Assembly (NCBI RefSeq): GCF_004804355.1
Contig: NZ_SRWZ01000003.1
Span: 372,001-436,000, forward strand
DNA length: 64,000 nucleotides
Origin: Cognatitamlana onchidii
GTDB taxonomy: Bacteria; Bacteroidota; Bacteroidia; Flavobacteriales; Flavobacteriaceae
Direction of reading: 5' to 3'
The position numbers and the translations under genes are program-made. Positions 1-64,000 of the stretch are shown in pieces. Each line of letters begins with the position of its first letter. Positions within the stretch are counted from its first letter, which is position 1. The notes beneath the pieces are model-generated. The model was given only the letters and a program-made list of their open reading frames with translations. It was not told the origin of the DNA and did not search any database.

Positions 1-1707
1 CTCATTGTAGTAGAATTGTTTTTCAAAGCCCATACGCTTTGCCACTTCAACAAGCTGCCAAGTATCACTCATAGCTTCACCCGGAGGCGTCACCATTTGT
101 TCAAAATATTGAGTACGACGCTCAGAATTTCCAAAGAGCCCTTCGCGTTCAATCCACATCGCCGATGGCAAAATAACATCAGCAATGTCTGTCGTTGGCG
201 TTGGATAAATATCGGACACCACAACAAAACGGCCTTCTTTTTTTGCACCATCACGATAACGTTTCAACTTGGGCATCGTAACCATTGGGTTAGTTACCTG
301 AATCCACATGAATTTAATGTCACCTCTATCCAAGGCTCTAAACATTTCAACCGTATGATATGTTGGTTTAGGGTCTATATTTTCAACTGGGACATCCCAA
401 ATTTTTGCTGCAAACTCACGATGTTCTTGTTTCATCACTACGCCATGAGGCAATTTATGAGTAAGCGTTCCTACCTCCCTTACTGTTCCACAAGCACTGG
501 GTTGACCAGTTAATGAAAACGGACTATTTCCTGGGGTTGAAATTTTTCCAGTAAGTAAGTGAATGTTGTACACTAAATTATTAATCCATGTACCACGAGA
601 ATGCTGATTCATTCCCATACACCACAAAGACATCACTTTTTTATTTGGGTCGCCATAATAGGAAGCCATATATTTGATATCCTTAGCAGAGACCCCTGAG
701 ATTTTTTCAACTTTTTCTGGTGTGTAATCTTCTAAGAAGGTTTTAAAATCTTCAAAACTGATACCTTCGGGTTTGTCGGTAAATTTGTATTTATCCTCAA
801 GCCCGTAGCCCATATTGGTTAACCCTTTACTAAAGTTACAGTGCTTATCTACAAACGATTTATTTACCCAGCCATTCTTTATAATTTCATAGCAAATAGC
901 ATTAGCAACTGCTAAGTCGGTTTGAGGCAAAAACAAAATAGATTTGTCTGCCGCCATACTGGTACGCGTAGTTCTTGTGGCAAAATCTATAATCTTAACC
1001 CCTCGCTTTAACCGTTGATCTAACAATCTGGAGAACAAAACAGGATGCATTTCTGCCATGTTGTTACCCCATAACACAAACACATCGGCATGGTCAATAT
1101 CCTCATAACAGCCCATTGGCTCGTCAATACCAAAAGACGTTAAAAACCCAGTTACTGCACTCGCCATACATAAACGTGCATTGGCTTCAACATTATTAGT
1201 TCCAATACAACCCTTAAACAATTTTGAAGCCGCATAGCCATCAGGAATGGTCCATTGACCAGATCCGTATATGGAAACGGCATCTTTTCCATGATCTTTA
1301 ATGGTTTCCTGCATTTTAGAAGCCACCAAATCGAGTGCTTCTTCCATAGTAGTTTCTACATATTTACCATTCTTCTTAACTAACGGTTTTGTTAATCGGT
1401 CTTTTCCATAAAGAGCCATAATAGAATGGTAGCCTTTCACACAACAAAGCCCTTTGTTTACAGGAGATTTAGGGTCTCCTTTTACAGCAACGGCTTTTCC
1501 GTCGTCTATACCAACAAGTACACCACAACCTACACCACAAAACCTACAAGGTGCTTTTTTCCAATCTAAATTACCGCCCTTTGGTAAGTTCTTTTCTTGC
1601 TCTTCTGCAAATAAAATACCGGGGAACATGGAAGCTGCTGCTGTCATTGCCGACAATACAGCCATTTTTTTTATAAAACTACGTCTGTTTGTTAACGAGG
1701 TGTACAT
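1..1707 (-). CDS. napA: Periplasmic nitrate reductase catalytic subunit NapA (C-terminus cut by window start)
   Basis: Reduces nitrate to nitrite in the periplasm with a bis-MGD molybdenum centre and one [4Fe-4S] cluster. The first 569 codons are visible; the last quarter to third of a usual NapA lies outside. The start ATG (1705-1707) opens a Tat signal with twin arginines at about residues 8-9 (RRSFIKK) and a hydrophobic stretch to about residue 34. Cluster cysteines follow at about 54, 57, 61 and 88-89 (CRFCGVGC...), and the presumed Mo-ligand Cys lies near residue 180 (ARLCMAS). It starts 2 nt after napD, so the two are co-transcribed. The Tat signal plus NapD argue for NapA over cytoplasmic NasA. 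Electron-donor subunits are not in view and may lie beyond the window. Confidence 0.93.
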   Translation of the reverse strand, partial: MYTSLTNRRSFIKKMAVLSAMTAAASMFPGILFAEEQEKNLPKGGNLDWKKAPCRFCGVGCGVLVGIDDGKAVAVKGDPKSPVNKGLCCVKGYHSIMALYGKDRLTKPLVKKNGKYVETTMEEALDLVASKMQETIKDHGKDAVSIYGSGQWTIPDGYAASKLFKGCIGTNNVEANARLCMASAVTGFLTSFGIDEPMGCYEDIDHADVFVLWGNNMAEMHPVLFSRLLDQRLKRGVKIIDFATRTTRTSMAADKSILFLPQTDLAVANAICYEIIKNGWVNKSFVDKHCNFSKGLTNMGYGLEDKYKFTDKPEGISFEDFKTFLEDYTPEKVEKISGVSAKDIKYMASYYGDPNKKVMSLWCMGMNQHSRGTWINNLVYNIHLLTGKISTPGNSPFSLTGQPSACGTVREVGTLTHKLPHGVVMKQEHREFAAKIWDVPVENIDPKPTYHTVEMFRALDRGDIKFMWIQVTNPMVTMPKLKRYRDGAKKEGRFVVVSDIYPTPTTDIADVILPSAMWIEREGLFGNSERRTQYFEQMVTPPGEAMSDTWQLVEVAKRMGFEKQFYYNE

Positions 1708-1709
1708 AC

Positions 1710-1949
1710 TTATTTTTGTTTAGGTGTATCAAATCCAGAGACCATAGCTAATAATTTTAGGCTATCTATGGCTTCTATTTTTTCTTTTATTTGTTGGTCT
1801 TGATCTTTATTATCGGTATCTGTAACGACAATAAGCAAATCTCTATTCTCTGCAGGAATCACGTCGCAAACGGAGAGCTGCGACAGTGCTTTTATCAGCT
1901 CATCCTTTTGCCCATCATGTGGATGAGCCAAGTAACTTTTGATAGGCAT
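1710..1949 (-). CDS. napD: NapD, chaperone for NapA maturation
   Basis: A 79-residue protein in the NapD size range. NapD binds the Tat signal peptide of NapA and delays export until the Mo cofactor and Fe-S cluster are inserted. The visible pattern is a short N-terminal strand with a His-Pro-His segment, a helix, a strand ending DLLIVVTDT, and a C-terminal helix and strand (LLAMVSGF), as expected for a small ferredoxin-like fold. It lies directly upstream of napA with a 2-nt gap. The family call rests mostly on size, fold pattern and position. Confidence 0.82.
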   Translation of the reverse strand: MPIKSYLAHPHDGQKDELIKALSQLSVCDVIPAENRDLLIVVTDTDNKDQDQQIKEKIEAIDSLKLLAMVSGFDTPKQK

Positions 1950-2043
1950 GTGTGGTTTAGTTTAGTATTTCGGATGTAAATATCTCTTTTAAAATAAGAA
2001 AAAAAACTGACTTTTGTCATGTTTAGGACTTCTATATTTTCGT

Positions 2044-2051
2044 TATATTTG
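2044..2051 (+). promoter_or_regulatory. Putative -7 element for moeA
   Basis: TATATTTG fits the Bacteroidota -7 consensus TAnnTTTG and ends 24 nt before the ATG at 2076. It lies inside a longer upstream reading frame opening at 2019, which favours the inner start of moeA. The divergent napD promoter must lie in the same 1950-2043 interval, but I could not place it with confidence. No clear -33 element is visible. Confidence 0.45.
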
Positions 2052-2075
2052 ACCAGACATAACGAAACCTCTTTT

Positions 2076-3254
2076 ATGATTTCTATTTCTGAAGCCATTT
2101 CCATTGTTAAACAAAATGGCGCTCCCTTATTACAACCTATTGTAAAATTAGTTGAAAAGGCTGGTGGTTACCTCTTATTTGAAGATGTTTTATCCCCTAT
2201 AAACATGCCTCCTTTTAGACAATCGGCCATGGATGGTTACGCTTTAAACTTACACGACAATTTATCGTATAAATTAATTGGAGAAATAAAGGCTGGCGAT
2301 GATTATGAACCAAAACTAAAACCTGGTGAGGCGGTTAGAATATTTACTGGCGCCCCTGTTCCCGACTCGGCCAATGCCGTTATGATGCAAGAAAAAGTTG
2401 AAGTAAACGGCAAATACATTTCAATTATAGAACACATTCCTTTAGAGCATAACATTCGGCCTCTGGGCGAACAAGTTAAAAAAGGAGCTATTGCTTTAAA
2501 AAAAGGTACGAAGCTTACCCCTGCAGCAATTGGTTATTTAATTTCGCTTGGTATAACAAAGGCGTCTGTTTACAAAAAACCAAATATTGCCATTGTCACT
2601 ACGGGAAACGAATTAATCGAAGCAGGCCAAGAATTAACACACGGAAAAATATACGAAAGCAATTCTAAGATGTTGCTAAGTGCGCTATATAATTTAAAGT
2701 TTTACGATGTAAGGCTTTATAAAGTTGAAGATGATTATACTAAGACCGTTGATACTTTAAACTCAGCAATAAACGACAATGATTTAGTGCTAATTACAGG
2801 AGGTATTTCGGTGGGTGATTACGATTTTGTTGGAAAGGCACTTAAAGAATTGCAAGTAGAAGAGCTCTTCTATAAGGTGAAGCAAAAACCAGGAAAACCT
2901 TTATTTTTTGGTAAAAGTGAGACTTCTAAAATTTTTGCTTTACCAGGAAATCCTGCTGCCGCCTTATCTTGTTTTTATGTTTATGTATACATTGCTTTGC
3001 AACAAATGATGAATCGTGACACTTTAGAATTACCAAGGATAACTGCAACTGTAACCAACCAGTTTAAAAAGAAAGGAGACAGACCCCAATTTTTAAAAGG
3101 CATCTACAACGCCGGTAAGGTTGAAATTTTGGATGGACAAAATTCTTCAATGTTACAAACTTTTGCTCTTGCCAATGCCTTGGTATTAGCCCCTGAAGAC
3201 ATTAACAACATTAACGCTGGAGATCACATAGAAGTCATTTTACTACCAAAATAA
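2076..3254 (+). CDS. moeA: Molybdopterin molybdenumtransferase MoeA
   Basis: Inserts molybdate into adenylated molybdopterin to make active Mo-molybdopterin. The family marks are the MDGYA segment near residue 50, the TGGISVGDYD motif of the MoCF-binding domain near residue 245, and PGNPAAALSCF near residue 295. At 392 residues it matches the usual length of about 400. I chose the ATG at 2076 because the upstream frame contains a likely promoter element and the protein then begins with the normal MoeA start (ISISEAI). It is the first gene of a rightward moco operon and is followed after 6 nt by a ModE-type regulator gene. Confidence 0.93.
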   Translation: MISISEAISIVKQNGAPLLQPIVKLVEKAGGYLLFEDVLSPINMPPFRQSAMDGYALNLHDNLSYKLIGEIKAGDDYEPKLKPGEAVRIFTGAPVPDSANAVMMQEKVEVNGKYISIIEHIPLEHNIRPLGEQVKKGAIALKKGTKLTPAAIGYLISLGITKASVYKKPNIAIVTTGNELIEAGQELTHGKIYESNSKMLLSALYNLKFYDVRLYKVEDDYTKTVDTLNSAINDNDLVLITGGISVGDYDFVGKALKELQVEELFYKVKQKPGKPLFFGKSETSKIFALPGNPAAALSCFYVYVYIALQQMMNRDTLELPRITATVTNQFKKKGDRPQFLKGIYNAGKVEILDGQNSSMLQTFALANALVLAPEDINNINAGDHIEVILLPK

Positions 3255-3260
3255 ATAGTT

Positions 3261-3599
3261 ATGGGTTACAAAATAAAAAGCAGAATCTGGATTGAATCTG
3301 AAAACAATGTGCTTTTAGGCGAAGGCAGAGTTCATTTACTCAAAGCCATTCATGAAACAGGGTCGCTGTCAAAAGCTGCAAAATCGTTAAATATTTCATA
3401 CAAGAAAGCTTGGCAACTCTTAGATTCCGTAAATAAATCCGCAAAAAAACCAGTGACTATAAACAGTATTGGTGGTAAAGGTGGTGGCGGTGCTGAACTC
3501 ACAGAATATGGGCAGTCATTAATTCAGGCTTTTAATGAAATTAATCGTAATTGTTGGGCTTTTTTGGATAAGGAATTGGCTAGAATTGAGAGATTATAA
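3261..3599 (+). CDS. ModE-type winged-helix regulator, DNA-binding domain only
   Basis: A 112-residue protein matching the N-terminal winged HTH of ModE: GRVHLLKAIHETGSLSKAAKSL, then SYKKAWQLLD and a glycine-rich wing (GGKGGGG). E. coli ModE carries two C-terminal MOP (molybdate-binding) domains; these are absent, so how it would sense molybdate is not evident. Stand-alone ModE-N proteins are common in Bacteroidota. Its place between moeA and a permease gene suggests control of Mo-cofactor or molybdoenzyme genes, which is inference. Confidence 0.8.
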   Translation: MGYKIKSRIWIESENNVLLGEGRVHLLKAIHETGSLSKAAKSLNISYKKAWQLLDSVNKSAKKPVTINSIGGKGGGGAELTEYGQSLIQAFNEINRNCWAFLDKELARIERL

Positions 3600-3652
3600 A
3601 ATTAAACAGTACTTAAAGTGCCTGAAATACTTAGAGTACTTACAACTCAAAA

Positions 3653-4393
3653 ATGTTACAAATAGAAAATATATACCTATTCATCATCATACTACCCATA
3701 GTATCATTCCTGTATGCTAGTGTAGGTCATGGTGGCGCAAGTGGTTATTTAGCTTTAATGGCCTTATTTTCGTTTTCTCCAGAAAGTATGAAACCTACTG
3801 CTCTCTTATTAAATATTTTTGTGGCAGGCATTTCGTTTTACTACTATTTTAAAGCAGGTTATTTTAACAGAAAACTTTTTTTATCATTTGCTATTTCCTC
3901 TGTTCCCTTAGCATATATTGGAGGTACGTTAGAGGTTAACGCTTCCCTTTACAAGAAAATACTAGCCTTACTTTTAATTTTTGCCATCCTGAAAATGCTC
4001 GACGTTTTTGGAAAAGAAAGTAATAACATTAAAGCTGTTAAACTTTGGCAAGGACTTTTAGTTGGAGGGGTTATTGGTTTCTTTTCAGGACTTATAGGCA
4101 TTGGTGGTGGTATTATATTAACCCCTATAATCCTATTACTCCATTGGGGAAAAATGAAAGAAGCCGCGGCAGTTTCTGCTTTATTTATATGGGTAAATTC
4201 AGCTGCTGGACTCGTAGGGCAACTAAATAGCGGGGTGTCTATTGAAAGTGGCTCGTTTCTCTTAGTGGCCATCGCTTTAATTGGTGGAATTCTAGGTGGC
4301 TACTTTGGTAGTAAAAAAATGAATAATCAGAAACTACGATATATGTTAGCCTTAGTACTAATCGTGGCTTGTGCAAAATTATTTTTCACTTAA
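3653..4393 (+). CDS. Sulfite exporter TauE/SafE family permease
   Basis: A 246-residue integral membrane protein with about seven or eight hydrophobic segments. It has the two-fold repeat of the TauE/SafE family, each half with a glycine-rich motif (SVGHGGASGYLA near residue 22 and GLIGIGGGIILTP near residue 145). The family moves small sulfur or organic anions; the substrate here is unknown. Its position between moeA/ModE and mobA raises the idea of an oxyanion (molybdate, sulfite or tungstate) or sulfur function tied to cofactor synthesis, but nothing in the sequence proves it. mobA begins 2 nt after its stop. Confidence 0.85.
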   Translation: MLQIENIYLFIIILPIVSFLYASVGHGGASGYLALMALFSFSPESMKPTALLLNIFVAGISFYYYFKAGYFNRKLFLSFAISSVPLAYIGGTLEVNASLYKKILALLLIFAILKMLDVFGKESNNIKAVKLWQGLLVGGVIGFFSGLIGIGGGIILTPIILLLHWGKMKEAAAVSALFIWVNSAAGLVGQLNSGVSIESGSFLLVAIALIGGILGGYFGSKKMNNQKLRYMLALVLIVACAKLFFT

Positions 4394-4394
4394 A

Positions 4395-4979
4395 ATGATA
4401 GAAAAAAAGAACATAACGGGTATTATTTTAGCAGGTGGTAAAAGTTCTCGTATGGGTTCTGATAAAGGATTTTTGGAACTCAACAACAAACTATTTGTAG
4501 CGTATAGCATTGATGCATTAACGCCTTTGGTTTCTGAAATTATTATAGTTTCTGACCATTCAACTTACGATAGTTTAGGTTATAAACGTGTAACCGATTG
4601 TATTAAGGAAGCGGGGCCTGTCTCTGGAATATATTCTGGATTGGAAGCTTCGAAAACAAAATACAATTTAGTGTTGAGTTGCGACATTCCTTTAATCTCT
4701 TCAGAAGTATTGCAAAAACTCATTGAAGCTATTGATGATACCACTGAAATTATTCAAGCAGAAAGTCAGGGCAAATCTATGCCATTGGTAGGGCTATATA
4801 AAAAGCAAGTCAAAGAGACCTTTTACCAATATTTGCAAAAAGATGAACGTCGGTTAAGAGTCGTCATTAAAAATTGTGCCTATAAAAACGTTGTGTTAAA
4901 CAAAACGTTAGAACACACCACCATAAATGTGAACACAAAAGAAGAATTTAAACAAATTACAAATGGTAGTAACCCTTAA
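4395..4979 (+). CDS. mobA: Molybdenum cofactor guanylyltransferase MobA
   Basis: Adds GMP to Mo-molybdopterin to form the guanine dinucleotide used by DMSO-reductase-family enzymes, which here are NapA, the NasA fusion and FdhF-type. The N-terminal nucleotide-binding motif is LAGGKSSRMGSDKG, followed by a metal-site pattern LSCDIPLI near residue 100. The length of 194 residues is normal. The ATG at 4395, just after the permease stop, is preferred over one at 4371 inside the permease gene because it places the motif about ten residues from the start. The 3' end overlaps moaD by 17 nt, indicating coupled translation. Confidence 0.9.
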   Translation: MIEKKNITGIILAGGKSSRMGSDKGFLELNNKLFVAYSIDALTPLVSEIIIVSDHSTYDSLGYKRVTDCIKEAGPVSGIYSGLEASKTKYNLVLSCDIPLISSEVLQKLIEAIDDTTEIIQAESQGKSMPLVGLYKKQVKETFYQYLQKDERRLRVVIKNCAYKNVVLNKTLEHTTINVNTKEEFKQITNGSNP

Positions 4980-5196
4980 ATATTTCGGACAAATAGCCGA
5001 GGTCACTCAAAAAGAGGAAGAGCAAATTGAGATTAAAGAAACCTTAATTTCTGAACTATTGGAACTATTATATTCAAAATATGACGGACTAAAATCGAAA
5101 GATTTTCAAATAGCACAAAACCATGAATTGGTAACCAATGAAACAGCAATAAGTGGTGCCGAAATAGCACTATTACCGCCTTTTGCTGGTGGGTAA
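4963..5196 (+). CDS. moaD: MoaD, small subunit of molybdopterin synthase (sulfur carrier)
   Basis: A 77-residue ubiquitin-fold protein ending in the diagnostic Gly-Gly (LPPFAGG). MoeB activates this tail as an acyl-adenylate, and it then carries the thiocarboxylate sulfur used by MoaE. The N-terminal strand TLKYFGQIAEVT is typical. It overlaps the end of mobA. A 70-nt spacer rich in GTTTAA-like words separates it from the moeB gene that should activate it. Confidence 0.92.
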   Translation: MVVTLKYFGQIAEVTQKEEEQIEIKETLISELLELLYSKYDGLKSKDFQIAQNHELVTNETAISGAEIALLPPFAGG

Positions 5197-5266
5197 TCTA
5201 AATCTATGTTGAATCGTTCATACGTTTAACCGTTTAAATGGTTCACAAATAAACAATTACACAAAA

Positions 5267-6358
5267 GTGAGCAGATATAACAGACATATTATTCTATCAG
5301 AAATCGGACCTGAAGGTCAGGATAAAATTTCGAACGCCAAAGTATTGGTAATTGGTGCCGGTGGTTTGGGTTGCCCTGTACTACAATATCTTACTGCGGC
5401 CGGTATAGGCACTTTAGGTGTTATTGATTTTGATGTAGTTGAATTATCTAATCTGCAACGTCAAGTTTTATTTGGGTCTAGTTCAATTGGAAAAAATAAA
5501 GCTATAGCTGCTAAAGAGCGCCTAAAGGATTTAAATTCAGAGATTACTATCATTGCTTACCCAGAAGCACTCACCTATCAGAATGCCATCAACTTATTCA
5601 ATCAATATGATATTATTGTAGACGGTTCTGATAATTTTGAAACCCGCTATTTGGTAAATGATGCTTGTATTATCACCAATACGCCTTTAGTGTTTGGCGC
5701 TATATACAAGTTTGAAGGTCAGGTATCTGTTTTTAATCATAATAACGGCCCTAGTTATCGTTGTTTGTTCCCTACGCCACCTCAAAAAGATACGGTTCTA
5801 AACTGTTCTGATATTGGTGTGTTAGGCGTACTTCCTGGAATAATTGGCAGTATGCAAGCCAACGAAATATTAAAGCTTGTTTTAGGTTTAGGCGATGTGC
5901 TTTCAGGGGAATTATTGTGCTATAATGCTCTAAAATCTAAAAGTTCAACCTTAAAAATTAAGCGAAATGAATCTATCATTCAGAAGGTTTTAAATGATAA
6001 AGATACCTTCGAAGACAATCAAATCAATCTAAACTGTACCAACGAAACCGAGGAAATCTCAATTACCGATTTTCAATTTGAAAATGGCATACAATTTATT
6101 GATGTTAGAGAGCCCCATGAAATACCCAAAGTGACAGAATTGAATGTAACATACATTCCTTTAAGCGAATTAGAAACACATACAAATAGTATTGATCCAA
6201 TTAAGAAAAAAGTCTTTTTCTGTCAATCTGGAATACGAAGTAAAAAAGCCGTTAATTTTTTAAAATCACAAGGTATTAAAAACTGCTACAGTATGAAAGA
6301 AAGTGCAGCAGATATAAAAAACTATTTAGAACATTATAATGTCATTACAAAGGAGTAA
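5267..6358 (+). CDS. moeB: MoeB/ThiF-type sulfur-carrier adenylyltransferase with C-terminal rhodanese domain
   Basis: Adenylates the MoaD C-terminus; the rhodanese domain probably supplies the sulfur. The E1-like domain covers about residues 1-240, with the nucleotide motif GAGGLGCPVLQYL near residue 28, an LQRQ arginine segment near 64 and a DGSDNFETR motif near 125. The rhodanese domain covers about 265-363 with FIDVREPHE and the active-site loop CQSGIRS. The paired CxxC zinc sites of E. coli MoeB are not evident: a lone Cys stands at YRCLF and the second pair is missing. The start codon is GTG. At 363 residues it resembles eukaryotic MOCS3-type fusions. Confidence 0.88.
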   Translation: MSRYNRHIILSEIGPEGQDKISNAKVLVIGAGGLGCPVLQYLTAAGIGTLGVIDFDVVELSNLQRQVLFGSSSIGKNKAIAAKERLKDLNSEITIIAYPEALTYQNAINLFNQYDIIVDGSDNFETRYLVNDACIITNTPLVFGAIYKFEGQVSVFNHNNGPSYRCLFPTPPQKDTVLNCSDIGVLGVLPGIIGSMQANEILKLVLGLGDVLSGELLCYNALKSKSSTLKIKRNESIIQKVLNDKDTFEDNQINLNCTNETEEISITDFQFENGIQFIDVREPHEIPKVTELNVTYIPLSELETHTNSIDPIKKKVFFCQSGIRSKKAVNFLKSQGIKNCYSMKESAADIKNYLEHYNVITKE

Positions 6359-6421
6359 CGGCTAAAGTAATCTTCTGGTTAAGGAAGAGATTGCTTCATA
6401 ACTGACAAAAAATTTATAATT

Positions 6422-6865
6422 ATGAAAGATAAAAAACCAAAAAACGTATTTAGAGAAGGCCCAATTTCTTCTGATTTTATAGGTAACTCCATTTACAAAC
6501 ACCAAACAAAAACAAGCATTGGTGCCCATAATATTTTCCTCGGACAAGTACGCGCCGATGAGATTGATGGAAAAACGGTAGCTGCCATTGATTACACGGC
6601 TTACGAAGACATGGCAAACCAAAAGTTCCATGACATTAGAGAGTCTGCTTTTGAAAAATTCGAATTAACATGCATGCATATTTACCATAGTTTAGGAAGA
6701 GTGAACGCTGGTGAAATATGCCTTTTTGTATTCGTGTCATCACCAAGGCGCAAGGTAGTATTTGAAGCTCTAGAATATATTGTTGAAGCTATTAAAGCCG
6801 ATGTTCCAGTATTTGGTAAAGAGATTTTTGAGGATGAAACTCACAAGTGGAAAGTTAATAATTGA
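6422..6865 (+). CDS. moaE: MoaE, large subunit of molybdopterin synthase
   Basis: Transfers sulfur from MoaD thiocarboxylate to precursor Z (cPMP) to make the molybdopterin dithiolene. Family marks are FLGQVRAD near residue 40, a basic SSPRRKVVFEAL segment near 103 and the catalytic-lysine region PVFGKEIFEDE near 130. At 147 residues the length is normal. It follows moeB after 63 nt. Its stop codon lies at the edge of an ATTGATTATT-rich tract that introduces the next, unrelated gene. Confidence 0.92.
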   Translation: MKDKKPKNVFREGPISSDFIGNSIYKHQTKTSIGAHNIFLGQVRADEIDGKTVAAIDYTAYEDMANQKFHDIRESAFEKFELTCMHIYHSLGRVNAGEICLFVFVSSPRRKVVFEALEYIVEAIKADVPVFGKEIFEDETHKWKVNN

Positions 6866-6919
6866 TTATTGACTAATTATTATTGATTATTATCACTCAT
6901 ACTCTATAATTGATTATCA
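6861..6919 (+). repeat. ATTGATTATT-rich tract, left side of an inverted-repeat pair
   Basis: The tract contains several copies of TTGATTAT. Its ATTGATTATTGA word (6861-6872) occurs in reverse complement in the tract after the next gene (7275-7293). It begins inside the moaE stop codon region and ends at the start of the four-helix-bundle gene. Confidence 0.55.
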
Positions 6920-7267
6920 ATGAAAGAAGTATTAAAACATAGAACAAAAATATTTGCGCATAATTGCGTTAAGCTAACAAAATTACTACCAAACGAATAT
7001 TTAGCCAATCATATTAAAGGACAATTGATTAGGTGTTCAACATCAGTTGCAGCAAATTATAGAGCTACTTGTATTGCGCAATCAAAAGCAAGTTTTATTG
7101 CTAAAATTAGTATTGTGATTGAAGAAGTAGATGAGGCAAACTTTTGGCTGGAATTCGCTCAAGACGAAAACTTAGTTCAAAAACATAAAATAGAACTATT
7201 ATTAAAAGAATCCAGCGAACTGACAGCGATATTTATGGCCTCCAGAAAGACGGCAAGTAAGAAATAA
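6920..7267 (+). CDS. Four-helix-bundle protein of the 23S rRNA intervening-sequence (S23) family
   Basis: A 115-residue helical protein with the hallmarks of the S23/IVP four-helix-bundle family: TKIFAHNCVKLTKLLP at the N-terminus, LIRCSTSVAANYR in the centre, and EEVDEANFWLEF followed by a final long helix. Members are found inside 23S rRNA intervening sequences and also free-standing across Bacteroidota; the biochemical role is not settled. Here it interrupts the run of moco genes between moaE and moaC and is bordered by inverted AT-rich tracts, so it looks inserted. A role in cofactor synthesis is not supported by sequence. Confidence 0.82.
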   Translation: MKEVLKHRTKIFAHNCVKLTKLLPNEYLANHIKGQLIRCSTSVAANYRATCIAQSKASFIAKISIVIEEVDEANFWLEFAQDENLVQKHKIELLLKESSELTAIFMASRKTASKK

Positions 7268-7301
7268 TCAATTTTCAATAATCAATAATCAATCATAAGA
7301 A
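7264..7301 (+). repeat. AATCAATAATCAAT tract, right side of the inverted-repeat pair
   Basis: TCAATAATCAATAATCAAT at 7275-7293 is the reverse complement of the ATTGATTATTGA repeat unit at 6861-6872. Together the tracts frame the four-helix-bundle gene and end directly at the moaC start codon. Confidence 0.55.
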
Positions 7302-8213
7302 ATGGTAGACATTACAAATAAAAATACCACATTGAGAACTGCAATTGCACAAGCTGTCGTTAAGGTTAGTAAACCAGAAACTATTACTGCTATTAAAAAC
7401 GATACGGTGCCAAAAGGAAATGTTTTTGCCATGAGCAAAGCAGCAGGGTTACTTGGTGTTAAACGCACGCCAGACCTTTTACCCGATTGCCACCCTTTAC
7501 CTATTGAATTTACTGGGGTGGAATATAAAATTGATGGTTTAGAAATTACCATACTATTTACCGTAAAAACCATCTATAAAACTGGGGTTGAAGTTGAAGC
7601 CATGCATGGTGCCAGTGTAGTAGCACTAAATATGTATGATATGCTGAAACCCATTGATAAAGGCATAGAAATTCATGCCATTAAACTTCTGAAAAAGAAA
7701 GGTGGAAAATCTGATTTTAGAGATAAATTTCGAAAAGATTTAACAGCTGCTGTTGTGGTTTGCAGTGACACCATTTCTGCTGGTCAAAAGGAAGATAAAG
7801 CAGGAAAAGCTATTATAGAAAAACTTAAATCTTGTGATGTTAGCATTAAGGAATATGTTATCATTCCAGATGAAAAAGACCTCATACAAAACAAAGCGAA
7901 AGCGTTCCATGAGCAAGGTTTTGATATGGTAATATATACTGGTGGTACAGGACTTTCAGGCAGAGATGTTACACCTGAAGCTTTAATACCCATATTAGAC
8001 CGAAGAATTCCCGGTATTGAAGAAGCTATTAGAAGCTACGGACAAGGACGTATGCCTTTTGCCATGTTATCCAGAAGCGTTGCAGGTACTATTGGAGACA
8101 CTTTAGTTTTAGCCTTACCAGGTTCTACCAATGGCGCTAAAGAATCTATGGATGCTATATTTCCGGCTGTTTTACATAGCTTTAGAATTTTGAAGGGCGC
8201 GAGGCATGACTAA
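7302..8213 (+). CDS. moaCB: Bifunctional MoaC-MogA/MoaB fusion: cPMP synthase plus molybdopterin adenylyltransferase
   Basis: Two moco enzymes in one chain. The MoaC part (about 1-150) converts the MoaA product to cyclic pyranopterin monophosphate and shows LLPDCHPLPI and VEAMHGASVVALNMYD. The MogA/MoaB part (about 155-303) adenylates molybdopterin and shows VVCSDTISAGQKEDKAG, YTGGTGLSGRDVTPEA and the PGSTNGAKESM loop. Such fusions are known in Bacteroidota. The joint comes after KLLKKKGGKSDF. It precedes moaA, which makes the MoaC substrate. Confidence 0.92.
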   Translation: MVDITNKNTTLRTAIAQAVVKVSKPETITAIKNDTVPKGNVFAMSKAAGLLGVKRTPDLLPDCHPLPIEFTGVEYKIDGLEITILFTVKTIYKTGVEVEAMHGASVVALNMYDMLKPIDKGIEIHAIKLLKKKGGKSDFRDKFRKDLTAAVVVCSDTISAGQKEDKAGKAIIEKLKSCDVSIKEYVIIPDEKDLIQNKAKAFHEQGFDMVIYTGGTGLSGRDVTPEALIPILDRRIPGIEEAIRSYGQGRMPFAMLSRSVAGTIGDTLVLALPGSTNGAKESMDAIFPAVLHSFRILKGARHD

Positions 8214-8290
8214 AATGGTTATACTTGGAATCGCTAAATCGTTTAGTGGATTACAAGTTTAACAGTTCAACGATTAAGCAAAGTGAAGAT

Positions 8291-9298
8291 ATGAGCGAAA
8301 ACAAAAACATACTAAAAGATACTCACGGCAGAGACCATGCCTATTTGCGTATTTCTCTAACTGAGAGATGCAATTTACGATGTACGTATTGTATGCCTGC
8401 TGATGGTGTTCAACTATCACCAAAAAGCCATTTAATGACCTATGAGGAAATCTATGATATTGCCAAAACCTTTGTTGACCATGGTGTCACTAAAATACGG
8501 TTAACAGGTGGCGAACCCTTGGTAAGAAAAGATATTCCTGTAATTTTAGAAAAACTAGCTACCCTCCCCGTAGAATTATCTATCACTTCAAACGCTGTAA
8601 TTATTGATAGGTTTATCGACGATTTAAAACGTAATGGTATAAAAAAAGTAAATGTAAGTTTAGATTCTTTGGATGAAGGCAAGTTTAAACACATTACCAG
8701 ACGCCACGAATTTAAACGGGTGTACAACAACATTTTATTATTAGTAAAAGAAGGCTTTACGGTTAAAGTCAATGCGGTATTAATGAAAGGTTTTAATGAC
8801 GATGAAATTATTGACTTTATTAACTTCACTAAAAATTTACCTGTATCTATTCGTTTCATTGAATTCATGCCTTTTGATGGTAACAAGTGGGATATTAGTA
8901 AAATGGTTTCTTATGCCAAAGTCATGGAATATGTCAATGAAGCCTACCACAAAGACGATATCTTACGTTTAAAAGATGCGCCTAACGACACCTCAAAAAA
9001 CTACAAAATTAAAGGTTATCAAGGCAGTTTTGCTATTATCAGTTCTGTTACTAATCCGTTTTGTGATTCCTGCAACAGACTGCGCTTAACTGCCAATGGA
9101 CAGTTAAAAAACTGCTTGTTTTCAGCTACCGAATCTGATTTATTAACTACACTAAGAGCAGGGAAATCCATCGAACCTATTATTCAAAAAGCAGTAAGGG
9201 CCAAGTTTAAAGCCCGTGGCGGTATGGATACTTTAGAAAAGCTTCAGAAACCACAACTACATGGTAAAAACAGAAGTATGATTACTATTGGTGGTTGA
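8291..9298 (+). CDS. moaA: GTP 3',8-cyclase MoaA (radical SAM)
   Basis: Catalyses the first step of moco synthesis, rearranging GTP with two [4Fe-4S] clusters. The radical-SAM triad is CNLRCTYC near residue 25, followed by RLTGGEPLVRKD; the C-terminal cluster is NPFCDSCNRLRL followed by KNCLF. The protein ends in the Gly-Gly tail required in MoaA (SMITIGG). I chose the ATG at 8291, giving 335 residues, over a TTG at 8225, because family members begin just before the HGRDHAYLRIS segment. It is the last gene of the moco run. Confidence 0.95.
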   Translation: MSENKNILKDTHGRDHAYLRISLTERCNLRCTYCMPADGVQLSPKSHLMTYEEIYDIAKTFVDHGVTKIRLTGGEPLVRKDIPVILEKLATLPVELSITSNAVIIDRFIDDLKRNGIKKVNVSLDSLDEGKFKHITRRHEFKRVYNNILLLVKEGFTVKVNAVLMKGFNDDEIIDFINFTKNLPVSIRFIEFMPFDGNKWDISKMVSYAKVMEYVNEAYHKDDILRLKDAPNDTSKNYKIKGYQGSFAIISSVTNPFCDSCNRLRLTANGQLKNCLFSATESDLLTTLRAGKSIEPIIQKAVRAKFKARGGMDTLEKLQKPQLHGKNRSMITIGG

Positions 9299-9330
9299 CT
9301 TCCCTATTAATTATTTCTTAAATTTGGTAT

Positions 9331-10203
9331 ATGACACTTGATGTTTATAAGTATTTTAAGAACAGTCCGCAGTATAACCGACTTGTTGGCAACGATTATA
9401 TGTTTGTGGAGTATAAGTGCCCTATTGATGTTGAAAAGTTTAAGCTATGGACAGGCACCCCTCTTCTCACCTACGTAATAAGTGGAAAAAAGGATTGGAC
9501 CTCTGTAAACAAAACTTACAGCCTAAAATCCGGTGAAGCACTATTTATTAGGAAAGGTATTTATAACACCAAACAGTACTTTGAAGAAGACTATTGTACC
9601 ATTTTATTCTTTATAACCGAGGATTTCATAAGACGATTTATTAAAGATAATGACAAATTAATACAAAAAAAAGCTACAAGTTTTAATGATAGTCTAATCT
9701 ATCCCATTGACGTTACAAACTCATTAAATTCCTTATTTCTCTCTGTATTTAATTATTTTAACATGGGAGGGGATGTTCCCAGAGAATTGGTGGAAATTAA
9801 GTTTAATGAACTTTTGTTTAACATTACTCTAAACCCTTTAAATAAAGATTTAGTAGGCTACTTTAACTCTCTTAAACATATTGAAAAAACAAGTATTCAT
9901 GATGTTATGATGAAGCACTTTCATCACGATCTTCAACTTGAAGAATTTGCCCGATTATCAGGGAGGAGTTTGTCTACTTTCAAAAGAGATTTTAAGACCT
10001 ACTTTAATGAAACACCTGGTAGGTGGTTAAATAACAAACGACTGGAGTACGCCAAAACATTACTTGAAAATTCCGAATTAAATACCAATGAGGTTTGCTA
10101 TGAATGCGGGTTTAAGAACACCTCACATTTTAATAGCCGCTTTAAAAATAAATTCGGTTATCCACCAAACCAATTTCGTAGGCAGTTTTCAGCTTCTAAA
10201 TAA
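9331..10203 (+). CDS. AraC-family transcriptional regulator
   Basis: A 290-residue regulator. The N-terminal half has a cupin-like sensing pattern (SLKSGEALFIRKGIYN). The C-terminal 95 residues form the two HTHs of AraC: LEEFARLSGRSLSTFKRDF, then NTNEVCYECGFKNTSHFNSRFKN ending KFGYPPNQFRR. The effector is unknown. A TAAATTTG element at 9319-9326 lies only 4 nt before the ATG, hinting at a leaderless transcript. The next gene encodes an MddA-like methyltransferase, a possible target. Confidence 0.88.
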   Translation: MTLDVYKYFKNSPQYNRLVGNDYMFVEYKCPIDVEKFKLWTGTPLLTYVISGKKDWTSVNKTYSLKSGEALFIRKGIYNTKQYFEEDYCTILFFITEDFIRRFIKDNDKLIQKKATSFNDSLIYPIDVTNSLNSLFLSVFNYFNMGGDVPRELVEIKFNELLFNITLNPLNKDLVGYFNSLKHIEKTSIHDVMMKHFHHDLQLEEFARLSGRSLSTFKRDFKTYFNETPGRWLNNKRLEYAKTLLENSELNTNEVCYECGFKNTSHFNSRFKNKFGYPPNQFRRQFSASK

Positions 10204-10274
10204 GAGATTTTAAGTCTGAACCTTAAAACAAACTTTTTGAACTTTTAAGAAAACCTAGATCGGCGGGTTAGAAA

Positions 10275-10282
10275 TACTTTTG
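10275..10282 (+). promoter_or_regulatory. Putative -7 element for the MddA-like gene
   Basis: TACTTTTG matches TAnnTTTG and lies 24 nt upstream of the ATG at 10307. A short inverted repeat (GACAT ... ATGTC, 10282-10306) follows it in the leader. No convincing -33 element is seen. Confidence 0.4.
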
Positions 10283-10306
10283 ACATGTAACTAAAAACTA
10301 TATGTC

Positions 10307-11044
10307 ATGAAAAAAGTATTAATGTTCTCGTATTCAATAATAGCCTACCTCATTGGGTTTGCTTCCCTACTATTATGGATTATTTCTGTTAGTCATCTCA
10401 TTCCAGAAATTTCTATTGACCAACCTCCAACTAAACCATTTCTTTATGCTCTTTTGAAGAACTTGGGTCTCGTTTTTCTTTTTGGCCTACAACATAGTAT
10501 TATGGCCCGTAAAACCTTCAAGGAAAAGTTTGCTGAGCATTTCCCAAAACCTGTTGAGCGTAGTACCTTTGTATTAGTATCTGGTGTTTTGTTAACTCTA
10601 CTGGTCTTTCAATGGGAACCAATGGGCGGTTCTATCTGGACGGTTTCAAAAGAAAACAGCCTATATTACATACTATATACCTTATTCTTTTTGGGTTGGA
10701 GCATCCTATTTATAAGTACATTTTTAATAAATCATTTTGACTTATTCGGTTTAAGACAAACTTATTTAGAACTTCAAAACAAACCATACAAACCACTCAC
10801 ATTCAAAGTGGTATCGTTTTACAAATATGTTCGTCACCCGTTATACTTTGGAGGCATAATAGGCCTATGGGCTACTCCATCTATGACTGTTACACATTTA
10901 GTATTTGCACTTAGCTTAACGGCATACTTCATTATCGGGACCTTATTTGAAGAAAAGGACTTAAAAGAAGCGTTTGGAAACAAATACACATCGTACCAAA
11001 AGAATACCCCGATGCTTATTCCTTTTACCAAGTATAACAACTAA
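10307..11044 (+). CDS. mddA: MddA/NnrU-like membrane methyltransferase (ICMT fold)
   Basis: A 245-residue membrane protein with about six hydrophobic segments. It bears the C-terminal motif of the isoprenylcysteine carboxyl methyltransferase superfamily: YKYVRHPLYFGGIIGLW near residue 170, then the Glu-Glu pair of LFEEKDL and the YTSYQKNTPMLIPF end. Among relatives, MddA methylates methanethiol to dimethyl sulfide with SAM and has this size and layout; NnrU-type relatives serve denitrification-linked processes. The MddA call is a family inference and the substrate is not proven. It sits behind an AraC regulator and before a small secreted protein gene. Confidence 0.68.
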   Translation: MKKVLMFSYSIIAYLIGFASLLLWIISVSHLIPEISIDQPPTKPFLYALLKNLGLVFLFGLQHSIMARKTFKEKFAEHFPKPVERSTFVLVSGVLLTLLVFQWEPMGGSIWTVSKENSLYYILYTLFFLGWSILFISTFLINHFDLFGLRQTYLELQNKPYKPLTFKVVSFYKYVRHPLYFGGIIGLWATPSMTVTHLVFALSLTAYFIIGTLFEEKDLKEAFGNKYTSYQKNTPMLIPFTKYNN

Positions 11045-11056
11045 AACCATAAAATC

Positions 11057-11608
11057 ATGAAAACTACAGTTCTAACAATCGTATGTTTCTTAATGCTACT
11101 TAAGTTAAGCGCTCAGGAGTATAAAGTTGCATCCGTTAACTACAAAACATTACATACCTTATTTAATAATGTAAACAATCAAGGTAACACCTCTACTCTG
11201 AAAAGTATTGATTATAGCAAAGCTCTTGGTAAGATAAAAACACATGAAAAATACAGAACATTGGTACAAGAGATTATCCATTATGATCTAAAAGCAAAGG
11301 CAATCTATGATAATTCTGAGAGCGCATCTTATGAAGTTTCGTTTAAAAAGAAAAATGCAAAGGCACTGGTAACTTATAACAACCTTGGAAACATAACCAA
11401 AAGTAAAGAAGTGTATAAGGACATAAAACTACCTTTCAAACTGGTCCAAATCATAGAAAAAACGTATCCAGAATATACAATTTCAGGCAACAAGGTTATT
11501 GTTAAATACCATCAAAATCAAGGAGCCTATACTATATATAAAGTCACTTTAAATAAAAAGGGAGAAAGAAAGGTTTTAAAATTTGATAAGGTTTTTAATT
11601 CCATTTAA
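11057..11608 (+). CDS. Small secreted protein of unknown function
   Basis: A 183-residue protein with a signal peptide (hydrophobic VLTIVCFLMLLKLSAQ, cleavage likely after about residue 20). The mature part is lysine-rich. Its C-terminal stretch (LPFKLVQIIEKTYPEY ... YTIYKVTLNKKGERKVL) resembles the alternation of PepSY-like secreted proteins, but the match is too weak to name. It begins 12 nt after the MddA-like gene and is probably co-transcribed with it. Confidence 0.6.
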   Translation: MKTTVLTIVCFLMLLKLSAQEYKVASVNYKTLHTLFNNVNNQGNTSTLKSIDYSKALGKIKTHEKYRTLVQEIIHYDLKAKAIYDNSESASYEVSFKKKNAKALVTYNNLGNITKSKEVYKDIKLPFKLVQIIEKTYPEYTISGNKVIVKYHQNQGAYTIYKVTLNKKGERKVLKFDKVFNSI

Positions 11609-11640
11609 ACTAGCAACTCTCATTGCACAGTTCTTTTGAG

Positions 11641-11680
11641 ATATAAAAATTCCTGAGCAACAAACCATTGTTCAGGAATT
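11641..11680 (-). terminator. Intrinsic terminator for the left-pointing rubredoxin/nitrate reductase operon
   Basis: A 13-bp stem (11648-11660 with 11668-11680, one G-T pair) closes a 7-nt loop. On the minus strand the stem runs into TTTTTATAT. The plus-strand side has no T-run, so it mainly serves the minus strand, 49 nt past the stop at 11730. Confidence 0.75.
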
Positions 11681-11729
11681 AATGGAATAATAGCCGTAAT
11701 AATTATTATGGTATTTAGAGCACTATAAA

Positions 11730-13166
11730 CTAAGTGGTCTTAATTAAAACTTTCTTTTTAAAACTGCTTTTTGGAGCTTCGCAAAGTGAACATTCGTAGG
11801 TCTCTGGTAGATCTACAAACGGTGTATTAGGCCCAATATTCTGGGTGATATCACCATATGCTTCATTATAAACGGTAAGACAGTCTGAACATTGGAATAC
11901 TTCTTCCTCTGAAGTCTCCTTAACCGCTATTTCAGTGTCCTCCTCCTCTCTTTCCGTCCCCAGTTGTTCGAAATACAGCTGACTTAACTCCATTAACAAC
12001 CCAGGTAATTCTACTTTATCAACATCTTGCACATGCATAATATACTCCCTGGTATTAGGATCAAAGTTTTTGGCATAGAGCAAATTATAGGTGTCTCTAA
12101 CTTTAAAACTTCCTTTAAGTTCGGGTTGTTTGTTTTTTTCTATAACTATGGAGGTAAAGTTATAAGTATCACTCTCAAAGCTTGTAATTCCAAAGGTTAA
12201 GCCATAAGTACTAATATCATTTTGGTCAAAATTAGTAACTAAATACTTTTTTAAACTCAAGGCATCTTTATCATTTACTGGTAAATGCCAGTTCATTTCC
12301 AACATAGAATGGCGAACATTAATACCATATTTACCTAAAAACTTCTCCCACTGAAGTTTCGATTTTAGTGGAATCCCTTTTACAATGAAGGATTTCCATG
12401 GTGTGATTGAAATTTTTCCAATTTTATTGTCTGAACACAACTCGCACATAGCTTTTAAAAACGGAATATCGTATCTGTTGTTTCTCCAATACAAACCTAA
12501 CCAATACCTATCTGTTCCAATTCTATTCATACCCTCATAATATGGAAATGGGTAAAAAGGAACTTCTAATGGTTTGTCGACCGTTCTATTGTTTGTATCT
12601 ATAGCATCGCTAACTAAATCGAACACCATTTCAATAGATTCTGGCTCTTCAATCAATATGTTTTCAATGGCCAGTTCAATTTTATCCATATCCCAACTGT
12701 AAATAAGTGCTGGATACATTTTTGTTTTATTCCATTCTGGTAATCTTACATATAGGTACCAGTAATCCTCGTGTTCTGAAGCTATAAAGTTAACATTACC
12801 AGTAAATAAAGGAACCAATCGCTGCTTAGGATCGATAACATTAATGCGCAATTTTGGGTTATGCTTAAACTGCTCGAGTACATAGAGGTACTTATCACTG
12901 GTTAGCCACGATGTACTTGGCAAAATTTCGGCAGACACATAGGAAGAGGCGATGTTTTCAACACCATCATGCTTGGGTTTAACAAATTGTATTTTATCAA
13001 ACTGACTAAACTTACTTTCATCAATTTCCTCTGGAAAGATAATGTCTTGCCGTGACCCGAAAGAGATAGCATCTAAACCGAGGGTTTCGGCTGCTTCACA
13101 AATATACTTTAGTTCACCTGGCGACAATACACCTCCATTAATCATTAATCTATATGGCTCAATCAT
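11730..13166 (-). CDS. Sulfite/nitrite-reductase-like protein lacking siroheme ligands, fused to a C-terminal rubredoxin
   Basis: A 478-residue protein. Residues about 1-420 resemble the ferredoxin-dependent nitrite/sulfite reductase fold: GGVLSPGELKYICEAAETLG with SFGSRQDIIFP at the start. The C-x5-C ... C-x3-C set that holds siroheme-[4Fe-4S] is absent; only about three Cys occur before residue 420. Residues about 424-470 form a full rubredoxin with FQCSDCLTVYNEAYGD, PFVDLPETYECSLCEAPKS and both CxxC pairs. It is translated from an ATG overlapping the stop of the nitrate reductase fusion by 1 nt. This suggests an electron carrier or scaffold for that enzyme; a catalytic nitrite reductase role is unlikely. 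Confidence 0.78.
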   Translation of the reverse strand: MIEPYRLMINGGVLSPGELKYICEAAETLGLDAISFGSRQDIIFPEEIDESKFSQFDKIQFVKPKHDGVENIASSYVSAEILPSTSWLTSDKYLYVLEQFKHNPKLRINVIDPKQRLVPLFTGNVNFIASEHEDYWYLYVRLPEWNKTKMYPALIYSWDMDKIELAIENILIEEPESIEMVFDLVSDAIDTNNRTVDKPLEVPFYPFPYYEGMNRIGTDRYWLGLYWRNNRYDIPFLKAMCELCSDNKIGKISITPWKSFIVKGIPLKSKLQWEKFLGKYGINVRHSMLEMNWHLPVNDKDALSLKKYLVTNFDQNDISTYGLTFGITSFESDTYNFTSIVIEKNKQPELKGSFKVRDTYNLLYAKNFDPNTREYIMHVQDVDKVELPGLLMELSQLYFEQLGTEREEEDTEIAVKETSEEEVFQCSDCLTVYNEAYGDITQNIGPNTPFVDLPETYECSLCEAPKSSFKKKVLIKTT

Positions 13167-16100
13167 TATGCAAGTACTTTTGAATTATGAAGTATTTCTC
13201 TAACTTCTGTTTTACAACTACCACAGCCCAATCCAGCCCCTGTTTTATCGCATAGCTCTGTAAAATCGGTGCAACCTTGTGCAATCGTTTCTTCTATGTT
13301 TCCAGCACCAACTTGACTACAAGAACATACTAATTTACCAAGAACAGGCGTATCGTTTGATGATCCTCTAAGCAATTTATCACGCTTATCGGCCATTTCA
13401 ATCTTACTATCGATAAGGGTCTTAAATTCGGCAAACTCATTCTTATCTCCCATTAAAACTGCACCCACCAGCAAATCGTCCTTAACAATACATTTTTTGT
13501 AGTAGCGCTTTTTAATGTCGGTAAAGATAACTTCTTCGTAGCTATCATCATGTTCTGGTACAGAGATATCGCCAATACTACAAAGGCTTAAATCATTAAA
13601 CTTGAGTATGTTCATGAGTACAGACCCATTGTAGGCCACACTAATATCACCAGCAATAAAATTAGCCAAAATGTTGGCCTGCTCTTCTGCTGCCGACGTA
13701 ATACCAAACAACTGGTTATTAAACTCGGCTATTTCACCTATAGCAAAAATATCTGGGTGAGACGACTGCAAATGCTGATTTACAATAACCCCTCTTCTAC
13801 ATGCTATACCATTCTCTCGTGCAATCTCCACATTTGGAATCGTACCAATAGCATATACTATGGCATTGGCCGTAATTAATTTACCACTCTTTAAAGTAAT
13901 ATTTAACTCCCCTGTATCTGCGTCGTCAAAGACAGTACTCACCTCGTTATCAAAGTAAATTTGAATACCTCGCTCTTGAACATCTAAGGCCAATAACTTA
14001 CTTGAAATTTTATCTAATTGACGCTCCATTAAACGAGATGCTCTTTGAATAATGGTAATCTTAGCATTTTTATGCTTCATGGCCGCTGCCAGCTCTAAAC
14101 CTAGAAGACCACCACCTACAATTACTACATGCTGCTCTTCTGGAGGCAAGCCTGTAGCATCGAGATAGGACTTAAACTTATCTGCATCAATTTTATTACG
14201 CATGGTAAAACGACCGGGTAAGTCAATTTGAACATCCTTTGGAATAAATGCGCGACTTCCTGTTGCCAAGATTAATTTATCGAAGTTATGCGTTTCACCA
14301 CGACTATCTGTAACCGCTTTTGAGCCCTTATCAATATTAGTGATATAGGTTTCAGGATGCAACTGAATATTTAACTTTCCTAATTCTTTTTCTTTGATTT
14401 TAAGTAACTGATCCCAACTTAATTCTTCAGTTACATATTCAGGAAGTAAAACCCTGTTATAAAATAAGTTAGGTTCTTTTGAAAACACGTGAATTTCGTC
14501 TACTCCGTTAAACTCTCTATAGTTTTGCACAAACCTAAAGGCGGCAGCTCCTGCTCCAACAATAATAATTTTTTCAAAGTCTTTTTTATATCTTGAAACT
14601 GATACTCTGGTAAACTTAAAATCTGGCTCTTTAGAGGTGGGGTCTACATGTGTATTTGTTAGATTATTAGCTCTATTTAGGTTACTTTGCAATTGCTTCC
14701 CCCAATGCATTGGTAAAAAAACCACACCTTTTTTAATGGTTTCTGTAATTTTTGCTCGTACTCTTACCACACCATTTTCTCCCTTTATTTCTGTAATATC
14801 CCCATCCATAATTTTATATAGGTAGGCATCTACAGGGTTTATTTCTAAAACTGGTGTTGGGTAATGTGTTTTTAATCGAGAAACCTTTCCTGTTTTGGTC
14901 ATTGTATGCCATTGGTCTCTTACCCTACCTGTGGTTAGTATTAAAGGGTAATCGGCATTGGGTAAGACCGAAGTATTTTTTGTGGTACTTGGTAAATTAA
15001 ACTGTGCGTTTTGAGAAGGCGTATAGAATTTTTTATCTTCAAAAAGTCTTGGAGTTCCTTGATGTCTATGCTCTGGCACTGGCCACTGAAAAGTACCCTC
15101 GGCTTTTAGTCTATCATAATTCAAGAAAGAAACATCTATGTTAGTTCCTTTGGTCATTGAGGCATACTCATCATAGATTTCGCTAGAACTGTTAAAGTTA
15201 AATCCTCTAAAGCCCATACGTTGTGCAAAATCGCAAAATATTTCAACATCAGGTCTAGCCTCTCCTGGGGGATCAATTTCTTTTGGTAAATATGAAATCC
15301 TGCGCTCGGAATTAGTCATAGTACCTTCCTTTTCTAACCAAGCAGCTGCGGGTAATACTAAATCGGCAAATGCCACGGTATCCGATTTATGAGATATATC
15401 TTGAACCACTACAAACTTGGCATTTTTCATGGCTTTTTCAACTCTATTTAAGTTGGGTAAACTTACCAAAGGATTGGTACAAGCAATCCAAACAGCTTTG
15501 AGCTTTCCACTTTCAAGAGCATCAAACATTTCGGTAGCTGTTAAACCCGGTTTCGGGTTTATTTTATCTACACCCCAAAATTGTGCAACTTCACGACGAT
15601 GCTCTTCATTCATTAAGTCTTTGTGAACAGCTAATAAATTTGCCATGCCACCAACCTCACGTCCTCCCATCGCGTTGGGCTGCCCAGTTAATGAAAAAGG
15701 ACCTGCTCCAGGTTTTCCAACCTGTCCTGTAATTAACGACAAGTTTAAAAGCGATACATTTTTATCGGTTCCTACAACACTTTGATTAAGTCCCATAGCC
15801 CACATACTAATAAACCCTTTAGAAAGTCCTATGTACTTAGCCGCTTTTTTAATATCATCTTCTTCAACTCCACATATTTTCGAGGCTTCTCTTAAGGAAG
15901 TAGAAAGGATTAACTCTTTGTATCCCTTAAATCCGTCTGTATGCTTAGCAATGAATTCTTCATCAATCAACCCGCTTTTATACAAGCATCTTCCAATAGC
16001 ATTATATAAAACCACATCGGTTCCTGGAAGTAATTGTAAATGCAAATCTGCAAAATTAGCAGTATCCGTTTTACGCGGATCTACCACAATAATTTTAACA

Positions 16101-16687
16101 TCAGGGTTTTCTTCTTTATGCTTTTCTAACCTGCGAAATAATATAGGATGGCACCAAGCTGGATTAGCTCCTGTAATTAAAAATGTATCGGCCAGTTCGA
16201 TATCCGCATAAGAAATTGGGACACTATCTTCTCCAAAGGTTTTTTTATACCCTACAACTGCAGAACTCATGCACAAACGTGAGTTGGTATCTATATTATT
16301 GGTTCCAATAAAACCCTTTGTTAGTTTATTGGCTATGTAATACTCCTCTGTTAAGCTCTGTCCTGATACATAAAAACCAACACTATCTGGACCATATTTT
16401 TTTATAATAGATTTAAAAACACTGGCTGCTCTGTCTAGTGCATCATCCCAATTAACACGCTCTCGAGGATGCGATCGACTCCAACGCATTTCTGGGTATA
16501 AAATTCTATCGGACGTATCGTTTGCCACATAATGCAAATTCATACCCTTAGAACATAACATGCCTTTATTTACTGGATGATCTTTATCGCCTTCAACAAA
16601 AACCTTGTTGTTATTGTCCTTTTTAACAATGATACCGCAGCCTACACCACAATATGAACACGTTGTTTTCACCTTACTTTTAATCAT
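13166..16687 (-). CDS. nasA: Assimilatory nitrate reductase fused to NasB/NirB-type FAD reductase and BFD-like [2Fe-2S] domain
   Basis: A 1173-residue cytoplasmic enzyme that reduces nitrate to nitrite. Residues 1-about 700 are a NasA/NarB-type molybdopterin oxidoreductase: CSYCGVGC near residue 10, the fourth cluster Cys near 44, the Mo-ligand segment SRLCMSSAVVGY near 140, and GPFSLTGQPNAMGGREVGG. Residues about 706-1115 are a pyridine-nucleotide-disulfide/NasB FAD unit with two Rossmann motifs (VGAGAAAF, VGGGLLGLELA). Residues about 1117-1173 are a BFD-like [2Fe-2S] domain (CSCSQ ... GCGSCK). No Tat signal is present. The chain may carry NAD(P)H-to-nitrate electron flow internally, possibly aided by the downstream rubredoxin protein. 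Confidence 0.9.
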   Translation of the reverse strand: MIKSKVKTTCSYCGVGCGIIVKKDNNNKVFVEGDKDHPVNKGMLCSKGMNLHYVANDTSDRILYPEMRWSRSHPRERVNWDDALDRAASVFKSIIKKYGPDSVGFYVSGQSLTEEYYIANKLTKGFIGTNNIDTNSRLCMSSAVVGYKKTFGEDSVPISYADIELADTFLITGANPAWCHPILFRRLEKHKEENPDVKIIVVDPRKTDTANFADLHLQLLPGTDVVLYNAIGRCLYKSGLIDEEFIAKHTDGFKGYKELILSTSLREASKICGVEEDDIKKAAKYIGLSKGFISMWAMGLNQSVVGTDKNVSLLNLSLITGQVGKPGAGPFSLTGQPNAMGGREVGGMANLLAVHKDLMNEEHRREVAQFWGVDKINPKPGLTATEMFDALESGKLKAVWIACTNPLVSLPNLNRVEKAMKNAKFVVVQDISHKSDTVAFADLVLPAAAWLEKEGTMTNSERRISYLPKEIDPPGEARPDVEIFCDFAQRMGFRGFNFNSSSEIYDEYASMTKGTNIDVSFLNYDRLKAEGTFQWPVPEHRHQGTPRLFEDKKFYTPSQNAQFNLPSTTKNTSVLPNADYPLILTTGRVRDQWHTMTKTGKVSRLKTHYPTPVLEINPVDAYLYKIMDGDITEIKGENGVVRVRAKITETIKKGVVFLPMHWGKQLQSNLNRANNLTNTHVDPTSKEPDFKFTRVSVSRYKKDFEKIIIVGAGAAAFRFVQNYREFNGVDEIHVFSKEPNLFYNRVLLPEYVTEELSWDQLLKIKEKELGKLNIQLHPETYITNIDKGSKAVTDSRGETHNFDKLILATGSRAFIPKDVQIDLPGRFTMRNKIDADKFKSYLDATGLPPEEQHVVIVGGGLLGLELAAAMKHKNAKITIIQRASRLMERQLDKISSKLLALDVQERGIQIYFDNEVSTVFDDADTGELNITLKSGKLITANAIVYAIGTIPNVEIARENGIACRRGVIVNQHLQSSHPDIFAIGEIAEFNNQLFGITSAAEEQANILANFIAGDISVAYNGSVLMNILKFNDLSLCSIGDISVPEHDDSYEEVIFTDIKKRYYKKCIVKDDLLVGAVLMGDKNEFAEFKTLIDSKIEMADKRDKLLRGSSNDTPVLGKLVCSCSQVGAGNIEETIAQGCTDFTELCDKTGAGLGCGSCKTEVREILHNSKVLA

Positions 16688-16813
16688 CCAGATTCATCTT
16701 TTATACTAAATAATACAATCTTTTTTCAGCAAACAAATGCTTAAGCTATTATTTTGAAAACCATAAAAAAGGTTCATTTAATTTCAAATTTGATAAAATT
16801 TCACAATGAAAAA

Positions 16814-18235
16814 TTAGCTTTTCACTTTTATAGGTACTAGGTTTTCTTCGCTAAGATTTGTGTTTATTTCTTCTACTTCTTCGTCTTCCGTTGAAAAGCG
16901 AATCGCTAAAGAAACTACCGCAGTCACAACCACAATGGCTCCAATTATGAAATAACCACTAGATACTGCGGTAGCTGATGCTGCCGATTGAGCAGCCTTT
17001 ATAACCTCTTCACCTAACCCTTGATTAGACATAATAGCTGCTTTTTCTGCAACGGCCGATTGAGATTTTAACAACATAGCAGCTAAAAATGCCCCTACAT
17101 TACCTCCGGCTCCAACGATTCCAGATACAGAACCTATAGCTTTTTTATTAATGAATGGCACAACAGAGAAAGTAGCACCTTCTGCCATTTGTACCGATAA
17201 ACTAAATAATATTAAAAAGGCTATGCCTACATAAATGCTGGTTGCCGTTGAGAATGTCATTAACATAACACCTTGAACAGCTAATATCGCTGCTAAGAAT
17301 AAAACACGACCTCTTAAACCCTTTAACTTACCAAATCTGTCTCCAAAGAAACCACCTAAAGTTCTTGCGAAAATATTCATTAAAGCAAACGATAATACAA
17401 TATTACCAGCTGTTACTCTTTCTAACTGAAATGTATTTTGAAGGTAATCATCCATGGTTCCATAAACAGTCAGTTCAATTCCAAAACATGAGGCATATAC
17501 CAAAAACAAAATCCATGTTCTGTAGTCTTTTAAAACAGTACCGAAACCTACTTGATCTTTCTTTTTATCAATTTTAATTCCTGACGCTTTTAAATCTTTA
17601 AAATTCCCTTGTGGTGTATCTTGGGTAAAAAAGAAATATACAAGACCCATAAGAAAACAAACCGCACCAGCAATTACCATTGAATATCTCCAAGCCTCTC
17701 CTTCGGCAACTCCAAAACCTATTACGGCAGCAGCAATAATAGGCATCCCTAATCTATTAGCTCCACCACCAAGATTTCCCCAACCTGCAGACGTCGCATT
17801 TGCTGTACCTACAATGTTTGGCGCAAACATTAAAGAAGTATGCACTTGGGTAATTACAAACGATGCTCCAATAAAACCAATAAAAAGTCTACATACTAAA
17901 AACTGTGTAGGTGTTTGCACTAAGCCACATAATATAACAGGAATAGCACCTAACATTAATAACCAAGTATAGCACAGTCTTGGACCATATTTATCACACA
18001 ATTTACCAATGAGTAAACGCGCAAATACAGTTCCTGTAACCGCTAAAATAATGGAGTTCCATTTTTGATCGGGTGTTAAGCCTAGGTCTCGTACAACGTC
18101 TGGCATAAAAGGCACGATACCAAACCATGAAAAGAAGCATAGAAAAAATGATATGGCCGTTATCCAAAACGTACGAATTGAAACGTTCTTAAAATTTAAT
18201 AAATTTAATGTTGTTGATTTAGTTTGTGTGTTCAT
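16814..18235 (-). CDS. narK: Nitrate/nitrite MFS transporter, NarK/NasA family
   Basis: A 473-residue major-facilitator protein with about 12 transmembrane segments. It carries the nitrate-porter signature glycines in GWGNLGGGANRLGMP near residue 150 and the matching GIVGAGGNVGAFLAAML near residue 375. It imports nitrate for the fusion reductase just downstream, separated by 126 nt. The ATG at 18235 lies directly at the edge of a long palindromic operator. The C-terminal 30 residues are acidic and cytoplasmic. Confidence 0.92.
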   Translation of the reverse strand: MNTQTKSTTLNLLNFKNVSIRTFWITAISFFLCFFSWFGIVPFMPDVVRDLGLTPDQKWNSIILAVTGTVFARLLIGKLCDKYGPRLCYTWLLMLGAIPVILCGLVQTPTQFLVCRLFIGFIGASFVITQVHTSLMFAPNIVGTANATSAGWGNLGGGANRLGMPIIAAAVIGFGVAEGEAWRYSMVIAGAVCFLMGLVYFFFTQDTPQGNFKDLKASGIKIDKKKDQVGFGTVLKDYRTWILFLVYASCFGIELTVYGTMDDYLQNTFQLERVTAGNIVLSFALMNIFARTLGGFFGDRFGKLKGLRGRVLFLAAILAVQGVMLMTFSTATSIYVGIAFLILFSLSVQMAEGATFSVVPFINKKAIGSVSGIVGAGGNVGAFLAAMLLKSQSAVAEKAAIMSNQGLGEEVIKAAQSAASATAVSSGYFIIGAIVVVTAVVSLAIRFSTEDEEVEEINTNLSEENLVPIKVKS

Positions 18236-18281
18236 AATTAAGTACTTTATACGTACAAAACTACGTATTTATACTTAATTA
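18235..18281 (-). promoter_or_regulatory. narK promoter with long palindromic operator
   Basis: On the minus strand a -7 element TAGTTTTG (plus-strand CAAAACTA, 18256-18263) is flanked by inverted arms: TAATTAAGTA...TACGTA at 18235-18255 and TACGTATTTATACTTAATTA at 18262-18281. The inner 16 bp, TACGTATTTATACTTA (18262-18277), reads as two 7-bp halves separated by 2 bp. The same arrangement over the same -7 element occurs in front of nirB. The remaining 18282-18480 is AT-rich with one more TTAAGTAT word and no gene that I can see. Confidence 0.6.
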
Positions 18282-18492
18282 CGTGTATCAAAAATTAAGT
18301 ATCATATAAAAATTATGAGGTTGACAATTTTGATGTGCTGATTTTGTTGATTTGATAAAATGATTCTGTTCATTGTTACCAAATATTGGAATTAGATACT
18401 TTGATTATCTAAGATTTAAGGTGTAATACAATATCTATATTTAATTATTTTGTAAGAATTATACGTATATTTACTCAAATAAACATAGTGTA

Positions 18493-18529
18493 GATAAACG
18501 CAATTGCGTTTATCCATACGTTGGCAATA
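18493..18529 (+). repeat. 22-bp perfect palindrome and left boundary repeat of a small gene cassette
   Basis: Positions 18493-18514 form a perfect palindrome centred on GCAATTGC. Next to it GTTGGCAATA (18520-18529) recurs in reverse complement as TATTGCCAAC at 19113-19122, on the far side of two small genes. The boundary lies 15 nt before the first cassette ATG. Confidence 0.55.
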
Positions 18530-18544
18530 ATATAAAACAACCTG

Positions 18545-18736
18545 ATGAAACCAGTTTTAATACTAACATTTATCATTATAGCCTTTTGGTCAGTAATAAC
18601 AACTTTTAGAGCAATCTATCTGATTTTGACAAAAGAATTTAAAGGAGACAAAACAACTTGGATTTTGATTTCAATGATTGGAATTATTGGCCCAATAATA
18701 TGGATTACCAAAGGAAAAAAGCTGCTTTCTGAATGA
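18545..18736 (+). CDS. Small membrane protein, phospholipase-D N-terminal (PLDc_N)-like
   Basis: A 63-residue protein with two hydrophobic helices (about 4-28 and 39-56) around a charged loop LTKEFKGDKTTW, then GPIIWITKGKK. The pattern WILISMIGIIGPIIW resembles the stand-alone PLDc_N small membrane proteins common in Bacteroidota; function unknown. Its stop overlaps the start of the next gene (ATGA), so they form one unit inside the repeat-bounded cassette. Confidence 0.6.
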   Translation: MKPVLILTFIIIAFWSVITTFRAIYLILTKEFKGDKTTWILISMIGIIGPIIWITKGKKLLSE

Positions 18737-19103
18737 AATACAGCATTCCAGATAAAAGAGAATTGACAAAATCTGAAATAGAATTTTTGACTTATCTGTT
18801 TGGGAAAGAAAAATCAGAATGGAATAAGTTAATTGGTAATCTTAAAGTTATTGCGAGATGTGTTGCGGAAAATGTCCGACTATAATGTTTGGAAAAACAT
18901 TTGACTCGGAAATTCAAAAAGGAAATTTAATAATTGATTACTCAGGAAAAGGTAAAAACGGAGAATTAGTCGGAATTTCTCTGTTCGGAACTGACCAAAT
19001 GCCGACCGAATTGGAATTTTACTCAGTAGACGGAGAATCAGATATTACGGAAATGCCGAAAATTGATACTCTGAAATCTATGAGCGAAAATCTGACTGAA
19101 TGA
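18733..19103 (+). pseudogene. Frameshifted small gene with CxCGxCPT motif, function unknown
   Basis: The frame opened at 18733 runs 50 residues and stops at 18883-18885. A second frame, usable from 18858, continues 81 residues to 19103. The break is at about 18860-18866: inserting one base after GCGAGATGTG would join them as ...VIARCGCGKCPTIMFGKT..., a natural Cys-rich motif. So a single-base deletion (or sequencing error) is likely. The intact product would be about 123 residues. I do not recognise a function; the motif suggests metal binding. The gene is translationally coupled to the preceding membrane protein. Confidence 0.6.
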
Positions 19104-19112
19104 AAAAAATAC

Positions 19113-19256
19113 TATTGCCAACAATGTATAACCGCAATTACGGCGGATTCGACTACGTCCGAATCCACTCGGAATTGCTAATGTCAGTGCTTAACCGAAA
19201 ATTAACGCATATAAATCCGTAACTGACGGTTATACGAGACCGTTACCCAACATTTG
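19113..19256 (+). repeat. Structured intergenic repeat closing the cassette
   Basis: TATTGCCAAC (19113-19122) mirrors the left boundary. Inside, a 17-18-bp arm pair (19127-19143 with 19217-19234, one bulge) encloses a perfect 7-bp hairpin GGATTCG/CGAATCC (19145-19151 with 19160-19166). The base composition is richer in CG than the neighbours. It resembles structured repeats I recall downstream of small genes in other Flavobacteriaceae; that recollection is unverified. The rest of 19257-19370 holds no recognised feature. Confidence 0.5.
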
Positions 19257-19370
19257 ACCCGTCCTGAATAAAGGCTACATAATTTTAAACATTATGTATA
19301 AAAACGACAAAGTCATCAGACGGTATTGAGAACCTTCAAATAACAATTGATGAAAATTTAATTATCAAAC

Positions 19371-20711
19371 ATGAAAAAAAATATTTTTTACTTAGGCCTT
19401 TTATGCATTCTGTTGCTGAATGGGTGTCAAACTAAAACAACAAAACAAACACCTACTGTGAAGCACAATGGCGTTAAAGCCAAGTTGGAACTCTTAGAAG
19501 CCAATGAGCAGTTCATTCAGAATTCAGAAAAAGGCGGTATCCCTCACGCCAAGTGGGATGCTCCAGAGTATGCTGCGTATAGCTTTACTAATGCCTACAA
19601 ATACACACGTCATTACCGAATTTCACATGGCGTGCTGGGTGCTTCCGAGGCCGTACTTACTCCAGAAGTATTAGAAGTTACGAATACACTTAATCTTAAA
19701 CAGTTAAAAGCTTATGATGCTGATCAGGAACTGGATCTTGAAACTTTGTTAAGAGAACGGTTAAAGAATCATTCCATGGTTATTATCAAAGATGATAATA
19801 TTGTACATCAACACTTTTGGAATGGAATGGACAACAACGCTACTCACTTAGATATGACTGTTACCAAATCGTTTACTTCAATGTGCGCATCAATTGCGGT
19901 TAAAGAAGGTAAGCTCGATATGAGCAAGCAAACTACTAACTATTTACCTTATCTTAAAGAAACTGCATTCGATGGTACCACGGTTCAAGAAGTTGCCGAC
20001 ATGCGCACAGGATTGGATATTCCAACCCCAGAGCACCTGTCATGGGACCCGAGATTTACCTTGTCACAAGAGTGGAATGGTCCTAATGATAGCGGCCTAT
20101 TTGGAATATCTGAATACTTAAGTCTTATTAAGGATCGAAAGTACCCCATTGGTGAAAAATACCAGTATCAAGACCCTAATACAGAAGTGTTGGGTATGGT
20201 GGTAGAAATAGCCACAGGAAAAAACTTGGCCGACTATTTTCAAGATAAAATGTGGACCAAACTTGGTGTAGAAAACGATGCTTTCTGGATGGCCGATCCC
20301 TCCGGATATGTTGTTGCTTCCGGCGGTTTAAATATGACAACTCGCGATTTAGCCAGAGTAGGCAAAATGCTACTTAATGATGGAAACAATTATATTGGTG
20401 AAAACATTATTCCAAAGGAATTTATTGATGCGATTTGGGAAGGGAATGAATTAGTTCGCAACGCTTGGAAAGACAGTAAAGAAAGTCATTTAGCTGCTGA
20501 CGCTTGGTATAAAGACCAATTTAGAATACTGAACATTAAAGGCCATAAACTTCTATGCATGGTTGGTATTCATGGGCAGGTAGTGGCTGTAGATAAAGAC
20601 AAAAATGTAGTAATTACCATGAATAGTGGCTATACACAAACAGAAACTCCTCGTATGGCCAACCTTATTTTTTACCAGACGTTACCGACAATTTTGAATG
20701 AATTAGACTGA
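19371..20711 (+). CDS. Beta-lactamase/S12-family serine-hydrolase-like lipoprotein with Thr at the nucleophile position
   Basis: A 446-residue predicted lipoprotein (signal peptide ending LLLNGC, acylated Cys at about 19). The class C beta-lactamase/esterase fold is indicated by the SxxK-region segment TVTKSFTSMCASIAV near residue 163, a YQYQDPNTEVLG segment in the place of YxN, and GIHGQVVAVD near the C-terminus like the HxG motif. In relatives the first motif reads S-x-T-K; here the DNA clearly encodes ACT GTT ACC AAA, so Thr replaces the usual Ser. It may be inactive or may use Thr. It stands alone between the cassette and a 400-nt spacer. Confidence 0.78.
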   Translation: MKKNIFYLGLLCILLLNGCQTKTTKQTPTVKHNGVKAKLELLEANEQFIQNSEKGGIPHAKWDAPEYAAYSFTNAYKYTRHYRISHGVLGASEAVLTPEVLEVTNTLNLKQLKAYDADQELDLETLLRERLKNHSMVIIKDDNIVHQHFWNGMDNNATHLDMTVTKSFTSMCASIAVKEGKLDMSKQTTNYLPYLKETAFDGTTVQEVADMRTGLDIPTPEHLSWDPRFTLSQEWNGPNDSGLFGISEYLSLIKDRKYPIGEKYQYQDPNTEVLGMVVEIATGKNLADYFQDKMWTKLGVENDAFWMADPSGYVVASGGLNMTTRDLARVGKMLLNDGNNYIGENIIPKEFIDAIWEGNELVRNAWKDSKESHLAADAWYKDQFRILNIKGHKLLCMVGIHGQVVAVDKDKNVVITMNSGYTQTETPRMANLIFYQTLPTILNELD

Positions 20712-21117
20712 ATATAAAAAAATAGAAATTAGTTTATATTAGGATAATGCTATAGTTCGTTTGTTTGTCGCTTATAACTACAAAATTCAATGCTCACGAC
20801 AGTTGTCCTTCGAACCAATCACATTACCTCCTTCTTTGTGTCTGCATCTTTGCATTGAGCTATTTATATGACAAATAAAATGGAATGAGGTTTATCAATT
20901 AGAATTGCATTGGCCAACTTTTGGTATGCAGACTTAAACGCAGATTTAACATATTCAGCGAACGTACAGAACTATTCTTATTCATCATTAAAAAGTAATA
21001 AATGTATATCTGAAAAAACAACTGATACTTTCTAATCGCGTCTCAAGCAATTTTTAGAACAACAACGTTGTCATTCTCGAGACTGTTTAGTTACCAAAAA
21101 AATTTATACTTATAAGA
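20712..21117 (+). other. 406-nt spacer between convergent genes
   Basis: AT-rich sequence between the stop of the S12-type lipoprotein and the stop of the barrel protein gene. I see no ORF with family features, no strong hairpin with a T-run and no repeat shared with elsewhere in the window. A weak GTCTC ... GAGAC pair lies near 21044-21084. Confidence 0.4.
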
Positions 21118-22455
21118 TCAAAGTCCCCACATAAAACCCAAAGACACTCTATTTCTATCTTTAAACTGTCCGAAAAGTTGATTTTCATTTCCGTAAAAAA
21201 AGCTACTTTCTAAATGCAGCCGAACTGAAGAATTCATCCAATACCCAACTTGCGGTCTGATATAGCCGTCTCCATGATTGTAATTATGACCCCATAAAAC
21301 GTCAAGAGTTAAATTATCGTTCATCATCTCTTGCTGCAATTTTAACGAGGTATTTGTTTCAAATCGATCTCTATTATATGCCGAGATATCGTCGGTAATA
21401 ACATCACTAAACAATTGAGCACTAATTACATGTTCACCCTTTACATAATCAACTCCAAATGCGGACTTATAAACATTTGATATTTGTACCCCATTACTAA
21501 TAATAGGATTAGTAGTTATAAAATTTTGATTAAAAACATACGCCAATTCAGCTCTTAAAGTAGAAGAACCTATTACCTTATTCAATGTTCCTCCTATTAA
21601 ATGTTGCCTTTCATATTCTGGTGTGAATATAACACTTGGTCCGTTTTCATTATCTAAATCTAATCTATTGTAAAATGCTGGTAAATCGTCATAATAATAA
21701 AAGTAATTTACCGAAACATCCCACCCTTTGATAAAGGAACTAAGCTTAAAACCATAATCAGAGTCTTCTAAAAACCGATTTGGTCTTTTGGGTCGCCTAA
21801 TAATTGTTGAAATACCATCAGGCGGTTTTGGAAATATACTTGAAGTAAAGAAAGGCGCATCAAAACTAGGGATAATATGATATGTATTATCAGGAACCCA
21901 AACCAACTGTACTCCAATATTGAGAATATTAAATTCACTTTTTGCGGACCATAAGGGTATTCTACTATCTTCAAAATCATCCAGAATAAATTCTCTGAAA
22001 TTTTGCGGATTAACAACGTCTAAAAGTTTTAATCCATCTGTTTCTCCCCAAACGATTTGTTGTTTACCCAGCATAATTCTTAGGTTTTTACCCACTTTAG
22101 CATGATAATAAAGTTCCCTTAACTCAAGATTCGTTCGGTCTCCAATAAACAAACGTCTACTAAACTTAGAAGCAGAATAATCCTTAGATTTCCCTGGTTC
22201 TAAATTATCATTCAATTCTGAATAAACCTGGCCAATTAAGACTAGTTTAGATGCATGATTAATGTGATATTCAAATCTTGGCTTTAAAACTATTTCCGAT
22301 TTCTGCATTTTATTTCCTTTAAATTCATAGGAAAAATCTGTTAATGCAACCAAGCTTGCCTTAAAAGCATCTTTAAATTTTCTTCTATTTGCTTGGGCAT
22401 TAGTTTTTATGCATAAAAGCAGAACTGTAATAACTAAGCTAAACGTTCTAAACAC
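21118..22455 (-). CDS. Predicted outer-membrane beta-barrel protein (DUF1302-like)
   Basis: A 445-residue protein with a signal peptide (FSLVITVLLLCIKTNAQA). Alternating aromatic strands follow, with repeated WGE/GKQQIVWGETDG and GWDVSVNYFYYYDD, and it ends in a strand typical of barrels (RVSLGFMWGL). Layout and the GKQQIVWGE motif fit DUF1302-like proteins, often found with an MMPL/RND exporter and a LolA-like lipoprotein carrier, as here. It is probably the outer-membrane component of that export set. It is the last gene of a five-gene left-pointing operon beginning with marR. The cargo is unknown. Confidence 0.72.
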   Translation of the reverse strand: MFRTFSLVITVLLLCIKTNAQANRRKFKDAFKASLVALTDFSYEFKGNKMQKSEIVLKPRFEYHINHASKLVLIGQVYSELNDNLEPGKSKDYSASKFSRRLFIGDRTNLELRELYYHAKVGKNLRIMLGKQQIVWGETDGLKLLDVVNPQNFREFILDDFEDSRIPLWSAKSEFNILNIGVQLVWVPDNTYHIIPSFDAPFFTSSIFPKPPDGISTIIRRPKRPNRFLEDSDYGFKLSSFIKGWDVSVNYFYYYDDLPAFYNRLDLDNENGPSVIFTPEYERQHLIGGTLNKVIGSSTLRAELAYVFNQNFITTNPIISNGVQISNVYKSAFGVDYVKGEHVISAQLFSDVITDDISAYNRDRFETNTSLKLQQEMMNDNLTLDVLWGHNYNHGDGYIRPQVGYWMNSSVRLHLESSFFYGNENQLFGQFKDRNRVSLGFMWGL

Positions 22456-22495
22456 AGTTATTTTTTATTAGTATGTTGTTTCTTGAAATGTTTTC

Positions 22496-23299
22496 TTAGA
22501 GTCCGTTGACTAAAGCTTCTTTAGTGAAAGTATCATCACTAATATTTGTCTGATAATCAATATCACTATTTAAGAATATGGTTTCATGGCCAGTCTTGTG
22601 ATTTTTGACAAAGATTTTATGATATGTCCAAATACCTTGAACTTGTTTAACATCTGTTATTTCAATTGTTTTTAAATGATTTTGAGCAACATCCCAACTT
22701 TCAGCTTTTCTAAGCATCCAAATCTTAGCATCAATCCAAAATTTCACTTTTCCATAGCCCAATTCTTTGGCAATTTCTTTCGTTTTTGGTGTACCTTCAA
22801 CAATAAAACATGCTTGCCCTTTAATAATTTCTTTACCAAGGGTTTTGTAATTATAATCGTCTAAACTAATTCGTGTTTCTAACTTTATATCTTCATAAGT
22901 AAGGTCGGTACCCAGAAAATAATCCCCTCTATTAGCTGCGGAAATTCGTCGTGTTTTCCGTAATGCAGGCATATACAACCATTGGTCATCATCTACAGAA
23001 GCATTTGGATAATCATAGGTTAAAAATGCTGTTCCTTGAACGCTTCTTGGTGTTTCGTAAAATATGGCGAGACGCTTTTCTTTTCCATAGTACTTTCTTA
23101 AAGAAATAGTCTCTCTAATTCTAACTTTACCACGCTTATCTTTAAGCGCCATGGTTAGCTTTCTTTTCATTGAAATCCCCTCATTTCTTTCATGTGTTTT
23201 TTCGGCAATATGCTGCCCTAATGGTAAATTTTGAGCATTAGTTGTTGTACTTAATATTAGCATTAGCACTGTTACTGAAATAATTTTATATGTTTTCAT
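22496..23299 (-). CDS. Outer-membrane lipoprotein-sorting (LolA-like) protein
   Basis: A 267-residue periplasmic protein with a signal peptide (VTVLMLILSTTTNAQ). It has the LolA/LolB-like half-barrel pattern of the RND-associated family: MKRKLTMALKDKRGKVRIRE, then PRSVQGTAFLTYDYP, DQWLYMPALRKTRRI, GTDLTYEDI and a KVKFWIDAKIWMLRKAE strand. These proteins are thought to carry lipid-like cargo between an MMPL exporter and the outer membrane. The gene lies 27 nt after the MMPL gene. Confidence 0.82.
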   Translation of the reverse strand: MKTYKIISVTVLMLILSTTTNAQNLPLGQHIAEKTHERNEGISMKRKLTMALKDKRGKVRIRETISLRKYYGKEKRLAIFYETPRSVQGTAFLTYDYPNASVDDDQWLYMPALRKTRRISAANRGDYFLGTDLTYEDIKLETRISLDDYNYKTLGKEIIKGQACFIVEGTPKTKEIAKELGYGKVKFWIDAKIWMLRKAESWDVAQNHLKTIEITDVKQVQGIWTYHKIFVKNHKTGHETIFLNSDIDYQTNISDDTFTKEALVNGL

Positions 23300-23326
23300 A
23301 ATCTAAATGGTTTACTATTAATTCTA

Positions 23327-25657
23327 TTACTTGTTAATGTTGAAAAATTTGGGTTTGCTCACCAGAACTATTGCTGGTAAAAGTGTCATGCTACCAATAA
23401 AGCTAACAGACACAGCCACTGCAACTAGAAACCCAAACTTACTAAGTGGTGGCACTGAACTTGTCATTAAAACACTAAATCCGAGCGCTAAGGCTAGAAA
23501 ATTAAAGAGCAAAGCACGTCCAGCAGATTTGTAAAACTCTGAATAAGCCTGTTTAACTGGTAAACCTTGGTCATTTAAAAGAAACTTTAACCTATCAACT
23601 GTATGCACCGCAAAATCAACGCCTATTCCAATAGCTATCGCAGCAAACATTGAAGTGCCAACGGCCAACCAGATATTTAGTAATCCCATAACTGTATAAA
23701 TAAACAGTACCGAAATAGATACAGGAATAATGGTTAATAAGCCAGCGGAAAAAGACCTAAAACTTAAAGCACTAACCAATAACACAACCAATAATGCTAA
23801 TCCTGCGCCTAAAAAATGATTGAAGCCTAAGCGATTTATCCAATATGCATCTACGGTAACTTTCCCTGTGGTAGTTGCCTTTATAGTATCGCTATTAAAA
23901 TTGTTACCTAAGTACGAATTTATAGCGTCTACAACAGGTTTCTCAAATTCGTACTTACCTGTATCCATACGTAACCTGATATTAGCAAGACGATAATCGT
24001 AGTCTACATAATTATCAAAATCGGTTGGGTCTCCACTTGCAGAATACAGTAAAAAGTATTGCGCTATTAAATCCTTGTTTTCTGGAACCTTATAATATTC
24101 TGGATTGTTTTCATGTAACGATTGATTCATTTTTTTTAGAAAATCTACAATCGAAATGCTTCCTTTTACATGAGGTAAGGTTTCTGCATAATATTGTAAA
24201 TCTTGTATTTTCTGAAGATTATTAGGTTTGAAAATATCTTCATTTTCTGGAGTTTCTACATAAATATCTAGATAAGACGTACCATCTGTTTTCGAATTAA
24301 TTATGGCATCAGCTTTAACAATAGATTCATCAGACTGAAAATTGGTAATTCTATCTTCATTTATTTCTAACTTAGACGCCCCATTAATTCCAAATAAAAT
24401 AATTAGAAAAGCAACGGCCAATATCACTCTAGGATATTTGATAACCAAAACACCAACAAATTCCATTATTTTGCCAAATCGGTCTACCTTTTGGTCGGAC
24501 TTATAAGCCTTGCTAGTTTGAGGTTTTACAAGCATCAAAGCAGACGGAATAAAGAAAACTGCATAAACCAAAGCAGCAAAAACGCCTAAGGCTCCAAATA
24601 AACCAAAATAGGTCATTGGCGGCATATATGAAGATGCCGAAACTGCCAAAAATCCTGCGATTGTGGTTATGGAAGTTATTACAATGGGACGCCACATATT
24701 TACCATGGTGTGCATTACTAGTTCCTTTTGGGAAAACTCAGGGTGCATTGAGGTAGCCTCGTAATATTCACCTAGAATATGAATGCCGTCTGCTACAGCA
24801 ATAGCAATGAGTACTACTGGTAAACCGTTGGTAATTACATAAAAATCTACACCAAATGCAGCCATGGTACCCAATGCAATTCCGACAGAGGCTAACACCA
24901 TAATATTGGGTATCACTACACCTCTTAACCTGCGATACGCAAAAATTAAAATGATGGAAATAACGACTGCTGCAAATGGATTTGTTTTCATCGCATCTTC
25001 ATCAATATACTTTATCAAGTAACCACTTACAGCACCTTCTCCTGCCAAATACAGTTTTGAATTATTCGGTTGATAGGTATCTAATAGTTTAATTAGGCTC
25101 TTATAAACTTCATGTTGTTTTTTATCATAAGTGTCAAGCATTTCTGCAAGAATAAGCGTAGTGGTATGGTCTTTTGATACTAAACTTCCTTGATATAACT
25201 CAAAATCATTAATAGCATGTTTAACGTCTTTAGCTTTATCATTAGATAATTCATCAATTTCGTAAAAGGGGTTGACCTCTAAACCATCTTCTGTACCTAC
25301 AATATTGTTTTCGGTATACAGGCTGGTTATTTGGTCTGGGTCGATACCTTTTACAGTCTTTAAAGCATCACTTAATTCCTGAACTAATTTTAGTGTTTTG
25401 GTATTAAACACGCCATTTTCATTAACTATAGCAATAACCATAGGGTCTTTTAATCCAAAAACTTCTTTTGTCTTATTTCTAAACGTAAGAATAGGGTCAT
25501 CTTTAGGCAAGAATGCATCATAACTTGTGTCTTTAGTCATTTTGGGGATAAACAAGGCACTACATATAATTAGTGCGGCACTTATAAAAAGAATAACTTT
25601 GTGATGAGAAGTTACATAGTTAAAAAATGAAACTACTGTGTTGTTTTGAGTTTTCAT
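23327..25657 (-). CDS. MMPL/RND-superfamily exporter
   Basis: A 776-residue inner-membrane protein with two repeated halves, each with one N-terminal helix, a large periplasmic domain and a cluster of helices (around 230-385 and 620-770). Motifs include VLIAIAVADGIHILGEY and its counterpart FAAIAIGIGVDFAVHTVDRL, the Asp-containing TM segments of the proton relay. Relatives export lipids, hopanoids or sterol-like compounds. It sits between an SDR gene and a LolA-like gene under probable MarR control, so stress-induced lipid traffic or efflux is a reasonable inference. Confidence 0.88.
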   Translation of the reverse strand: MKTQNNTVVSFFNYVTSHHKVILFISAALIICSALFIPKMTKDTSYDAFLPKDDPILTFRNKTKEVFGLKDPMVIAIVNENGVFNTKTLKLVQELSDALKTVKGIDPDQITSLYTENNIVGTEDGLEVNPFYEIDELSNDKAKDVKHAINDFELYQGSLVSKDHTTTLILAEMLDTYDKKQHEVYKSLIKLLDTYQPNNSKLYLAGEGAVSGYLIKYIDEDAMKTNPFAAVVISIILIFAYRRLRGVVIPNIMVLASVGIALGTMAAFGVDFYVITNGLPVVLIAIAVADGIHILGEYYEATSMHPEFSQKELVMHTMVNMWRPIVITSITTIAGFLAVSASSYMPPMTYFGLFGALGVFAALVYAVFFIPSALMLVKPQTSKAYKSDQKVDRFGKIMEFVGVLVIKYPRVILAVAFLIILFGINGASKLEINEDRITNFQSDESIVKADAIINSKTDGTSYLDIYVETPENEDIFKPNNLQKIQDLQYYAETLPHVKGSISIVDFLKKMNQSLHENNPEYYKVPENKDLIAQYFLLYSASGDPTDFDNYVDYDYRLANIRLRMDTGKYEFEKPVVDAINSYLGNNFNSDTIKATTTGKVTVDAYWINRLGFNHFLGAGLALLVVLLVSALSFRSFSAGLLTIIPVSISVLFIYTVMGLLNIWLAVGTSMFAAIAIGIGVDFAVHTVDRLKFLLNDQGLPVKQAYSEFYKSAGRALLFNFLALALGFSVLMTSSVPPLSKFGFLVAVAVSVSFIGSMTLLPAIVLVSKPKFFNINK

Positions 25658-25666
25658 AATTGAATT

Positions 25667-26458
25667 TTATAATGTTTTTCTTAGAACTTTTTTAAATACC
25701 ATTCCAAAAGATTTTGTGTTAAGTTTTCGGGAGAAGAGAAATTTTCCGCTAGAAAAAAGAAATTTATTTACACCACCAGGAATAACGACACGTTTTTTGC
25801 CTAAAGCCTTAAGTGCTTCTGTAGCTACAAAAGATGGTTCTAAAGGTTTAAATGGCGTTCCTTCAAAATCATAAACACTAGCTAAATCTGTTGCTGTAAA
25901 ACCAGGTGTTACTGCTAAAACATCAATATTATGTTTGCTAAATTCTGCTGAAATACCTTCGGAAAAAATCAGGTTATATGACTTTGTTGCGGCATAATTT
26001 GATATGTAAGGCACGCCTTGAAAAGCCACAATCGAGGACATGTTTATAATTCCACCTCTTTTTCTAGTTACCATTTTGGACCCAAAATGATGTATTAATT
26101 GTAGAGGCGCCTTCACATTTAAATCTATAGTATTTATGTGCTCTTCTGATGTGACACTTAAAAAGTCATTAGAATCTTCACGACCAGCATTGTTAATAAG
26201 CAACCCTACTTCAAGGTCTTCAGTAAACTGTAAAACATTAATAATGTCGTCATGATTTGTTAAATTGGCTACAACCACTCTAGCGCTAATATTAAACTGC
26301 TTTTCTAAGCTGCTCGTTAATTGATTTAACTTGTTCTCATTTCTTGCAACGATTACTAGATTAAAACCTGCAGAAGCTGTTTTTTCTGCAAAGGCTTTAC
26401 CTATTCCAGACGAAGCCCCAGTTATTAGAGCCCATGGTCCATATTTTTTTGTATTCAT
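25667..26458 (-). CDS. Short-chain dehydrogenase/reductase
   Basis: A 263-residue NAD(P)-dependent oxidoreductase with the classical SDR set: cofactor motif TGASSGIGKAF near residue 14, NNAG near 90, catalytic Ser in NMSSIVAF near 140, and the YAATK pair near 155. Family size is normal. I place the start at the ATG 26456-26458 (MNTKKYGPW), because the upstream frame to 26488 runs through the palindromic MarR site. The substrate is unknown; in this operon it may modify the compound exported by the MMPL system. Confidence 0.88.
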   Translation of the reverse strand: MNTKKYGPWALITGASSGIGKAFAEKTASAGFNLVIVARNENKLNQLTSSLEKQFNISARVVVANLTNHDDIINVLQFTEDLEVGLLINNAGREDSNDFLSVTSEEHINTIDLNVKAPLQLIHHFGSKMVTRKRGGIINMSSIVAFQGVPYISNYAATKSYNLIFSEGISAEFSKHNIDVLAVTPGFTATDLASVYDFEGTPFKPLEPSFVATEALKALGKKRVVIPGGVNKFLFSSGKFLFSRKLNTKSFGMVFKKVLRKTL

Positions 26459-26470
26459 CTTTATTGATTT

Positions 26471-26488
26471 ATGTTGTATATACAACAT
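26471..26488 (-). promoter_or_regulatory. 18-bp perfect palindrome, probable MarR operator 1
   Basis: ATGTTGTATATACAACAT is a perfect palindrome in the gap between marR and the SDR gene. Nearly the same site is found upstream of marR (26945-26960). It lies 13 nt upstream of the SDR start codon. Confidence 0.7.
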
Positions 26489-26504
26489 TTAGATTAAATT
26501 TTTT

Positions 26505-26906
26505 TTAATTTAGTCTTTGTTCTAAAGTCTTTAAACCCGATAAGCCTTCTTCCCCGAGAGTATCACATAGATTAGTCATTAGTGATTCCCAAATCGGTAA
26601 AATTTGTCTTAATAGTACTTCTCCCTGCTTAGTCATTTCTATTTCTGGTCGGTAAGCCATGGTACGTGATACCACTCCCCTGTTCTCCAACAATTTTATA
26701 TTTCTACTCACAGTAGAGCGTTCTAGAAAAAGCGTTTCACCTATTTTGCCTTGTTCCGTTTTCCCTAACTTAGACAATGCAAACAAAATACTCAACTGAC
26801 TTTCAGTAATATCAAAATCCTTGAGCATTATTCTAAATTCGTTATCTACAATGCGTGATAAACATCTTAGCCTATTTCCAATACATTGTGTTACGTCAAA
26901 CTTCAT
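26505..26906 (-). CDS. MarR-family transcriptional regulator
   Basis: A 133-residue winged-helix protein with the MarR pattern: DITESQLSILFALSKLGKTEQGKIGETLFLERSTVSRNIKLLENRGVVSR, then the wing and a C-terminal dimer helix. MarR proteins usually repress neighbouring genes and release DNA upon binding small aromatic or lipophilic ligands. Two copies of the palindrome TGTTGyATATACAACA flank this gene, one just upstream of its own promoter and one before the SDR gene, strongly suggesting autoregulation and control of the envelope operon. Confidence 0.9.
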   Translation of the reverse strand: MKFDVTQCIGNRLRCLSRIVDNEFRIMLKDFDITESQLSILFALSKLGKTEQGKIGETLFLERSTVSRNIKLLENRGVVSRTMAYRPEIEMTKQGEVLLRQILPIWESLMTNLCDTLGEEGLSGLKTLEQRLN

Positions 26907-26928
26907 TCTATTTGTTTAAATGATGCTA

Positions 26929-26962
26929 CAAATATATAAAAATATGTTGCATATACAACATA
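26929..26962 (-). promoter_or_regulatory. marR promoter and operator 2
   Basis: On the minus strand a -7 element TATATTTG (plus 26929-26936) lies 22 nt before the marR start. Immediately upstream stands TGTTGCATATACAACA (26945-26960), almost the same palindrome as operator 1 and with longer flanking symmetry TATGTTG/CAACATA. A repressor here would cover the space between -33 and -7. The site is shared with the divergent DUF1905 gene. Confidence 0.65.
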
Positions 26963-26991
26963 AATTATTATTTTTACTTAAAATTGAGCAA

Positions 26992-27291
26992 ATGCAAGCT
27001 AAAATTAATTATAAGTTTTCTGCCAATTTGTGGAAAGATACATCATCTGGAGGATGGGTTTTTGTCTCATTACCTAAAAATATCTCAAAGGAAATTAGAG
27101 ACAACCTTAAATGGCAAGAAGAAGGATGGGGACGCATGAAAGCTTCTGCATCAATCAAGAATGTTGAGTGGGACACGGCAATTTGGTTCGATACCAAAAC
27201 GGATACCTATTTATTACCAGTTAAGGCTGTAATAAGAAAAAAGGCCCATTTAGAATTAAACGATTTGATTAATGTAAGCATTTCGATATGA
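26992..27291 (+). CDS. DUF1905 domain protein
   Basis: A 99-residue protein with the DUF1905 pattern: INYKFSANLWKDTSSGGWVFVSLP, then WGRMKASASI and FDTKTDTYLLPVKAVIRKKAHL. DUF1905 is a small beta-rich domain of unknown function often found alone or before a YdeI-type domain. I chose the ATG at 26992 because the longer frame from 26920 includes the palindrome and marR promoter. It is divergent from marR and overlaps the start of the following Crp/Fnr gene (ATGA). Confidence 0.78.
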   Translation: MQAKINYKFSANLWKDTSSGGWVFVSLPKNISKEIRDNLKWQEEGWGRMKASASIKNVEWDTAIWFDTKTDTYLLPVKAVIRKKAHLELNDLINVSISI

Positions 27292-27863
27292 TGAAGCATA
27301 AATTAAAAGCATATTTTGATAAATATGTCAATCTTTCTGATGACGAATTAGAACTCATATTTGAAAAATTAGAAGTTGTTCAATTTAATAAAAAAGATTT
27401 TCTATTAACAGCAGGCGCAGTATGTAATAGTAAATATTTTATTCTTGAAGGTCTTATAAGAGTTTATGAGATTACTAGCAATGGTAATGAAACCATAACG
27501 CAGTTTGGCGTAGAACATTGGTGGATTACTAATTTAGATAGCTTTATAAATAAAACACCTTCAAGGCTTTCAATACAAGCGCTTGAAAAAACAGTTGTGT
27601 TTGCTGTAACTAAAACAAACTTAGATTATTTATATAGAGCTGTCCCAAAACTAGAAAGAGCTTTTAGGATTATTACAGAAAATATGTTGATTGCCATTCA
27701 AAGAAAAGATGAAGTTTATATGAAAAAAACAAGTAAGGAACGCTACTTTAATTTGGTGAAATCTATTCCAAACTTTGCACAAAGAGTCCCACAATATATG
27801 ATAGCTTCTTACCTAAATATTACGCCCGAATATTTAAGTGAAATTAGAAAAAACAACTCATAA
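27288..27863 (+). CDS. Crp/Fnr-family regulator
   Basis: A 191-residue protein with a cyclic-nucleotide-binding-like N-terminal barrel (FNKKDFLLTAGAVCNSKYFILEGLIRVYE) and a C-terminal HTH (VPQYMIASYLNITPEYLSEIRK). No Fnr-type cluster of four N-terminal Cys is present. Such regulators are abundant in Flavobacteriaceae, commonly with an AhpD-like gene next door, as here. A perfect palindrome stands 5 nt after its stop, at about -41 of the next gene's promoter, a classic activator position. Confidence 0.87.
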   Translation: MMKHKLKAYFDKYVNLSDDELELIFEKLEVVQFNKKDFLLTAGAVCNSKYFILEGLIRVYEITSNGNETITQFGVEHWWITNLDSFINKTPSRLSIQALEKTVVFAVTKTNLDYLYRAVPKLERAFRIITENMLIAIQRKDEVYMKKTSKERYFNLVKSIPNFAQRVPQYMIASYLNITPEYLSEIRKNNS

Positions 27864-27868
27864 CATAT

Positions 27869-27915
27869 TTCTTAAGATAGCTTAAGAAGAATAGAAAATT
27901 ACATCGATAGTTTTG
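27869..27915 (+). promoter_or_regulatory. Crp-type palindrome at about -41 and promoter of the AhpD-like gene
   Basis: TTCTTAAG-ATAG-CTTAAGAA (27869-27888) is a perfect 8+4+8 inverted repeat. A -7 element TAGTTTTG follows at 27908-27915. With a start site near 27920 the palindrome is centred at about -41, as in class II Crp/Fnr activation. Confidence 0.6.
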
Positions 27916-27942
27916 TGTTCTAATTTAAAAACAATACATATT

Positions 27943-28404
27943 ATGGAACGAATTTCTTATAAAGACATTCCCAAAGGGATGTTTGAAAATTTATTGAGTG
28001 TAGAAAGTTTTATTAATAACTCGACTCTAGAAATGCACTTACTCGAAATTATAAGATTAAGAGTGGGACAAATAAATGGATGTGCATATTGTGTGGATAT
28101 GCACCACAAAGAATTGAAAGAATTAAATGAAACAGACCTAAGGTTGTCTTCACTTTGTGTATGGGAAGCTACTCCATACTTTACAGACAAAGAAAGAGCT
28201 GTTTTAGAGTTTACAGATAGGTTAACTACATTAAACGGTAAACCCATTTCGAATGATATTTTTAACCGACTTTTAGAATTCTTTACCAAGGAAGAAATAA
28301 GCTATTTAACTCTAGCCATTTCGCAAATTAATACTTGGACTAGATTAATGAAAACTTTCAGATTTACTCCAGGGAATTATTCTGTAAAGACTAAAAAGCC
28401 ATGA
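27943..28404 (+). CDS. Carboxymuconolactone decarboxylase/AhpD-like family protein
   Basis: A 153-residue helical protein with the AhpD redox motif INGCAYCVDMHHKEL near residue 45 (CxxC followed by His). AhpD-type proteins reduce peroxidase partners or alkyl hydroperoxides through the disulfide. The ATG at 27943 is used; the upstream frame to 27913 overlaps the promoter. The gene stands behind the Crp/Fnr gene and ends in a strong terminator, so it is a one-gene unit likely controlled by that regulator. Confidence 0.86.
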   Translation: MERISYKDIPKGMFENLLSVESFINNSTLEMHLLEIIRLRVGQINGCAYCVDMHHKELKELNETDLRLSSLCVWEATPYFTDKERAVLEFTDRLTTLNGKPISNDIFNRLLEFFTKEEISYLTLAISQINTWTRLMKTFRFTPGNYSVKTKKP

Positions 28405-28418
28405 AATAAATCAATAAG

Positions 28419-28452
28419 AAAAGCATAAGCGCATTGAGCTTATGCTTTTTTA
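28419..28452 (+). terminator. Strong intrinsic terminator after the AhpD-like gene
   Basis: A perfect 12-bp stem AAAAGCATAAGC/GCTTATGCTTTT (28419-28430 with 28438-28449) with a 7-nt loop is followed by more T residues. Confidence 0.88.
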
Positions 28453-28494
28453 TATAATTCTTCAACACTAAAAAAATGACTTAACCCAAGTTGT

Positions 28495-28502
28495 TATATT
28501 TG
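28495..28502 (+). promoter_or_regulatory. Putative -7 element of the second Crp/Fnr gene
   Basis: TATATTTG fits TAnnTTTG and is 32 nt upstream of the TTG start at 28535. It comes directly after the preceding terminator. Confidence 0.45.
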
Positions 28503-28534
28503 GTAAAACATTACTGTAATAAATAAATTTCCCA

Positions 28535-29095
28535 TTGAAACAGTTCCTGTCATCATTTTATAGAGTTAATGAATCCACCCTAGAAGAATATCTCTCACAT
28601 TGGTCAGAATATTCAGTTCCTAAAAAATCAATAATTACTGAATGTGGTAAGATAGAGCGTTATCTATATTTTGTAAACGAAGGCATTCAAAAATCCTACT
28701 TCTTAAATGAGGAAAAGCAACATGTTATGTTTTTTGCTTACAGCCCTTCATTTAGTGGGATAGTAGAATCTTTTCTCACGCAAACACCTTCCAAATACTA
28801 TCTTGAAGCTATTACTGATAGTACGTTTTTGCGTATATCTTATGCAAAACATTGTAAATTAATAAAAGCTAATAGAGAATTAGAACATTTATTTGCAAAA
28901 ATAACGGAAACCTTTTTATCAGAGGTTATAGAAAGACATCATGAATTAATGGCTTTTAATGTTGAAACACGTTTCAAAAAATTTACGCAAAGAAGTGCGC
29001 ATCTCCTCAATATGGTTCCACAAAAAGACATCGCATCCTATCTTCGTATTGACCCAACTAATTTTAGTAAGTTGGTTAACTCAATTACTATTTAA
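28535..29095 (+). CDS. Second Crp/Fnr-family regulator
   Basis: A 186-residue regulator with an N-terminal cyclic-nucleotide-binding-like barrel (VPKKSIITECGKIERYLYFVNEGIQKSYF) and a C-terminal HTH (VPQKDIASYLRIDPTNFSKLVN). It starts with TTG; no ATG is nearby, and the protein then begins as family members usually do (KQFLSSF). It is only distantly similar to the Crp/Fnr protein encoded at 27288. It is followed by two NTF2-like secreted-protein genes that could be its targets, though nothing proves this. Confidence 0.84.
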   Translation: MKQFLSSFYRVNESTLEEYLSHWSEYSVPKKSIITECGKIERYLYFVNEGIQKSYFLNEEKQHVMFFAYSPSFSGIVESFLTQTPSKYYLEAITDSTFLRISYAKHCKLIKANRELEHLFAKITETFLSEVIERHHELMAFNVETRFKKFTQRSAHLLNMVPQKDIASYLRIDPTNFSKLVNSITI

Positions 29096-29118
29096 AATCT
29101 TGGTTTATACCAAGATTT
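29095..29118 (+). terminator. Hairpin after the second Crp/Fnr gene
   Basis: A perfect 10-bp stem AAATCTTGGT/ACCAAGATTT with a TTAT loop starts at the stop codon. Only three T end the stem, so it is a weak terminator or an mRNA stabiliser. Confidence 0.45.
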
Positions 29119-29160
29119 AGGTGATTCATTTTTAAGAGTTTTGTCTAAAACAAATTAATA

Positions 29161-29616
29161 ATGGAAATGAAATCAATGAAACAACTATTCTTAATACCAA
29201 TTTTAATGTTTAGCCTTAATTCTTTAGCTCAAAAAAATGAAACCATGACAAATCAAGACATTGTAATCAAGTTCTTAAATGGGTTTAATAACCCTACACA
29301 AATTAAAGCTTCATTAGACTTGTTAGCAGAGGATTATAAATTTAAAAATCCAATGATTCAGTTAAATTCTAAAACAGAATTTATCGCATTGGCTAAAGAA
29401 ATTGGTGCTGTAGTAACTGGTATAAATATTACAAATATCATTGAAAACTCTGATTGGGTAGCCACATTTTATATTTTCAAATCATCTATACCTGGATTAG
29501 AATCAAACTTAGCTTCAGAATGGTTTAGACTTGAAAATGGAATTATTAAAGAATCTCACTTAATTTATGACACTTCTGAATGGCGAAAATTTTATAAGCA
29601 GATGAAAAGTAAATAA
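29161..29616 (+). CDS. NTF2-like (SnoaL-type) secreted protein
   Basis: A 151-residue protein with a signal peptide (LFLIPILMFSLNSLAQ). The NTF2-like cone fold is suggested by IVIKFLNGFNNP, LLAEDYKFKNPMIQLNSKTEFIAL and WFRLENGIIKESHLIYD. This fold serves many roles, from isomerases to binding proteins, so function is open. Another NTF2-like gene follows after about 130 nt, with little sequence similarity between them. Confidence 0.7.
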   Translation: MEMKSMKQLFLIPILMFSLNSLAQKNETMTNQDIVIKFLNGFNNPTQIKASLDLLAEDYKFKNPMIQLNSKTEFIALAKEIGAVVTGINITNIIENSDWVATFYIFKSSIPGLESNLASEWFRLENGIIKESHLIYDTSEWRKFYKQMKSK

Positions 29617-29750
29617 ACTATTGCCATATAACCATTAAGCTTTCTAAAGAAAACGCATTTTTTCAGAATAATTTAAGATCTACTGTAACAGCCATCTCTG
29701 GGTTGTGTCTAAATCATAAAGCAAGTACATATTTAATAAAAACAAAATTT

Positions 29751-30236
29751 ATGACTTACAAAATGCAATCAAAATTATTAATCCTCATACTTTTCTGTAT
29801 GACTTCAATCAGTATTAAAGCACAAACAAGTAAAACAAAAAAAATGACAGTAGAACAACAAAACGTATTAAACACAATCCAAAGAATGACAAAAGCCTTT
29901 GAAAATAAAGATATTGACAAGGTTATATCTTGTTATGAATCCAATTCGGTCGTGGTCTTTGAGCCCGAATTACCCGTGTCTAACACTAATACTTTAAGAG
30001 AAATGTTTACAGGAATGTCGCAAGTAAATCCTGTTTTCACATACAGTGGTCACGAAGTATTTATCGCTGGAGACATTGCTACTCATATAGCTCCTTGGGA
30101 AATGACCGCGAAAACACAAGACGGAACTCAAATCAAACAAAGTGGTCTTTCTATTGCCGTACTAAGAAAACAAAAAAGTGGAGAATGGTTACTGGTCATA
30201 GATAATCCGCACGGACAATTCTTAATGAAAAAGTAA
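29751..30236 (+). CDS. NTF2-like/DUF4440-type secreted protein
   Basis: A 161-residue protein with a signal peptide (LLILILFCMTSISIKAQ). It has an NTF2-like fold: VLNTIQRMTKAFENKDIDKVISCYESNSVVVFEPE, then THIAPWEMTAK and SGEWLLVIDNPHG at the end. The last segment is typical of YybH/DUF4440-like relatives. The ATG at 29751 puts the signal peptide at the N-terminus; the frame upstream (29703) would precede it with 16 polar residues. A strong terminator follows directly. Confidence 0.75.
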   Translation: MTYKMQSKLLILILFCMTSISIKAQTSKTKKMTVEQQNVLNTIQRMTKAFENKDIDKVISCYESNSVVVFEPELPVSNTNTLREMFTGMSQVNPVFTYSGHEVFIAGDIATHIAPWEMTAKTQDGTQIKQSGLSIAVLRKQKSGEWLLVIDNPHGQFLMKK

Positions 30237-30242
30237 CAACCT

Positions 30243-30282
30243 AAAATAGCATTTTGCCTAAATACCACAAAATGCTATTTTT
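30243..30282 (+). terminator. Strong intrinsic terminator between the NTF2-like gene and the ECF sigma gene
   Basis: A perfect 14-bp stem AAAATAGCATTTTG/CAAAATGCTATTTT (30243-30256 with 30268-30281) ends in five T. It stops only 11 nt before the sigma-factor ATG, so the sigma gene cannot have a long independent leader. Confidence 0.85.
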
Positions 30283-30293
30283 AACAATATAAG

Positions 30294-31163
30294 ATGACTA
30301 ATTCAATCAACATTACAACTTCAGACTCTGTTCTAATTGAACAATCTCTTTCAGGAAGTAAAAAAGCGTTGGAAAACCTTGTTAAAAAACATCAAGATTG
30401 GATATATAATATTGCATTTACTTTTCTAGGAGACAAAGATGAGGCGGCAGATTTAACCCAAGAAGTTTTAATCAAAATTATTGTAAAACTAGACTCTTTT
30501 AATAGAAAAAGTAGTTTTAGAACTTGGGTATATAGAATTGCTAAAAACCATTTTTTGAATATGAAGAGAGGTAAGTATGAAATCAATGCAACAACATTCG
30601 AACAATTTGGGCAGGGAATAGACGAATTACCAAATGAAGCGCTTTCTAATTATTCTTACGAAGTTGAAGAAAAATTATTAGTAAAAGAAGCCAAAATTAG
30701 TTGTATGAAAGGCATGTTACTATGTCTTGATAGGGAACAACGACTAATTTATATCATTGGAGAATTGTTTGAATTTACTGATGTAGTTGGAAGTGAAATA
30801 ATGGAAATTTCAAAAGAAAATTTCAGAGTTAAACTGCATAGAGCAAAAAAACAGCTTTACAATTTTATGGATAATAAATGCGGACTTATAAATAAAAATA
30901 ACCCTTGTCGCTGCGCACGAAAAACAGCAGGTTTTATAAAAATGGGATTTGTCGACCCAATAAACTTACATTTTCAAAAGAATACTATTAACAGTATAGA
31001 CAAGGTAATTGATAAAAAAATAGCAACTTATAAAGGTCAAATAACTTCTGAATATCAAAAATTATATCAAGAACATCCATTTTTACAAAGTCCAGACAAG
31101 TTAGACTCTATAAGGAAATTATTATCTTCAAAAATTGTAAATAAAACATTTAATTTCGATTAA
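30294..31163 (+). CDS. ECF-type sigma-70 factor with a Cys-containing C-terminal extension
   Basis: A 289-residue sigma factor. Region 2 (about 18-85) shows IYNIAFTFLGDKDEAADLTQEVLIKI and SSFRTWVYRIAKNHFLNMKR. Region 4 (about 130-190) ends RVKLHRAKKQLYNFM. Unlike ordinary ECF proteins of about 190 residues it continues for about 95 residues with CGLINKNNPCRCARKTAGF and a charged helical tail; a CxC-type extension like this may act as built-in regulation. No anti-sigma gene is adjacent. The target promoters are unknown. Confidence 0.83.
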   Translation: MTNSINITTSDSVLIEQSLSGSKKALENLVKKHQDWIYNIAFTFLGDKDEAADLTQEVLIKIIVKLDSFNRKSSFRTWVYRIAKNHFLNMKRGKYEINATTFEQFGQGIDELPNEALSNYSYEVEEKLLVKEAKISCMKGMLLCLDREQRLIYIIGELFEFTDVVGSEIMEISKENFRVKLHRAKKQLYNFMDNKCGLINKNNPCRCARKTAGFIKMGFVDPINLHFQKNTINSIDKVIDKKIATYKGQITSEYQKLYQEHPFLQSPDKLDSIRKLLSSKIVNKTFNFD

Positions 31164-31306
31164 CAAAAACAGAATCTCAGCTAAAAAAATCAAAAATAAA
31201 ACAGAAGGAATTATTACAGTGTAAAAACTTCTATACGATTTCTCTCTTTGCTCTATGGTTAATTATTAGATTTATGAAGCGTCAATCAATAAGAGGAAAA
31301 AAACTC

Positions 31307-31972
31307 TTAAACTAACCCGAATTCCTTAGCCTTATCTGTAAGTTCTTTTAAGTTAGAGACTTCTAATTTCTTCATTAAGTTAAATCGATGTACCTCTGCT
31401 GTACGTTTACTAATTTGAAGTTCGTCGGCAATATCCTTATTATTTTTGAGTTCCAAAACCAAACCTAAAATCTGTTTTTCACGCTTGGTGAGCTTAAATG
31501 GTGCCTCTTTAGGTGCAGGCTTAGCTGCTACAACCGTGTTAGTATTACCGTTTACAAAGTTATTCATGATAATTGCAGAAACATCTCCTGTAAAATACTT
31601 ACCCCCAGATGCTACTTTATTTAAGGCCTTTAAGAATTCTTCTTTACTGGCGCCTTTTAACAAGTACCCATCGGCACCTGCTTGAATGGCTTGTACTACG
31701 TACTCTTCAGAATCATGCATAGACAACACCAAGGTTTTCACTTCAGAACCAGTTCTGTTTATTTCTCCAACGACTTCAATCCCTGTCATTTCAGGCATTC
31801 TTATGTCTACAATCAATACTTGGGGTTTGCTTTTCTTTATAACTTCTAGAGCTTCTCTACCGTTTGAGGCCTCATCAATAACCTGTATACCTTCTTGATC
31901 TTCTAAAAGCGCTCTAATGCCATCACGCACCAATACGTGATCATCCGCCAATACAACATTAATTTTATTCAT
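31307..31972 (-). CDS. NarL/FixJ-family response regulator
   Basis: A 221-residue two-component regulator. The receiver domain (1-about 120) has the acidic pair in LADDHVLVRDG, the phospho-acceptor Asp in VLIVDIRMPEMTG near residue 56 and the switch Lys in GYLLKGASKEEF. The LuxR-type HTH (about 155-215) shows LTKREKQILGLVLE and KRTAEVHRFNLMKKL. It lies in one direction with a NarX-like kinase and RidA, downstream of nirBD, and is the likely binder of the 7-2-7 palindromes upstream of narK and nirB. Confidence 0.92.
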   Translation of the reverse strand: MNKINVVLADDHVLVRDGIRALLEDQEGIQVIDEASNGREALEVIKKSKPQVLIVDIRMPEMTGIEVVGEINRTGSEVKTLVLSMHDSEEYVVQAIQAGADGYLLKGASKEEFLKALNKVASGGKYFTGDVSAIIMNNFVNGNTNTVVAAKPAPKEAPFKLTKREKQILGLVLELKNNKDIADELQISKRTAEVHRFNLMKKLEVSNLKELTDKAKEFGLV

Positions 31973-31991
31973 AAGCTAGTTAATATAGCAA

Positions 31992-32022
31992 CAAAAATAA
32001 GAAATTAAGTAATACTACGTAT
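31992..32022 (-). promoter_or_regulatory. Promoter and TACGTA/TTAAGTA site before the response-regulator gene
   Basis: On the minus strand a -7 element TATTTTTG (plus 31992-31999) is preceded by ATACGTAGTATTACTTAAT (plus 32004-32022). These are the same TACGTA and TACTTAAT words as in the narK operator but in a different spacing. It suggests autoregulation. Confidence 0.45.
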
Positions 32023-32024
32023 TT

Positions 32025-32405
32025 TTAAACTTTTAAAGCGGTTACTTCAATTTCAATTTTCATCCTATCGTTGGCTAAACCGGCAGCAAACATAGTTGCT
32101 GCAGGTTTAATGGTTCCTAAGTATTTTTGAAGTACTGGCCAACATAATTCAAACTCATTGGCATTCGGTAATATATAAGTTACTCTAACTATGTCAGACA
32201 AACTTGAACCTGCTTGCTCTAGGGTAGCTTTTATATTTTCTAAGCATTGTTCTGTTTGCGCCAGAATATCATCGCTTATAGTCATAGTTTCATAATTATA
32301 TCCTGTGGTACCAGATACAAATATCCAGTCCCCTTGAATAACAGCTCTTGAATATCCTATCTTTTCTTCAAAAGTAGAACCCGAACTAATAAGTTTTCTT
32401 TCCAT
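32025..32405 (-). CDS. RidA/YjgF-family protein
   Basis: A 126-residue member of the RidA (reactive enamine/imine deaminase) family: YSRAVIQGDWIFVSGTTGY, then QTEQCLENIKATLEQAGSSLSDIVRVTYIL, and a C-terminal FAAGLANDRMKIEIEVTALK with the Arg and Glu positions used for imine binding. RidA hydrolyses 2-aminoacrylate and similar imines made by PLP enzymes. Here it sits between the kinase and regulator genes (6 nt and 52 nt away). Why a nitrate-linked two-component set would include it is unclear. Confidence 0.88.
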   Translation of the reverse strand: MERKLISSGSTFEEKIGYSRAVIQGDWIFVSGTTGYNYETMTISDDILAQTEQCLENIKATLEQAGSSLSDIVRVTYILPNANEFELCWPVLQKYLGTIKPAATMFAAGLANDRMKIEIEVTALKV

Positions 32406-32411
32406 AATTGG

Positions 32412-34226
32412 CTATTTTAGAGGGATATTCAACGTAACTCTTGTTCCCTTGCCTTCTTCAGAAGTTAAAAACATACGCCCCTCAATATATTTTATGCGCT
32501 CTTGCATAAAGGTAAGCCCCATACCGCCATCGCCGGTTTTTACATGCTTAACTTTAGTAGGATCAAAGCCCTTACCATTATCATCAATAACAATACTTAA
32601 AATATCTTTACTATGCGATAAGGACACCAAAATATGTGTAGATTCCGCATATTTAATGGCATTATTTATAGCCTCTTGCGTAATCCTGTAAATATTAATT
32701 TCTGCTAACGAATCTAATCGTTGATTAAAGTCAGTTTTATTAAAAAACACAATCTCTTTTCCTGTAAGTCGTCCTAATTCTTGAGCCAGCTTGGTTATGG
32801 CGGGAACAATACCATGATCTGTTAATTCTGGGGGTGTTAAGTTAAAAGTTGCTGTTCTAACGCCTTTAATAATATTTCCAGTAAGTTCTTTGAGGTGCTC
32901 AATTTTAGCTCGAGCTTTTACTATGTCTTTAGTATCTATACTTTCCAAATTATATTTTAACCCCGTTAGCATCTGACCTATACCATCATGCACATCTTTA
33001 GCAATACGATTTTGTTCCTTTTCTTGGTTCTCAATAATCTTGCTAGAGATAATTTTTTGTTGACTCATTTTTTCTTCAAAACTCTTGGTCGTTAACCTAT
33101 CAACTTCTAGCTGTGCCAGTTTACGAACCGTTATCTCTGAGGCTATGACCAGTAACTCTGATTTCTCTTCTGTAGGGCTATACGGAATAATAGCCATTTC
33201 TAGCCATATGGCATCACCTGTTTTTGTAGTTGCTTTTACTTCTCCCTGCCAGCCTGTTTTCTTATGCTTATTTATTAAATCCTCAATAATTTCACGTTCC
33301 CCTTCATCTATAGATAAAGCCTCCCAAAACAGGATGCTATTGCTAAATTTTGAAAAATTAAACAATCTTGTAAACTTATTCCCCATATGAACCACATTCC
33401 CATTGGGTAAAATACGAGCAAATAACAAAGTGTCGTCCATTGCACGACTTAAAGCCCGTAATTCTTTCATGGACTTTTCTTTTTCGGCACTCAATTCATC
33501 AGCATCAAAAGCCATCTTTTTGGCTCGTTTTTCTGCCAACAATAGTTCCGCTAGAATAGCCTTAACAGACTTGGCTGCTGGCCAGAAAATAAACAAAAAT
33601 TCTCCAAGTAATATTAACAAGGTTAATAAAGTAAGCCATAACTCTAATTTACGTAGCCAATCTACTTTTTCGTCTGCTTCTAAATCATACTGATTGACTA
33701 TAGCATCCATCATGGTTAAAAAAGTACTTTCATTGGCTTTTACCTTATCAATTTCGGCGGCATACGCCTGCAAATCTACTTTAGGGGAGGCTTCAATCTT
33801 ACTTATAATGGACTTAGAGGCGGCACTTATTGTATCAAAAAAAGGATTTAACAGATTAAACTTTTCAGTGACCTCTTTACTGTTTTTTTTAGGTAACCCT
33901 AAGCTATCATTTCCGTTTTGAAGCGCCTTATGAGAGATTGTCCATATATTCAAGGTGGTTTTTATTCTATCTTTAAGAAGCACCTTCCTAGCCTCATTAG
34001 TCTCTGAAGACAACGACACGATATCCTTTGTTAATTTCTGGCTCAGCATTCGTTGCCTACCGGCCACATTAATTACCGTAGAATCGCTTTCCTGACGCCT
34101 TAAATGTGTACGAATTAATATCTGACTAATAATTACAGAAATTGCAATGGTACTTAAAGCGATAATATACAGTCGACGTAATTTATCAAACGTTCTTTGG
34201 TCTAATGAATTACTATGTTGCGACAT
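32412..34226 (-). CDS. NarX-like sensor histidine kinase with PilJ-type sensory domain
   Basis: A 604-residue membrane kinase. A TM helix near residues 15-35 is followed by a periplasmic PilJ/NIT-like helical domain containing NVAGRQRMLSQKL, which resembles the nitrate-binding P-box of NarX. A second TM lies near 200-220. A PAS-like region (about 255-365) is followed by a HisKA_3 H-box (EQNRIAKDVHDGIGQML, His near 415) and a HATPase end with DNGKGFDP and GDGGMGL. It probably phosphorylates the regulator at 31307. The nitrate signal is inferred from the P-box-like motif and neighbours. Confidence 0.88.
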   Translation of the reverse strand: MSQHSNSLDQRTFDKLRRLYIIALSTIAISVIISQILIRTHLRRQESDSTVINVAGRQRMLSQKLTKDIVSLSSETNEARKVLLKDRIKTTLNIWTISHKALQNGNDSLGLPKKNSKEVTEKFNLLNPFFDTISAASKSIISKIEASPKVDLQAYAAEIDKVKANESTFLTMMDAIVNQYDLEADEKVDWLRKLELWLTLLTLLILLGEFLFIFWPAAKSVKAILAELLLAEKRAKKMAFDADELSAEKEKSMKELRALSRAMDDTLLFARILPNGNVVHMGNKFTRLFNFSKFSNSILFWEALSIDEGEREIIEDLINKHKKTGWQGEVKATTKTGDAIWLEMAIIPYSPTEEKSELLVIASEITVRKLAQLEVDRLTTKSFEEKMSQQKIISSKIIENQEKEQNRIAKDVHDGIGQMLTGLKYNLESIDTKDIVKARAKIEHLKELTGNIIKGVRTATFNLTPPELTDHGIVPAITKLAQELGRLTGKEIVFFNKTDFNQRLDSLAEINIYRITQEAINNAIKYAESTHILVSLSHSKDILSIVIDDNGKGFDPTKVKHVKTGDGGMGLTFMQERIKYIEGRMFLTSEEGKGTRVTLNIPLK

Positions 34227-34233
34227 ATTATAT

Positions 34234-34818
34234 TTATGAAATAGCTTGTTTTACTAGAGCTAAGCTTTTTTCGGAAAATGGGATTTTAAGTGCGGCCTCA
34301 TGACCTTTGTTAGACATCTTTACCCAGGTCTTCTTTAAGATGTCAATCACCTTTTCATCAGAATGCTTCTCTGCAAATTCTTCAAAATAGTAATCTAAAA
34401 AAACAAGACAAATAGTATCTTCTAAAGTTTGAGACTCTTCGTTTTTCTTAATAAGCTTTTTAAGAATTATGGCTTTCACCCTGTCTATGAATTGATCATC
34501 GAATCCTACCTTCTTCAAAATATCGGCAGTTAGATCACCATGCATTCTCTTCAAAGTTTCGCGCCATTTTAAATAGCCCACACGATCCATTGGGTATTCA
34601 TCGCGCGCAATTTTCCAACGACAAATATGCTGGGCTCTAGCTGCTATTTGCAGAGCCTTGGAAGCATTAGGCTCAAATTGCAATAATTTGCGGGTCATGC
34701 GCTGCGAGTATAACAACTCTTTTGGGTAATCAATATCCGCGACTTTGTAGGTATTTATATCTTCAGAGTTAGCTTTATCAATTAAAGCTATGGCTGTTTC
34801 AAATCTGGTCGGTTTCAT
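34234..34818 (-). CDS. DUF4202 domain protein
   Basis: A 194-residue cytoplasmic, mostly helical protein matching DUF4202, a family I know from nitrate/nitrite assimilation loci; its biochemical role is unknown. Visible segments are FETAIALIDKANSED, ELLYSQRMTRKLLQF, the His/Cys/Arg-containing RAQHICRWKIARDEYPMDR and LEDTICLVFLDYYFEEF. It lies between nirD and the sensor kinase gene (7 nt before the kinase), so it is part of the nitrite/nitrate unit. Confidence 0.85.
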   Translation of the reverse strand: MKPTRFETAIALIDKANSEDINTYKVADIDYPKELLYSQRMTRKLLQFEPNASKALQIAARAQHICRWKIARDEYPMDRVGYLKWRETLKRMHGDLTADILKKVGFDDQFIDRVKAIILKKLIKKNEESQTLEDTICLVFLDYYFEEFAEKHSDEKVIDILKKTWVKMSNKGHEAALKIPFSEKSLALVKQAIS

Positions 34819-34940
34819 AATATTCGTGTAAAATTTTACGCTAAGTAGCCAATATACAGAAATACTTTTTCAATTTTGACGAGATTTTTAGAATTTTAGA
34901 TTATCGTTTAGAATTTAGTGTCATTTTAAATGAAACTCAT

Positions 34941-35321
34941 CTATTCCTCAAAACCAACATAAACATACCCCTCTTCCACTTTTACCGGATAAACGGCTAT
35001 AGCATCTAAATCTGAATTTAAGTTTTCTCCCGTTTCTAATGAGAATGTTTTTTTATGCAGCGGACAAGCTACTTTTGGAACACCTTTATCATCGCCAATC
35101 ATACCTCTACTAAGCACCATTTCCATTTTATGTGGACAAAGGTTTTGACAGGCGTACCATTTACCCAATCGCTCAAAATTAAAAACGGCTATCTGCTTAT
35201 CTTTATATTTCACGCATGCACCACCATCTTTAGGAAAATCATTAACTGATGCTGCTTTAAACCAAACTTTAACACTTTCTACTTTGGTAGACTTATATTT
35301 ATCTAGAACTGTTTCTATCAT
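34941..35321 (-). CDS. nirD: Nitrite reductase (NAD(P)H) small subunit NirD
   Basis: A 126-residue Rieske-fold protein that pairs with NirB to reduce nitrite to ammonium. It has CPHK near residue 57 and CPLHKKTFSLETG near residue 85, so both Rieske ligand pairs (CxH and CxxH) appear intact, unlike some NirD proteins such as that of E. coli that lack them. It lies 24 nt after nirB and is followed by a 122-nt AT-rich gap to the DUF4202 gene. Confidence 0.92.
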   Translation of the reverse strand: MIETVLDKYKSTKVESVKVWFKAASVNDFPKDGGACVKYKDKQIAVFNFERLGKWYACQNLCPHKMEMVLSRGMIGDDKGVPKVACPLHKKTFSLETGENLNSDLDAIAVYPVKVEEGYVYVGFEE

Positions 35322-35345
35322 AACTTTAAATTTTAGTATGGTTAA

Positions 35346-37862
35346 TTATACCCAAGGTTCTGGCATTTTTTGATCTCTCATTGGCACAAACACTAAGTTT
35401 TCATCTTCTTCTTCACTATTTACAAAATGATTGAAACGTTTCATCATTTCCGGACTGTTAACCGCTTGAGTCCACTCGCACTCAAACCTATTAACTAGCG
35501 TTTGCATTTCTTTTTCAAGATCATCAGCTATACCTAATTTATCTTCAATAATAACTTCTTTCAGGTAATCTAAACCACCTTCTAATCGTTCTTGCCATGC
35601 AGCCGTTCGTTGTAAAGGCTTTGCAGTACGAATGTAGAACATAAGGTATCTATCGAGATACTTAATGACTGTTTCGTTATCAATTTGCTCTGCAAATAAT
35701 TCTGCATGACGAGGGTTTGCACCACCGTTTCCTCCAACATATAAATTCCATCCACCTTCAACAGCTATTAATCCAAAATCTTTTCCTCTAGCTTCTGCGC
35801 ACTCACGAATACATCCAGACACACCTCCTTTTATTTTATGCGGCGCACGAATACCTCGATAACGATTTTCTAATTCGATACCAAAGCTTACACTTTCATC
35901 CATTCCGTAGCGACACCATGTTGATCCCACACAGGTTTTCACGGTTCTAAGTGACTTACCATAGGCATGTCCACTTTCAAAGCCATGACTTATTAATTCT
36001 TTCCAAATTAGCGGTAATTGATTTAAGGTAGCACCAAATAAATCGATACGAACACCACCAGTAATTTTAGTATACAGATCGTATTTCTTGGCTATTTCTC
36101 CAAGCGCAATGAGCTTATCTGGGGTGATTTCTCCACCTGGAACTCTTGGCACAACTGAGTAGGTTCCGTTACGTTGAATATTCGCTAAAAACCTGTCGTT
36201 AGAGTCTTGGATTGCATACTCTTTATTGGCCGTATCCGCATGAATACTTGCCATTAACGAAGCGATAAGCGGCTTACATAATTCACAACCATGTCCGCCA
36301 TTTCCATGATTATCCAATACTTCGTTAAATTTCTTGTAGCCTTTAACCTGAATGATTTTATACAGATCTTGTCTGTTTAAATCGAAATGTTCACAAACTG
36401 AATCTTTAACCTCAATCCCCAAAGACTTAAGTGTTGCATTGGTTAAGTCTGCCACCATAGGTTTACAACCACCACAACCTGTACCAGCTTTGGTACAACT
36501 AACAACACCAGCTAAATCTGTAGCCTCCTCGCTCTCAATGACACCACAAATTTGTCCTTTAGTTACACTTTCACAAGAACATATTTGAGCTTCATCCGGT
36601 AAATCCATAACGTCTCCTAATAGAGCTCCACCCTCACTTGCAGGTAATATTAACTGTGATGGATCTTCTGGAATAGCCATACCATTTAAGAATACTTGAT
36701 GTAGCATACTATAATCTGATGCGTCTCCAACAAGAATACCTCCCAGTAATGATTTGCCATCAAGACTTACATTAATTCGTTTATATAAATGCTGTGTCTT
36801 ATTTTCAAAAATGATTGAATGCCCTTTTGATGCTGGCATAAAAGGCTCTCCAAAACTTGCTACATCTACCCCAATTAATTTTAATTTAGTTGACATATCT
36901 ATATCTGAAGGCATTAAAACCTCGGTATTACCAATAATTTGCTCAACAGCAACGGCAGCCATATCATAACCAGGAGCGACTAAACCATAGATCATTTGAT
37001 TATAAAGTGCTATTTCTCCAATCGCATAAATACTATCATCTGATGTTTTCATGGTATTATCAACAACAATACCACCGCGCACACCAACATCTAAGCCACA
37101 AGCGCGTCCTAGCTCATCGCGTGGACGAATACCTGCTGACACTATGAGCATATCAACATCTAAAATATCGTCCTCGCCAAACTCCATCCCAGAAATAGCG
37201 CCTTCACCTAAAATCTGGTTAGTTGCTTTACTTAAATGGATGTTTAATCCAATAGATTCTAGTTTTAACTTTAATACCTGAGAACTTCTAGAATCTAATT
37301 GTCTTGGCATTAGTTTTGGCGCAAATTCAACTATATGAGGTTCTAAACCCATATCTAGAACAGCCTTACCTGCTTCTAAACCTAATAATCCGCCACCAAG
37401 AACAGCAGCTCTAGCATCGGGCTTTTCAGCTTTCAGTTTAGCTGCATAAGCTAGCATGCCTTCTAAATCTTCGATGGTTCTGTATACAAACACACCTTCT
37501 TTTTCAACTCCCTTTATTGGCGGAACAAAAGGAGAAGACCCTGTTGCCAAAACTAAATAGTCATAAGAAAACTCACGGTCTTTTGCTGTAGTAATGGTTT
37601 TTGCTTTTCTATTGATATCAGACACTCTTTCATCTACCACCAAATCGATACCATTTTCTTGGTACCATGATGCTGGAGCCATTTCTAAAGCCTTTGCGTT
37701 TTGACTTTCAAAAAACTCACTCAAGTGTACTCTATCATAAGCAGGTCTTGGTTCTTCACCAAAAACAGTAATTTTAAAATCTTTACTTTCAGATTTTTCT
37801 ACAAATTTTTCACAAAACTTGTAGCCAACCATCCCGTTTCCTACAACAATAATGTTCTTCAT
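35346..37862 (-). CDS. nirB: Nitrite reductase (NAD(P)H) large subunit NirB
   Basis: An 838-residue assimilatory nitrite reductase (six-electron reduction to ammonium). Order: FAD/NAD reductase with VVGNGMVGYKF at the start and LGGGLLGLEAG near residue 155; BFD-type [2Fe-2S] with CSCES ... GCGGCKP near 430-465 and a second Cys pair GCELC near 530; ferredoxin-like half domain; siroheme-[4Fe-4S] ligands CVGSTWC near 645 and GCIRECAEARGKDFG near 690. Length matches E. coli NirB at about 847. It is the first gene of the nirBD unit, and its promoter shares the narK operator. Confidence 0.95.
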   Translation of the reverse strand: MKNIIVVGNGMVGYKFCEKFVEKSESKDFKITVFGEEPRPAYDRVHLSEFFESQNAKALEMAPASWYQENGIDLVVDERVSDINRKAKTITTAKDREFSYDYLVLATGSSPFVPPIKGVEKEGVFVYRTIEDLEGMLAYAAKLKAEKPDARAAVLGGGLLGLEAGKAVLDMGLEPHIVEFAPKLMPRQLDSRSSQVLKLKLESIGLNIHLSKATNQILGEGAISGMEFGEDDILDVDMLIVSAGIRPRDELGRACGLDVGVRGGIVVDNTMKTSDDSIYAIGEIALYNQMIYGLVAPGYDMAAVAVEQIIGNTEVLMPSDIDMSTKLKLIGVDVASFGEPFMPASKGHSIIFENKTQHLYKRINVSLDGKSLLGGILVGDASDYSMLHQVFLNGMAIPEDPSQLILPASEGGALLGDVMDLPDEAQICSCESVTKGQICGVIESEEATDLAGVVSCTKAGTGCGGCKPMVADLTNATLKSLGIEVKDSVCEHFDLNRQDLYKIIQVKGYKKFNEVLDNHGNGGHGCELCKPLIASLMASIHADTANKEYAIQDSNDRFLANIQRNGTYSVVPRVPGGEITPDKLIALGEIAKKYDLYTKITGGVRIDLFGATLNQLPLIWKELISHGFESGHAYGKSLRTVKTCVGSTWCRYGMDESVSFGIELENRYRGIRAPHKIKGGVSGCIRECAEARGKDFGLIAVEGGWNLYVGGNGGANPRHAELFAEQIDNETVIKYLDRYLMFYIRTAKPLQRTAAWQERLEGGLDYLKEVIIEDKLGIADDLEKEMQTLVNRFECEWTQAVNSPEMMKRFNHFVNSEEEDENLVFVPMRDQKMPEPWV

Positions 37863-37866
37863 AAAT

Positions 37867-37902
37867 TACGTATTTAAATACAAAACTAAGTATTTATACG
37901 TA
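37867..37902 (-). promoter_or_regulatory. nirB promoter with 7-2-7 palindrome
   Basis: On the minus strand a -7 element TAGTTTTG (plus CAAAACTA, 37881-37888) is overlapped by TAAGTATTTATACGTA (37887-37902). That is two 7-bp halves with a 2-bp gap, the same motif and the same offset as at narK. TACGTA also occurs downstream of the -7 element (37867-37872), as at narK. Confidence 0.6.
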
Positions 37903-37919
37903 TTTTTTAATGTAATGAA

Positions 37920-37977
37920 TCTAGAATTTTATCTAGAAAGACTATTATTATCAATTTCACAAATTGATCTAATAATA
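37920..37977. promoter_or_regulatory. Two further dyads upstream of nirB
   Basis: TCTAGA-ATTTTA-TCTAGA (37920-37937) and ATCAATTT-CAC-AAATTGAT (37950-37968, extended by ATTATTA/TAATAAT arms at 37944-37950 and 37971-37977). Both are exact. They could bind a second regulator of nirB or form hairpins after the oxidoreductase gene at 38020; the second has no T-run and so is a poor terminator. Confidence 0.45.
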
Positions 37978-38019
37978 ATTGCTTTTACCTAAAATTAAGG
38001 GATTGTTTTTGTTGAAATC

Positions 38020-40314
38020 TTAAACTTTCTCAACAGTAATCTTTACGCTCTTAGATGCAGGTGTTTTAGCGGTATGCGCAAAACTATCTAAAGGTACTAG
38101 AGCATTAGTTTCTGGAAAATAAGTGGCACAGCAGTTTTTAGGAATATCATACCCTACAACTTTAAAATTATGGACTTCTCTGATAGTTGCATTATATTCA
38201 GACCTCAGGTTAACCACATCATGTTCTTTCAAACTACGTAGTTTCATATCTTCTCTATTCATAAAAATGATTCGACGTTCACCATAAACACCTCTATATC
38301 GGTCATCTAAACCATATATAGTCGTGTTAAATTGGTCGTGACTACGGATGGTCATCATAACCAATTCGTCTTCTTTCAAACGCCATTCTGGTAATTTATT
38401 AATAGAGAAATTCGCCTTTCCTGTTTTGGTTTTAAACTCTCTAATTCGAGCACCATTTGGTAAATAAAACCCAGACGGTCTATTCAATTTAGTATTGTAA
38501 TCATCAAAACCATCAACAACCTCAGCTATATCCTCGCGAACTAAGTTATAATCGTCTTGATACCTCAACCAATCTATTTTAGAACGCCCTTGTAATGTAG
38601 CATTTGCAACATGGCAAACCACAGCTACTTCACTAAGCAAATCTTTTGAGCAAGGGTTTAAAACCCCTTTAGTGGTGTGCACAACACCCATCGAGTTTTC
38701 TACACTTTGTACCTGCAAACCAGACCGTTGATAATCCTTTTCTGTCCTTCCTAAACAAGGCAAAATTAATGCTTCCTTACCTGTTACTAAATGCGAGCGG
38801 TTCAACTTAGTACTAACATGCACCGTTAAACTACAATTAGCTAATGCCTGAGCAGAATATCTCGTATCTGGAACTGCTGATATAAAATTACCTCCCAATC
38901 CAAAAAACACTTTTGCTTTTTTCTTGTACATAGCTTTGATTGCATCTATAACGGTGTAACCATGTTTTGCTGTCGGTTTAAAACCGTATTTAGCTTCAAT
39001 GTTATCTAAAAAGGCTTGAGGAGCCGCTTCCCAAATACCAACGGTTCTATCCCCTTGCACATTAGAATGCCCCCGTACCGGACAGGTACCTGCCCCTTCC
39101 TTTCCAATACTACCTTTAAGCAATAACAAGTTTACTAATTCTCGGATATTATCCACTGCATTCTCATGCTGTGTCAAGCCCATAGCCCAGCAAATAATAA
39201 TCTTCTTTTTTGTAAGTATTAATTCAAAAGCCTCATTAAAAACCTCTTTTCTAACTCCGGAAGCTTTTAAGCATTCATCAAAACTATGTGTCTTTAAATC
39301 CGATATAAACTCGTTAAACCCGCTCGTAAAATCCTTTATAAAATCTTTATCGAACACATTCCCATGCGCTTCTTCTTTCTCCAGAAGTTTGAGTAATAAT
39401 GCTTTAAAAAATGCCACATCACCATTTATTGTAATAGGCACAAACACATCTGATATCTGTGTACCTCCCGTAAGTAACTTCATTGGATTTTGTGGGTTGG
39501 TAAATTTTATTAACCCAGCTTCGGGCAAGGGGTTTACAGCAATTATTTTACCGCCATTCTTTTTACATTTTTCTAATGCCGACAACATTCTAGGGTGATT
39601 GGTTCCTGGATTCTGACCTACAACCATAACCACTTCAGCTTTATACAAATCGTCTAACGTAACAGAACCTTTTCCTATACCTAATGTTTCAGAGAGTGCT
39701 TTTCCACTGGCTTCATGGCACATGTTTGAGCAGTCTGGCAAATTTGAAGTTCCAAATTCACGAACAAATAATTGGTACAAAAACGCAGCTTCATTGGTTG
39801 TTCTGCCAGACGTATAAAATACTGCTTCATCAGGATTACTAAGTGCTTTTAAATGCGCACTTACTTTTTTAAAGGCAGCTTCCCATTTAATAGGTTGATA
39901 ATGCGCAGCGCCTTCGGCTAAAAACATAGGCTGTGCTAAACGTCCAGATTTTCCAATTTTAAAATCTGTCCAACTCGCTAATTCATTAACCGAATGTTTT
40001 TCAAAAAAATCAACTCCAATAGTTCTATTTTGAGCTTCTTCTGCAATCGCTTTAATACCATTTTCACAAAATTCACCGAGAGAGGAACGCTCATCATCAG
40101 GATCTGGCCATGCACAACCCGGACAATCAAAGCCACCTTTCTGGTTCATTTTTTTTGCCAATCTAAGCGCATTAGTAGGATTCATATATTTCGAGGCCTG
40201 ACCAACTGCGGCTGCTATACTTTTAAATCCCACACTATTCTCTTGCGGAGCAACAGTCTTTAGATTTTCAAAACGCTCAGGAGTTAATGCTTTATCTATT
40301 GGAGATCTGCTCAT
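38020..40314 (-). CDS. FdhF/YdeP-family molybdopterin oxidoreductase
   Basis: A 764-residue formate-dehydrogenase-H-like alpha subunit. The N-terminal cluster region is FDCPGCAWPDPDDERSSLGEFC, the YdeP-type arrangement. The presumed Mo ligand is Cys in CSNMCHEASGKALSETLG near residue 195, at the selenocysteine position of E. coli FdhF. GTCPVRGHSNVQGDRT lies near 420. YdeP-type proteins have a poorly known substrate and are tied to acid resistance in E. coli. There is no Tat signal. Downstream of mocA and XdhC in a molybdoenzyme cluster; an FdhD-type sulfurtransferase is not in the window. Confidence 0.88.
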   Translation of the reverse strand: MSRSPIDKALTPERFENLKTVAPQENSVGFKSIAAAVGQASKYMNPTNALRLAKKMNQKGGFDCPGCAWPDPDDERSSLGEFCENGIKAIAEEAQNRTIGVDFFEKHSVNELASWTDFKIGKSGRLAQPMFLAEGAAHYQPIKWEAAFKKVSAHLKALSNPDEAVFYTSGRTTNEAAFLYQLFVREFGTSNLPDCSNMCHEASGKALSETLGIGKGSVTLDDLYKAEVVMVVGQNPGTNHPRMLSALEKCKKNGGKIIAVNPLPEAGLIKFTNPQNPMKLLTGGTQISDVFVPITINGDVAFFKALLLKLLEKEEAHGNVFDKDFIKDFTSGFNEFISDLKTHSFDECLKASGVRKEVFNEAFELILTKKKIIICWAMGLTQHENAVDNIRELVNLLLLKGSIGKEGAGTCPVRGHSNVQGDRTVGIWEAAPQAFLDNIEAKYGFKPTAKHGYTVIDAIKAMYKKKAKVFFGLGGNFISAVPDTRYSAQALANCSLTVHVSTKLNRSHLVTGKEALILPCLGRTEKDYQRSGLQVQSVENSMGVVHTTKGVLNPCSKDLLSEVAVVCHVANATLQGRSKIDWLRYQDDYNLVREDIAEVVDGFDDYNTKLNRPSGFYLPNGARIREFKTKTGKANFSINKLPEWRLKEDELVMMTIRSHDQFNTTIYGLDDRYRGVYGERRIIFMNREDMKLRSLKEHDVVNLRSEYNATIREVHNFKVVGYDIPKNCCATYFPETNALVPLDSFAHTAKTPASKSVKITVEKV

Positions 40315-40345
40315 ACTTCTAAATTACGAAACTAGTTTTAAAAGC

Positions 40346-40353
40346 CAAAACTA
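40346..40353 (-). promoter_or_regulatory. Putative -7 element for the FdhF/YdeP-type gene
   Basis: TAGTTTTG on the minus strand (plus CAAAACTA), identical to the -7 elements of narK and nirB, lies 31 nt before the start codon. The TACGTA palindrome is not present. Confidence 0.4.
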
Positions 40354-40373
40354 TAACTTAAGCCTCTTCAATA

Positions 40374-40976
40374 TTAATGACTACTCAAATTTTTGTAATC
40401 TTCAGGTGTATCAATATCGTAGTTTTTAAAATCAGGCTTTAGTATCTTAACGAAATTACTATGCTTTTTAATTAAAGAGTTTGCACCTTCATCGCCTGAT
40501 AATAGGGATAACGCTTTAAAATAAGTTTTATCAAATAAGGCTGGCGCACCTATTTTATAATCATTATAATGAGTTGCAACGATCTCTTTATTATCTGTAC
40601 CGAAGTTTGTCAACATATTTTTTAAAAATGAAGTAGTTACAAACGGCTGATCTACTAAAACAACTAAAAGCCCGTCTACTCTCTTATTAGAATCCATTAC
40701 AAACCTAGCAGCACACGCAATAGATTTACCAAGACCTTGACGCCATTCATAATTAATTATTATAGATACATTGGTTTCCTTTAATTCTGAAGATATTGTT
40801 TCGTGATTTGCTCCTAGAACAATAAAAATTTCCTTCGTTTTTGTCGCTTTTGAAGTTTCAATCGCATGATGCATCAATGATTTTTCGCCCCATTTTAAAA
40901 GCTGTTTCGGACTTCCCATTCTTGTTGAAACCCCTGCCGCCAAAATGGCTATGGCAATATGTGAAGAATGTGCCAA
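40374..40976 (-). CDS. MocA-type molybdenum cofactor cytidylyltransferase-like protein
   Basis: A 200-residue nucleotidyltransferase with LAAGVSTRMGSPKQLLKW near residue 12 and LVVLVDQPFVTT near 105. The QLL pattern after SPK and the location beside XdhC and a xanthine-dehydrogenase-family enzyme favour MocA (CMP transfer to make MCD) over MobA. It begins 3 nt after the XdhC gene. MCD would serve the IorAB-type hydroxylase encoded upstream in the same direction. Confidence 0.85.
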   Translation of the reverse strand: MAHSSHIAIAILAAGVSTRMGSPKQLLKWGEKSLMHHAIETSKATKTKEIFIVLGANHETISSELKETNVSIIINYEWRQGLGKSIACAARFVMDSNKRVDGLLVVLVDQPFVTTSFLKNMLTNFGTDNKEIVATHYNDYKIGAPALFDKTYFKALSLLSGDEGANSLIKKHSNFVKILKPDFKNYDIDTPEDYKNLSSH

Positions 40977-40979
40977 GTC

Positions 40980-41996
40980 TTAATATTTGGAATGAATACT
41001 ACCCGGCTTTTTACTTAGGGATACGGGGTTGCGTTTTCTTGTCACAGCCAAAATCTCAGAAACTATTGAAATTGCAATTTCTTGAGGAGTTTCAGAACCG
41101 ATATTCAATCCGGCAGGACCGTGAATTGTTTCTAAAAATGTATCAGAAATTTCGGGACAATACTCGATAAATTGGGATAATAAATCCTCGCGCCGTTTTG
41201 TGGGGCCCAAAAGCCCAATATAATTTGGGTTGGTATTTTTTAATGCTACCAAATGGCGTAAATCGTAAGCAAAATTATGTGTCATCAAAACCACAGCGGT
41301 TTGGTTATCGATATTATTGACATCTAAATCCTCAGGTGTGGTTGTGATTAAAGCCTTAGCTCCAGGGAAGTTTTTAATCAACTTTGCTTCCGAAACACCA
41401 ACAACAATGGTAACCTCCCACCCTGCTAAAGACGCGTATTGGCATAATTGAACAGCATCATGTTCCGCTCCAATAATCATCAATTTGAAACACGGTGGCA
41501 TCTCTTGGCTAAATACCAATCTATCAGAGTGTTTTTCGCTTTTACATGAAAGGGAAAAATAATCCTTATCGATTTTTACATCTGAACCAATACCTTCAAA
41601 AACACCTGCTTCCTTTTTATAGCGTGATATGACTTCAAATGTTTTTCTATCGTTTAAACATCTGAAAAAAACCTGCTCAAATCTAATATCTGTTTTAATT
41701 TCCTCCAATAAAATATATAGAACCCCTTCACATCCCAAACGGTATCTGCCGTCATAAGTCATCATTTTGGATTGCCCCGTTTTAAAAACAGATTGCGCTT
41801 GCAACAATACTTCCTTTTCAACACAACCGCCACTTACTGCCCCAATCATAGTGGCGTCTTCCAGAATTAGCATCCGAACACCTGGCCTACGATAAGAGGA
41901 ACCATCTAAATCTACCACCGAAGCCAAAACAGACTTTAATCCGTCTTTCTTTGCTTTAATGGCCTCCTCAATAATTTGTTTAAATTCGTGTGTCAT
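40980..41996 (-). CDS. xdhC: XdhC/CoxF-family maturation factor
   Basis: A 338-residue protein required to sulfurate and insert the cofactor of xanthine-dehydrogenase-family enzymes. The N-terminal XdhC/CoxI motif is GSSYRRPGVRMLIL ... GAVSGGCVEKEV. A Rossmann segment (LMIIGAEHDAVQLCQYASLAGWEVTIVV) begins near residue 165, and NYIGLLGPTKRREDL with GLNIGSETPQEIAISI closes the C-terminal domain. It forms one unit with the mocA-like gene (3-nt gap), 54 nt after the catalytic subunit. Confidence 0.92.
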   Translation of the reverse strand: MTHEFKQIIEEAIKAKKDGLKSVLASVVDLDGSSYRRPGVRMLILEDATMIGAVSGGCVEKEVLLQAQSVFKTGQSKMMTYDGRYRLGCEGVLYILLEEIKTDIRFEQVFFRCLNDRKTFEVISRYKKEAGVFEGIGSDVKIDKDYFSLSCKSEKHSDRLVFSQEMPPCFKLMIIGAEHDAVQLCQYASLAGWEVTIVVGVSEAKLIKNFPGAKALITTTPEDLDVNNIDNQTAVVLMTHNFAYDLRHLVALKNTNPNYIGLLGPTKRREDLLSQFIEYCPEISDTFLETIHGPAGLNIGSETPQEIAISIVSEILAVTRKRNPVSLSKKPGSIHSKY

Positions 41997-42050
41997 ACTT
42001 TATCGAAAAAGCCATTACTCTTAAGGCATTTTATCATTACACCAATGGGG

Positions 42051-44270
42051 TTACCCTAAAATTTTCTCATCAACATCCATATTATTCATATAGGGTAGCT
42101 TCGTTAAACGCCTGCCAGTGGCCTTATAAATGGCATTTGCAACAGCCGCACCTACTGGTGGTAATGTTGGTTCACCTAGACCTGTTGGTGCAATATCACT
42201 TTCAATAAAATGCACTTCTACTTTTGGGGTTTGCGCCATGCGTATCAATTGGTACCCATTAAAATTATTAGCCAATGGCCTACCATCTTTAAAACCAAAA
42301 TCAGCATACATAGCATGCCCTATACCATCCAAAACACCTCCTCGTGCCTGATTCATGGCTCCTAAGGGATTTACAACAATACCGCAGTCTATAGCACATG
42401 TTACCTTTTTAACAATTGGCACACCATTTTCCATAACTACATCTGCCACTTCAGCTACATGAGTATTATGACAATAATACACTGATAAACCTTGGTAAAC
42501 ATCTTCAGGTGTATTTCCCCAGTTAGATTTTTTAATTACCGTTTTCAAAACTCCTTGCAACCTATCTGGACTATACTCTATGTTTGGATCGGGGTTCTTT
42601 TTAACATTCTCCAATAAATCCATGTGTAATTTTACACGGTCTATCCCTAACTCCTCAGCAAGTTCATCAAAAAAGCTTTGTTCTGCCGTTGCCAAAAAGT
42701 TGGTGTAGGGTGCTCTCCACGCTCCTACAGTAATATTACTCCTTAGTCGCGCACTATCTACTTGATAATTTTCAATAGCACCTGCTGGAAAAAAGTTTGG
42801 AATCAAACCATACATATTGCCGTTTATACAGGCCTCTTTTAAATGATAGCCCGTTAATTTCCCGTCTTTAATAGATGCTGCAATTTTGTATTTGGCTGCA
42901 GGTCTATACACACCTGTTGTCATATCATCCTCTCTTGTCGATATCATTTTAACAGGTTTCTTGATAGCATCTGAAATTTCGACTGCTTCCATAACATAAT
43001 CGTTATATAAACGCCTGCCAAAACCGCCTCCCATTCTAGTTAAATCGACATGAATATCATCCTTAGATCGTCCCAACATAGCCGCCACTCCTTCTTCCGC
43101 CGCTTCTGGCGTTTGCGTTGGCCCTACCAAATGTACCTTGTCAGAAGTTACGTTGGCGAAAAAATTCATAGGCTCCATAGTGTTATGTGGTAAAAACGTG
43201 GATGTATAAACCCGTTCTATAACCTTATCCGCATCGGCAAATGCTTTTTTTACATCGCCATCCTTACGTCGCGTTCTAAATTTTTTACCGTTTACTAAAT
43301 TCAATAACTTTTTATCATGATCATCTGAACTTTCTAGACTTGTTTCCGTTTTCCAAGTAGCCGATAATGCTTTTTTACCCTTAATAACATCCCAAGTTGT
43401 TTTTCCAATCACCACTACTTTATCCGTAGTACTTAATTTTACGCTCCAATTTGGTTTGCCATTGCTCAACATAGCTCTGGCTTTTTCTCCAATGGTAATT
43501 ACATCCATAACACCAGGCAGCGCCTTGGCTTTTGAGGCATCATAAGACTCTAATAATTGTCCGAATGCAGGCGGTCGTAATACTGAAGCATACACCATTC
43601 CTTCCTCCTTATAATCCAATCCAAATAAAGGTTTTCCCGTGATGATTTTATCAATGTCTACATTACTTTTCCCTTTACCTATAATGGTAAACTCTTTAGG
43701 GTCTTTTAAAGTAACATCTTTCGGAACATCTAAAACAGCTGCAGCGTCTACCACATCGCCATACCCTAAAGTATCACCATTGGCATTAGAAATTACACCT
43801 TTTTTTGCCGAACATGTATTTGCATCTACCCCCCAAGTTGCCGCGGCCGCATTTACGAGCATTTGCTTCGCGGTGGCTCCAGTTTCTCGCAGCGGTTGCC
43901 AACTTCTTCTAATAGACTGACTCCCTCCCGCAGTTTGATTGCTATAATTCTCTGTATCCAATGGTGCTTGCACAACATACACGTCTTCCCAAGCCACATC
44001 CAATTCTTCTGCTATTATCATGGGCATTGACGTCTTTACGCCTTGGCCAATTTCTGGATTTACGGAATAAATAGTTACCTTCCCTTCTGTGGATATTTTA
44101 ATATATGCATTGAAATCTTTATAATTAAGCTGACTTAAATCTACCGGGAGTCGAACATCCGATTTACACGCATTGAATATGTTAAACCCAATAATCATAC
44201 CGCCACCTGCCAAGGCAGAGGTTTTTAAGAAATCTCTTCTACTGAATGAATTTTTATTTGAAAGTGCCAT
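42051..44270 (-). CDS. Molybdenum hydroxylase large subunit (xanthine dehydrogenase family, IorB-type)
   Basis: A 739-residue catalytic subunit with a Tat signal (SRRDFLKTSALAGGG, first 35 residues), so it is exported with its partner. The molybdopterin motif RMGGGFGRRLYND and the later VTCAIDCGIVVNPLGAMNQARGGVLDGIG are typical of the isoquinoline 1-oxidoreductase/aldehyde-dehydrogenase type. It hydroxylates an N-heterocycle or aldehyde; the true substrate is unknown. The start is the ATG at 44270, giving a normal Tat n-region, rather than a TTG at 44285. It lies 19 nt downstream of its [2Fe-2S] subunit gene. Confidence 0.9.
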   Translation of the reverse strand: MALSNKNSFSRRDFLKTSALAGGGMIIGFNIFNACKSDVRLPVDLSQLNYKDFNAYIKISTEGKVTIYSVNPEIGQGVKTSMPMIIAEELDVAWEDVYVVQAPLDTENYSNQTAGGSQSIRRSWQPLRETGATAKQMLVNAAAATWGVDANTCSAKKGVISNANGDTLGYGDVVDAAAVLDVPKDVTLKDPKEFTIIGKGKSNVDIDKIITGKPLFGLDYKEEGMVYASVLRPPAFGQLLESYDASKAKALPGVMDVITIGEKARAMLSNGKPNWSVKLSTTDKVVVIGKTTWDVIKGKKALSATWKTETSLESSDDHDKKLLNLVNGKKFRTRRKDGDVKKAFADADKVIERVYTSTFLPHNTMEPMNFFANVTSDKVHLVGPTQTPEAAEEGVAAMLGRSKDDIHVDLTRMGGGFGRRLYNDYVMEAVEISDAIKKPVKMISTREDDMTTGVYRPAAKYKIAASIKDGKLTGYHLKEACINGNMYGLIPNFFPAGAIENYQVDSARLRSNITVGAWRAPYTNFLATAEQSFFDELAEELGIDRVKLHMDLLENVKKNPDPNIEYSPDRLQGVLKTVIKKSNWGNTPEDVYQGLSVYYCHNTHVAEVADVVMENGVPIVKKVTCAIDCGIVVNPLGAMNQARGGVLDGIGHAMYADFGFKDGRPLANNFNGYQLIRMAQTPKVEVHFIESDIAPTGLGEPTLPPVGAAVANAIYKATGRRLTKLPYMNNMDVDEKILG

Positions 44271-44289
44271 TGTTTTTTTTATCAATTAA

Positions 44290-44751
44290 TTAGCTTAATT
44301 TCTTAGATGCCACTTTAACAGCTTCCTCAATACTGTTATATGCCGCACATCTGCAGATATTACCGTGCATGGCATTTCTAATTTCTTCATCGGAAGGGCT
44401 CGGATTGTACTTCAAAAAAGCAGAAGCCGTCATGATTTGCCCTGCTTGACAGTATCCACATTGAGGTACGTCAACCTCTTTCCAAGCCTGTTGCACAGGA
44501 TGATCGCCATGTTTTGAAAGTCCCTCAATAGTAGTAATATTCATGCCTTCAGCTAGTGAAACTTGCAAGAGGCAACTTCTCATGGCATTGCCATCTACAT
44601 GAATAGTGCATGCGCCACATTGACCTATGCCACAACCAAACTTTGTGCCTACAAGGCCAATTATATCTCTTAACACCCACAACAAAGGAGTGTCTGCATC
44701 TGCCTCTACAGAATACGTTTTGTTATTAATTTTTAAGTTGAATGCTGGCAT
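44290..44751 (-). CDS. (2Fe-2S) small subunit of the molybdenum hydroxylase (IorA-type)
   Basis: A 153-residue electron-transfer subunit with two [2Fe-2S] clusters: plant-type CGIGQCGACTIHVDG ... RSCLL near residues 45-65, and the C-terminal PQCGYCQAGQ ... GNICRCAAYNSI. It passes electrons from the Mo site to an acceptor, often a cytochrome in IorAB-type enzymes. No FAD subunit is present. I chose the ATG at 44751 over a TTG at 44772. It is the first gene of the iorAB-xdhC-mocA group. Confidence 0.92.
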   Translation of the reverse strand: MPAFNLKINNKTYSVEADADTPLLWVLRDIIGLVGTKFGCGIGQCGACTIHVDGNAMRSCLLQVSLAEGMNITTIEGLSKHGDHPVQQAWKEVDVPQCGYCQAGQIMTASAFLKYNPSPSDEEIRNAMHGNICRCAAYNSIEEAVKVASKKLS

Positions 44752-44831
44752 AATCTCAGTTTTTGCTATCAAGGTATTAAAAATTGCTATGAATAAAGTT
44801 CCAATCTATCACTTTAACATAGGTTTATGTT

Positions 44832-44848
44832 GTAGGATCTTATCCTAC
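44832..44848. promoter_or_regulatory. 17-bp palindrome between the hydroxylase genes and the SLC13 gene
   Basis: GTAGGAT-CTT-ATCCTAC is a perfect 7-bp inverted repeat in the divergent intergenic region. It is a candidate operator for either side, 80 nt from the small-subunit start and 93 nt from the transporter start. It is not repeated elsewhere in the window that I noticed. Confidence 0.45.
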
Positions 44849-44941
44849 TATTTTCTAATTTTACCCATTTCATTCTATGCTTTTGTCTCCATCGAATAAA
44901 AAATAAACTATTTTTAAGCACTAAATCCTCAAAAGGAATCC

Positions 44942-46411
44942 ATGAAAACATCGAAGCGTATCGGTTTGGTTTTAGGACCCCTACTATTTATATTGATTCG
45001 GTTGTTTTTTGCCCCCGAAGGCTTATCGGAGGAGGCCAATGCCGTTTTAGGCTCCGCGGTTTGGATTGCCGTTTGGTGGATCACCGAAGCCATTCCCATT
45101 GCAGCTACCGCTTTATTGCCTATTGTACTTTTCCCCCTTTCGGGGAGTTTGGACATTGGGGCAACCACGGCCTCTTTTGGGCATAAATTTGTGTTTTTAT
45201 ATTTGGGCGGTTTCATCATTGCCATCGCTCTTGAAAAATGGAATTTGCACAAACGCATCGCTTTGAATATTATTAATGTCATTGGCTCCAACGTGCAAAA
45301 CATTATTTTAGGTTTTATGATGGCCACAGCATTTTTGTCCATGTGGATTTCCAATACGGCAACATCCGTGATGATGCTCCCCATTGGTATTGCCATTATC
45401 AAACAGCTAAAAGATAATCCTAAAACCGACGAAGATGAAAATTTAATATTTGGAAAGGCCCTGATGCTCGGAATAGCCTATAGTGCTTCCATTGGTGGAA
45501 TCTCTACTCTTATTGGTACTCCACCAAACCTAGTACTGGCTGGTGTAGTTTCTGAAGCTTACGGTTATGAAATTACCTTTTCGCAATGGTTTATTTTCGG
45601 GTTTCCTATTTCGGTGATTCTTTTAGCAATCTGCTGGAAATATTTAACTTCGTTCGCCTTCACTTTTAATCAAAAAGAATTTCCGGGAGGCAAACAGGAA
45701 ATCAAGCGACTGTTGCAATCCCTTGGAAAGATGACATATGAGGAAAAAACCGTTGCCATAGTTTTTGCCACCACCGCTTTTTGTTGGATAACACGTTCCT
45801 TTTTGCTGAAAAAAATATTGCCCAATATTGATGATACTGTCATAGCCATTGTATTTGCGCTGGTACTATTTTTAATTCCATCAAAAACGAAAAAAACGAA
45901 CATTATGTCTTGGAAAGACACCAAGGATTTACCATGGGGCATCATCCTATTATTCGGTGGCGGAATGGCCTTGGCAAAAGGCTTTGAAACCAGCGGCCTT
46001 GCACTTTGGATTGGAAACCAGATGACCACTTTGGTTGGCGTAAGCACAATTGTTTTGATTTTACTATTGATTGCTTCGGTTAACTTTTTAACGGAAATCA
46101 CATCTAACTTAGCTACAACCGCCATGCTTTTACCAGTATTGGCCCCAATGGCCTTAACCATAGATATGCATCCTTTCGTTTTAATGGTGGGCACTGCCGT
46201 GGCCGCTTCATGCGCATTTATGCTTCCTGTAGCAACCCCTCCTAATGCTATTGTTTTTGGCTCAGGTTATTTAAGGATACCTGATATGGTTAGAAAAGGA
46301 ATAATTATGAATATCATTTCAATTCTAATTTTGACGCTTTTTGTATATCTCGTACTTCCATATTTATGGAACATAGCGGTGGACACCTTTCCAGAAGTTT
46401 TGAAAAACTAA
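44942..46411 (+). CDS. SLC13/DASS-family sodium-coupled dicarboxylate transporter
   Basis: A 489-residue transporter with about 11-12 TM helices and the paired SNT-like motifs of the family: STLIGTPPNLVLAGV near residue 195 and PVATPPNAIVFGSG near 435. It takes up C4-dicarboxylates, citrate or sulfate-type anions with sodium; the exact substrate is open. The first third is richer in GC, with many CC/GG-ending codons, than its neighbours. The 3' end overlaps the convergent hydrolase gene by 4 nt. Confidence 0.88.
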   Translation: MKTSKRIGLVLGPLLFILIRLFFAPEGLSEEANAVLGSAVWIAVWWITEAIPIAATALLPIVLFPLSGSLDIGATTASFGHKFVFLYLGGFIIAIALEKWNLHKRIALNIINVIGSNVQNIILGFMMATAFLSMWISNTATSVMMLPIGIAIIKQLKDNPKTDEDENLIFGKALMLGIAYSASIGGISTLIGTPPNLVLAGVVSEAYGYEITFSQWFIFGFPISVILLAICWKYLTSFAFTFNQKEFPGGKQEIKRLLQSLGKMTYEEKTVAIVFATTAFCWITRSFLLKKILPNIDDTVIAIVFALVLFLIPSKTKKTNIMSWKDTKDLPWGIILLFGGGMALAKGFETSGLALWIGNQMTTLVGVSTIVLILLLIASVNFLTEITSNLATTAMLLPVLAPMALTIDMHPFVLMVGTAVAASCAFMLPVATPPNAIVFGSGYLRIPDMVRKGIIMNIISILILTLFVYLVLPYLWNIAVDTFPEVLKN

Positions 46412-47367
46412 GCCTTATCATTATAAAACTCAAGCGCCCGAGTTTCATTATAGTAAATATTCTTTTTATCGATAAGACCTGAATGCCCGCCATATTGTGG
46501 CATTTCTAAATACAAATTTGAGTTGTTCTTGGCTTCTTTTACAGGGTAGCATTCAGGAGACAAAAAAGAATCATTCAACGCATTAATGATAAGAGTTGGC
46601 ACCTTAATATTTGATAAAAATTGCAAACTGCTACACTTAGCGTAATAATCTAAAGCATCTTCAAACCCATGTGCCTTTGCCGTATATATATCATCAAAAT
46701 CTACTAGGGTTTTGATTGAATCCAGCTCATACTGACTTAATCTGTCTGGAAATTTCTTTTGCTTTTCTTTAATTCGGGTCAGCAGGTATTTTAAAAACCG
46801 ATCATGATATAAACGATTTTTAAATGTTAATAATGCCTTAGCCGCCCCCAATAAATAACAAGGAACCGATACGGCTATAGCCGCTTTAACTTGATCTGGA
46901 ACTATTCGGTCTTCTCCTAAATACTTCAAAATCATATTAGCCCCAAGACTAATCCCTTTTAAACATATTTCGGAATATCCTTTTACGTGAATAGCATGAT
47001 TTATCACCGCCTCTAAATCTTCGGTTGCTCCAGAGTGGTAACTTCTAAATTTCAAATTATCCTCTCCACTACAACCTCTAAAATTAACGCAAACGGCATC
47101 AACACCATTTCGATTAAAAAGCTTAGCAGGTCCAGTCATATACGGGCGCTGCCCATTTCCCTCCAGACCATGCAAGAGTATAATAAGTTTGTTGGTTTTA
47201 GTTTTTGCAAAACTCCAATCTAAATCCATGAAATCACCATCTGGTAATGTTAACCTTTCACGCTCTTGATTTAAGTATACACGTCTTACTAAACCGGCAT
47301 ACACAGTTGAAACAAATCCGTTTTTAAAATAAAATCGGGGTTTATATTTTGATTCTATTATAGGCAT
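46408..47367 (-). CDS. Alpha/beta-hydrolase of the YheT family
   Basis: A 319-residue hydrolase with oxyanion segment LLHGLEGNGQRPYM near residue 65, nucleophile elbow GISLGANMILKYLGE near 140, an acidic loop INALNDSFLSPECYP near 265 and the catalytic His in YGGHSGL near 293. YheT-like proteins are predicted esterases with unclear substrates. It stands 20 nt downstream of ade in the same direction. Confidence 0.88.
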   Translation of the reverse strand: MPIIESKYKPRFYFKNGFVSTVYAGLVRRVYLNQERERLTLPDGDFMDLDWSFAKTKTNKLIILLHGLEGNGQRPYMTGPAKLFNRNGVDAVCVNFRGCSGEDNLKFRSYHSGATEDLEAVINHAIHVKGYSEICLKGISLGANMILKYLGEDRIVPDQVKAAIAVSVPCYLLGAAKALLTFKNRLYHDRFLKYLLTRIKEKQKKFPDRLSQYELDSIKTLVDFDDIYTAKAHGFEDALDYYAKCSSLQFLSNIKVPTLIINALNDSFLSPECYPVKEAKNNSNLYLEMPQYGGHSGLIDKKNIYYNETRALEFYNDKA

Positions 47368-47387
47368 ATTCTAGATGTGCAATCTTG

Positions 47388-49019
47388 TTAATGGGTTTTG
47401 TGAAATTGTAAAGGAGTGAATTTAAAATCATCGCCATTAAATAAACCTTTATCACTTAATTTTAATGATGGAATAACCAGCAAAGCCATAAAGGACAAGG
47501 TCATATAGGGTGCTTTTAACGGACTTCCTAAACCTTTTGCCATATTATCTATTTCCTGATATACCTTTCCTATCTCAACTCCCCCTTTATCGCTCATAAT
47601 TCCAGCAACAGGAAGCGGCAAAACCTTTTCGTTATGACTAGATACGGCAGAAATTCCACCTTGGTTTTCAATAATCAAATTAACCGCTCTGTAAATCGCT
47701 TCATCTGTAACTCCAACAGCAATAATATTATGCGAATCATGACCTACAGAAGACGCAATGGCCCCCTCCTTCAATCCAAAATTTTTAACAAATGCCACAG
47801 CTATATCTTCATTTTTATACCTATTAACAACGGCCATTTTTAAAACATCTGTTTCTGGATTAGATACTAACTTCCCGTTTTTTATGAATGCCTTTTCAAT
47901 AATTTCGTTGGTCACCAACTGGCTTTCATGAGCTTCAATGACTCTAATTTTTTCTGAAGATGCCAAAATTTCAAAATCAATCGTATCCTTTTTTGAGCAA
48001 TTGAAATTATTGAGAGTCTTAAATGAAACCGATTTAATCAATGATTTATTATTATTAAATACGCAAACTCCATCAATGTATGTTTGTATGGTTTTAAAAG
48101 TTTTAAGGTCTTCAACAACGATAAAATCTGCAGAATCTCCTTTTTGCAGTAAACCAATATCTAGTCCATAGTGACTAATTGGGTTTATACAAGCGACTTG
48201 TAAAACCTTAAATACATCGATTCCCTTAGCAACCGCTCTAGTACACATACTATTAATATGGCTCTCTAAAAGGTCATCAGGATGCTTATCATCACTACAA
48301 AACATCATATTTTCATAATACTCTGGTAAAAGGTCTATAAGGGCCTCAAAGTTTTTGGCAGCACTCCCCTCTCTCATTAGAATCTTCATCCCTTTCTGAA
48401 GCTTTTCTAGAGCCTCTTCGTAGGTAAAGCATTCGTGGTCGGTTGTGATACCTGCACTAATATATTTGGTAAGGTCTTCTCCTCTTAAACCTGGAGCATG
48501 TCCATCAATAGGCTTGTTAAATTGCTTTGCCCAAGCTATTTTTTTCATGACTTCTGAATCATCAAAAATCACTCCTGGGTAATTCATCATTTCTGCCAAA
48601 TATTTTATATCTGGATTTTCAAGTAGCGTTTTTATTCCCTTAGAATTGATAACTGCACCAGCCGATTCGAAATTAGTAGCAGGAACGCAAGACGGTGCCC
48701 CAAAATTAAATTTAAAAGGCACTTGCTTTCCATTTTCAATCATAAACTCAACGCCTTCTACCCCTAAAACATTGGCTATTTCATGCGGGTCAGACACCGT
48801 TGCCACTGTTCCATGTTTTACAGCTATTCTCGCAAATTCTGATGGCACTAACATAGAGCTTTCAATATGGATATGTGCATCTACAAACCCGGGTAAGATA
48901 AAATGCTCAATATCATGATTCTTCTCTAATACAGAGGTAATCATGCCATTTTGAACAGTAATTTCACCTTTAAAAATACGCTTGCTATGAATATCTAATA
49001 TGTTTCCTTGTATTTTCAA
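47388..49019 (-). CDS. ade: Adenine deaminase (Ade type)
   Basis: A 543-residue amidohydrolase that converts adenine to hypoxanthine and ammonia. Metal-site motifs are [18 protein letters not shown] near residue 47 and [18 protein letters not shown] near 75; further His lie in PIDGHAPGL near 172 and [11 protein letters not shown] near 193. The C-terminal domain typical of bacterial Ade ([28 protein letters not shown]) is complete. It lies 6 nt downstream of tilS. Confidence 0.93.
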
Positions 49020-49025
49020 ACTAAT

Positions 49026-50339
49026 TTAATTCAATGTAATTTTTAACACTTCTTGAGTGGCATTGGTTACTCTAAAACGATTATCGGCGCGTTTACCGAC
49101 CACCCAAATAATTTCGTCATCAGCATTACATAACAACCATGTCTGCTCTTTATCCAATAAAGACAGTTTCTCATCTTTAAAATATTTACTCAATTTCTTT
49201 TTACCTAACATACCATAAGGGTAAAAAACATCACCTGTTTTTCTTTTCCTGAGCTTTAACGGATATTTTAGGGAATGTTTATCAACATAAATGGTATGTT
49301 TCAAATCATTGTTTACTTCATTTACAACCTCAAAACGCAATAACCCAAACGGAGTGTTAACCTCAGGACTTTGCTCCAATATTGTGATAGGGCCTTTTAA
49401 TTCAGGTAATTTAGGACTTAACAGCAGATATTCTCTATCTTTTATCAGCCTATGTGTGTTCGATAAAACTTGTTTTCCAGGTTGGGCATCAAGTAAACGT
49501 AATATATCATTCCATGCTGTAAAACCATATGCTTTGAGAGCTTCAAATAAATAAGCTTTTGGGTGCTTTAATTTTTTAAATACCGATATCTTAAACCTAA
49601 TTTCACTGTCCTTTTCATATACCATTGCCTGCTTCAAAAAAGTATCCATTTGATCATTAATGATAGATGCAGAATCGTTTAAATGACTCATAGTTGATTG
49701 AAAACTTTGTAATAACTCAGGATTAATGTCTTTAAGTATAGGCACCACTTCATGCCTTAATTTATTTCTTAAATATTTTACAGATTTATTACTGCTATCT
49801 TCTCTCCATTTTATACCTTCTTGTTTGGCATGGGTTAATATCTTTTCACTTGAAAATGAAAGCAGCGGACGAACAAACCTGCCATTTACTTCAGGAATAC
49901 CCGTTAAGCCCTCAATACCCGTACCTCTTGTAAAGTTTATTAAGAAAGTTTCTAGGTTATCGTCGGCATGATGTGCTGTTAAAATATACTCATACCCAAG
50001 CTTATTTGATAATTCCTCAAACCAATTATAGCGCAATTCTCGGGCGGCCATTTGTGTAGATCGTTTATTGGTTTTTGCATACTCATCTGTATTAAAACGC
50101 TGAACAAAAACCTCCAAATTAAACTGTTCTGCCAAACGCCTAACAAAATCCTCATCAGCATCACTTTCATTTCCTCTTAAATTAAAATTACAGTGCGCCA
50201 ATGCAATATTTAGACCAATGCCATGACATAAATGTGTTAAAACCACACTATCAACACCTCCTGAAATAGCCACGAGTAATTTCGCCTCCTTTAAAAAATT
50301 AAGAGACGTTGTAATATGATTTTTAAATTGATTGAGCAT
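49026..50339 (-). CDS. tilS: tRNA(Ile)-lysidine synthetase TilS
   Basis: A 437-residue enzyme that modifies C34 of the tRNA-Ile CAU anticodon to lysidine using ATP and lysine. The PP-loop is VAISGGVDSVVLTHL near residue 23, with AHCNFNLRGNESDADEDFV near 50 and TAHHADDNLETFLINFTRGTG near 118. The C-terminal TilS domain is present (RKRKTGDVFYPYGMLGKKKLSKYFKD). A TATATTTG element ends 5 nt before the ATG, so the transcript may be leaderless. Confidence 0.93.
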   Translation of the reverse strand: MLNQFKNHITTSLNFLKEAKLLVAISGGVDSVVLTHLCHGIGLNIALAHCNFNLRGNESDADEDFVRRLAEQFNLEVFVQRFNTDEYAKTNKRSTQMAARELRYNWFEELSNKLGYEYILTAHHADDNLETFLINFTRGTGIEGLTGIPEVNGRFVRPLLSFSSEKILTHAKQEGIKWREDSSNKSVKYLRNKLRHEVVPILKDINPELLQSFQSTMSHLNDSASIINDQMDTFLKQAMVYEKDSEIRFKISVFKKLKHPKAYLFEALKAYGFTAWNDILRLLDAQPGKQVLSNTHRLIKDREYLLLSPKLPELKGPITILEQSPEVNTPFGLLRFEVVNEVNNDLKHTIYVDKHSLKYPLKLRKRKTGDVFYPYGMLGKKKLSKYFKDEKLSLLDKEQTWLLCNADDEIIWVVGKRADNRFRVTNATQEVLKITLN

Positions 50340-50714
50340 GTCCCCAAATATACAACTTAGGCTACATAAATACGTATATTAAAGCTAATATACCATGACT
50401 ATTATTATACGGCGATAGTATAGGGTTTCTAATTTTAGGCTATAAGTTTAGTACTTAAGGTGGTGTATAAGATAGAATGATTGAACGCTAAAAAAACAAC
50501 AAATTTTTATAAATCTTGAGGAGCATTTTACAACATATTGTGTTTCAAAACACAACAAGTTTTTTGACAGAACCTACTCTGGTTTACCCTTAAAGGTACT
50601 AGATATTATAAATTTATTGAGTTTTGATAAGATTGGGCTTGTTAAAAACGTTGAACCAAAACGCGCGGAAAGAGTCCTTTACTTTTTTTTAAAAACTTCT
50701 AGAAATATCTTGAA
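50340..50714. other. 375-nt AT-rich spacer with a start-less open frame
   Basis: Next to tilS lie the -7-like element (50345-50352) and a TACGTA word (50370-50375). On the plus strand a frame is open from 50485 to a TAG at 50716-50718 (77 codons) without any ATG; it reads partly like protein (GLPLKVLDIINLLSFDK, VEPKRAERVLYF). I cannot assign it; it may be a decayed gene end or chance. No hairpin with a T-run was seen. Confidence 0.3.
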
Positions 50715-52028
50715 CTAGTTTTCTAAAACCGAACGCATAGCCTTAGCCTTAACTAAACACTCTTCATATTCCTTAAGCGGGTCGCTTTTAGCCGTAATGG
50801 CACCGCCAACAGAATAAGAAACATATTTTTTAGTTTGATTATAAAGAATACTTCTAATAACCACATTAAAATCAAAATTACCCGATGGGCTAAAATACCC
50901 TATGGATCCAGAATAAACGCCTCGCTTAGTTTCCTCTAGGCTTTCAATGATTTTCATAGCTGAGATTTTGGGAGCCCCCGTCATACTGCCCATAGGAAAG
51001 GTACTTTTTAAAACATCTACCGGATTTGTTTCAGTATCAACCTTTGATGTAATTGTAGAAATCATTTGGTGCACCTGATCAAAAGTATAAACCTCGCATA
51101 GCTCCTCTACACGCACACTTCCTTTTAAAGCCGTTTTAGAGAGATCGTTTCGAACCAGATCTACAATCATAATGTTTTCGCTACGCTCTTTTTTGTCATG
51201 TTTTAAACTTTGCATAAGCGCTTTATCCTCATCAGGGTTCATGGCTCGCTTTGCCGTGCCCTTTATAGGCTGAGACACAACTACATTGTTTTCCATTTTA
51301 ATATAACGCTCTGGCGAAGCACTTAAAATAAACTTATCATCCATTTTAGCATAGGCGGCAAACGGTGGTTTTGAAATACTATTTAATTTTTGGTACGTTT
51401 CTAAAGCGTTTATCTGGGTATCTTCAGCATAAAACTCTTGGCAAAAATTAGCCTCATAAATATCGCCTCTATGAATGCGCTCAAGCATATACTCCACCTT
51501 TTCAAAATAATCATCTTTATGAATACGCAACTTGATTTTAATATTATTTTGCACGGTGCCTCGTGGTGATTCTCGCCCAAATTCAATGGCTATTAAATCA
51601 TCATTCATTTCATCTGAAACCGCATTTAAATATAGTATTTCAAGCTCATCTCCTTTAAGCAAAAACAAGCGTTTAGGTTGAAAAAAGTATAAATCGGGAA
51701 AACCTAGCCCATCAAAATTTTGAGAATTTAGGGCTTCAACATCATTTTTTAAATCGTAGGTTAAGTATCCAAAAATCCAATCTTTGCAATAGGTTTGATA
51801 TTCTTTTAATTTGTCAAAACCCTGCTTAAAATCGGTTTTTATACTTGTAAAAGCATCAACTGCTAAAATAGCATCGTAATTAACATAGTTTTGCTTATAC
51901 CCATTGGAGTCTAACCAAACCACATCATCAAATTGTTGTGCCCAAGTAAGCAACTGATTTTTAAACCTTGGAACATCCTTTAATTTATAAATTTTTGAGC
52001 TTCTCAATAGTAAAATAATTGAATGCAA
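50715..52028 (-). CDS. pabB: Aminodeoxychorismate synthase component I (PabB-type)
   Basis: A chorismate-binding enzyme of up to 437 residues that aminates chorismate toward p-aminobenzoate and folate. The catalytic region has FCQEFYAED, the SASPERYI segment, PIKGTAKR (PIKGT with Lys is typical of PabB rather than TrpE), MIVDLVRNDLSKTA and GSMTGAPKISAMKIIE. No ATG starts the frame; TTG at 52026-52028 or TTG at 52005-52007 are the options, and family alignments would favour the second (RSSKIYKLKD). A glutamine amidotransferase partner is not adjacent. Confidence 0.88.
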   Translation of the reverse strand: MHSIILLLRSSKIYKLKDVPRFKNQLLTWAQQFDDVVWLDSNGYKQNYVNYDAILAVDAFTSIKTDFKQGFDKLKEYQTYCKDWIFGYLTYDLKNDVEALNSQNFDGLGFPDLYFFQPKRLFLLKGDELEILYLNAVSDEMNDDLIAIEFGRESPRGTVQNNIKIKLRIHKDDYFEKVEYMLERIHRGDIYEANFCQEFYAEDTQINALETYQKLNSISKPPFAAYAKMDDKFILSASPERYIKMENNVVVSQPIKGTAKRAMNPDEDKALMQSLKHDKKERSENIMIVDLVRNDLSKTALKGSVRVEELCEVYTFDQVHQMISTITSKVDTETNPVDVLKSTFPMGSMTGAPKISAMKIIESLEETKRGVYSGSIGYFSPSGNFDFNVVIRSILYNQTKKYVSYSVGGAITAKSDPLKEYEECLVKAKAMRSVLEN

Positions 52029-52094
52029 ATTACCGAAATTTAAAGTTGATATGAAACAACAATTATAATAATCAAGAAGGCTCCTTAAAATGAT

Positions 52095-52122
52095 TTTGGT
52101 CTATAAAGAATAAGTATCTTTG
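52095..52122 (+). promoter_or_regulatory. Promoter of the DEAD-box helicase gene
   Basis: A -33-like TTTG (52095-52098) and a -7 TATCTTTG (52115-52122) are separated by 16 nt, close to the Bacteroidota consensus. The element contains the TTG that opens the longer reading frame, so the true start is the ATG at 52141. Confidence 0.6.
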
Positions 52123-52140
52123 CCCATATTTAAAGATGCT

Positions 52141-53493
52141 ATGAGTTTTCAGGATTTAAATTTAAACACACCGCTTTATAACGCGCTTGATGATTTAGGT
52201 TTTACTACCCCAACCCCTATTCAAGAACAAGCTTTTAACGTGGTAGCTTCTGGAAAAGATATGGTGGGTATCGCACAAACGGGTACGGGAAAGACTTTTG
52301 GTTATATGCTTCCCATCCTTAAAAATCTAAAATTTTCAAAACAAGACAATCCGCGTGTCTTGGTTTTAGTACCCACTAGAGAACTCGTTGTGCAGGTTGT
52401 TGAAGAAATTGAAAAACTCTCAAAATACATTAATAATAGAGTTCTAGGGGTTTATGGAGGCACAAATATAAACACTCAAAAACAGGCGGTAGCCCAAGGC
52501 CTGGATATTTTAGTGGCCACTCCAGGAAGGTTATATGATTTAGCTGTTAGCAGAGCCTTACAACTTAAATCCATTCAAAAACTAGTAATTGATGAAGTTG
52601 ATGTGATGCTTGACTTAGGTTTTAGGCATCAGCTAATAAACATTTTTGATATTTTACCAGAACGCAGACAAAACATTATGTTTTCTGCCACTATGACCAA
52701 AGATGTTGATACATTAATAAATGATTTTTTTAAAAGTCCCGAACGTGTTTCTATTGCCGTTTCGGGAACGCCATTGGACAATATTTCTCAACATCGTTAC
52801 AATGTTCCTAACTTTTACACAAAGGTAAATTTACTCGTGCAATTACTAAAAGATGAGGAACGCTATAACAAAGTTTTAGTTTTTGTTGCATTTAAGCGAA
52901 TGGCAGATCGGTTATTTGAGCAACTAGACCAGTATTATAAAGAAGAGTTATGTGTTATACACTCCAACAAAACGCAAAACTATCGATTGCGCAGTATAGA
53001 GCAGTTTAGGGAAGGCCATAATCGTATTTTAGTTGCTACCGATGTTATGGCACGTGGACTAGATATTGACAATGTAAGCCATGTTATTAATTTTGATACG
53101 CCAGAGTATCCTGAAAACTATATGCATCGCATTGGAAGAACAGGTCGTGCCGAACGCCAAGGTGAAGCTCTTATATTTTCTACTGAAAAAGAGCAGGAAG
53201 CCATTACAAACATAGAGCGCCTTATGAAGATGAAAATTGCCGTTTTAGACGTACCAGAAACTGTAGACATATCCACAGATCTTATTGAAGAAGAGCGCCC
53301 TCAAATTAAAGAACGTAACAATCCAACAAAACGCAAAGACGAAGATGCTCCTGGACCTGCTTTTCATGAGAAAAAAGCTAAGAATCAAAAAGAGAATTTG
53401 GGCGGTTCTTATAAATACAAAATGGCTGCTAAATATAAAAAGCCAAAAACTCGCGGGGATAAGAATTATAATAGACGGAATAAGAAAACGTAA
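52141..53493 (+). CDS. DEAD-box-family ATP-dependent RNA helicase (RhlE-like), DEVD variant
   Basis: A 450-residue RNA helicase. Visible motifs in order: Q-motif (TPTPIQEQAF), walker A AQTGTGKT near residue 45, PTREL, GG, TPGRL, motif II DEVD in place of DEAD near 153, SAT (FSATM), then the second domain with VATDVMARGLDID and HRIGRTGRAER. A Lys/Arg-rich tail of about 70 residues follows, usual in RhlE/cold-shock helicases for RNA binding. The start is set by the promoter just upstream. Confidence 0.92.
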   Translation: MSFQDLNLNTPLYNALDDLGFTTPTPIQEQAFNVVASGKDMVGIAQTGTGKTFGYMLPILKNLKFSKQDNPRVLVLVPTRELVVQVVEEIEKLSKYINNRVLGVYGGTNINTQKQAVAQGLDILVATPGRLYDLAVSRALQLKSIQKLVIDEVDVMLDLGFRHQLINIFDILPERRQNIMFSATMTKDVDTLINDFFKSPERVSIAVSGTPLDNISQHRYNVPNFYTKVNLLVQLLKDEERYNKVLVFVAFKRMADRLFEQLDQYYKEELCVIHSNKTQNYRLRSIEQFREGHNRILVATDVMARGLDIDNVSHVINFDTPEYPENYMHRIGRTGRAERQGEALIFSTEKEQEAITNIERLMKMKIAVLDVPETVDISTDLIEEERPQIKERNNPTKRKDEDAPGPAFHEKKAKNQKENLGGSYKYKMAAKYKKPKTRGDKNYNRRNKKT

Positions 53494-53519
53494 AAAAACC
53501 TCCTTCGAAAAAGAGGTTT
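53492..53519 (-). terminator. Terminator for the MotA/TolQ-like gene
   Basis: Stem AAACCTC/GAGGTTT (53496-53502 with 53513-53519). On the minus strand it is followed by seven T (plus A-run 53492-53498). It begins at the helicase stop codon. Confidence 0.65.
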
Positions 53520-53546
53520 GTATAAAGAACTTAAGTTTTAAGAGAC

Positions 53547-53936
53547 TCATTTTTGCAAGCCTTTTAAAATAATAATTCCAATTCTGGGTAAAATAAAAGT
53601 AATACATCCAAAAACCGTTGTTAAAAAGGCTACTTTAAGTCCCGCAGCCATCATACCCTGGCTAATTTCTCCAATGGCACCTATGGCATCAAAAGCAGCT
53701 ATCATACCAATAGTAGAACCCAAAAAGCCAAAAACCAAACCTAGAATACTCGCATCAGAAGCTAAACTGGACATTTTCCTTGATTTCGCCACATCTTTCC
53801 TTAGGTATATAAACCCCATAATAAGAAAATAAAAGGCTAGTAATAAGCAAATTAAAATAAGTGACATAAACAATGGCCCACCTTCTATAAATCTATCTAC
53901 AAATGGGTTAACTAATAAAACGGATAAGATTAACAT
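53547..53936 (-). CDS. Small MotA/TolQ/ExbB-like proton-channel protein
   Basis: A 129-residue membrane protein with three hydrophobic helices. The segment GLVFGFLGSTIGMIAAFDAIG and the final FLTTVFGCITFILPRIGIIIL resemble the two conserved TM helices of MotA/TolQ/ExbB channels. It is shorter than usual ExbB (about 220-240), and no TolR/ExbD partner or TonB is adjacent, so it may be a stand-alone variant of unknown use. It ends at its own terminator. Confidence 0.7.
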   Translation of the reverse strand: MLILSVLLVNPFVDRFIEGGPLFMSLILICLLLAFYFLIMGFIYLRKDVAKSRKMSSLASDASILGLVFGFLGSTIGMIAAFDAIGAIGEISQGMMAAGLKVAFLTTVFGCITFILPRIGIIILKGLQK

Positions 53937-54122
53937 AATTACTGGTTTTGATTAAATATGACACAAACATAAAAATCAAATGCACCGCTCAAATTAAAAT
54001 GCGACAGATGACTAATTTAGCAATTAAAACAACATGATGTTAAAACCATAGTTAAACCTGTCATTCGTCTACAAAATATCAATTAGGCCTAAATTTATGC
54101 TAATATTGTATACATTACAAAA

Positions 54123-55178
54123 GTGATGATTACACGGGCAGGTATTTTTAAAAAAATAGGACAGGTAATACTCCATGTCTTATTTTGGTGCGCTGTACTT
54201 TTTTTTTACACTTATTTTTTGGGGGTAAATACTAGTGATTTTAGTTACGTATTGGCCTTCTCCTTGTTTTTAATGCCCATAACTATCGCAACGACTTACC
54301 TTTCTATTTATAAGTTAATTCCAGATTACCTAATAACCAAACGCTATTTTAAGTTTGGATTATATAGTATATATACCTTTATTATTTCGACATATTTAAT
54401 TGTACTATCTGTGTTTTTCGGATTGATTTATTTATCTAATTTCGAACAATCCAACATGGCGCCCATTAGTAAAAGTTTGCTCTTAGTGGCTATTGCTGTG
54501 TATTTAGTGGTAGTGATTGTTAGCGCATTTAAACTCTTAAAGCTGAATTTAAAGCAATTGGAAAACACTAAAAAGCTTGAAACTAAAGTTTTAAACACCC
54601 AACTAAAACTTAAAGAACAGGAATTGCATTACTTAAAGATGCAAATTCATCCACATTTTTTATTCAACACCTTAAACACTATGTATGGACTTGCCTTAAA
54701 AAAGGCAGACGAGACCCCAGAAATGATTTTGAAACTTTCTAATCTTCTAGATTACTTATTGTATCAAGCAGACAAGCCTTTTGTCTTATTAACTGATGAC
54801 ATTAATCACATTAATGATTATATTGAATTGGAAAAAATGCGATTTAATGATACATTGAATATTGCGTTTCATAAAGACAATATAATACATGATAAACAAA
54901 TAGCACCTATGCTGCTTTTACCTTTTATTGAGAATAGTTTTAAGCATGGCACCTTAAATAATGGGGTTTTAGATATTGGTATAAGGCTTTCTTGTGATGC
55001 CAAGAACATCTATTTTTATATTGAAAACAGCAGTAAAAATCATGATACCAAATCAAAAGGTATTGGCTTAGAAAATATAAAAAAACGTTTAGACCTACTT
55101 TACAAAAACCAATATAGCCTAGACATTAATAATAGTAATAACCTATTTAAGATAGATCTAAAAATAAAGTCGCTATAA
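54123..55178 (+). CDS. LytS/YehU-type sensor histidine kinase
   Basis: A 351-residue membrane kinase with four TM helices in the first 140 residues and a coiled linker (KLETKVLNTQLKLKEQELHYL). The His_kinase domain has the His in KMQIHPHFLFNTLNTMY near 185, and a HATPase part with LPFIENSFKHGTLNNG and KSKGIGLENIKKRLDLLY. No extracellular sensory domain is visible beyond the membrane segments. It is followed after 2 nt by its LytTR response-regulator gene. Confidence 0.9.
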   Translation: MMITRAGIFKKIGQVILHVLFWCAVLFFYTYFLGVNTSDFSYVLAFSLFLMPITIATTYLSIYKLIPDYLITKRYFKFGLYSIYTFIISTYLIVLSVFFGLIYLSNFEQSNMAPISKSLLLVAIAVYLVVVIVSAFKLLKLNLKQLENTKKLETKVLNTQLKLKEQELHYLKMQIHPHFLFNTLNTMYGLALKKADETPEMILKLSNLLDYLLYQADKPFVLLTDDINHINDYIELEKMRFNDTLNIAFHKDNIIHDKQIAPMLLLPFIENSFKHGTLNNGVLDIGIRLSCDAKNIYFYIENSSKNHDTKSKGIGLENIKKRLDLLYKNQYSLDINNSNNLFKIDLKIKSL

Positions 55179-55180
55179 AT

Positions 55181-55897
55181 ATGCAACAGCAAAGAGACAT
55201 ACACTTTATGATAGTCGATGATGAATCCATTGCTCGAGAAGTTATTAGCACCCACCTATCAAAAATACCAAACACTAAACTTATTGCGAGTTGTGGCAAT
55301 GCTATAGAAGCTTTTAATTGCTTACGTGAACATAGAATTGATTTGGTGTTCCTAGATATCAATATGCCAGAGATGTCTGGGATTTCTTTTGCCAAATCTA
55401 TTGATACAGAGGTTAAAATAATTTTTACAACAGCATACCGAGATTTTGCCATTCAAGGTTTTGAACTTCGGGCTGTTGATTATTTACTTAAACCAATTTC
55501 TTTTGAACGACTAGTAAAAGCAATAAACAACTATTTTGACACCTATGTTGATGATAACATCATAGATATCAACAAAAAAAACAGCCATGATTTCATGTTT
55601 GTTAGAGCGGATAGGCGCATGATAAAAATCGACTTTGACGCTATTATTTATATTGAAAGTTATAGTGATTATATTAAAATTCATCTTGCCAACCAGACTC
55701 TTGTTACTAGAGAAACTATAAGTGCTATCGAAGCCAGACTACCCAAGACCAAATTTTTAAGGATTCACAGGTCCTATATTATATCATTACAACATATTAC
55801 GTCATTTACAAACGAGGAAATCACAATTAACAACACCTCTTTAACTATAAGTAGAAGTTATAAAAAAGAGGTGTTACAAATTTTAGAACTATATTAA
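55181..55897 (+). CDS. LytTR-family response regulator
   Basis: A 238-residue regulator. The receiver domain has MIVDDESIAREV, the phospho-acceptor in VFLDINMPEMSG near 56 and the KPI switch (YLLKPISFERL) near 105. The C-terminal LytTR DNA-binding domain (about 140-238) shows DFMFVRADRRMIKIDFDAIIYIES, DYIKIH and FLRIHRSYIISLQHI. It is paired with the kinase encoded immediately upstream; targets are unknown. Confidence 0.92.
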   Translation: MQQQRDIHFMIVDDESIAREVISTHLSKIPNTKLIASCGNAIEAFNCLREHRIDLVFLDINMPEMSGISFAKSIDTEVKIIFTTAYRDFAIQGFELRAVDYLLKPISFERLVKAINNYFDTYVDDNIIDINKKNSHDFMFVRADRRMIKIDFDAIIYIESYSDYIKIHLANQTLVTRETISAIEARLPKTKFLRIHRSYIISLQHITSFTNEEITINNTSLTISRSYKKEVLQILELY

Positions 55898-55944
55898 AAG
55901 CCTTGTTTTTTTGGAAACCGATCTTAACTGTTTTGAATACAAAC

Positions 55945-58560
55945 TTAATCCATTTCCATTATTAGGTTAGCAATGAGTGCTGTCCATCCAGTTTGATGGG
56001 AGGCTCCTAAGCCCCTTCCATTATCTCCATCAAAAAACTCATAGAAAAAGTGTTCATTTTTAAAATGCTCATCTTTAGTAAACAACTTATTGGCATCTTC
56101 CGAATGGTACCTAAACTTTCCGTCCTCATTACTTTCAAAAAGTCTTACCAATCGTTTACTTAACTCATTTGCTATTTCTTTTAAATTAAGTTTATTACCA
56201 GAGCCTGTAGGGAATTCGTAAACATATGTTGGCCCATAGAACTCGTAATATTTTCTTAAAGACTGAATAATCATATAGTTTAAAGGCATCCAAATAGGAC
56301 CGCGCCAATTAGAATTTCCACCAAACATATTAGAACGACTTTCTCCAGATTCATATTGAATTTGATGATGCCCATGATGTTGGAATACAAAAGGATGTTT
56401 TTCATGATATTTCGATAAGGATCTAATTCCATAATCTGATAAAAACTCATCTTCATCCAACATACGTTTTAATAAGTGTTCAAGTCTAAAACCACGCATA
56501 ATTGAGAATAAATGATCTCCGTGTTCATTAGTTTCTTCAATATTAGATATTAAAGAGGCTAAATCTGGGCGTGTTCGTACAATATTTGCAGCTCTAACCT
56601 TAAATTCTTTCAGTTTTTCGTACAAATCTTGATTAATAATTTCAACAGCAAATAAAGGGATAATGCCGACTAACGATCTTACCCGCAATCTATCTGTAGC
56701 CCCTGTAGACATTTCAACAACATCATAATAGAATTTATCATCATCATCCCAAAGCGATATATCTTTCTTTCCAATATGATGCATAGCCCAAGCAATATTT
56801 AAAAAGTGCCTAAAAAACTTGGCAGCAGACTCTTCGTAAATCTTATTTGTTTTGGCTAGTTCAAGTGACATTCTAAGCATATCTAAAGCAAACATGGCCA
56901 TCCAACTCGTAGCGTCGGCTTGTTGCATTCTGGTAATACCCTTAGGCATATGATTACGATCAAAAACCCCAATATTGTCTAAACCAAGAAAACCGCCTTC
57001 AAACAAATCGGTTCCATTTTTATCTTTTTGATTTACCCACCAAGTAAAATTCAGCAATAGCTTTTGAAATGCTTTTTCTAAAAATTTTAAATCGCCTTTT
57101 CCTGCTTTTTGTTTTTCTTTCTCATAAACCGACCACACAGCCCAGGAATGTACAGGGGGGTTTACATCACTAAAATTCCATTCGTAGGCTGGTATTTGTC
57201 CATTTGGGTGCATGTAATTTTCGCGAAGTACTAATAGCAACTGCTCTTTTGCAAAATGCGGGTCTATTTCTGCAAACGATGCCATATGAAATGCTAAATC
57301 CCATGCAGCATACCAGGGATACTCCCATTTATCAGGCATTGAAATTACATCTCTATTTGTTAAATGCTGCCAGCTAAAGTTTCTTGCATTATGCCTATTT
57401 GGTTGAGACTCACCTGGCCCCCCAAACAACCATTTAAATACATCATTATAATAAAACTGTTTTGTCCATAATAACCCAGAAAAAGCCTTTTTAGCGATTG
57501 ATTTATGCGTGCTAGGCAGATTTTTATCTAAAATATTTCCATAGAACTCTTCACACTCTTTAATTCTTTGATCAAAAATAGCATCAAAATCAGCCCATGG
57601 ATCAGCTATTTTTCGCTTTTTTAAGCGCATTTTAACGCTCTTTGATTCTCCAGCTTTTAAAGATAATTTATGCCAAACTGCAAATTTAGAGCCTGTTTTC
57701 TTAGGGTTTACAGATGGCTTACCATGAATAACATAATCGTTAATACCATCTTTTACGTACTCTACTTCATTGGTGACGTTGTAAATACGCTTGTTGTTGG
57801 TTTCATTCTCACAAAACAATTGTTCACCGCTTTCATGATGAAGATAATACCTACCATTCCTAATGCTTCTTGATTGTACACAATTATCATTGGTAGACTT
57901 CATTGATGGTCTCTCAAATTTAATATTGTGTTTCCAAAAGTTTCTAAACCATAAATGTGGTAATACATGGATATCTGCTTCTTGATTTCCTCTATTTACC
58001 ACCGTAACCTTCATTAAGATATCATCAACTCCAGCCTTTGCATATTCTATAAAACAATCAAAATAGTTCCCATCCTTAAAACAACCTGTATCTAATATTT
58101 CATATTCGTTTTCATCTCTACTTCGCTGGTTATTCCTTACCAAATCACCATAAGGAAACTTCCCTTGAGGATATTTATATAAATATTTACAATATGAATG
58201 TGTTGGCGATGATACCTGATGAAAATATAGTTCCTTGACATCTTCTCCATGGTTACCTTGATTATTCGTTAACCCAAAAAGGCGTTCCTTTAAAATATCA
58301 TCTTTACCGTTCCAAAATGCAGGTGCCAAGCACAAAATTTCTCGTGAATCTGTAAAACCACCTATGCCTTCTTCACCCCATCTATAGGCATTACTTCTTG
58401 CTTTATCATGATCTATAAATTCCCAAGCTTCTCCATAAGGGCTATAATCTTCTCTTACTGTTCCCCATTGTCTTTCTGCTAAATAAGGACCCCATTTTTT
58501 CCAGTTTTTATACGGATTAGACATGGCCAATCGCTCTGCTTCTTTTCCTTTGTTTGTCAT
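55945..58560 (-). CDS. Glucosidase-like glycoside hydrolase (GH63/MGH1-like)
   Basis: An 871-residue protein without a signal peptide, thus cytoplasmic. It has the layout of the bacterial GH63-like mannosylglycerate/glucosidase family: N-terminal beta-sandwich (WKKWGPYLAERQWGTVREDYSP, EGIGGFTDSREI) and a C-terminal (alpha/alpha)6 barrel (WQHLTNRDVISMPDKWEYPWYAAWDLAFHMA, YESGESRSNMFGGNSNWRGPIWMP). Acidic residues in these segments are the likely catalytic pair, but I cannot assign them surely. Substrate inferred to be a short alpha-glucoside. It is monocistronic. Confidence 0.82.
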   Translation of the reverse strand: MTNKGKEAERLAMSNPYKNWKKWGPYLAERQWGTVREDYSPYGEAWEFIDHDKARSNAYRWGEEGIGGFTDSREILCLAPAFWNGKDDILKERLFGLTNNQGNHGEDVKELYFHQVSSPTHSYCKYLYKYPQGKFPYGDLVRNNQRSRDENEYEILDTGCFKDGNYFDCFIEYAKAGVDDILMKVTVVNRGNQEADIHVLPHLWFRNFWKHNIKFERPSMKSTNDNCVQSRSIRNGRYYLHHESGEQLFCENETNNKRIYNVTNEVEYVKDGINDYVIHGKPSVNPKKTGSKFAVWHKLSLKAGESKSVKMRLKKRKIADPWADFDAIFDQRIKECEEFYGNILDKNLPSTHKSIAKKAFSGLLWTKQFYYNDVFKWLFGGPGESQPNRHNARNFSWQHLTNRDVISMPDKWEYPWYAAWDLAFHMASFAEIDPHFAKEQLLLVLRENYMHPNGQIPAYEWNFSDVNPPVHSWAVWSVYEKEKQKAGKGDLKFLEKAFQKLLLNFTWWVNQKDKNGTDLFEGGFLGLDNIGVFDRNHMPKGITRMQQADATSWMAMFALDMLRMSLELAKTNKIYEESAAKFFRHFLNIAWAMHHIGKKDISLWDDDDKFYYDVVEMSTGATDRLRVRSLVGIIPLFAVEIINQDLYEKLKEFKVRAANIVRTRPDLASLISNIEETNEHGDHLFSIMRGFRLEHLLKRMLDEDEFLSDYGIRSLSKYHEKHPFVFQHHGHHQIQYESGESRSNMFGGNSNWRGPIWMPLNYMIIQSLRKYYEFYGPTYVYEFPTGSGNKLNLKEIANELSKRLVRLFESNEDGKFRYHSEDANKLFTKDEHFKNEHFFYEFFDGDNGRGLGASHQTGWTALIANLIMEMD

Positions 58561-58798
58561 GTAATGCTCAATTTAAAAATTTCAATAAACTTCTACTGTA
58601 CTGCTTTTAGCAATACGGTAAACTCATTCGTAATGTCTTAATAGGAAAGCGTAATTGTTTAGAAGAAGTTTGGCTAAATATAAAAGAAAAACTCCCTTGA
58701 AGCAAGAAAATTTAATGGTTACCATACATTTTTTTAACATTTAGTTAAAACCACCATTAGCTTTTCAAAATTAAAAGGCTTTTTAACTTTGTGCAATA

Positions 58799-58832
58799 AA
58801 AAAGCCCTTCTCGTTAATAATGAAAAGGGCTT
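58799..58832 (-). terminator. Terminator after the MscS gene
   Basis: Stem AAGCCCTT/AAGGGCTT (58802-58809 with 58825-58832). On the minus strand it is followed by TTTTTTATT. It lies about 70 nt past the MscS stop at 58900. The rest of 58561-58798 is AT-rich, with the upstream region of the GH63-like gene and no further gene seen. Confidence 0.72.
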
Positions 58833-58899
58833 ATATTATGTAGAGAGCTTTTCGGAATACAGAAGAAAGTAACCAACCAAATTTAACCCTAACTTAAAG

Positions 58900-59727
58900 T
58901 TAATCCCGTATACTTACTTGACTCTCTACAATATCTTTAATTGGCACAACTAATTTACCTTGTTTTGTTTTTAACGTTATAGTTATATGATTTATTGACT
59001 CTACTTCACCATTTATATCCCCAAATTCAATTTTTTGACCAATCTCGTAAGTTTTTCGAGCATAAAAAGCCTTTAACAAATCACTTACCACTTTTTGAGC
59101 ACCAAGACCAAAGGCCAATGCAAAGGCTAGAAGAAAACCAGCTAAAATGATGGTAACATTACTGGTAATTATAGCCGTATCTATTCCAGCTTGATTTAAA
59201 GCTGTAATTGATATAAAAACTAAAAGGAGCATGAAAACTATTTGACTTATCAGTTTTGAACCTGATAAATCCATAGATTCGAAAAACGATTTAATCGTCT
59301 TTTTAATAAAATTAGCCAATAACAAGCCTACGGTAAAAATGATTATTGCTGAGAACAACCTTGGTAGATATCCTAAAAAGTTTTTAATTTCTTCTGATAC
59401 TATCGTTAGGTTTAAGATATCGGTAACAATTATGAGAATCATAATATACATGACCCATTTAACAAACTTGGTGATTATGGTTATGATATCAAAATTAAGT
59501 TTCTTACTTTCAAATAGCTCAATATCATTAATTTTATCATCTAGCTTATCGGCTTTTGCTAGTTTAAGAGCTCTTCTAATAATTCCAACAATAAGTTTGG
59601 TTATAAGCCAACCTATAATAATGATAGCTATAGCTCCTAATATGTTAGGTATCACCTTAGCTATTTCATTAGTCATTGTTGACAATGAGTGCATAATACC
59701 CTCGTTCCATGCCGTTATTTTTTCCAT
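58900..59727 (-). CDS. MscS-family mechanosensitive channel
   Basis: A 275-residue membrane protein with about four or five TM helices: IIGWLITKLIVGIIRRAL near residue 38, then three helices between 80 and 190. The pore-like helix near 195-215 (AGFLLAFALAFGLGAQKVVSDLL) leads to the MscS beta domain (YEIGQKIEFGDINGEVESI). It lets solutes out under osmotic stress. It is the last gene of a sigma factor/57-residue protein/MscS unit. Confidence 0.87.
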   Translation of the reverse strand: MEKITAWNEGIMHSLSTMTNEIAKVIPNILGAIAIIIIGWLITKLIVGIIRRALKLAKADKLDDKINDIELFESKKLNFDIITIITKFVKWVMYIMILIIVTDILNLTIVSEEIKNFLGYLPRLFSAIIIFTVGLLLANFIKKTIKSFFESMDLSGSKLISQIVFMLLLVFISITALNQAGIDTAIITSNVTIILAGFLLAFALAFGLGAQKVVSDLLKAFYARKTYEIGQKIEFGDINGEVESINHITITLKTKQGKLVVPIKDIVESQVSIRD

Positions 59728-59751
59728 TTTGCCTAGTATATTCAGTTTTTG

Positions 59752-59925
59752 TTATTTGCTTCGTTTCTTAATGGTTCGCTCTACAATTTTAGCCATATCA
59801 ACAGAAAACAACGTAGCTAAATCCATTAAAAGCTTAGCCGTAGCTATGTCGCTCATAACTTTCGCCTTTAATTCTTGAGGCACCTCTTTTAGTGGCTGAT
59901 TTAATTGTTTAAAAGGATTATCCAT
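59752..59925 (-). CDS. Small conserved-looking protein, 57 residues, coupled to the ECF sigma gene
   Basis: A 57-residue charged helical protein (begins MDNPFKQLNQ, ends VERTIKKRSK). It starts at an ATG overlapping the sigma stop by 1 nt (TGATG) and stops 24 nt before the MscS start, so it fills the gap precisely. No membrane helix or cysteine is seen. It might modulate the sigma factor, but this is only inference from coupling. Confidence 0.7.
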   Translation of the reverse strand: MDNPFKQLNQPLKEVPQELKAKVMSDIATAKLLMDLATLFSVDMAKIVERTIKKRSK

Positions 59926-60500
59926 CACTTTAAATTGTCATTATAAACTAGCTTCAATTTATCTTTAGCACGTTTAATTCTCATCTTTACGGCACTTTCT
60001 CCAATACCCAAAACACTTTCAATTTCTTTTATTGATAAAAAATCTTGGTATTTAAGTAGTAATATCATTTTCTCCTCTGGAGAAATTAGCTCTAAAGCCA
60101 CCTTCAACTTATCTACCCTCATACTTAAAAAGCTAGCATCATCCTCTTCTTTTTCCGACAGGTTCTCTATGTCCTTATAGTCGACCGATTGCTTTTCAAA
60201 TTTCTTGGCAGTACTTCTTGTTACATAATTTACACAATGATTATAAGTAAAAGCATATAACCATGTTGAAAATTTAGATTTACCTTTAAAACTAGATAAC
60301 TTAACAAATAGTTTTAAAAAGACGTCTTGAGTTAAATCTTTAGCTTCATCTTCATCTTTTGAAAACCCATAACACTTATTGTACACCAAGGTTGAGTATC
60401 TATCATACAAAATCTCGAACAACAATGTGTTATTGGTTGTAACAATTGCATTTACCAAATCCTTGTCTGGCAGTTTACTAATATCGTCTAGGGTTTTCAA
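59925..60500 (-). CDS. ECF-type RNA polymerase sigma factor
   Basis: A 191-residue sigma factor. Region 2 has YNKCYGFSKDEDEAKDLTQDVFLKLF near 40-65 and KFSTWLYAFTYNHCVNYVTR. Region 4 near 135-185 has EEKMILLLKYQDFLSIKEIESVLGIGESAVKMRIKRAKDKL. Length is normal. It directs transcription of a set of genes, probably including its own unit with the 57-residue protein and the MscS channel, which would fit an envelope or osmotic stress response. No transmembrane anti-sigma factor is encoded nearby. Confidence 0.9.
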   Translation of the reverse strand: MKTLDDISKLPDKDLVNAIVTTNNTLLFEILYDRYSTLVYNKCYGFSKDEDEAKDLTQDVFLKLFVKLSSFKGKSKFSTWLYAFTYNHCVNYVTRSTAKKFEKQSVDYKDIENLSEKEEDDASFLSMRVDKLKVALELISPEEKMILLLKYQDFLSIKEIESVLGIGESAVKMRIKRAKDKLKLVYNDNLK

Positions 60501-60731
60501 GTTTAGCTATTAGCTAATTTATTGGTTCTAAAAATTAAGACACGGTTTTAAAAAAAAGTCACCATAAAATCAAAAAAATACTTGAAATAAACGGTTAGTT
60601 GCATAAGCAGAATTTATAAAATTCTGCGCAATTCTAAAATCACTTTTTTTAATCATCTTAATGGGTTGAAAAACTCCTATAAATTTAGTAAATTTAAGAC
60701 AACAAACCATTCACAATCAAATATTTACATA

Positions 60732-62444
60732 ATGAGACCGATAATTTTGTGTTTAATTGCTCTAAGCCTTTTCTTTTCATGTAAAAAAACGAAAGAACAG
60801 CCAACAGAATTTGTGATATCGAAAACATCTAGTTCAAAATATGCTTGTGTACCACCTGTAACAGATGCTGCATGGTATAAAGAAAACAATATCGCCCCAC
60901 TTTTAGATGGTTATGATGTTATTAACTATCCGATTACTACTAATAACCCTTTAGTTCAAAAATATTTTAATCAAGGGATGGCATTGGCGTATGCTTTTAA
61001 TCATGCCGAGGCTGCCAGATCGTTTTATTACGCCACAAAACTAGACCCTAAATGCGCCATGGCTTTCTGGGGTTTCGCCTATGTTTTAGGACCAAACTAC
61101 AATGCTGGTATGGAACCCGATAACTACGAACGCGCTTATAAAGCCATTCAAACTGCACTTACCCTTTCTAAAAACACCACTACAAAAGAAAAAGAATTTA
61201 TAGAAGCTATGGCCATGAGATATGCGCCAGAGCCACCGCAGGATAGACATCAACTTGATGTAGATTATTCAAAAGCATTAAAAAAACTATACCAAAAATA
61301 CCCCAAAGACTCTGAAATAAGCTCCCTATATGCAGAATCGATTATGAACTTACATCCGTGGGACTTATATGATAAATTTGGAGATGCTAAACCTTGGACT
61401 CCTGAAATTGTTAAGCTTCTAGAAACCCTAATAGATCAATACCCTAAACACCCTGGCGCGCATCACTTTTACATTCATGCTGTTGAAGCCTCAAATACGC
61501 CTGAACGTTCCAATGGTTCGGCTAAAGTTTTTGATCAAGGCCTAGTACCAGGCTCAGGGCATCTTTTACATATGCCCTCGCACACTTATATTAGAACAGG
61601 AGATTATCATAAGGGTACTCTATCCAATATAGCCGCTGTAAAAGCAGATAGCATCTATGTTACTACCTGCCATGCTCAAGGTGCTTACCCATTAGGATAT
61701 TATCCACACAACTATCATTTTATGGCAGCCACGGCGACTCTAGAAGGTAATAGTCATTGGGCTATGATTGGTGCCAATAAAGTTTCTAACCATGTACATC
61801 CAGAGATTATGAAAGAACCTGGATGGGGTACTTTACAGCACTATTACACCATACCTTACTATGTAGCCGTAAAATTTAAAATGTGGGACGACATATTAAA
61901 AAGAGACCTAAAAACTTATGATTTAAAATACCCTAGTGCTATTAAACATTATGCCGAAGGTATGGCCTACCTTGGAAAGCATGATATAGAAAAAGCACAA
62001 GAAGCACTATATAAACTTGAAGTACTAGCCAAAGATGAAAGTTTAAATGATATCACTATTTGGGATATTAACTCTGTTTTTACGCTAGTTCAAATTGCAG
62101 AAAAAGTTTTAAGAGCTGAAATATTAGCCACTCAAGGTGATTATGAGCGTAGCATAAATTTATTAAAAAAAGCCGTTTTTATGGAAGATCAATTAAATTA
62201 CAACGAACCGCCCGATTGGTTTTTCTCAATTAGACATCATTTAGGAGACAAACAAATTAAAGCCAAACACTATGAGGAAGCTATTACGACATATAAGGAA
62301 GATTTAGCGCACTTCCCAAAAAATGGCTGGGCTTATCATGGCTTGAAAAAGGCTTATACTGCACTTAATGATGTTGAAAATATTGCACAAGTAAACGGGC
62401 TTCTTTCAGAAAGTTGGGCACATGCAGATTTTGAGATTAAATAA
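60732..62444 (+). CDS. TPR-containing lipoprotein of unknown function
   Basis: A 570-residue predicted lipoprotein: signal peptide ILCLIALSLFFSC with the acyl Cys near residue 17. TPR-like repeats are seen (YFNQGMALAYAFNHAEAARSFYYATKLDPKCAMAFWG near 80, and helical pairs at 425-475 and 520-560). His-rich segments include HPGAHHFYIHAVEAS and GHLLHMPSHTY near 240-280. The family is known from bacterial genomes but without clear function. The ATG at 60732 is preferred over a TTG at 60666, since it places the signal peptide at the start. Confidence 0.8.
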   Translation: MRPIILCLIALSLFFSCKKTKEQPTEFVISKTSSSKYACVPPVTDAAWYKENNIAPLLDGYDVINYPITTNNPLVQKYFNQGMALAYAFNHAEAARSFYYATKLDPKCAMAFWGFAYVLGPNYNAGMEPDNYERAYKAIQTALTLSKNTTTKEKEFIEAMAMRYAPEPPQDRHQLDVDYSKALKKLYQKYPKDSEISSLYAESIMNLHPWDLYDKFGDAKPWTPEIVKLLETLIDQYPKHPGAHHFYIHAVEASNTPERSNGSAKVFDQGLVPGSGHLLHMPSHTYIRTGDYHKGTLSNIAAVKADSIYVTTCHAQGAYPLGYYPHNYHFMAATATLEGNSHWAMIGANKVSNHVHPEIMKEPGWGTLQHYYTIPYYVAVKFKMWDDILKRDLKTYDLKYPSAIKHYAEGMAYLGKHDIEKAQEALYKLEVLAKDESLNDITIWDINSVFTLVQIAEKVLRAEILATQGDYERSINLLKKAVFMEDQLNYNEPPDWFFSIRHHLGDKQIKAKHYEEAITTYKEDLAHFPKNGWAYHGLKKAYTALNDVENIAQVNGLLSESWAHADFEIK

Positions 62445-62456
62445 AATCTTTAACTA

Positions 62457-62597
62457 TTACTTGGCAACTTTCAAGCTTCTAAATGTTTGAAATTTAATTT
62501 CTCCTTCTATTCTTTTTGAAGGCGTTCCAGTAAACCAACCAAATCCTAAAAAAGGATTAAGAAGTTTATTGGAAGCTAATTTTTTTTTAGTTTTCAT
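62457..62597 (-). CDS. Possible 46-residue peptide gene
   Basis: An ATG at 62595-62597 opens a 46-residue basic peptide (MKTKKKLASNKLLNPF, then GFGWFTGTPSKRIEGE). It is separated from lpd by a terminator and read toward the end of the TPR gene. There is no family that I recognise. The Lys-rich start and WFTGTP core are suggestive of a real peptide, but the size allows chance. Confidence 0.35.
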   Translation of the reverse strand: MKTKKKLASNKLLNPFLGFGWFTGTPSKRIEGEIKFQTFRSLKVAK

Positions 62598-62678
62598 TTG
62601 TTGATTGATTTTGATTGATGTTGTGATTATATTATTAAAGACGACCGAAACAGAAAAAGGTTACATAAAAAGCAAAAA

Positions 62679-62704
62679 AAAAGCAGCTTTCCAGCTGCTT
62701 TTTT
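62679..62704. terminator. Bidirectional terminator between the TPR gene and lpd
   Basis: Perfect stem AAAAGCAGCT/AGCTGCTTTT (62679-62688 with 62693-62702) and a TTCC loop. T-runs on both strands make it suitable for both directions; it lies 25 nt after the lpd stop and 235 nt after the TPR stop. Confidence 0.8.
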
Positions 62705-62728
62705 CTACTTATTTTTAAAATATGCTTT

Positions 62729-64000
62729 CTAAATATGTAAAGCCCTATCTTCGGTTGCTACTAAAGCCGCTTCCTTAATAGCCTCTGTAAATGTAGGGTG
62801 TGCATGAGACATTCTTGAAATATCTTCAGCAGACGCTCTGTACTCCATAGCAACAACGGCTTCAGCAATCATGTCGGCAGCCCGTGCTCCAATCATGTGG
62901 ACTCCTAAAATCTCGTCGGTTGATTTATCTGCTAAAATTTTCACAAAACCATCTAAATCCATACTCGCTCTGCTACGTCCTAAAGCTCGCATAGGAAACG
63001 ATCCTGTTTTATAAGCTATTCCCGCTTCTTTTAATTGCTCTTCGGTTTTCCCAACGGCAGCAACTTCAGGCCATGTGTAAACCACACCCGGAATTAAATT
63101 ATAATCTATATGCGGTTTTTGTCCTGCAATAGTCTCAGCAACAAAAACACCTTCTTCTTCTGCTTTATGAGCCAACATAGCTCCTTTTACAACATCTCCA
63201 ATGGCATAAATATTCGATGCCGACGTTTGTAAATGATCATCTACTTCAACCTGCCCTCTATCGTTTAATTTTACACCAGCTGCTTCTGCATTTAAGCCAT
63301 CTGTATAGGGACGACGTCCGACAGATACTAAACAATAATCTCCTTTTATTTCAACCTCTTCACCTTTCTTATTGTCGGCCTTAACAATAACCTCATCTCC
63401 CACACGCTCTACCGACTTCACTTTGTGAGATACATTCATTTTAAACTTGGCCTTTTTAAACACTTTATTAAGTTCTTTTGATAAACCAGCATCCATAGTA
63501 GGGATAATTCTATCCATATACTCAACCACAGTCACCTCGGCACCTAAACGACGATATACCTGCCCAAGCTCTAAACCGATAACACCGCCTCCTATCACAA
63601 TCATATGCTTAGGGATTTCTTTTAGCTTTAAAGCCTCCGTAGATGTTATAATACGCTCCTTATCAATATTAATAAATGGTAAACTTGACGGCTTACTACC
63701 TGTAGCGATAATGGAATTTTTAGCTTCAATTTCAACAGGCTCATCCCCAGCAATGGTAATATGTGTGGCATCCTTAAAACTCCCTAAACCTTGGTAAACA
63801 TCAATGTTATTCTTCTTCATCAAGAAATCAATACCTCCAGTAGTCTGATCTACAACAGCTTGTTTTCTTGCTATCATTTTTTCTAAATTCACTTTAACAT
63901 CTCCAGGGATCTCAATACCGTGTTCTTCAAAATGCTTGACTGCATCTTCATAATGATGTGAGGAGTCCAAGAGCGCTTTACTTGGTATACAGCCCACATT
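62729..64000 (-). CDS. lpd: Dihydrolipoyl dehydrogenase (N-terminus cut by window end)
   Basis: Oxidises dihydrolipoamide in the pyruvate and 2-oxoglutarate dehydrogenase complexes, giving NADH. 423 residues of the usual about 465 are visible. The frame enters from the window end with NVGCIPSKALLDSS, holding the second redox Cys; the FAD-binding start is outside. The NAD motif is VIGGGVIGLELGQVYRRLG, the FAD motif AIGDVVKGAMLAHKAEEEG, and the C-terminal His-Glu pair lies in HAHPTFTEAIKEAAL. The reading frame continues beyond the window, so the GTG near the edge is not its start. Confidence 0.95.
   Translation of the reverse strand, partial: NVGCIPSKALLDSSHHYEDAVKHFEEHGIEIPGDVKVNLEKMIARKQAVVDQTTGGIDFLMKKNNIDVYQGLGSFKDATHITIAGDEPVEIEAKNSIIATGSKPSSLPFINIDKERIITSTEALKLKEIPKHMIVIGGGVIGLELGQVYRRLGAEVTVVEYMDRIIPTMDAGLSKELNKVFKKAKFKMNVSHKVKSVERVGDEVIVKADNKKGEEVEIKGDYCLVSVGRRPYTDGLNAEAAGVKLNDRGQVEVDDHLQTSASNIYAIGDVVKGAMLAHKAEEEGVFVAETIAGQKPHIDYNLIPGVVYTWPEVAAVGKTEEQLKEAGIAYKTGSFPMRALGRSRASMDLDGFVKILADKSTDEILGVHMIGARAADMIAEAVVAMEYRASAEDISRMSHAHPTFTEAIKEAALVATEDRALHI

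Follow-up and report, generated by a model that had tools for sequence, protein, structure and literature searches.

The window (the whole 64,000-nucleotide stretch of DNA that was analysed, positions 372001-436000 of its contig, from a genome of 3.4 Mb in 12 contigs that is 99.94% complete) carries a tightly packed set of five co-directional genes, all on the minus strand. These were identified from the open reading frames and from Pfam matches; each gene scores above the curated cut-off, and the figures below are bits versus that cut-off:

26906-26505, minus strand: marR, encoding a 133-aa MarR-family regulator (PF01047, 36.3 versus 24.6)
26458-25667, minus strand: SDR gene, 263 aa from the Met at 26458 (adh_short, 142.4 versus 26.6)
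25657-23327, minus strand: gene for an MMPL-family RND inner-membrane transporter, 776 aa (PF03176, 113 versus 20.5)
23299-22496, minus strand: gene for a LolA3-type periplasmic carrier, 267 aa (LolA_like PF17131, 185.7 versus 30)
22455-21118, minus strand: gene for a DUF1302 outer-membrane beta-barrel, 445 aa, GTG start (PF06980, 57 versus 23.2)

These data confirm the first-pass annotation in its placement of five co-directional genes here. The intergenic gaps, read from marR to the barrel gene, are 46, 9, 27, and 40 bp, and such close spacing supports co-transcription of the five as a predicted operon. Note that the SDR open reading frame as listed starts at 26488; because the ATG there falls inside a candidate operator (operator 2, below), and because the Met at 26458 corresponds to the SDR start in a related operon (L039), we placed the start at 26458. 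On the opposite strand the operon is flanked by a beta-lactamase-like gene (19371-20711) and a DUF1905 gene (26920-27291). The window contains no tRNA that could provide an integration site. Predictions of E. coli-type sigma-70 promoters (27 found versus 29.2 expected) and of terminators (4 found versus 3.1 expected, none of the 4 downstream of the barrel gene) were uninformative.

A search with the MMPL protein returned 22 loci, 15 of which are flavobacterial-type (L039-L053; MMPL identity 67-90%) and seven of which are distant (26-30%). Together with the window and with L089, a locus from another family of the same order that was added from separate searches (MMPL identity 71%), the 15 loci make up a set of 17 orthologous operons. 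(Two further entries, L010 and L011, are apparently operons L039 and L042 and were counted once.) The close relatives are assigned to Flavobacteriaceae (Algibacter, Aquimarina, Lutibacter, Kordia, Flagellimonas, and others) or to Bacteroidetes. The genes for MarR, MMPL, LolA, and DUF1302 occur in the same order in 17 of 17 operons, and the conserved unit is these four genes. An SDR gene between marR and the MMPL gene is present in 3 of the 17 (the window, L039, and L040); since the three form a single clade in the MMPL tree (support 100/99), the SDR was likely gained once. Thus, under the check that the first-pass annotation proposed, conservation of the order of all five genes, the four core genes kept theirs but the SDR did not, and the five-gene order is ruled out as the conserved unit. 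Its proposal that the SDR is an integral first step of the route is also unsupported, as 14 of the 17 operons have no SDR gene in that slot, and the SDR is best read as optional cargo of the exporter. Downstream of the barrel gene, L046 and L050 each encode a remote member of the SDR family (26-28% identity), to which we give little weight because SDRs are common. Among non-core neighbours the SDR family is the most frequent, at 5 of 16 loci; response regulators come next (4 of 16, labelled by inspection) and immediately precede marR in L048 and L051 alone.

The DNA around marR contains three further features:

26944-26961, minus strand: operator 1, ATGTTGTATATGCAACAT, a candidate MarR site whose TTG (26958-26956) lies at -33
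26929-26936, minus strand: -7 box for marR, TATATTTG (TAnnTTTG), which the TTG precedes by 19 bp
26471-26488, minus strand: operator 2, a perfect palindrome, ATGTTGTATATACAACAT, in the marR-SDR gap

The interval covered by the first-pass annotation ends at 26962, just beyond operator 1. In all 17 operons an 18-bp palindrome, ATGTTGNATATNCAACAT, lies upstream of marR with at most two mismatches. At -33, 15 of the 17 operons read TTG, and L049 and L050 read TAG; this triplet is followed after 18-21 bp (19 bp in 12 of 17) by a box that resembles TAnnTTTG, the Bacteroidota -7 consensus. The box is perfect at 15 of 17 loci and has one mismatch at two. When the same best-of-six-spacings test was applied to 34,000 random positions, 116 (0.3%) gave a perfect box and 7% a box within one mismatch; in shuffled downstream DNA the corresponding values were 1.2% and 15%. 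The predicted promoter lies 126-237 bp from marR in L041, L042, L045, and L052, and 37-55 bp from it elsewhere.

At least one operator copy also follows marR at each of the 17 loci, giving 21 copies in total, 16 of which have the fully symmetric core GTTGTATATACAAC. The internal promoter search proper, which covered the second operator only, found a sense -7 box within one mismatch after none of the 21 copies, and one with two mismatches after five. (Note that an antisense TTG-N18 -7-like box, mostly TAAATTTT, is found within one mismatch at 12 of the 21 copies, whereas the shuffled DNA of the operator 1 test gave such a box in about 15% of cases; this antisense box lacks the last G, and one clade does not have it.) In the window's genome the operator core GTTGNATATNCAAC occurs in exactly two places, both at this operon. 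The same core occurs in three places in genome G019, all at its operon, and in two in genome G017, of which one is at the operon (whose second copy differs at one position) and one is elsewhere. When one mismatch is allowed, three genomes contain 18, 19, and 17 matches versus 12, 19, and 15 for a reversed-pattern control. A wider regulon is unsupported, the exact core being found nowhere else in the window's genome. All 17 operons have dedicated palindromes at the promoter, and the exact core is confined to this operon in its genome; together these findings strongly support the predicted control of the operon by MarR. On this point the first-pass annotation was right, and the switch is far better backed than that annotation could show. 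Cys8 of MarR is invariant (17 of 17) and invites comparison with OhrR-type sensors. MarR may sense the exported molecule.

The interval between marR and the MMPL gene is about 44-71 bp, with no gene inside, in L041, L044, L046-L051, L053, and L089. In L042, L045, and L052, which form a clade (MMPL tree support 95/98), it is 186-237 bp and carries two operator copies, and in L043 it extends to 1334 bp, with an operator copy at each end, and encodes a 94-aa protein that has no Pfam match and an alpha/beta hydrolase (PF00561). The Lutibacter cargo and the short ORF of the third clade each lie between two operator copies. We entertain, as a rather unlikely joint reading, the idea that this interval is a regulated cargo slot. 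According to this idea, copies of operator 2 would mark the sites at which accessory genes are gained and lost (the SDR in one clade, the small protein and alpha/beta hydrolase in Lutibacter, and the short ORF in a third clade); operator 2 would act as a roadblock that lets marR, but not the pump gene, be transcribed; and Bacteroidota carriers of the LolA3 type would serve MMPL-DUF1302 exporters as shuttles rather than carry lipoproteins. If true, the operon would be a mobile MarR-exporter chassis that is re-equipped with chemistry for different compounds.

PF03176 matches the MMPL protein in two stretches. Residues G677 and D681 are present in 37 of 37 aligned homologues and D290 in 31 of 37; by analogy with the family, the former would lie in TM10 and the latter in TM4, and their role would be the one that such residues have there. 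Among solved structures MmpL4 matches best (E 1e-7), and 5khn, presumably HpnN, follows at 6e-4. The HAE3 model TIGR00921 gives 229 bits, below its cut-off of 351.9, and the HpnN models are also below cut-off (NF052374, 41.7 versus 1100 bits; TIGR03480, 81.3 versus 751.85 bits). Weak similarity to HpnN and to Patched/sterol-sensing models was also observed. In two Bdellovibrionales loci, both from MAGs, MMPL and carrier form a single open frame (1046 and 1070 aa), which argues that the two proteins would work jointly.

The carrier also overlaps DUF1329 (PF07044, 50.1 bits). Its structural model (pLDDT 78) best matches LolA3 of P. gingivalis (9tp6, E 1e-25, 34% identity), followed by DUF1329 (4z48, E 5.6e-22) and lipoprotein-sorting structures. 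Of 118 Bacteroidota genomes, that of the window included, 50 contain PF17131, and 30 high-scoring loci were inspected, the motifs and the FtsX label being assigned by inspection. Six of the 30 carry a WxYxPAxxKxxRI-like signature, and MMPL adjoins the carrier in all six. (Five of the six are the window itself or had already been found through MMPL, so that L133 alone is independent.) The motif PSMMxQSWxGxD occurs in 21 of the other 24, with an FtsX-like permease motif nearby in 18 of the 21, and the remaining three have neither signature; among these three, L138 shows frames that resemble MMPL and the barrel. The WxYxPAxxKxxRI-like signature, or something close to it, is also seen in P. gingivalis LolA3 and in the fused proteins of Bdellovibrionales. 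Because carriers with this signature adjoin MMPL, and because LolA3 and the fusions share it, we predict that an MMPL-barrel exporter is the system in which LolA3 works. In passages of PMC11885536 and PMC13103446 LolA3 has a structure and no assigned function, the words MMPL and RND are absent from the main texts of both papers, and a literature search found no link between PGN0947 and PG1179.

The model of the DUF1302 barrel has a mean pLDDT of 73.8, with residues 136-164 below 50. Foldseek matched it to general porins (TM 0.3-0.5). The top VIA-align matches were OpdO, OpdK, and other Occ porins (Z 20-21), with OpdO aligned at Z 21.2 and rmsd 3.1 over 289 residues; AlgE entries scored Z 17.9-19.6, sequence identity in these matches was about 7-11%, and Wzi, LamB, and OmpT came close after. 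The modelled fold resembles that of Occ/OprD porins and AlgE, although other porins score nearly equal. Occ/OprD and AlgE porins have 18 strands; the model has 21 strand elements, some of which are short or lie within low-confidence parts.

MMPL, LolA, and barrel genes occur together at six of the seven distant loci (at the seventh, L060, the contig stops soon after LolA) and at 9 of the 16 loci L090-L105. Within the latter group the available stretch of L091 and L097 stops near LolA, L105 has a carrier and no recognised barrel, L101-L104 have MMPL alone, and in L100 the barrel gene comes first, followed by those for MMPL and LolA. In most distant loci a gene judged TetR-like by inspection lies upstream, and a match to the window's MarR is listed in none of them. 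DUF1302, DUF1329/PF17131, and MMPL proteins co-occur across several phyla. Close matches are few: counting the window's own genome each time, the carrier was found at E<=1e-60 in 6 of 397 genomes of the family, and MMPL at E<=1e-100 in 4 of 395 genomes of the order and at E<=1e-70 in 14 of 395 genomes of the phylum. RpoB of G097 is 92-93% identical to that of G019 and G262, which share 98% with each other, and the carrier of G097 is 85-86% identical to theirs, which share 82%; the congeners G017 and G260 have RpoB proteins that are 97.7% identical and carriers that are just 66% identical. Moreover, records named Algibacter and records named Aquimarina are each present in both MMPL clades. This discordance between carrier and RpoB, and the split of genera between MMPL clades, points to a rare operon that was moved by horizontal transfer rather than inherited vertically as a housekeeping function. 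Carriage on plasmids was rejected: 19 plasmid records match MMPL, all at less than 60% identity, and the 15 listed are at most 29.6% identical, with none flavobacterial among those listed.

The reading that we favour, with moderate confidence, is that the operon encodes an exporter that spans the envelope, is repressed by MarR, and handles a hydrophobic or amphiphilic compound; we infer both substrate and direction. The parts that the first-pass annotation required for a route from inner membrane through periplasm to outer membrane are present, namely an MMPL protein with an invariant Asp, a LolA3-type carrier, and an Occ/AlgE-like barrel. MarR would bind the palindrome at -33 of its own promoter and the second one after marR, its occupancy holding the operon off until a ligand, or perhaps oxidation of Cys8, frees it. 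MMPL, probably driven by protons through its conserved membrane Asp as its family suggests, would then lift the compound from the inner membrane or from the outer leaflet of that membrane and pass it to the carrier, which would deliver it to the porin-like barrel for release at or beyond the outer membrane. Where present, the SDR is probably a reductase for a carbonyl group on the substrate. The behaviour of the operon is that of a resistance or export module that moves horizontally, and not of core lipid housekeeping. The first-pass annotation had suggested a modified lipid or lipophilic compound as the substrate; the patchy, horizontally moving distribution, together with the AmeABCD and AphS relatives discussed below, points rather to a hydrophobic compound that is sometimes met than to a modified lipid.

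Against export, these components could also bring a compound in. Uptake is the usual role of Occ porins, and the barrel has its nearest fold matches in Occ/OprD/BenF-like channels. The below-cut-off HAE3 score, the missing AmeC, relatives without the full set, the pLDDT values of the barrel model, and the near-equal scores of other porins also count against it. In an uptake route, which we judge unlikely, the barrel would admit a hydrophobic nutrient (an aromatic, a sterol, or a terpene), the carrier would take it across the periplasm, MMPL would import it, the SDR would start its breakdown, and MarR would be a catabolic repressor. The best NCBIfam match of MarR is indeed HpaR, though far below cut-off (40.8 versus 121.2). 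Moreover, a passage of PMC13101534 discusses a cluster with DUF1329 and MMPL from a benzene culture in terms of possible transport, and another in the same paper reports that deletion of a Delftia DUF1329 gene impairs growth on phenanthrene. However, the operon holds no degradation pathway, with the enzyme missing from its slot in 14 of 17, and characterised MmpL/HAE3 pumps export. An AmeABCD mutant, as described in part of PMC6394551, accumulates more dye.

It is improbable that the operon instead exports a self-made modified lipid or pigment into the outer membrane, in the manner of HpnN with hopanoids or LolA2 with flexirubin. The weak HpnN- and Patched/sterol-sensing-like character of the pump would fit, LolA-type carriers bind acyl chains, and SDRs occur in lipid synthesis. 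However, the operon contains no genes for lipid or polyene synthesis, no neighbour family recurs at more than 5 of the 16 loci, and it is rare, with a MarR of its own and, in most cases, no SDR in the slot. An additional lipoprotein-sorting (Lol) route, as the family name of the carrier ('outer membrane lipoprotein-sorting protein') would have it, is very improbable, since LolCDE and LolB are absent among the operon genes, FtsX-like ABC permeases adjoin the other type of PF17131 carrier, and the closest solved carrier, P. gingivalis LolA3, binds LolB weakly according to a passage of PMC13103446.

The locus joins DUF1302, PF17131, and MMPL under one dedicated and easily tested switch. Together with the natural MMPL-carrier fusion in relatives, it predicts partners for LolA3, and the exact operator offers a ready reporter for the ligand and hence perhaps for the substrate.

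No paper on the flavobacterial MarR operon was found in a search that fell short of most subscription papers and all preprints. The closest characterised kin is the hydrophobic-compound exporter AmeABCD of Castellaniella defragrans, which the relevant part of PMC6394551 describes as a DUF1302 protein, a DUF1329/LolA-like protein, AmeC, and an HAE3 RND pump; when it is deleted, cells tolerate monoterpenes less well and, if de-energised, accumulate more Nile Red. Both are inducible cassettes that combine an HAE3/MMPL pump with a LolA-superfamily periplasmic protein and DUF1302. However, the pump gene comes last in AmeABCD and first among the transport genes here, AmeC (a second periplasmic protein) has no counterpart among the five genes, and only the present operon has a MarR with two operators, a PF17131-type carrier, and an optional SDR. 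The same three transport families recur in the AphS/AphT-controlled COG4447-COG1033-PF07044-DUF1302 operons of Betaproteobacteria, which a passage of PMC6449761 reads as a means of coping with toxic aromatics; those operons differ in being embedded in aromatic degradation, in their regulators, and in the presence of COG4447. PG1175-PG1181 of P. gingivalis, described in part of PMC10434189 as encoding a TetR regulator, MMPL, an outer membrane lipoprotein-sorting protein, and ABC subunits, likewise has MMPL beside a carrier of the same family, and the carrier of the window shares the WLYLPAxxKxxRI signature with P. gingivalis LolA3 (PGN0947). There, however, control is by TetR, ABC subunits are present, and the TetR-MMPL-carrier operons of both P. 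gingivalis and P. intermedia belong to an iron stimulon, according to the same passages.

HpnN and MmpL4 share the MMPL/RND family with this pump, and neither of them is known to work with a LolA-like carrier plus a DUF1302 barrel. The flexirubin locus with LolA2/LolB2, as presented in part of PMC11885536, resembles the present operon in placing a LolA-like carrier in a dedicated locus, and a passage of PMC13078400 describes a LolA-like export cluster in Borrelia; unlike the flexirubin locus, the operon has neither polyene synthesis genes nor LolB. Set beside these systems, the operon looks like an unusual variant of a known but little-studied cassette.

The 18-bp palindrome at the marR promoter (operator 1) is also faced by a DUF1905 gene, divergent from marR, in the window and in L039, one of the loci of other genomes that carry relatives of the operon:

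window 26920-27291, divergent from marR: DUF1905 gene facing operator 1
L039:5367-5684, divergent from marR: DUF1905 gene facing operator 1

On the DUF1905 strand of L039 a perfect -7 box, the Bacteroidota promoter element (TACTTTTG), follows operator 1 at a spacing of 19 bp, and in the window the corresponding box (TATTTTTA) is found at the same spacing. Because of these boxes, MarR may control the DUF1905 gene in both genomes. Note that in L043 (9-83 and 140-541) marR stands opposite a second, divergent MarR start, and that the two share an operator. The N-terminus of this second MarR resembles that of marR, and the shared operator has a perfect -7 box on each strand.

Operator 2, the copy after marR, is preceded by a conserved AAAAATTTA-like tract (window 26489-26504, with equivalents in other loci) that can be read as an antisense -7-like box, N18 from the operator's TTG; 12 of the 21 copies after marR in 17 orthologous operons are within one mismatch. 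Read by eye, two intergenic operator copies in L042, L045 and L052 flank short ORFs (~23-38 aa), which may be remnants or small proteins. Immediately upstream of marR, L048 (4602-6460) and L051 (4770-6486) have a linked gene pair that by eye resembles a sensor kinase with a response regulator.

In six loci of Bacteroidota relatives (L092-L096 and L099) an additional ~190-aa gene separates the MMPL transporter from the LolA-like carrier; its product in L096, the one scanned, is YtfJ-like (PF09695). (Two TetR-like genes were seen by eye upstream in these loci.) The MMPL relatives of L101-L104, all of one family, have neither carrier nor barrel and adjoin a conserved 219-aa protein with the N-terminus MNFKKITYS. 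Finally, in two Bdellovibrionales MAGs (L055:6992-10132 and L056:6983-10195) MMPL and LolA_like form a single open reading frame.
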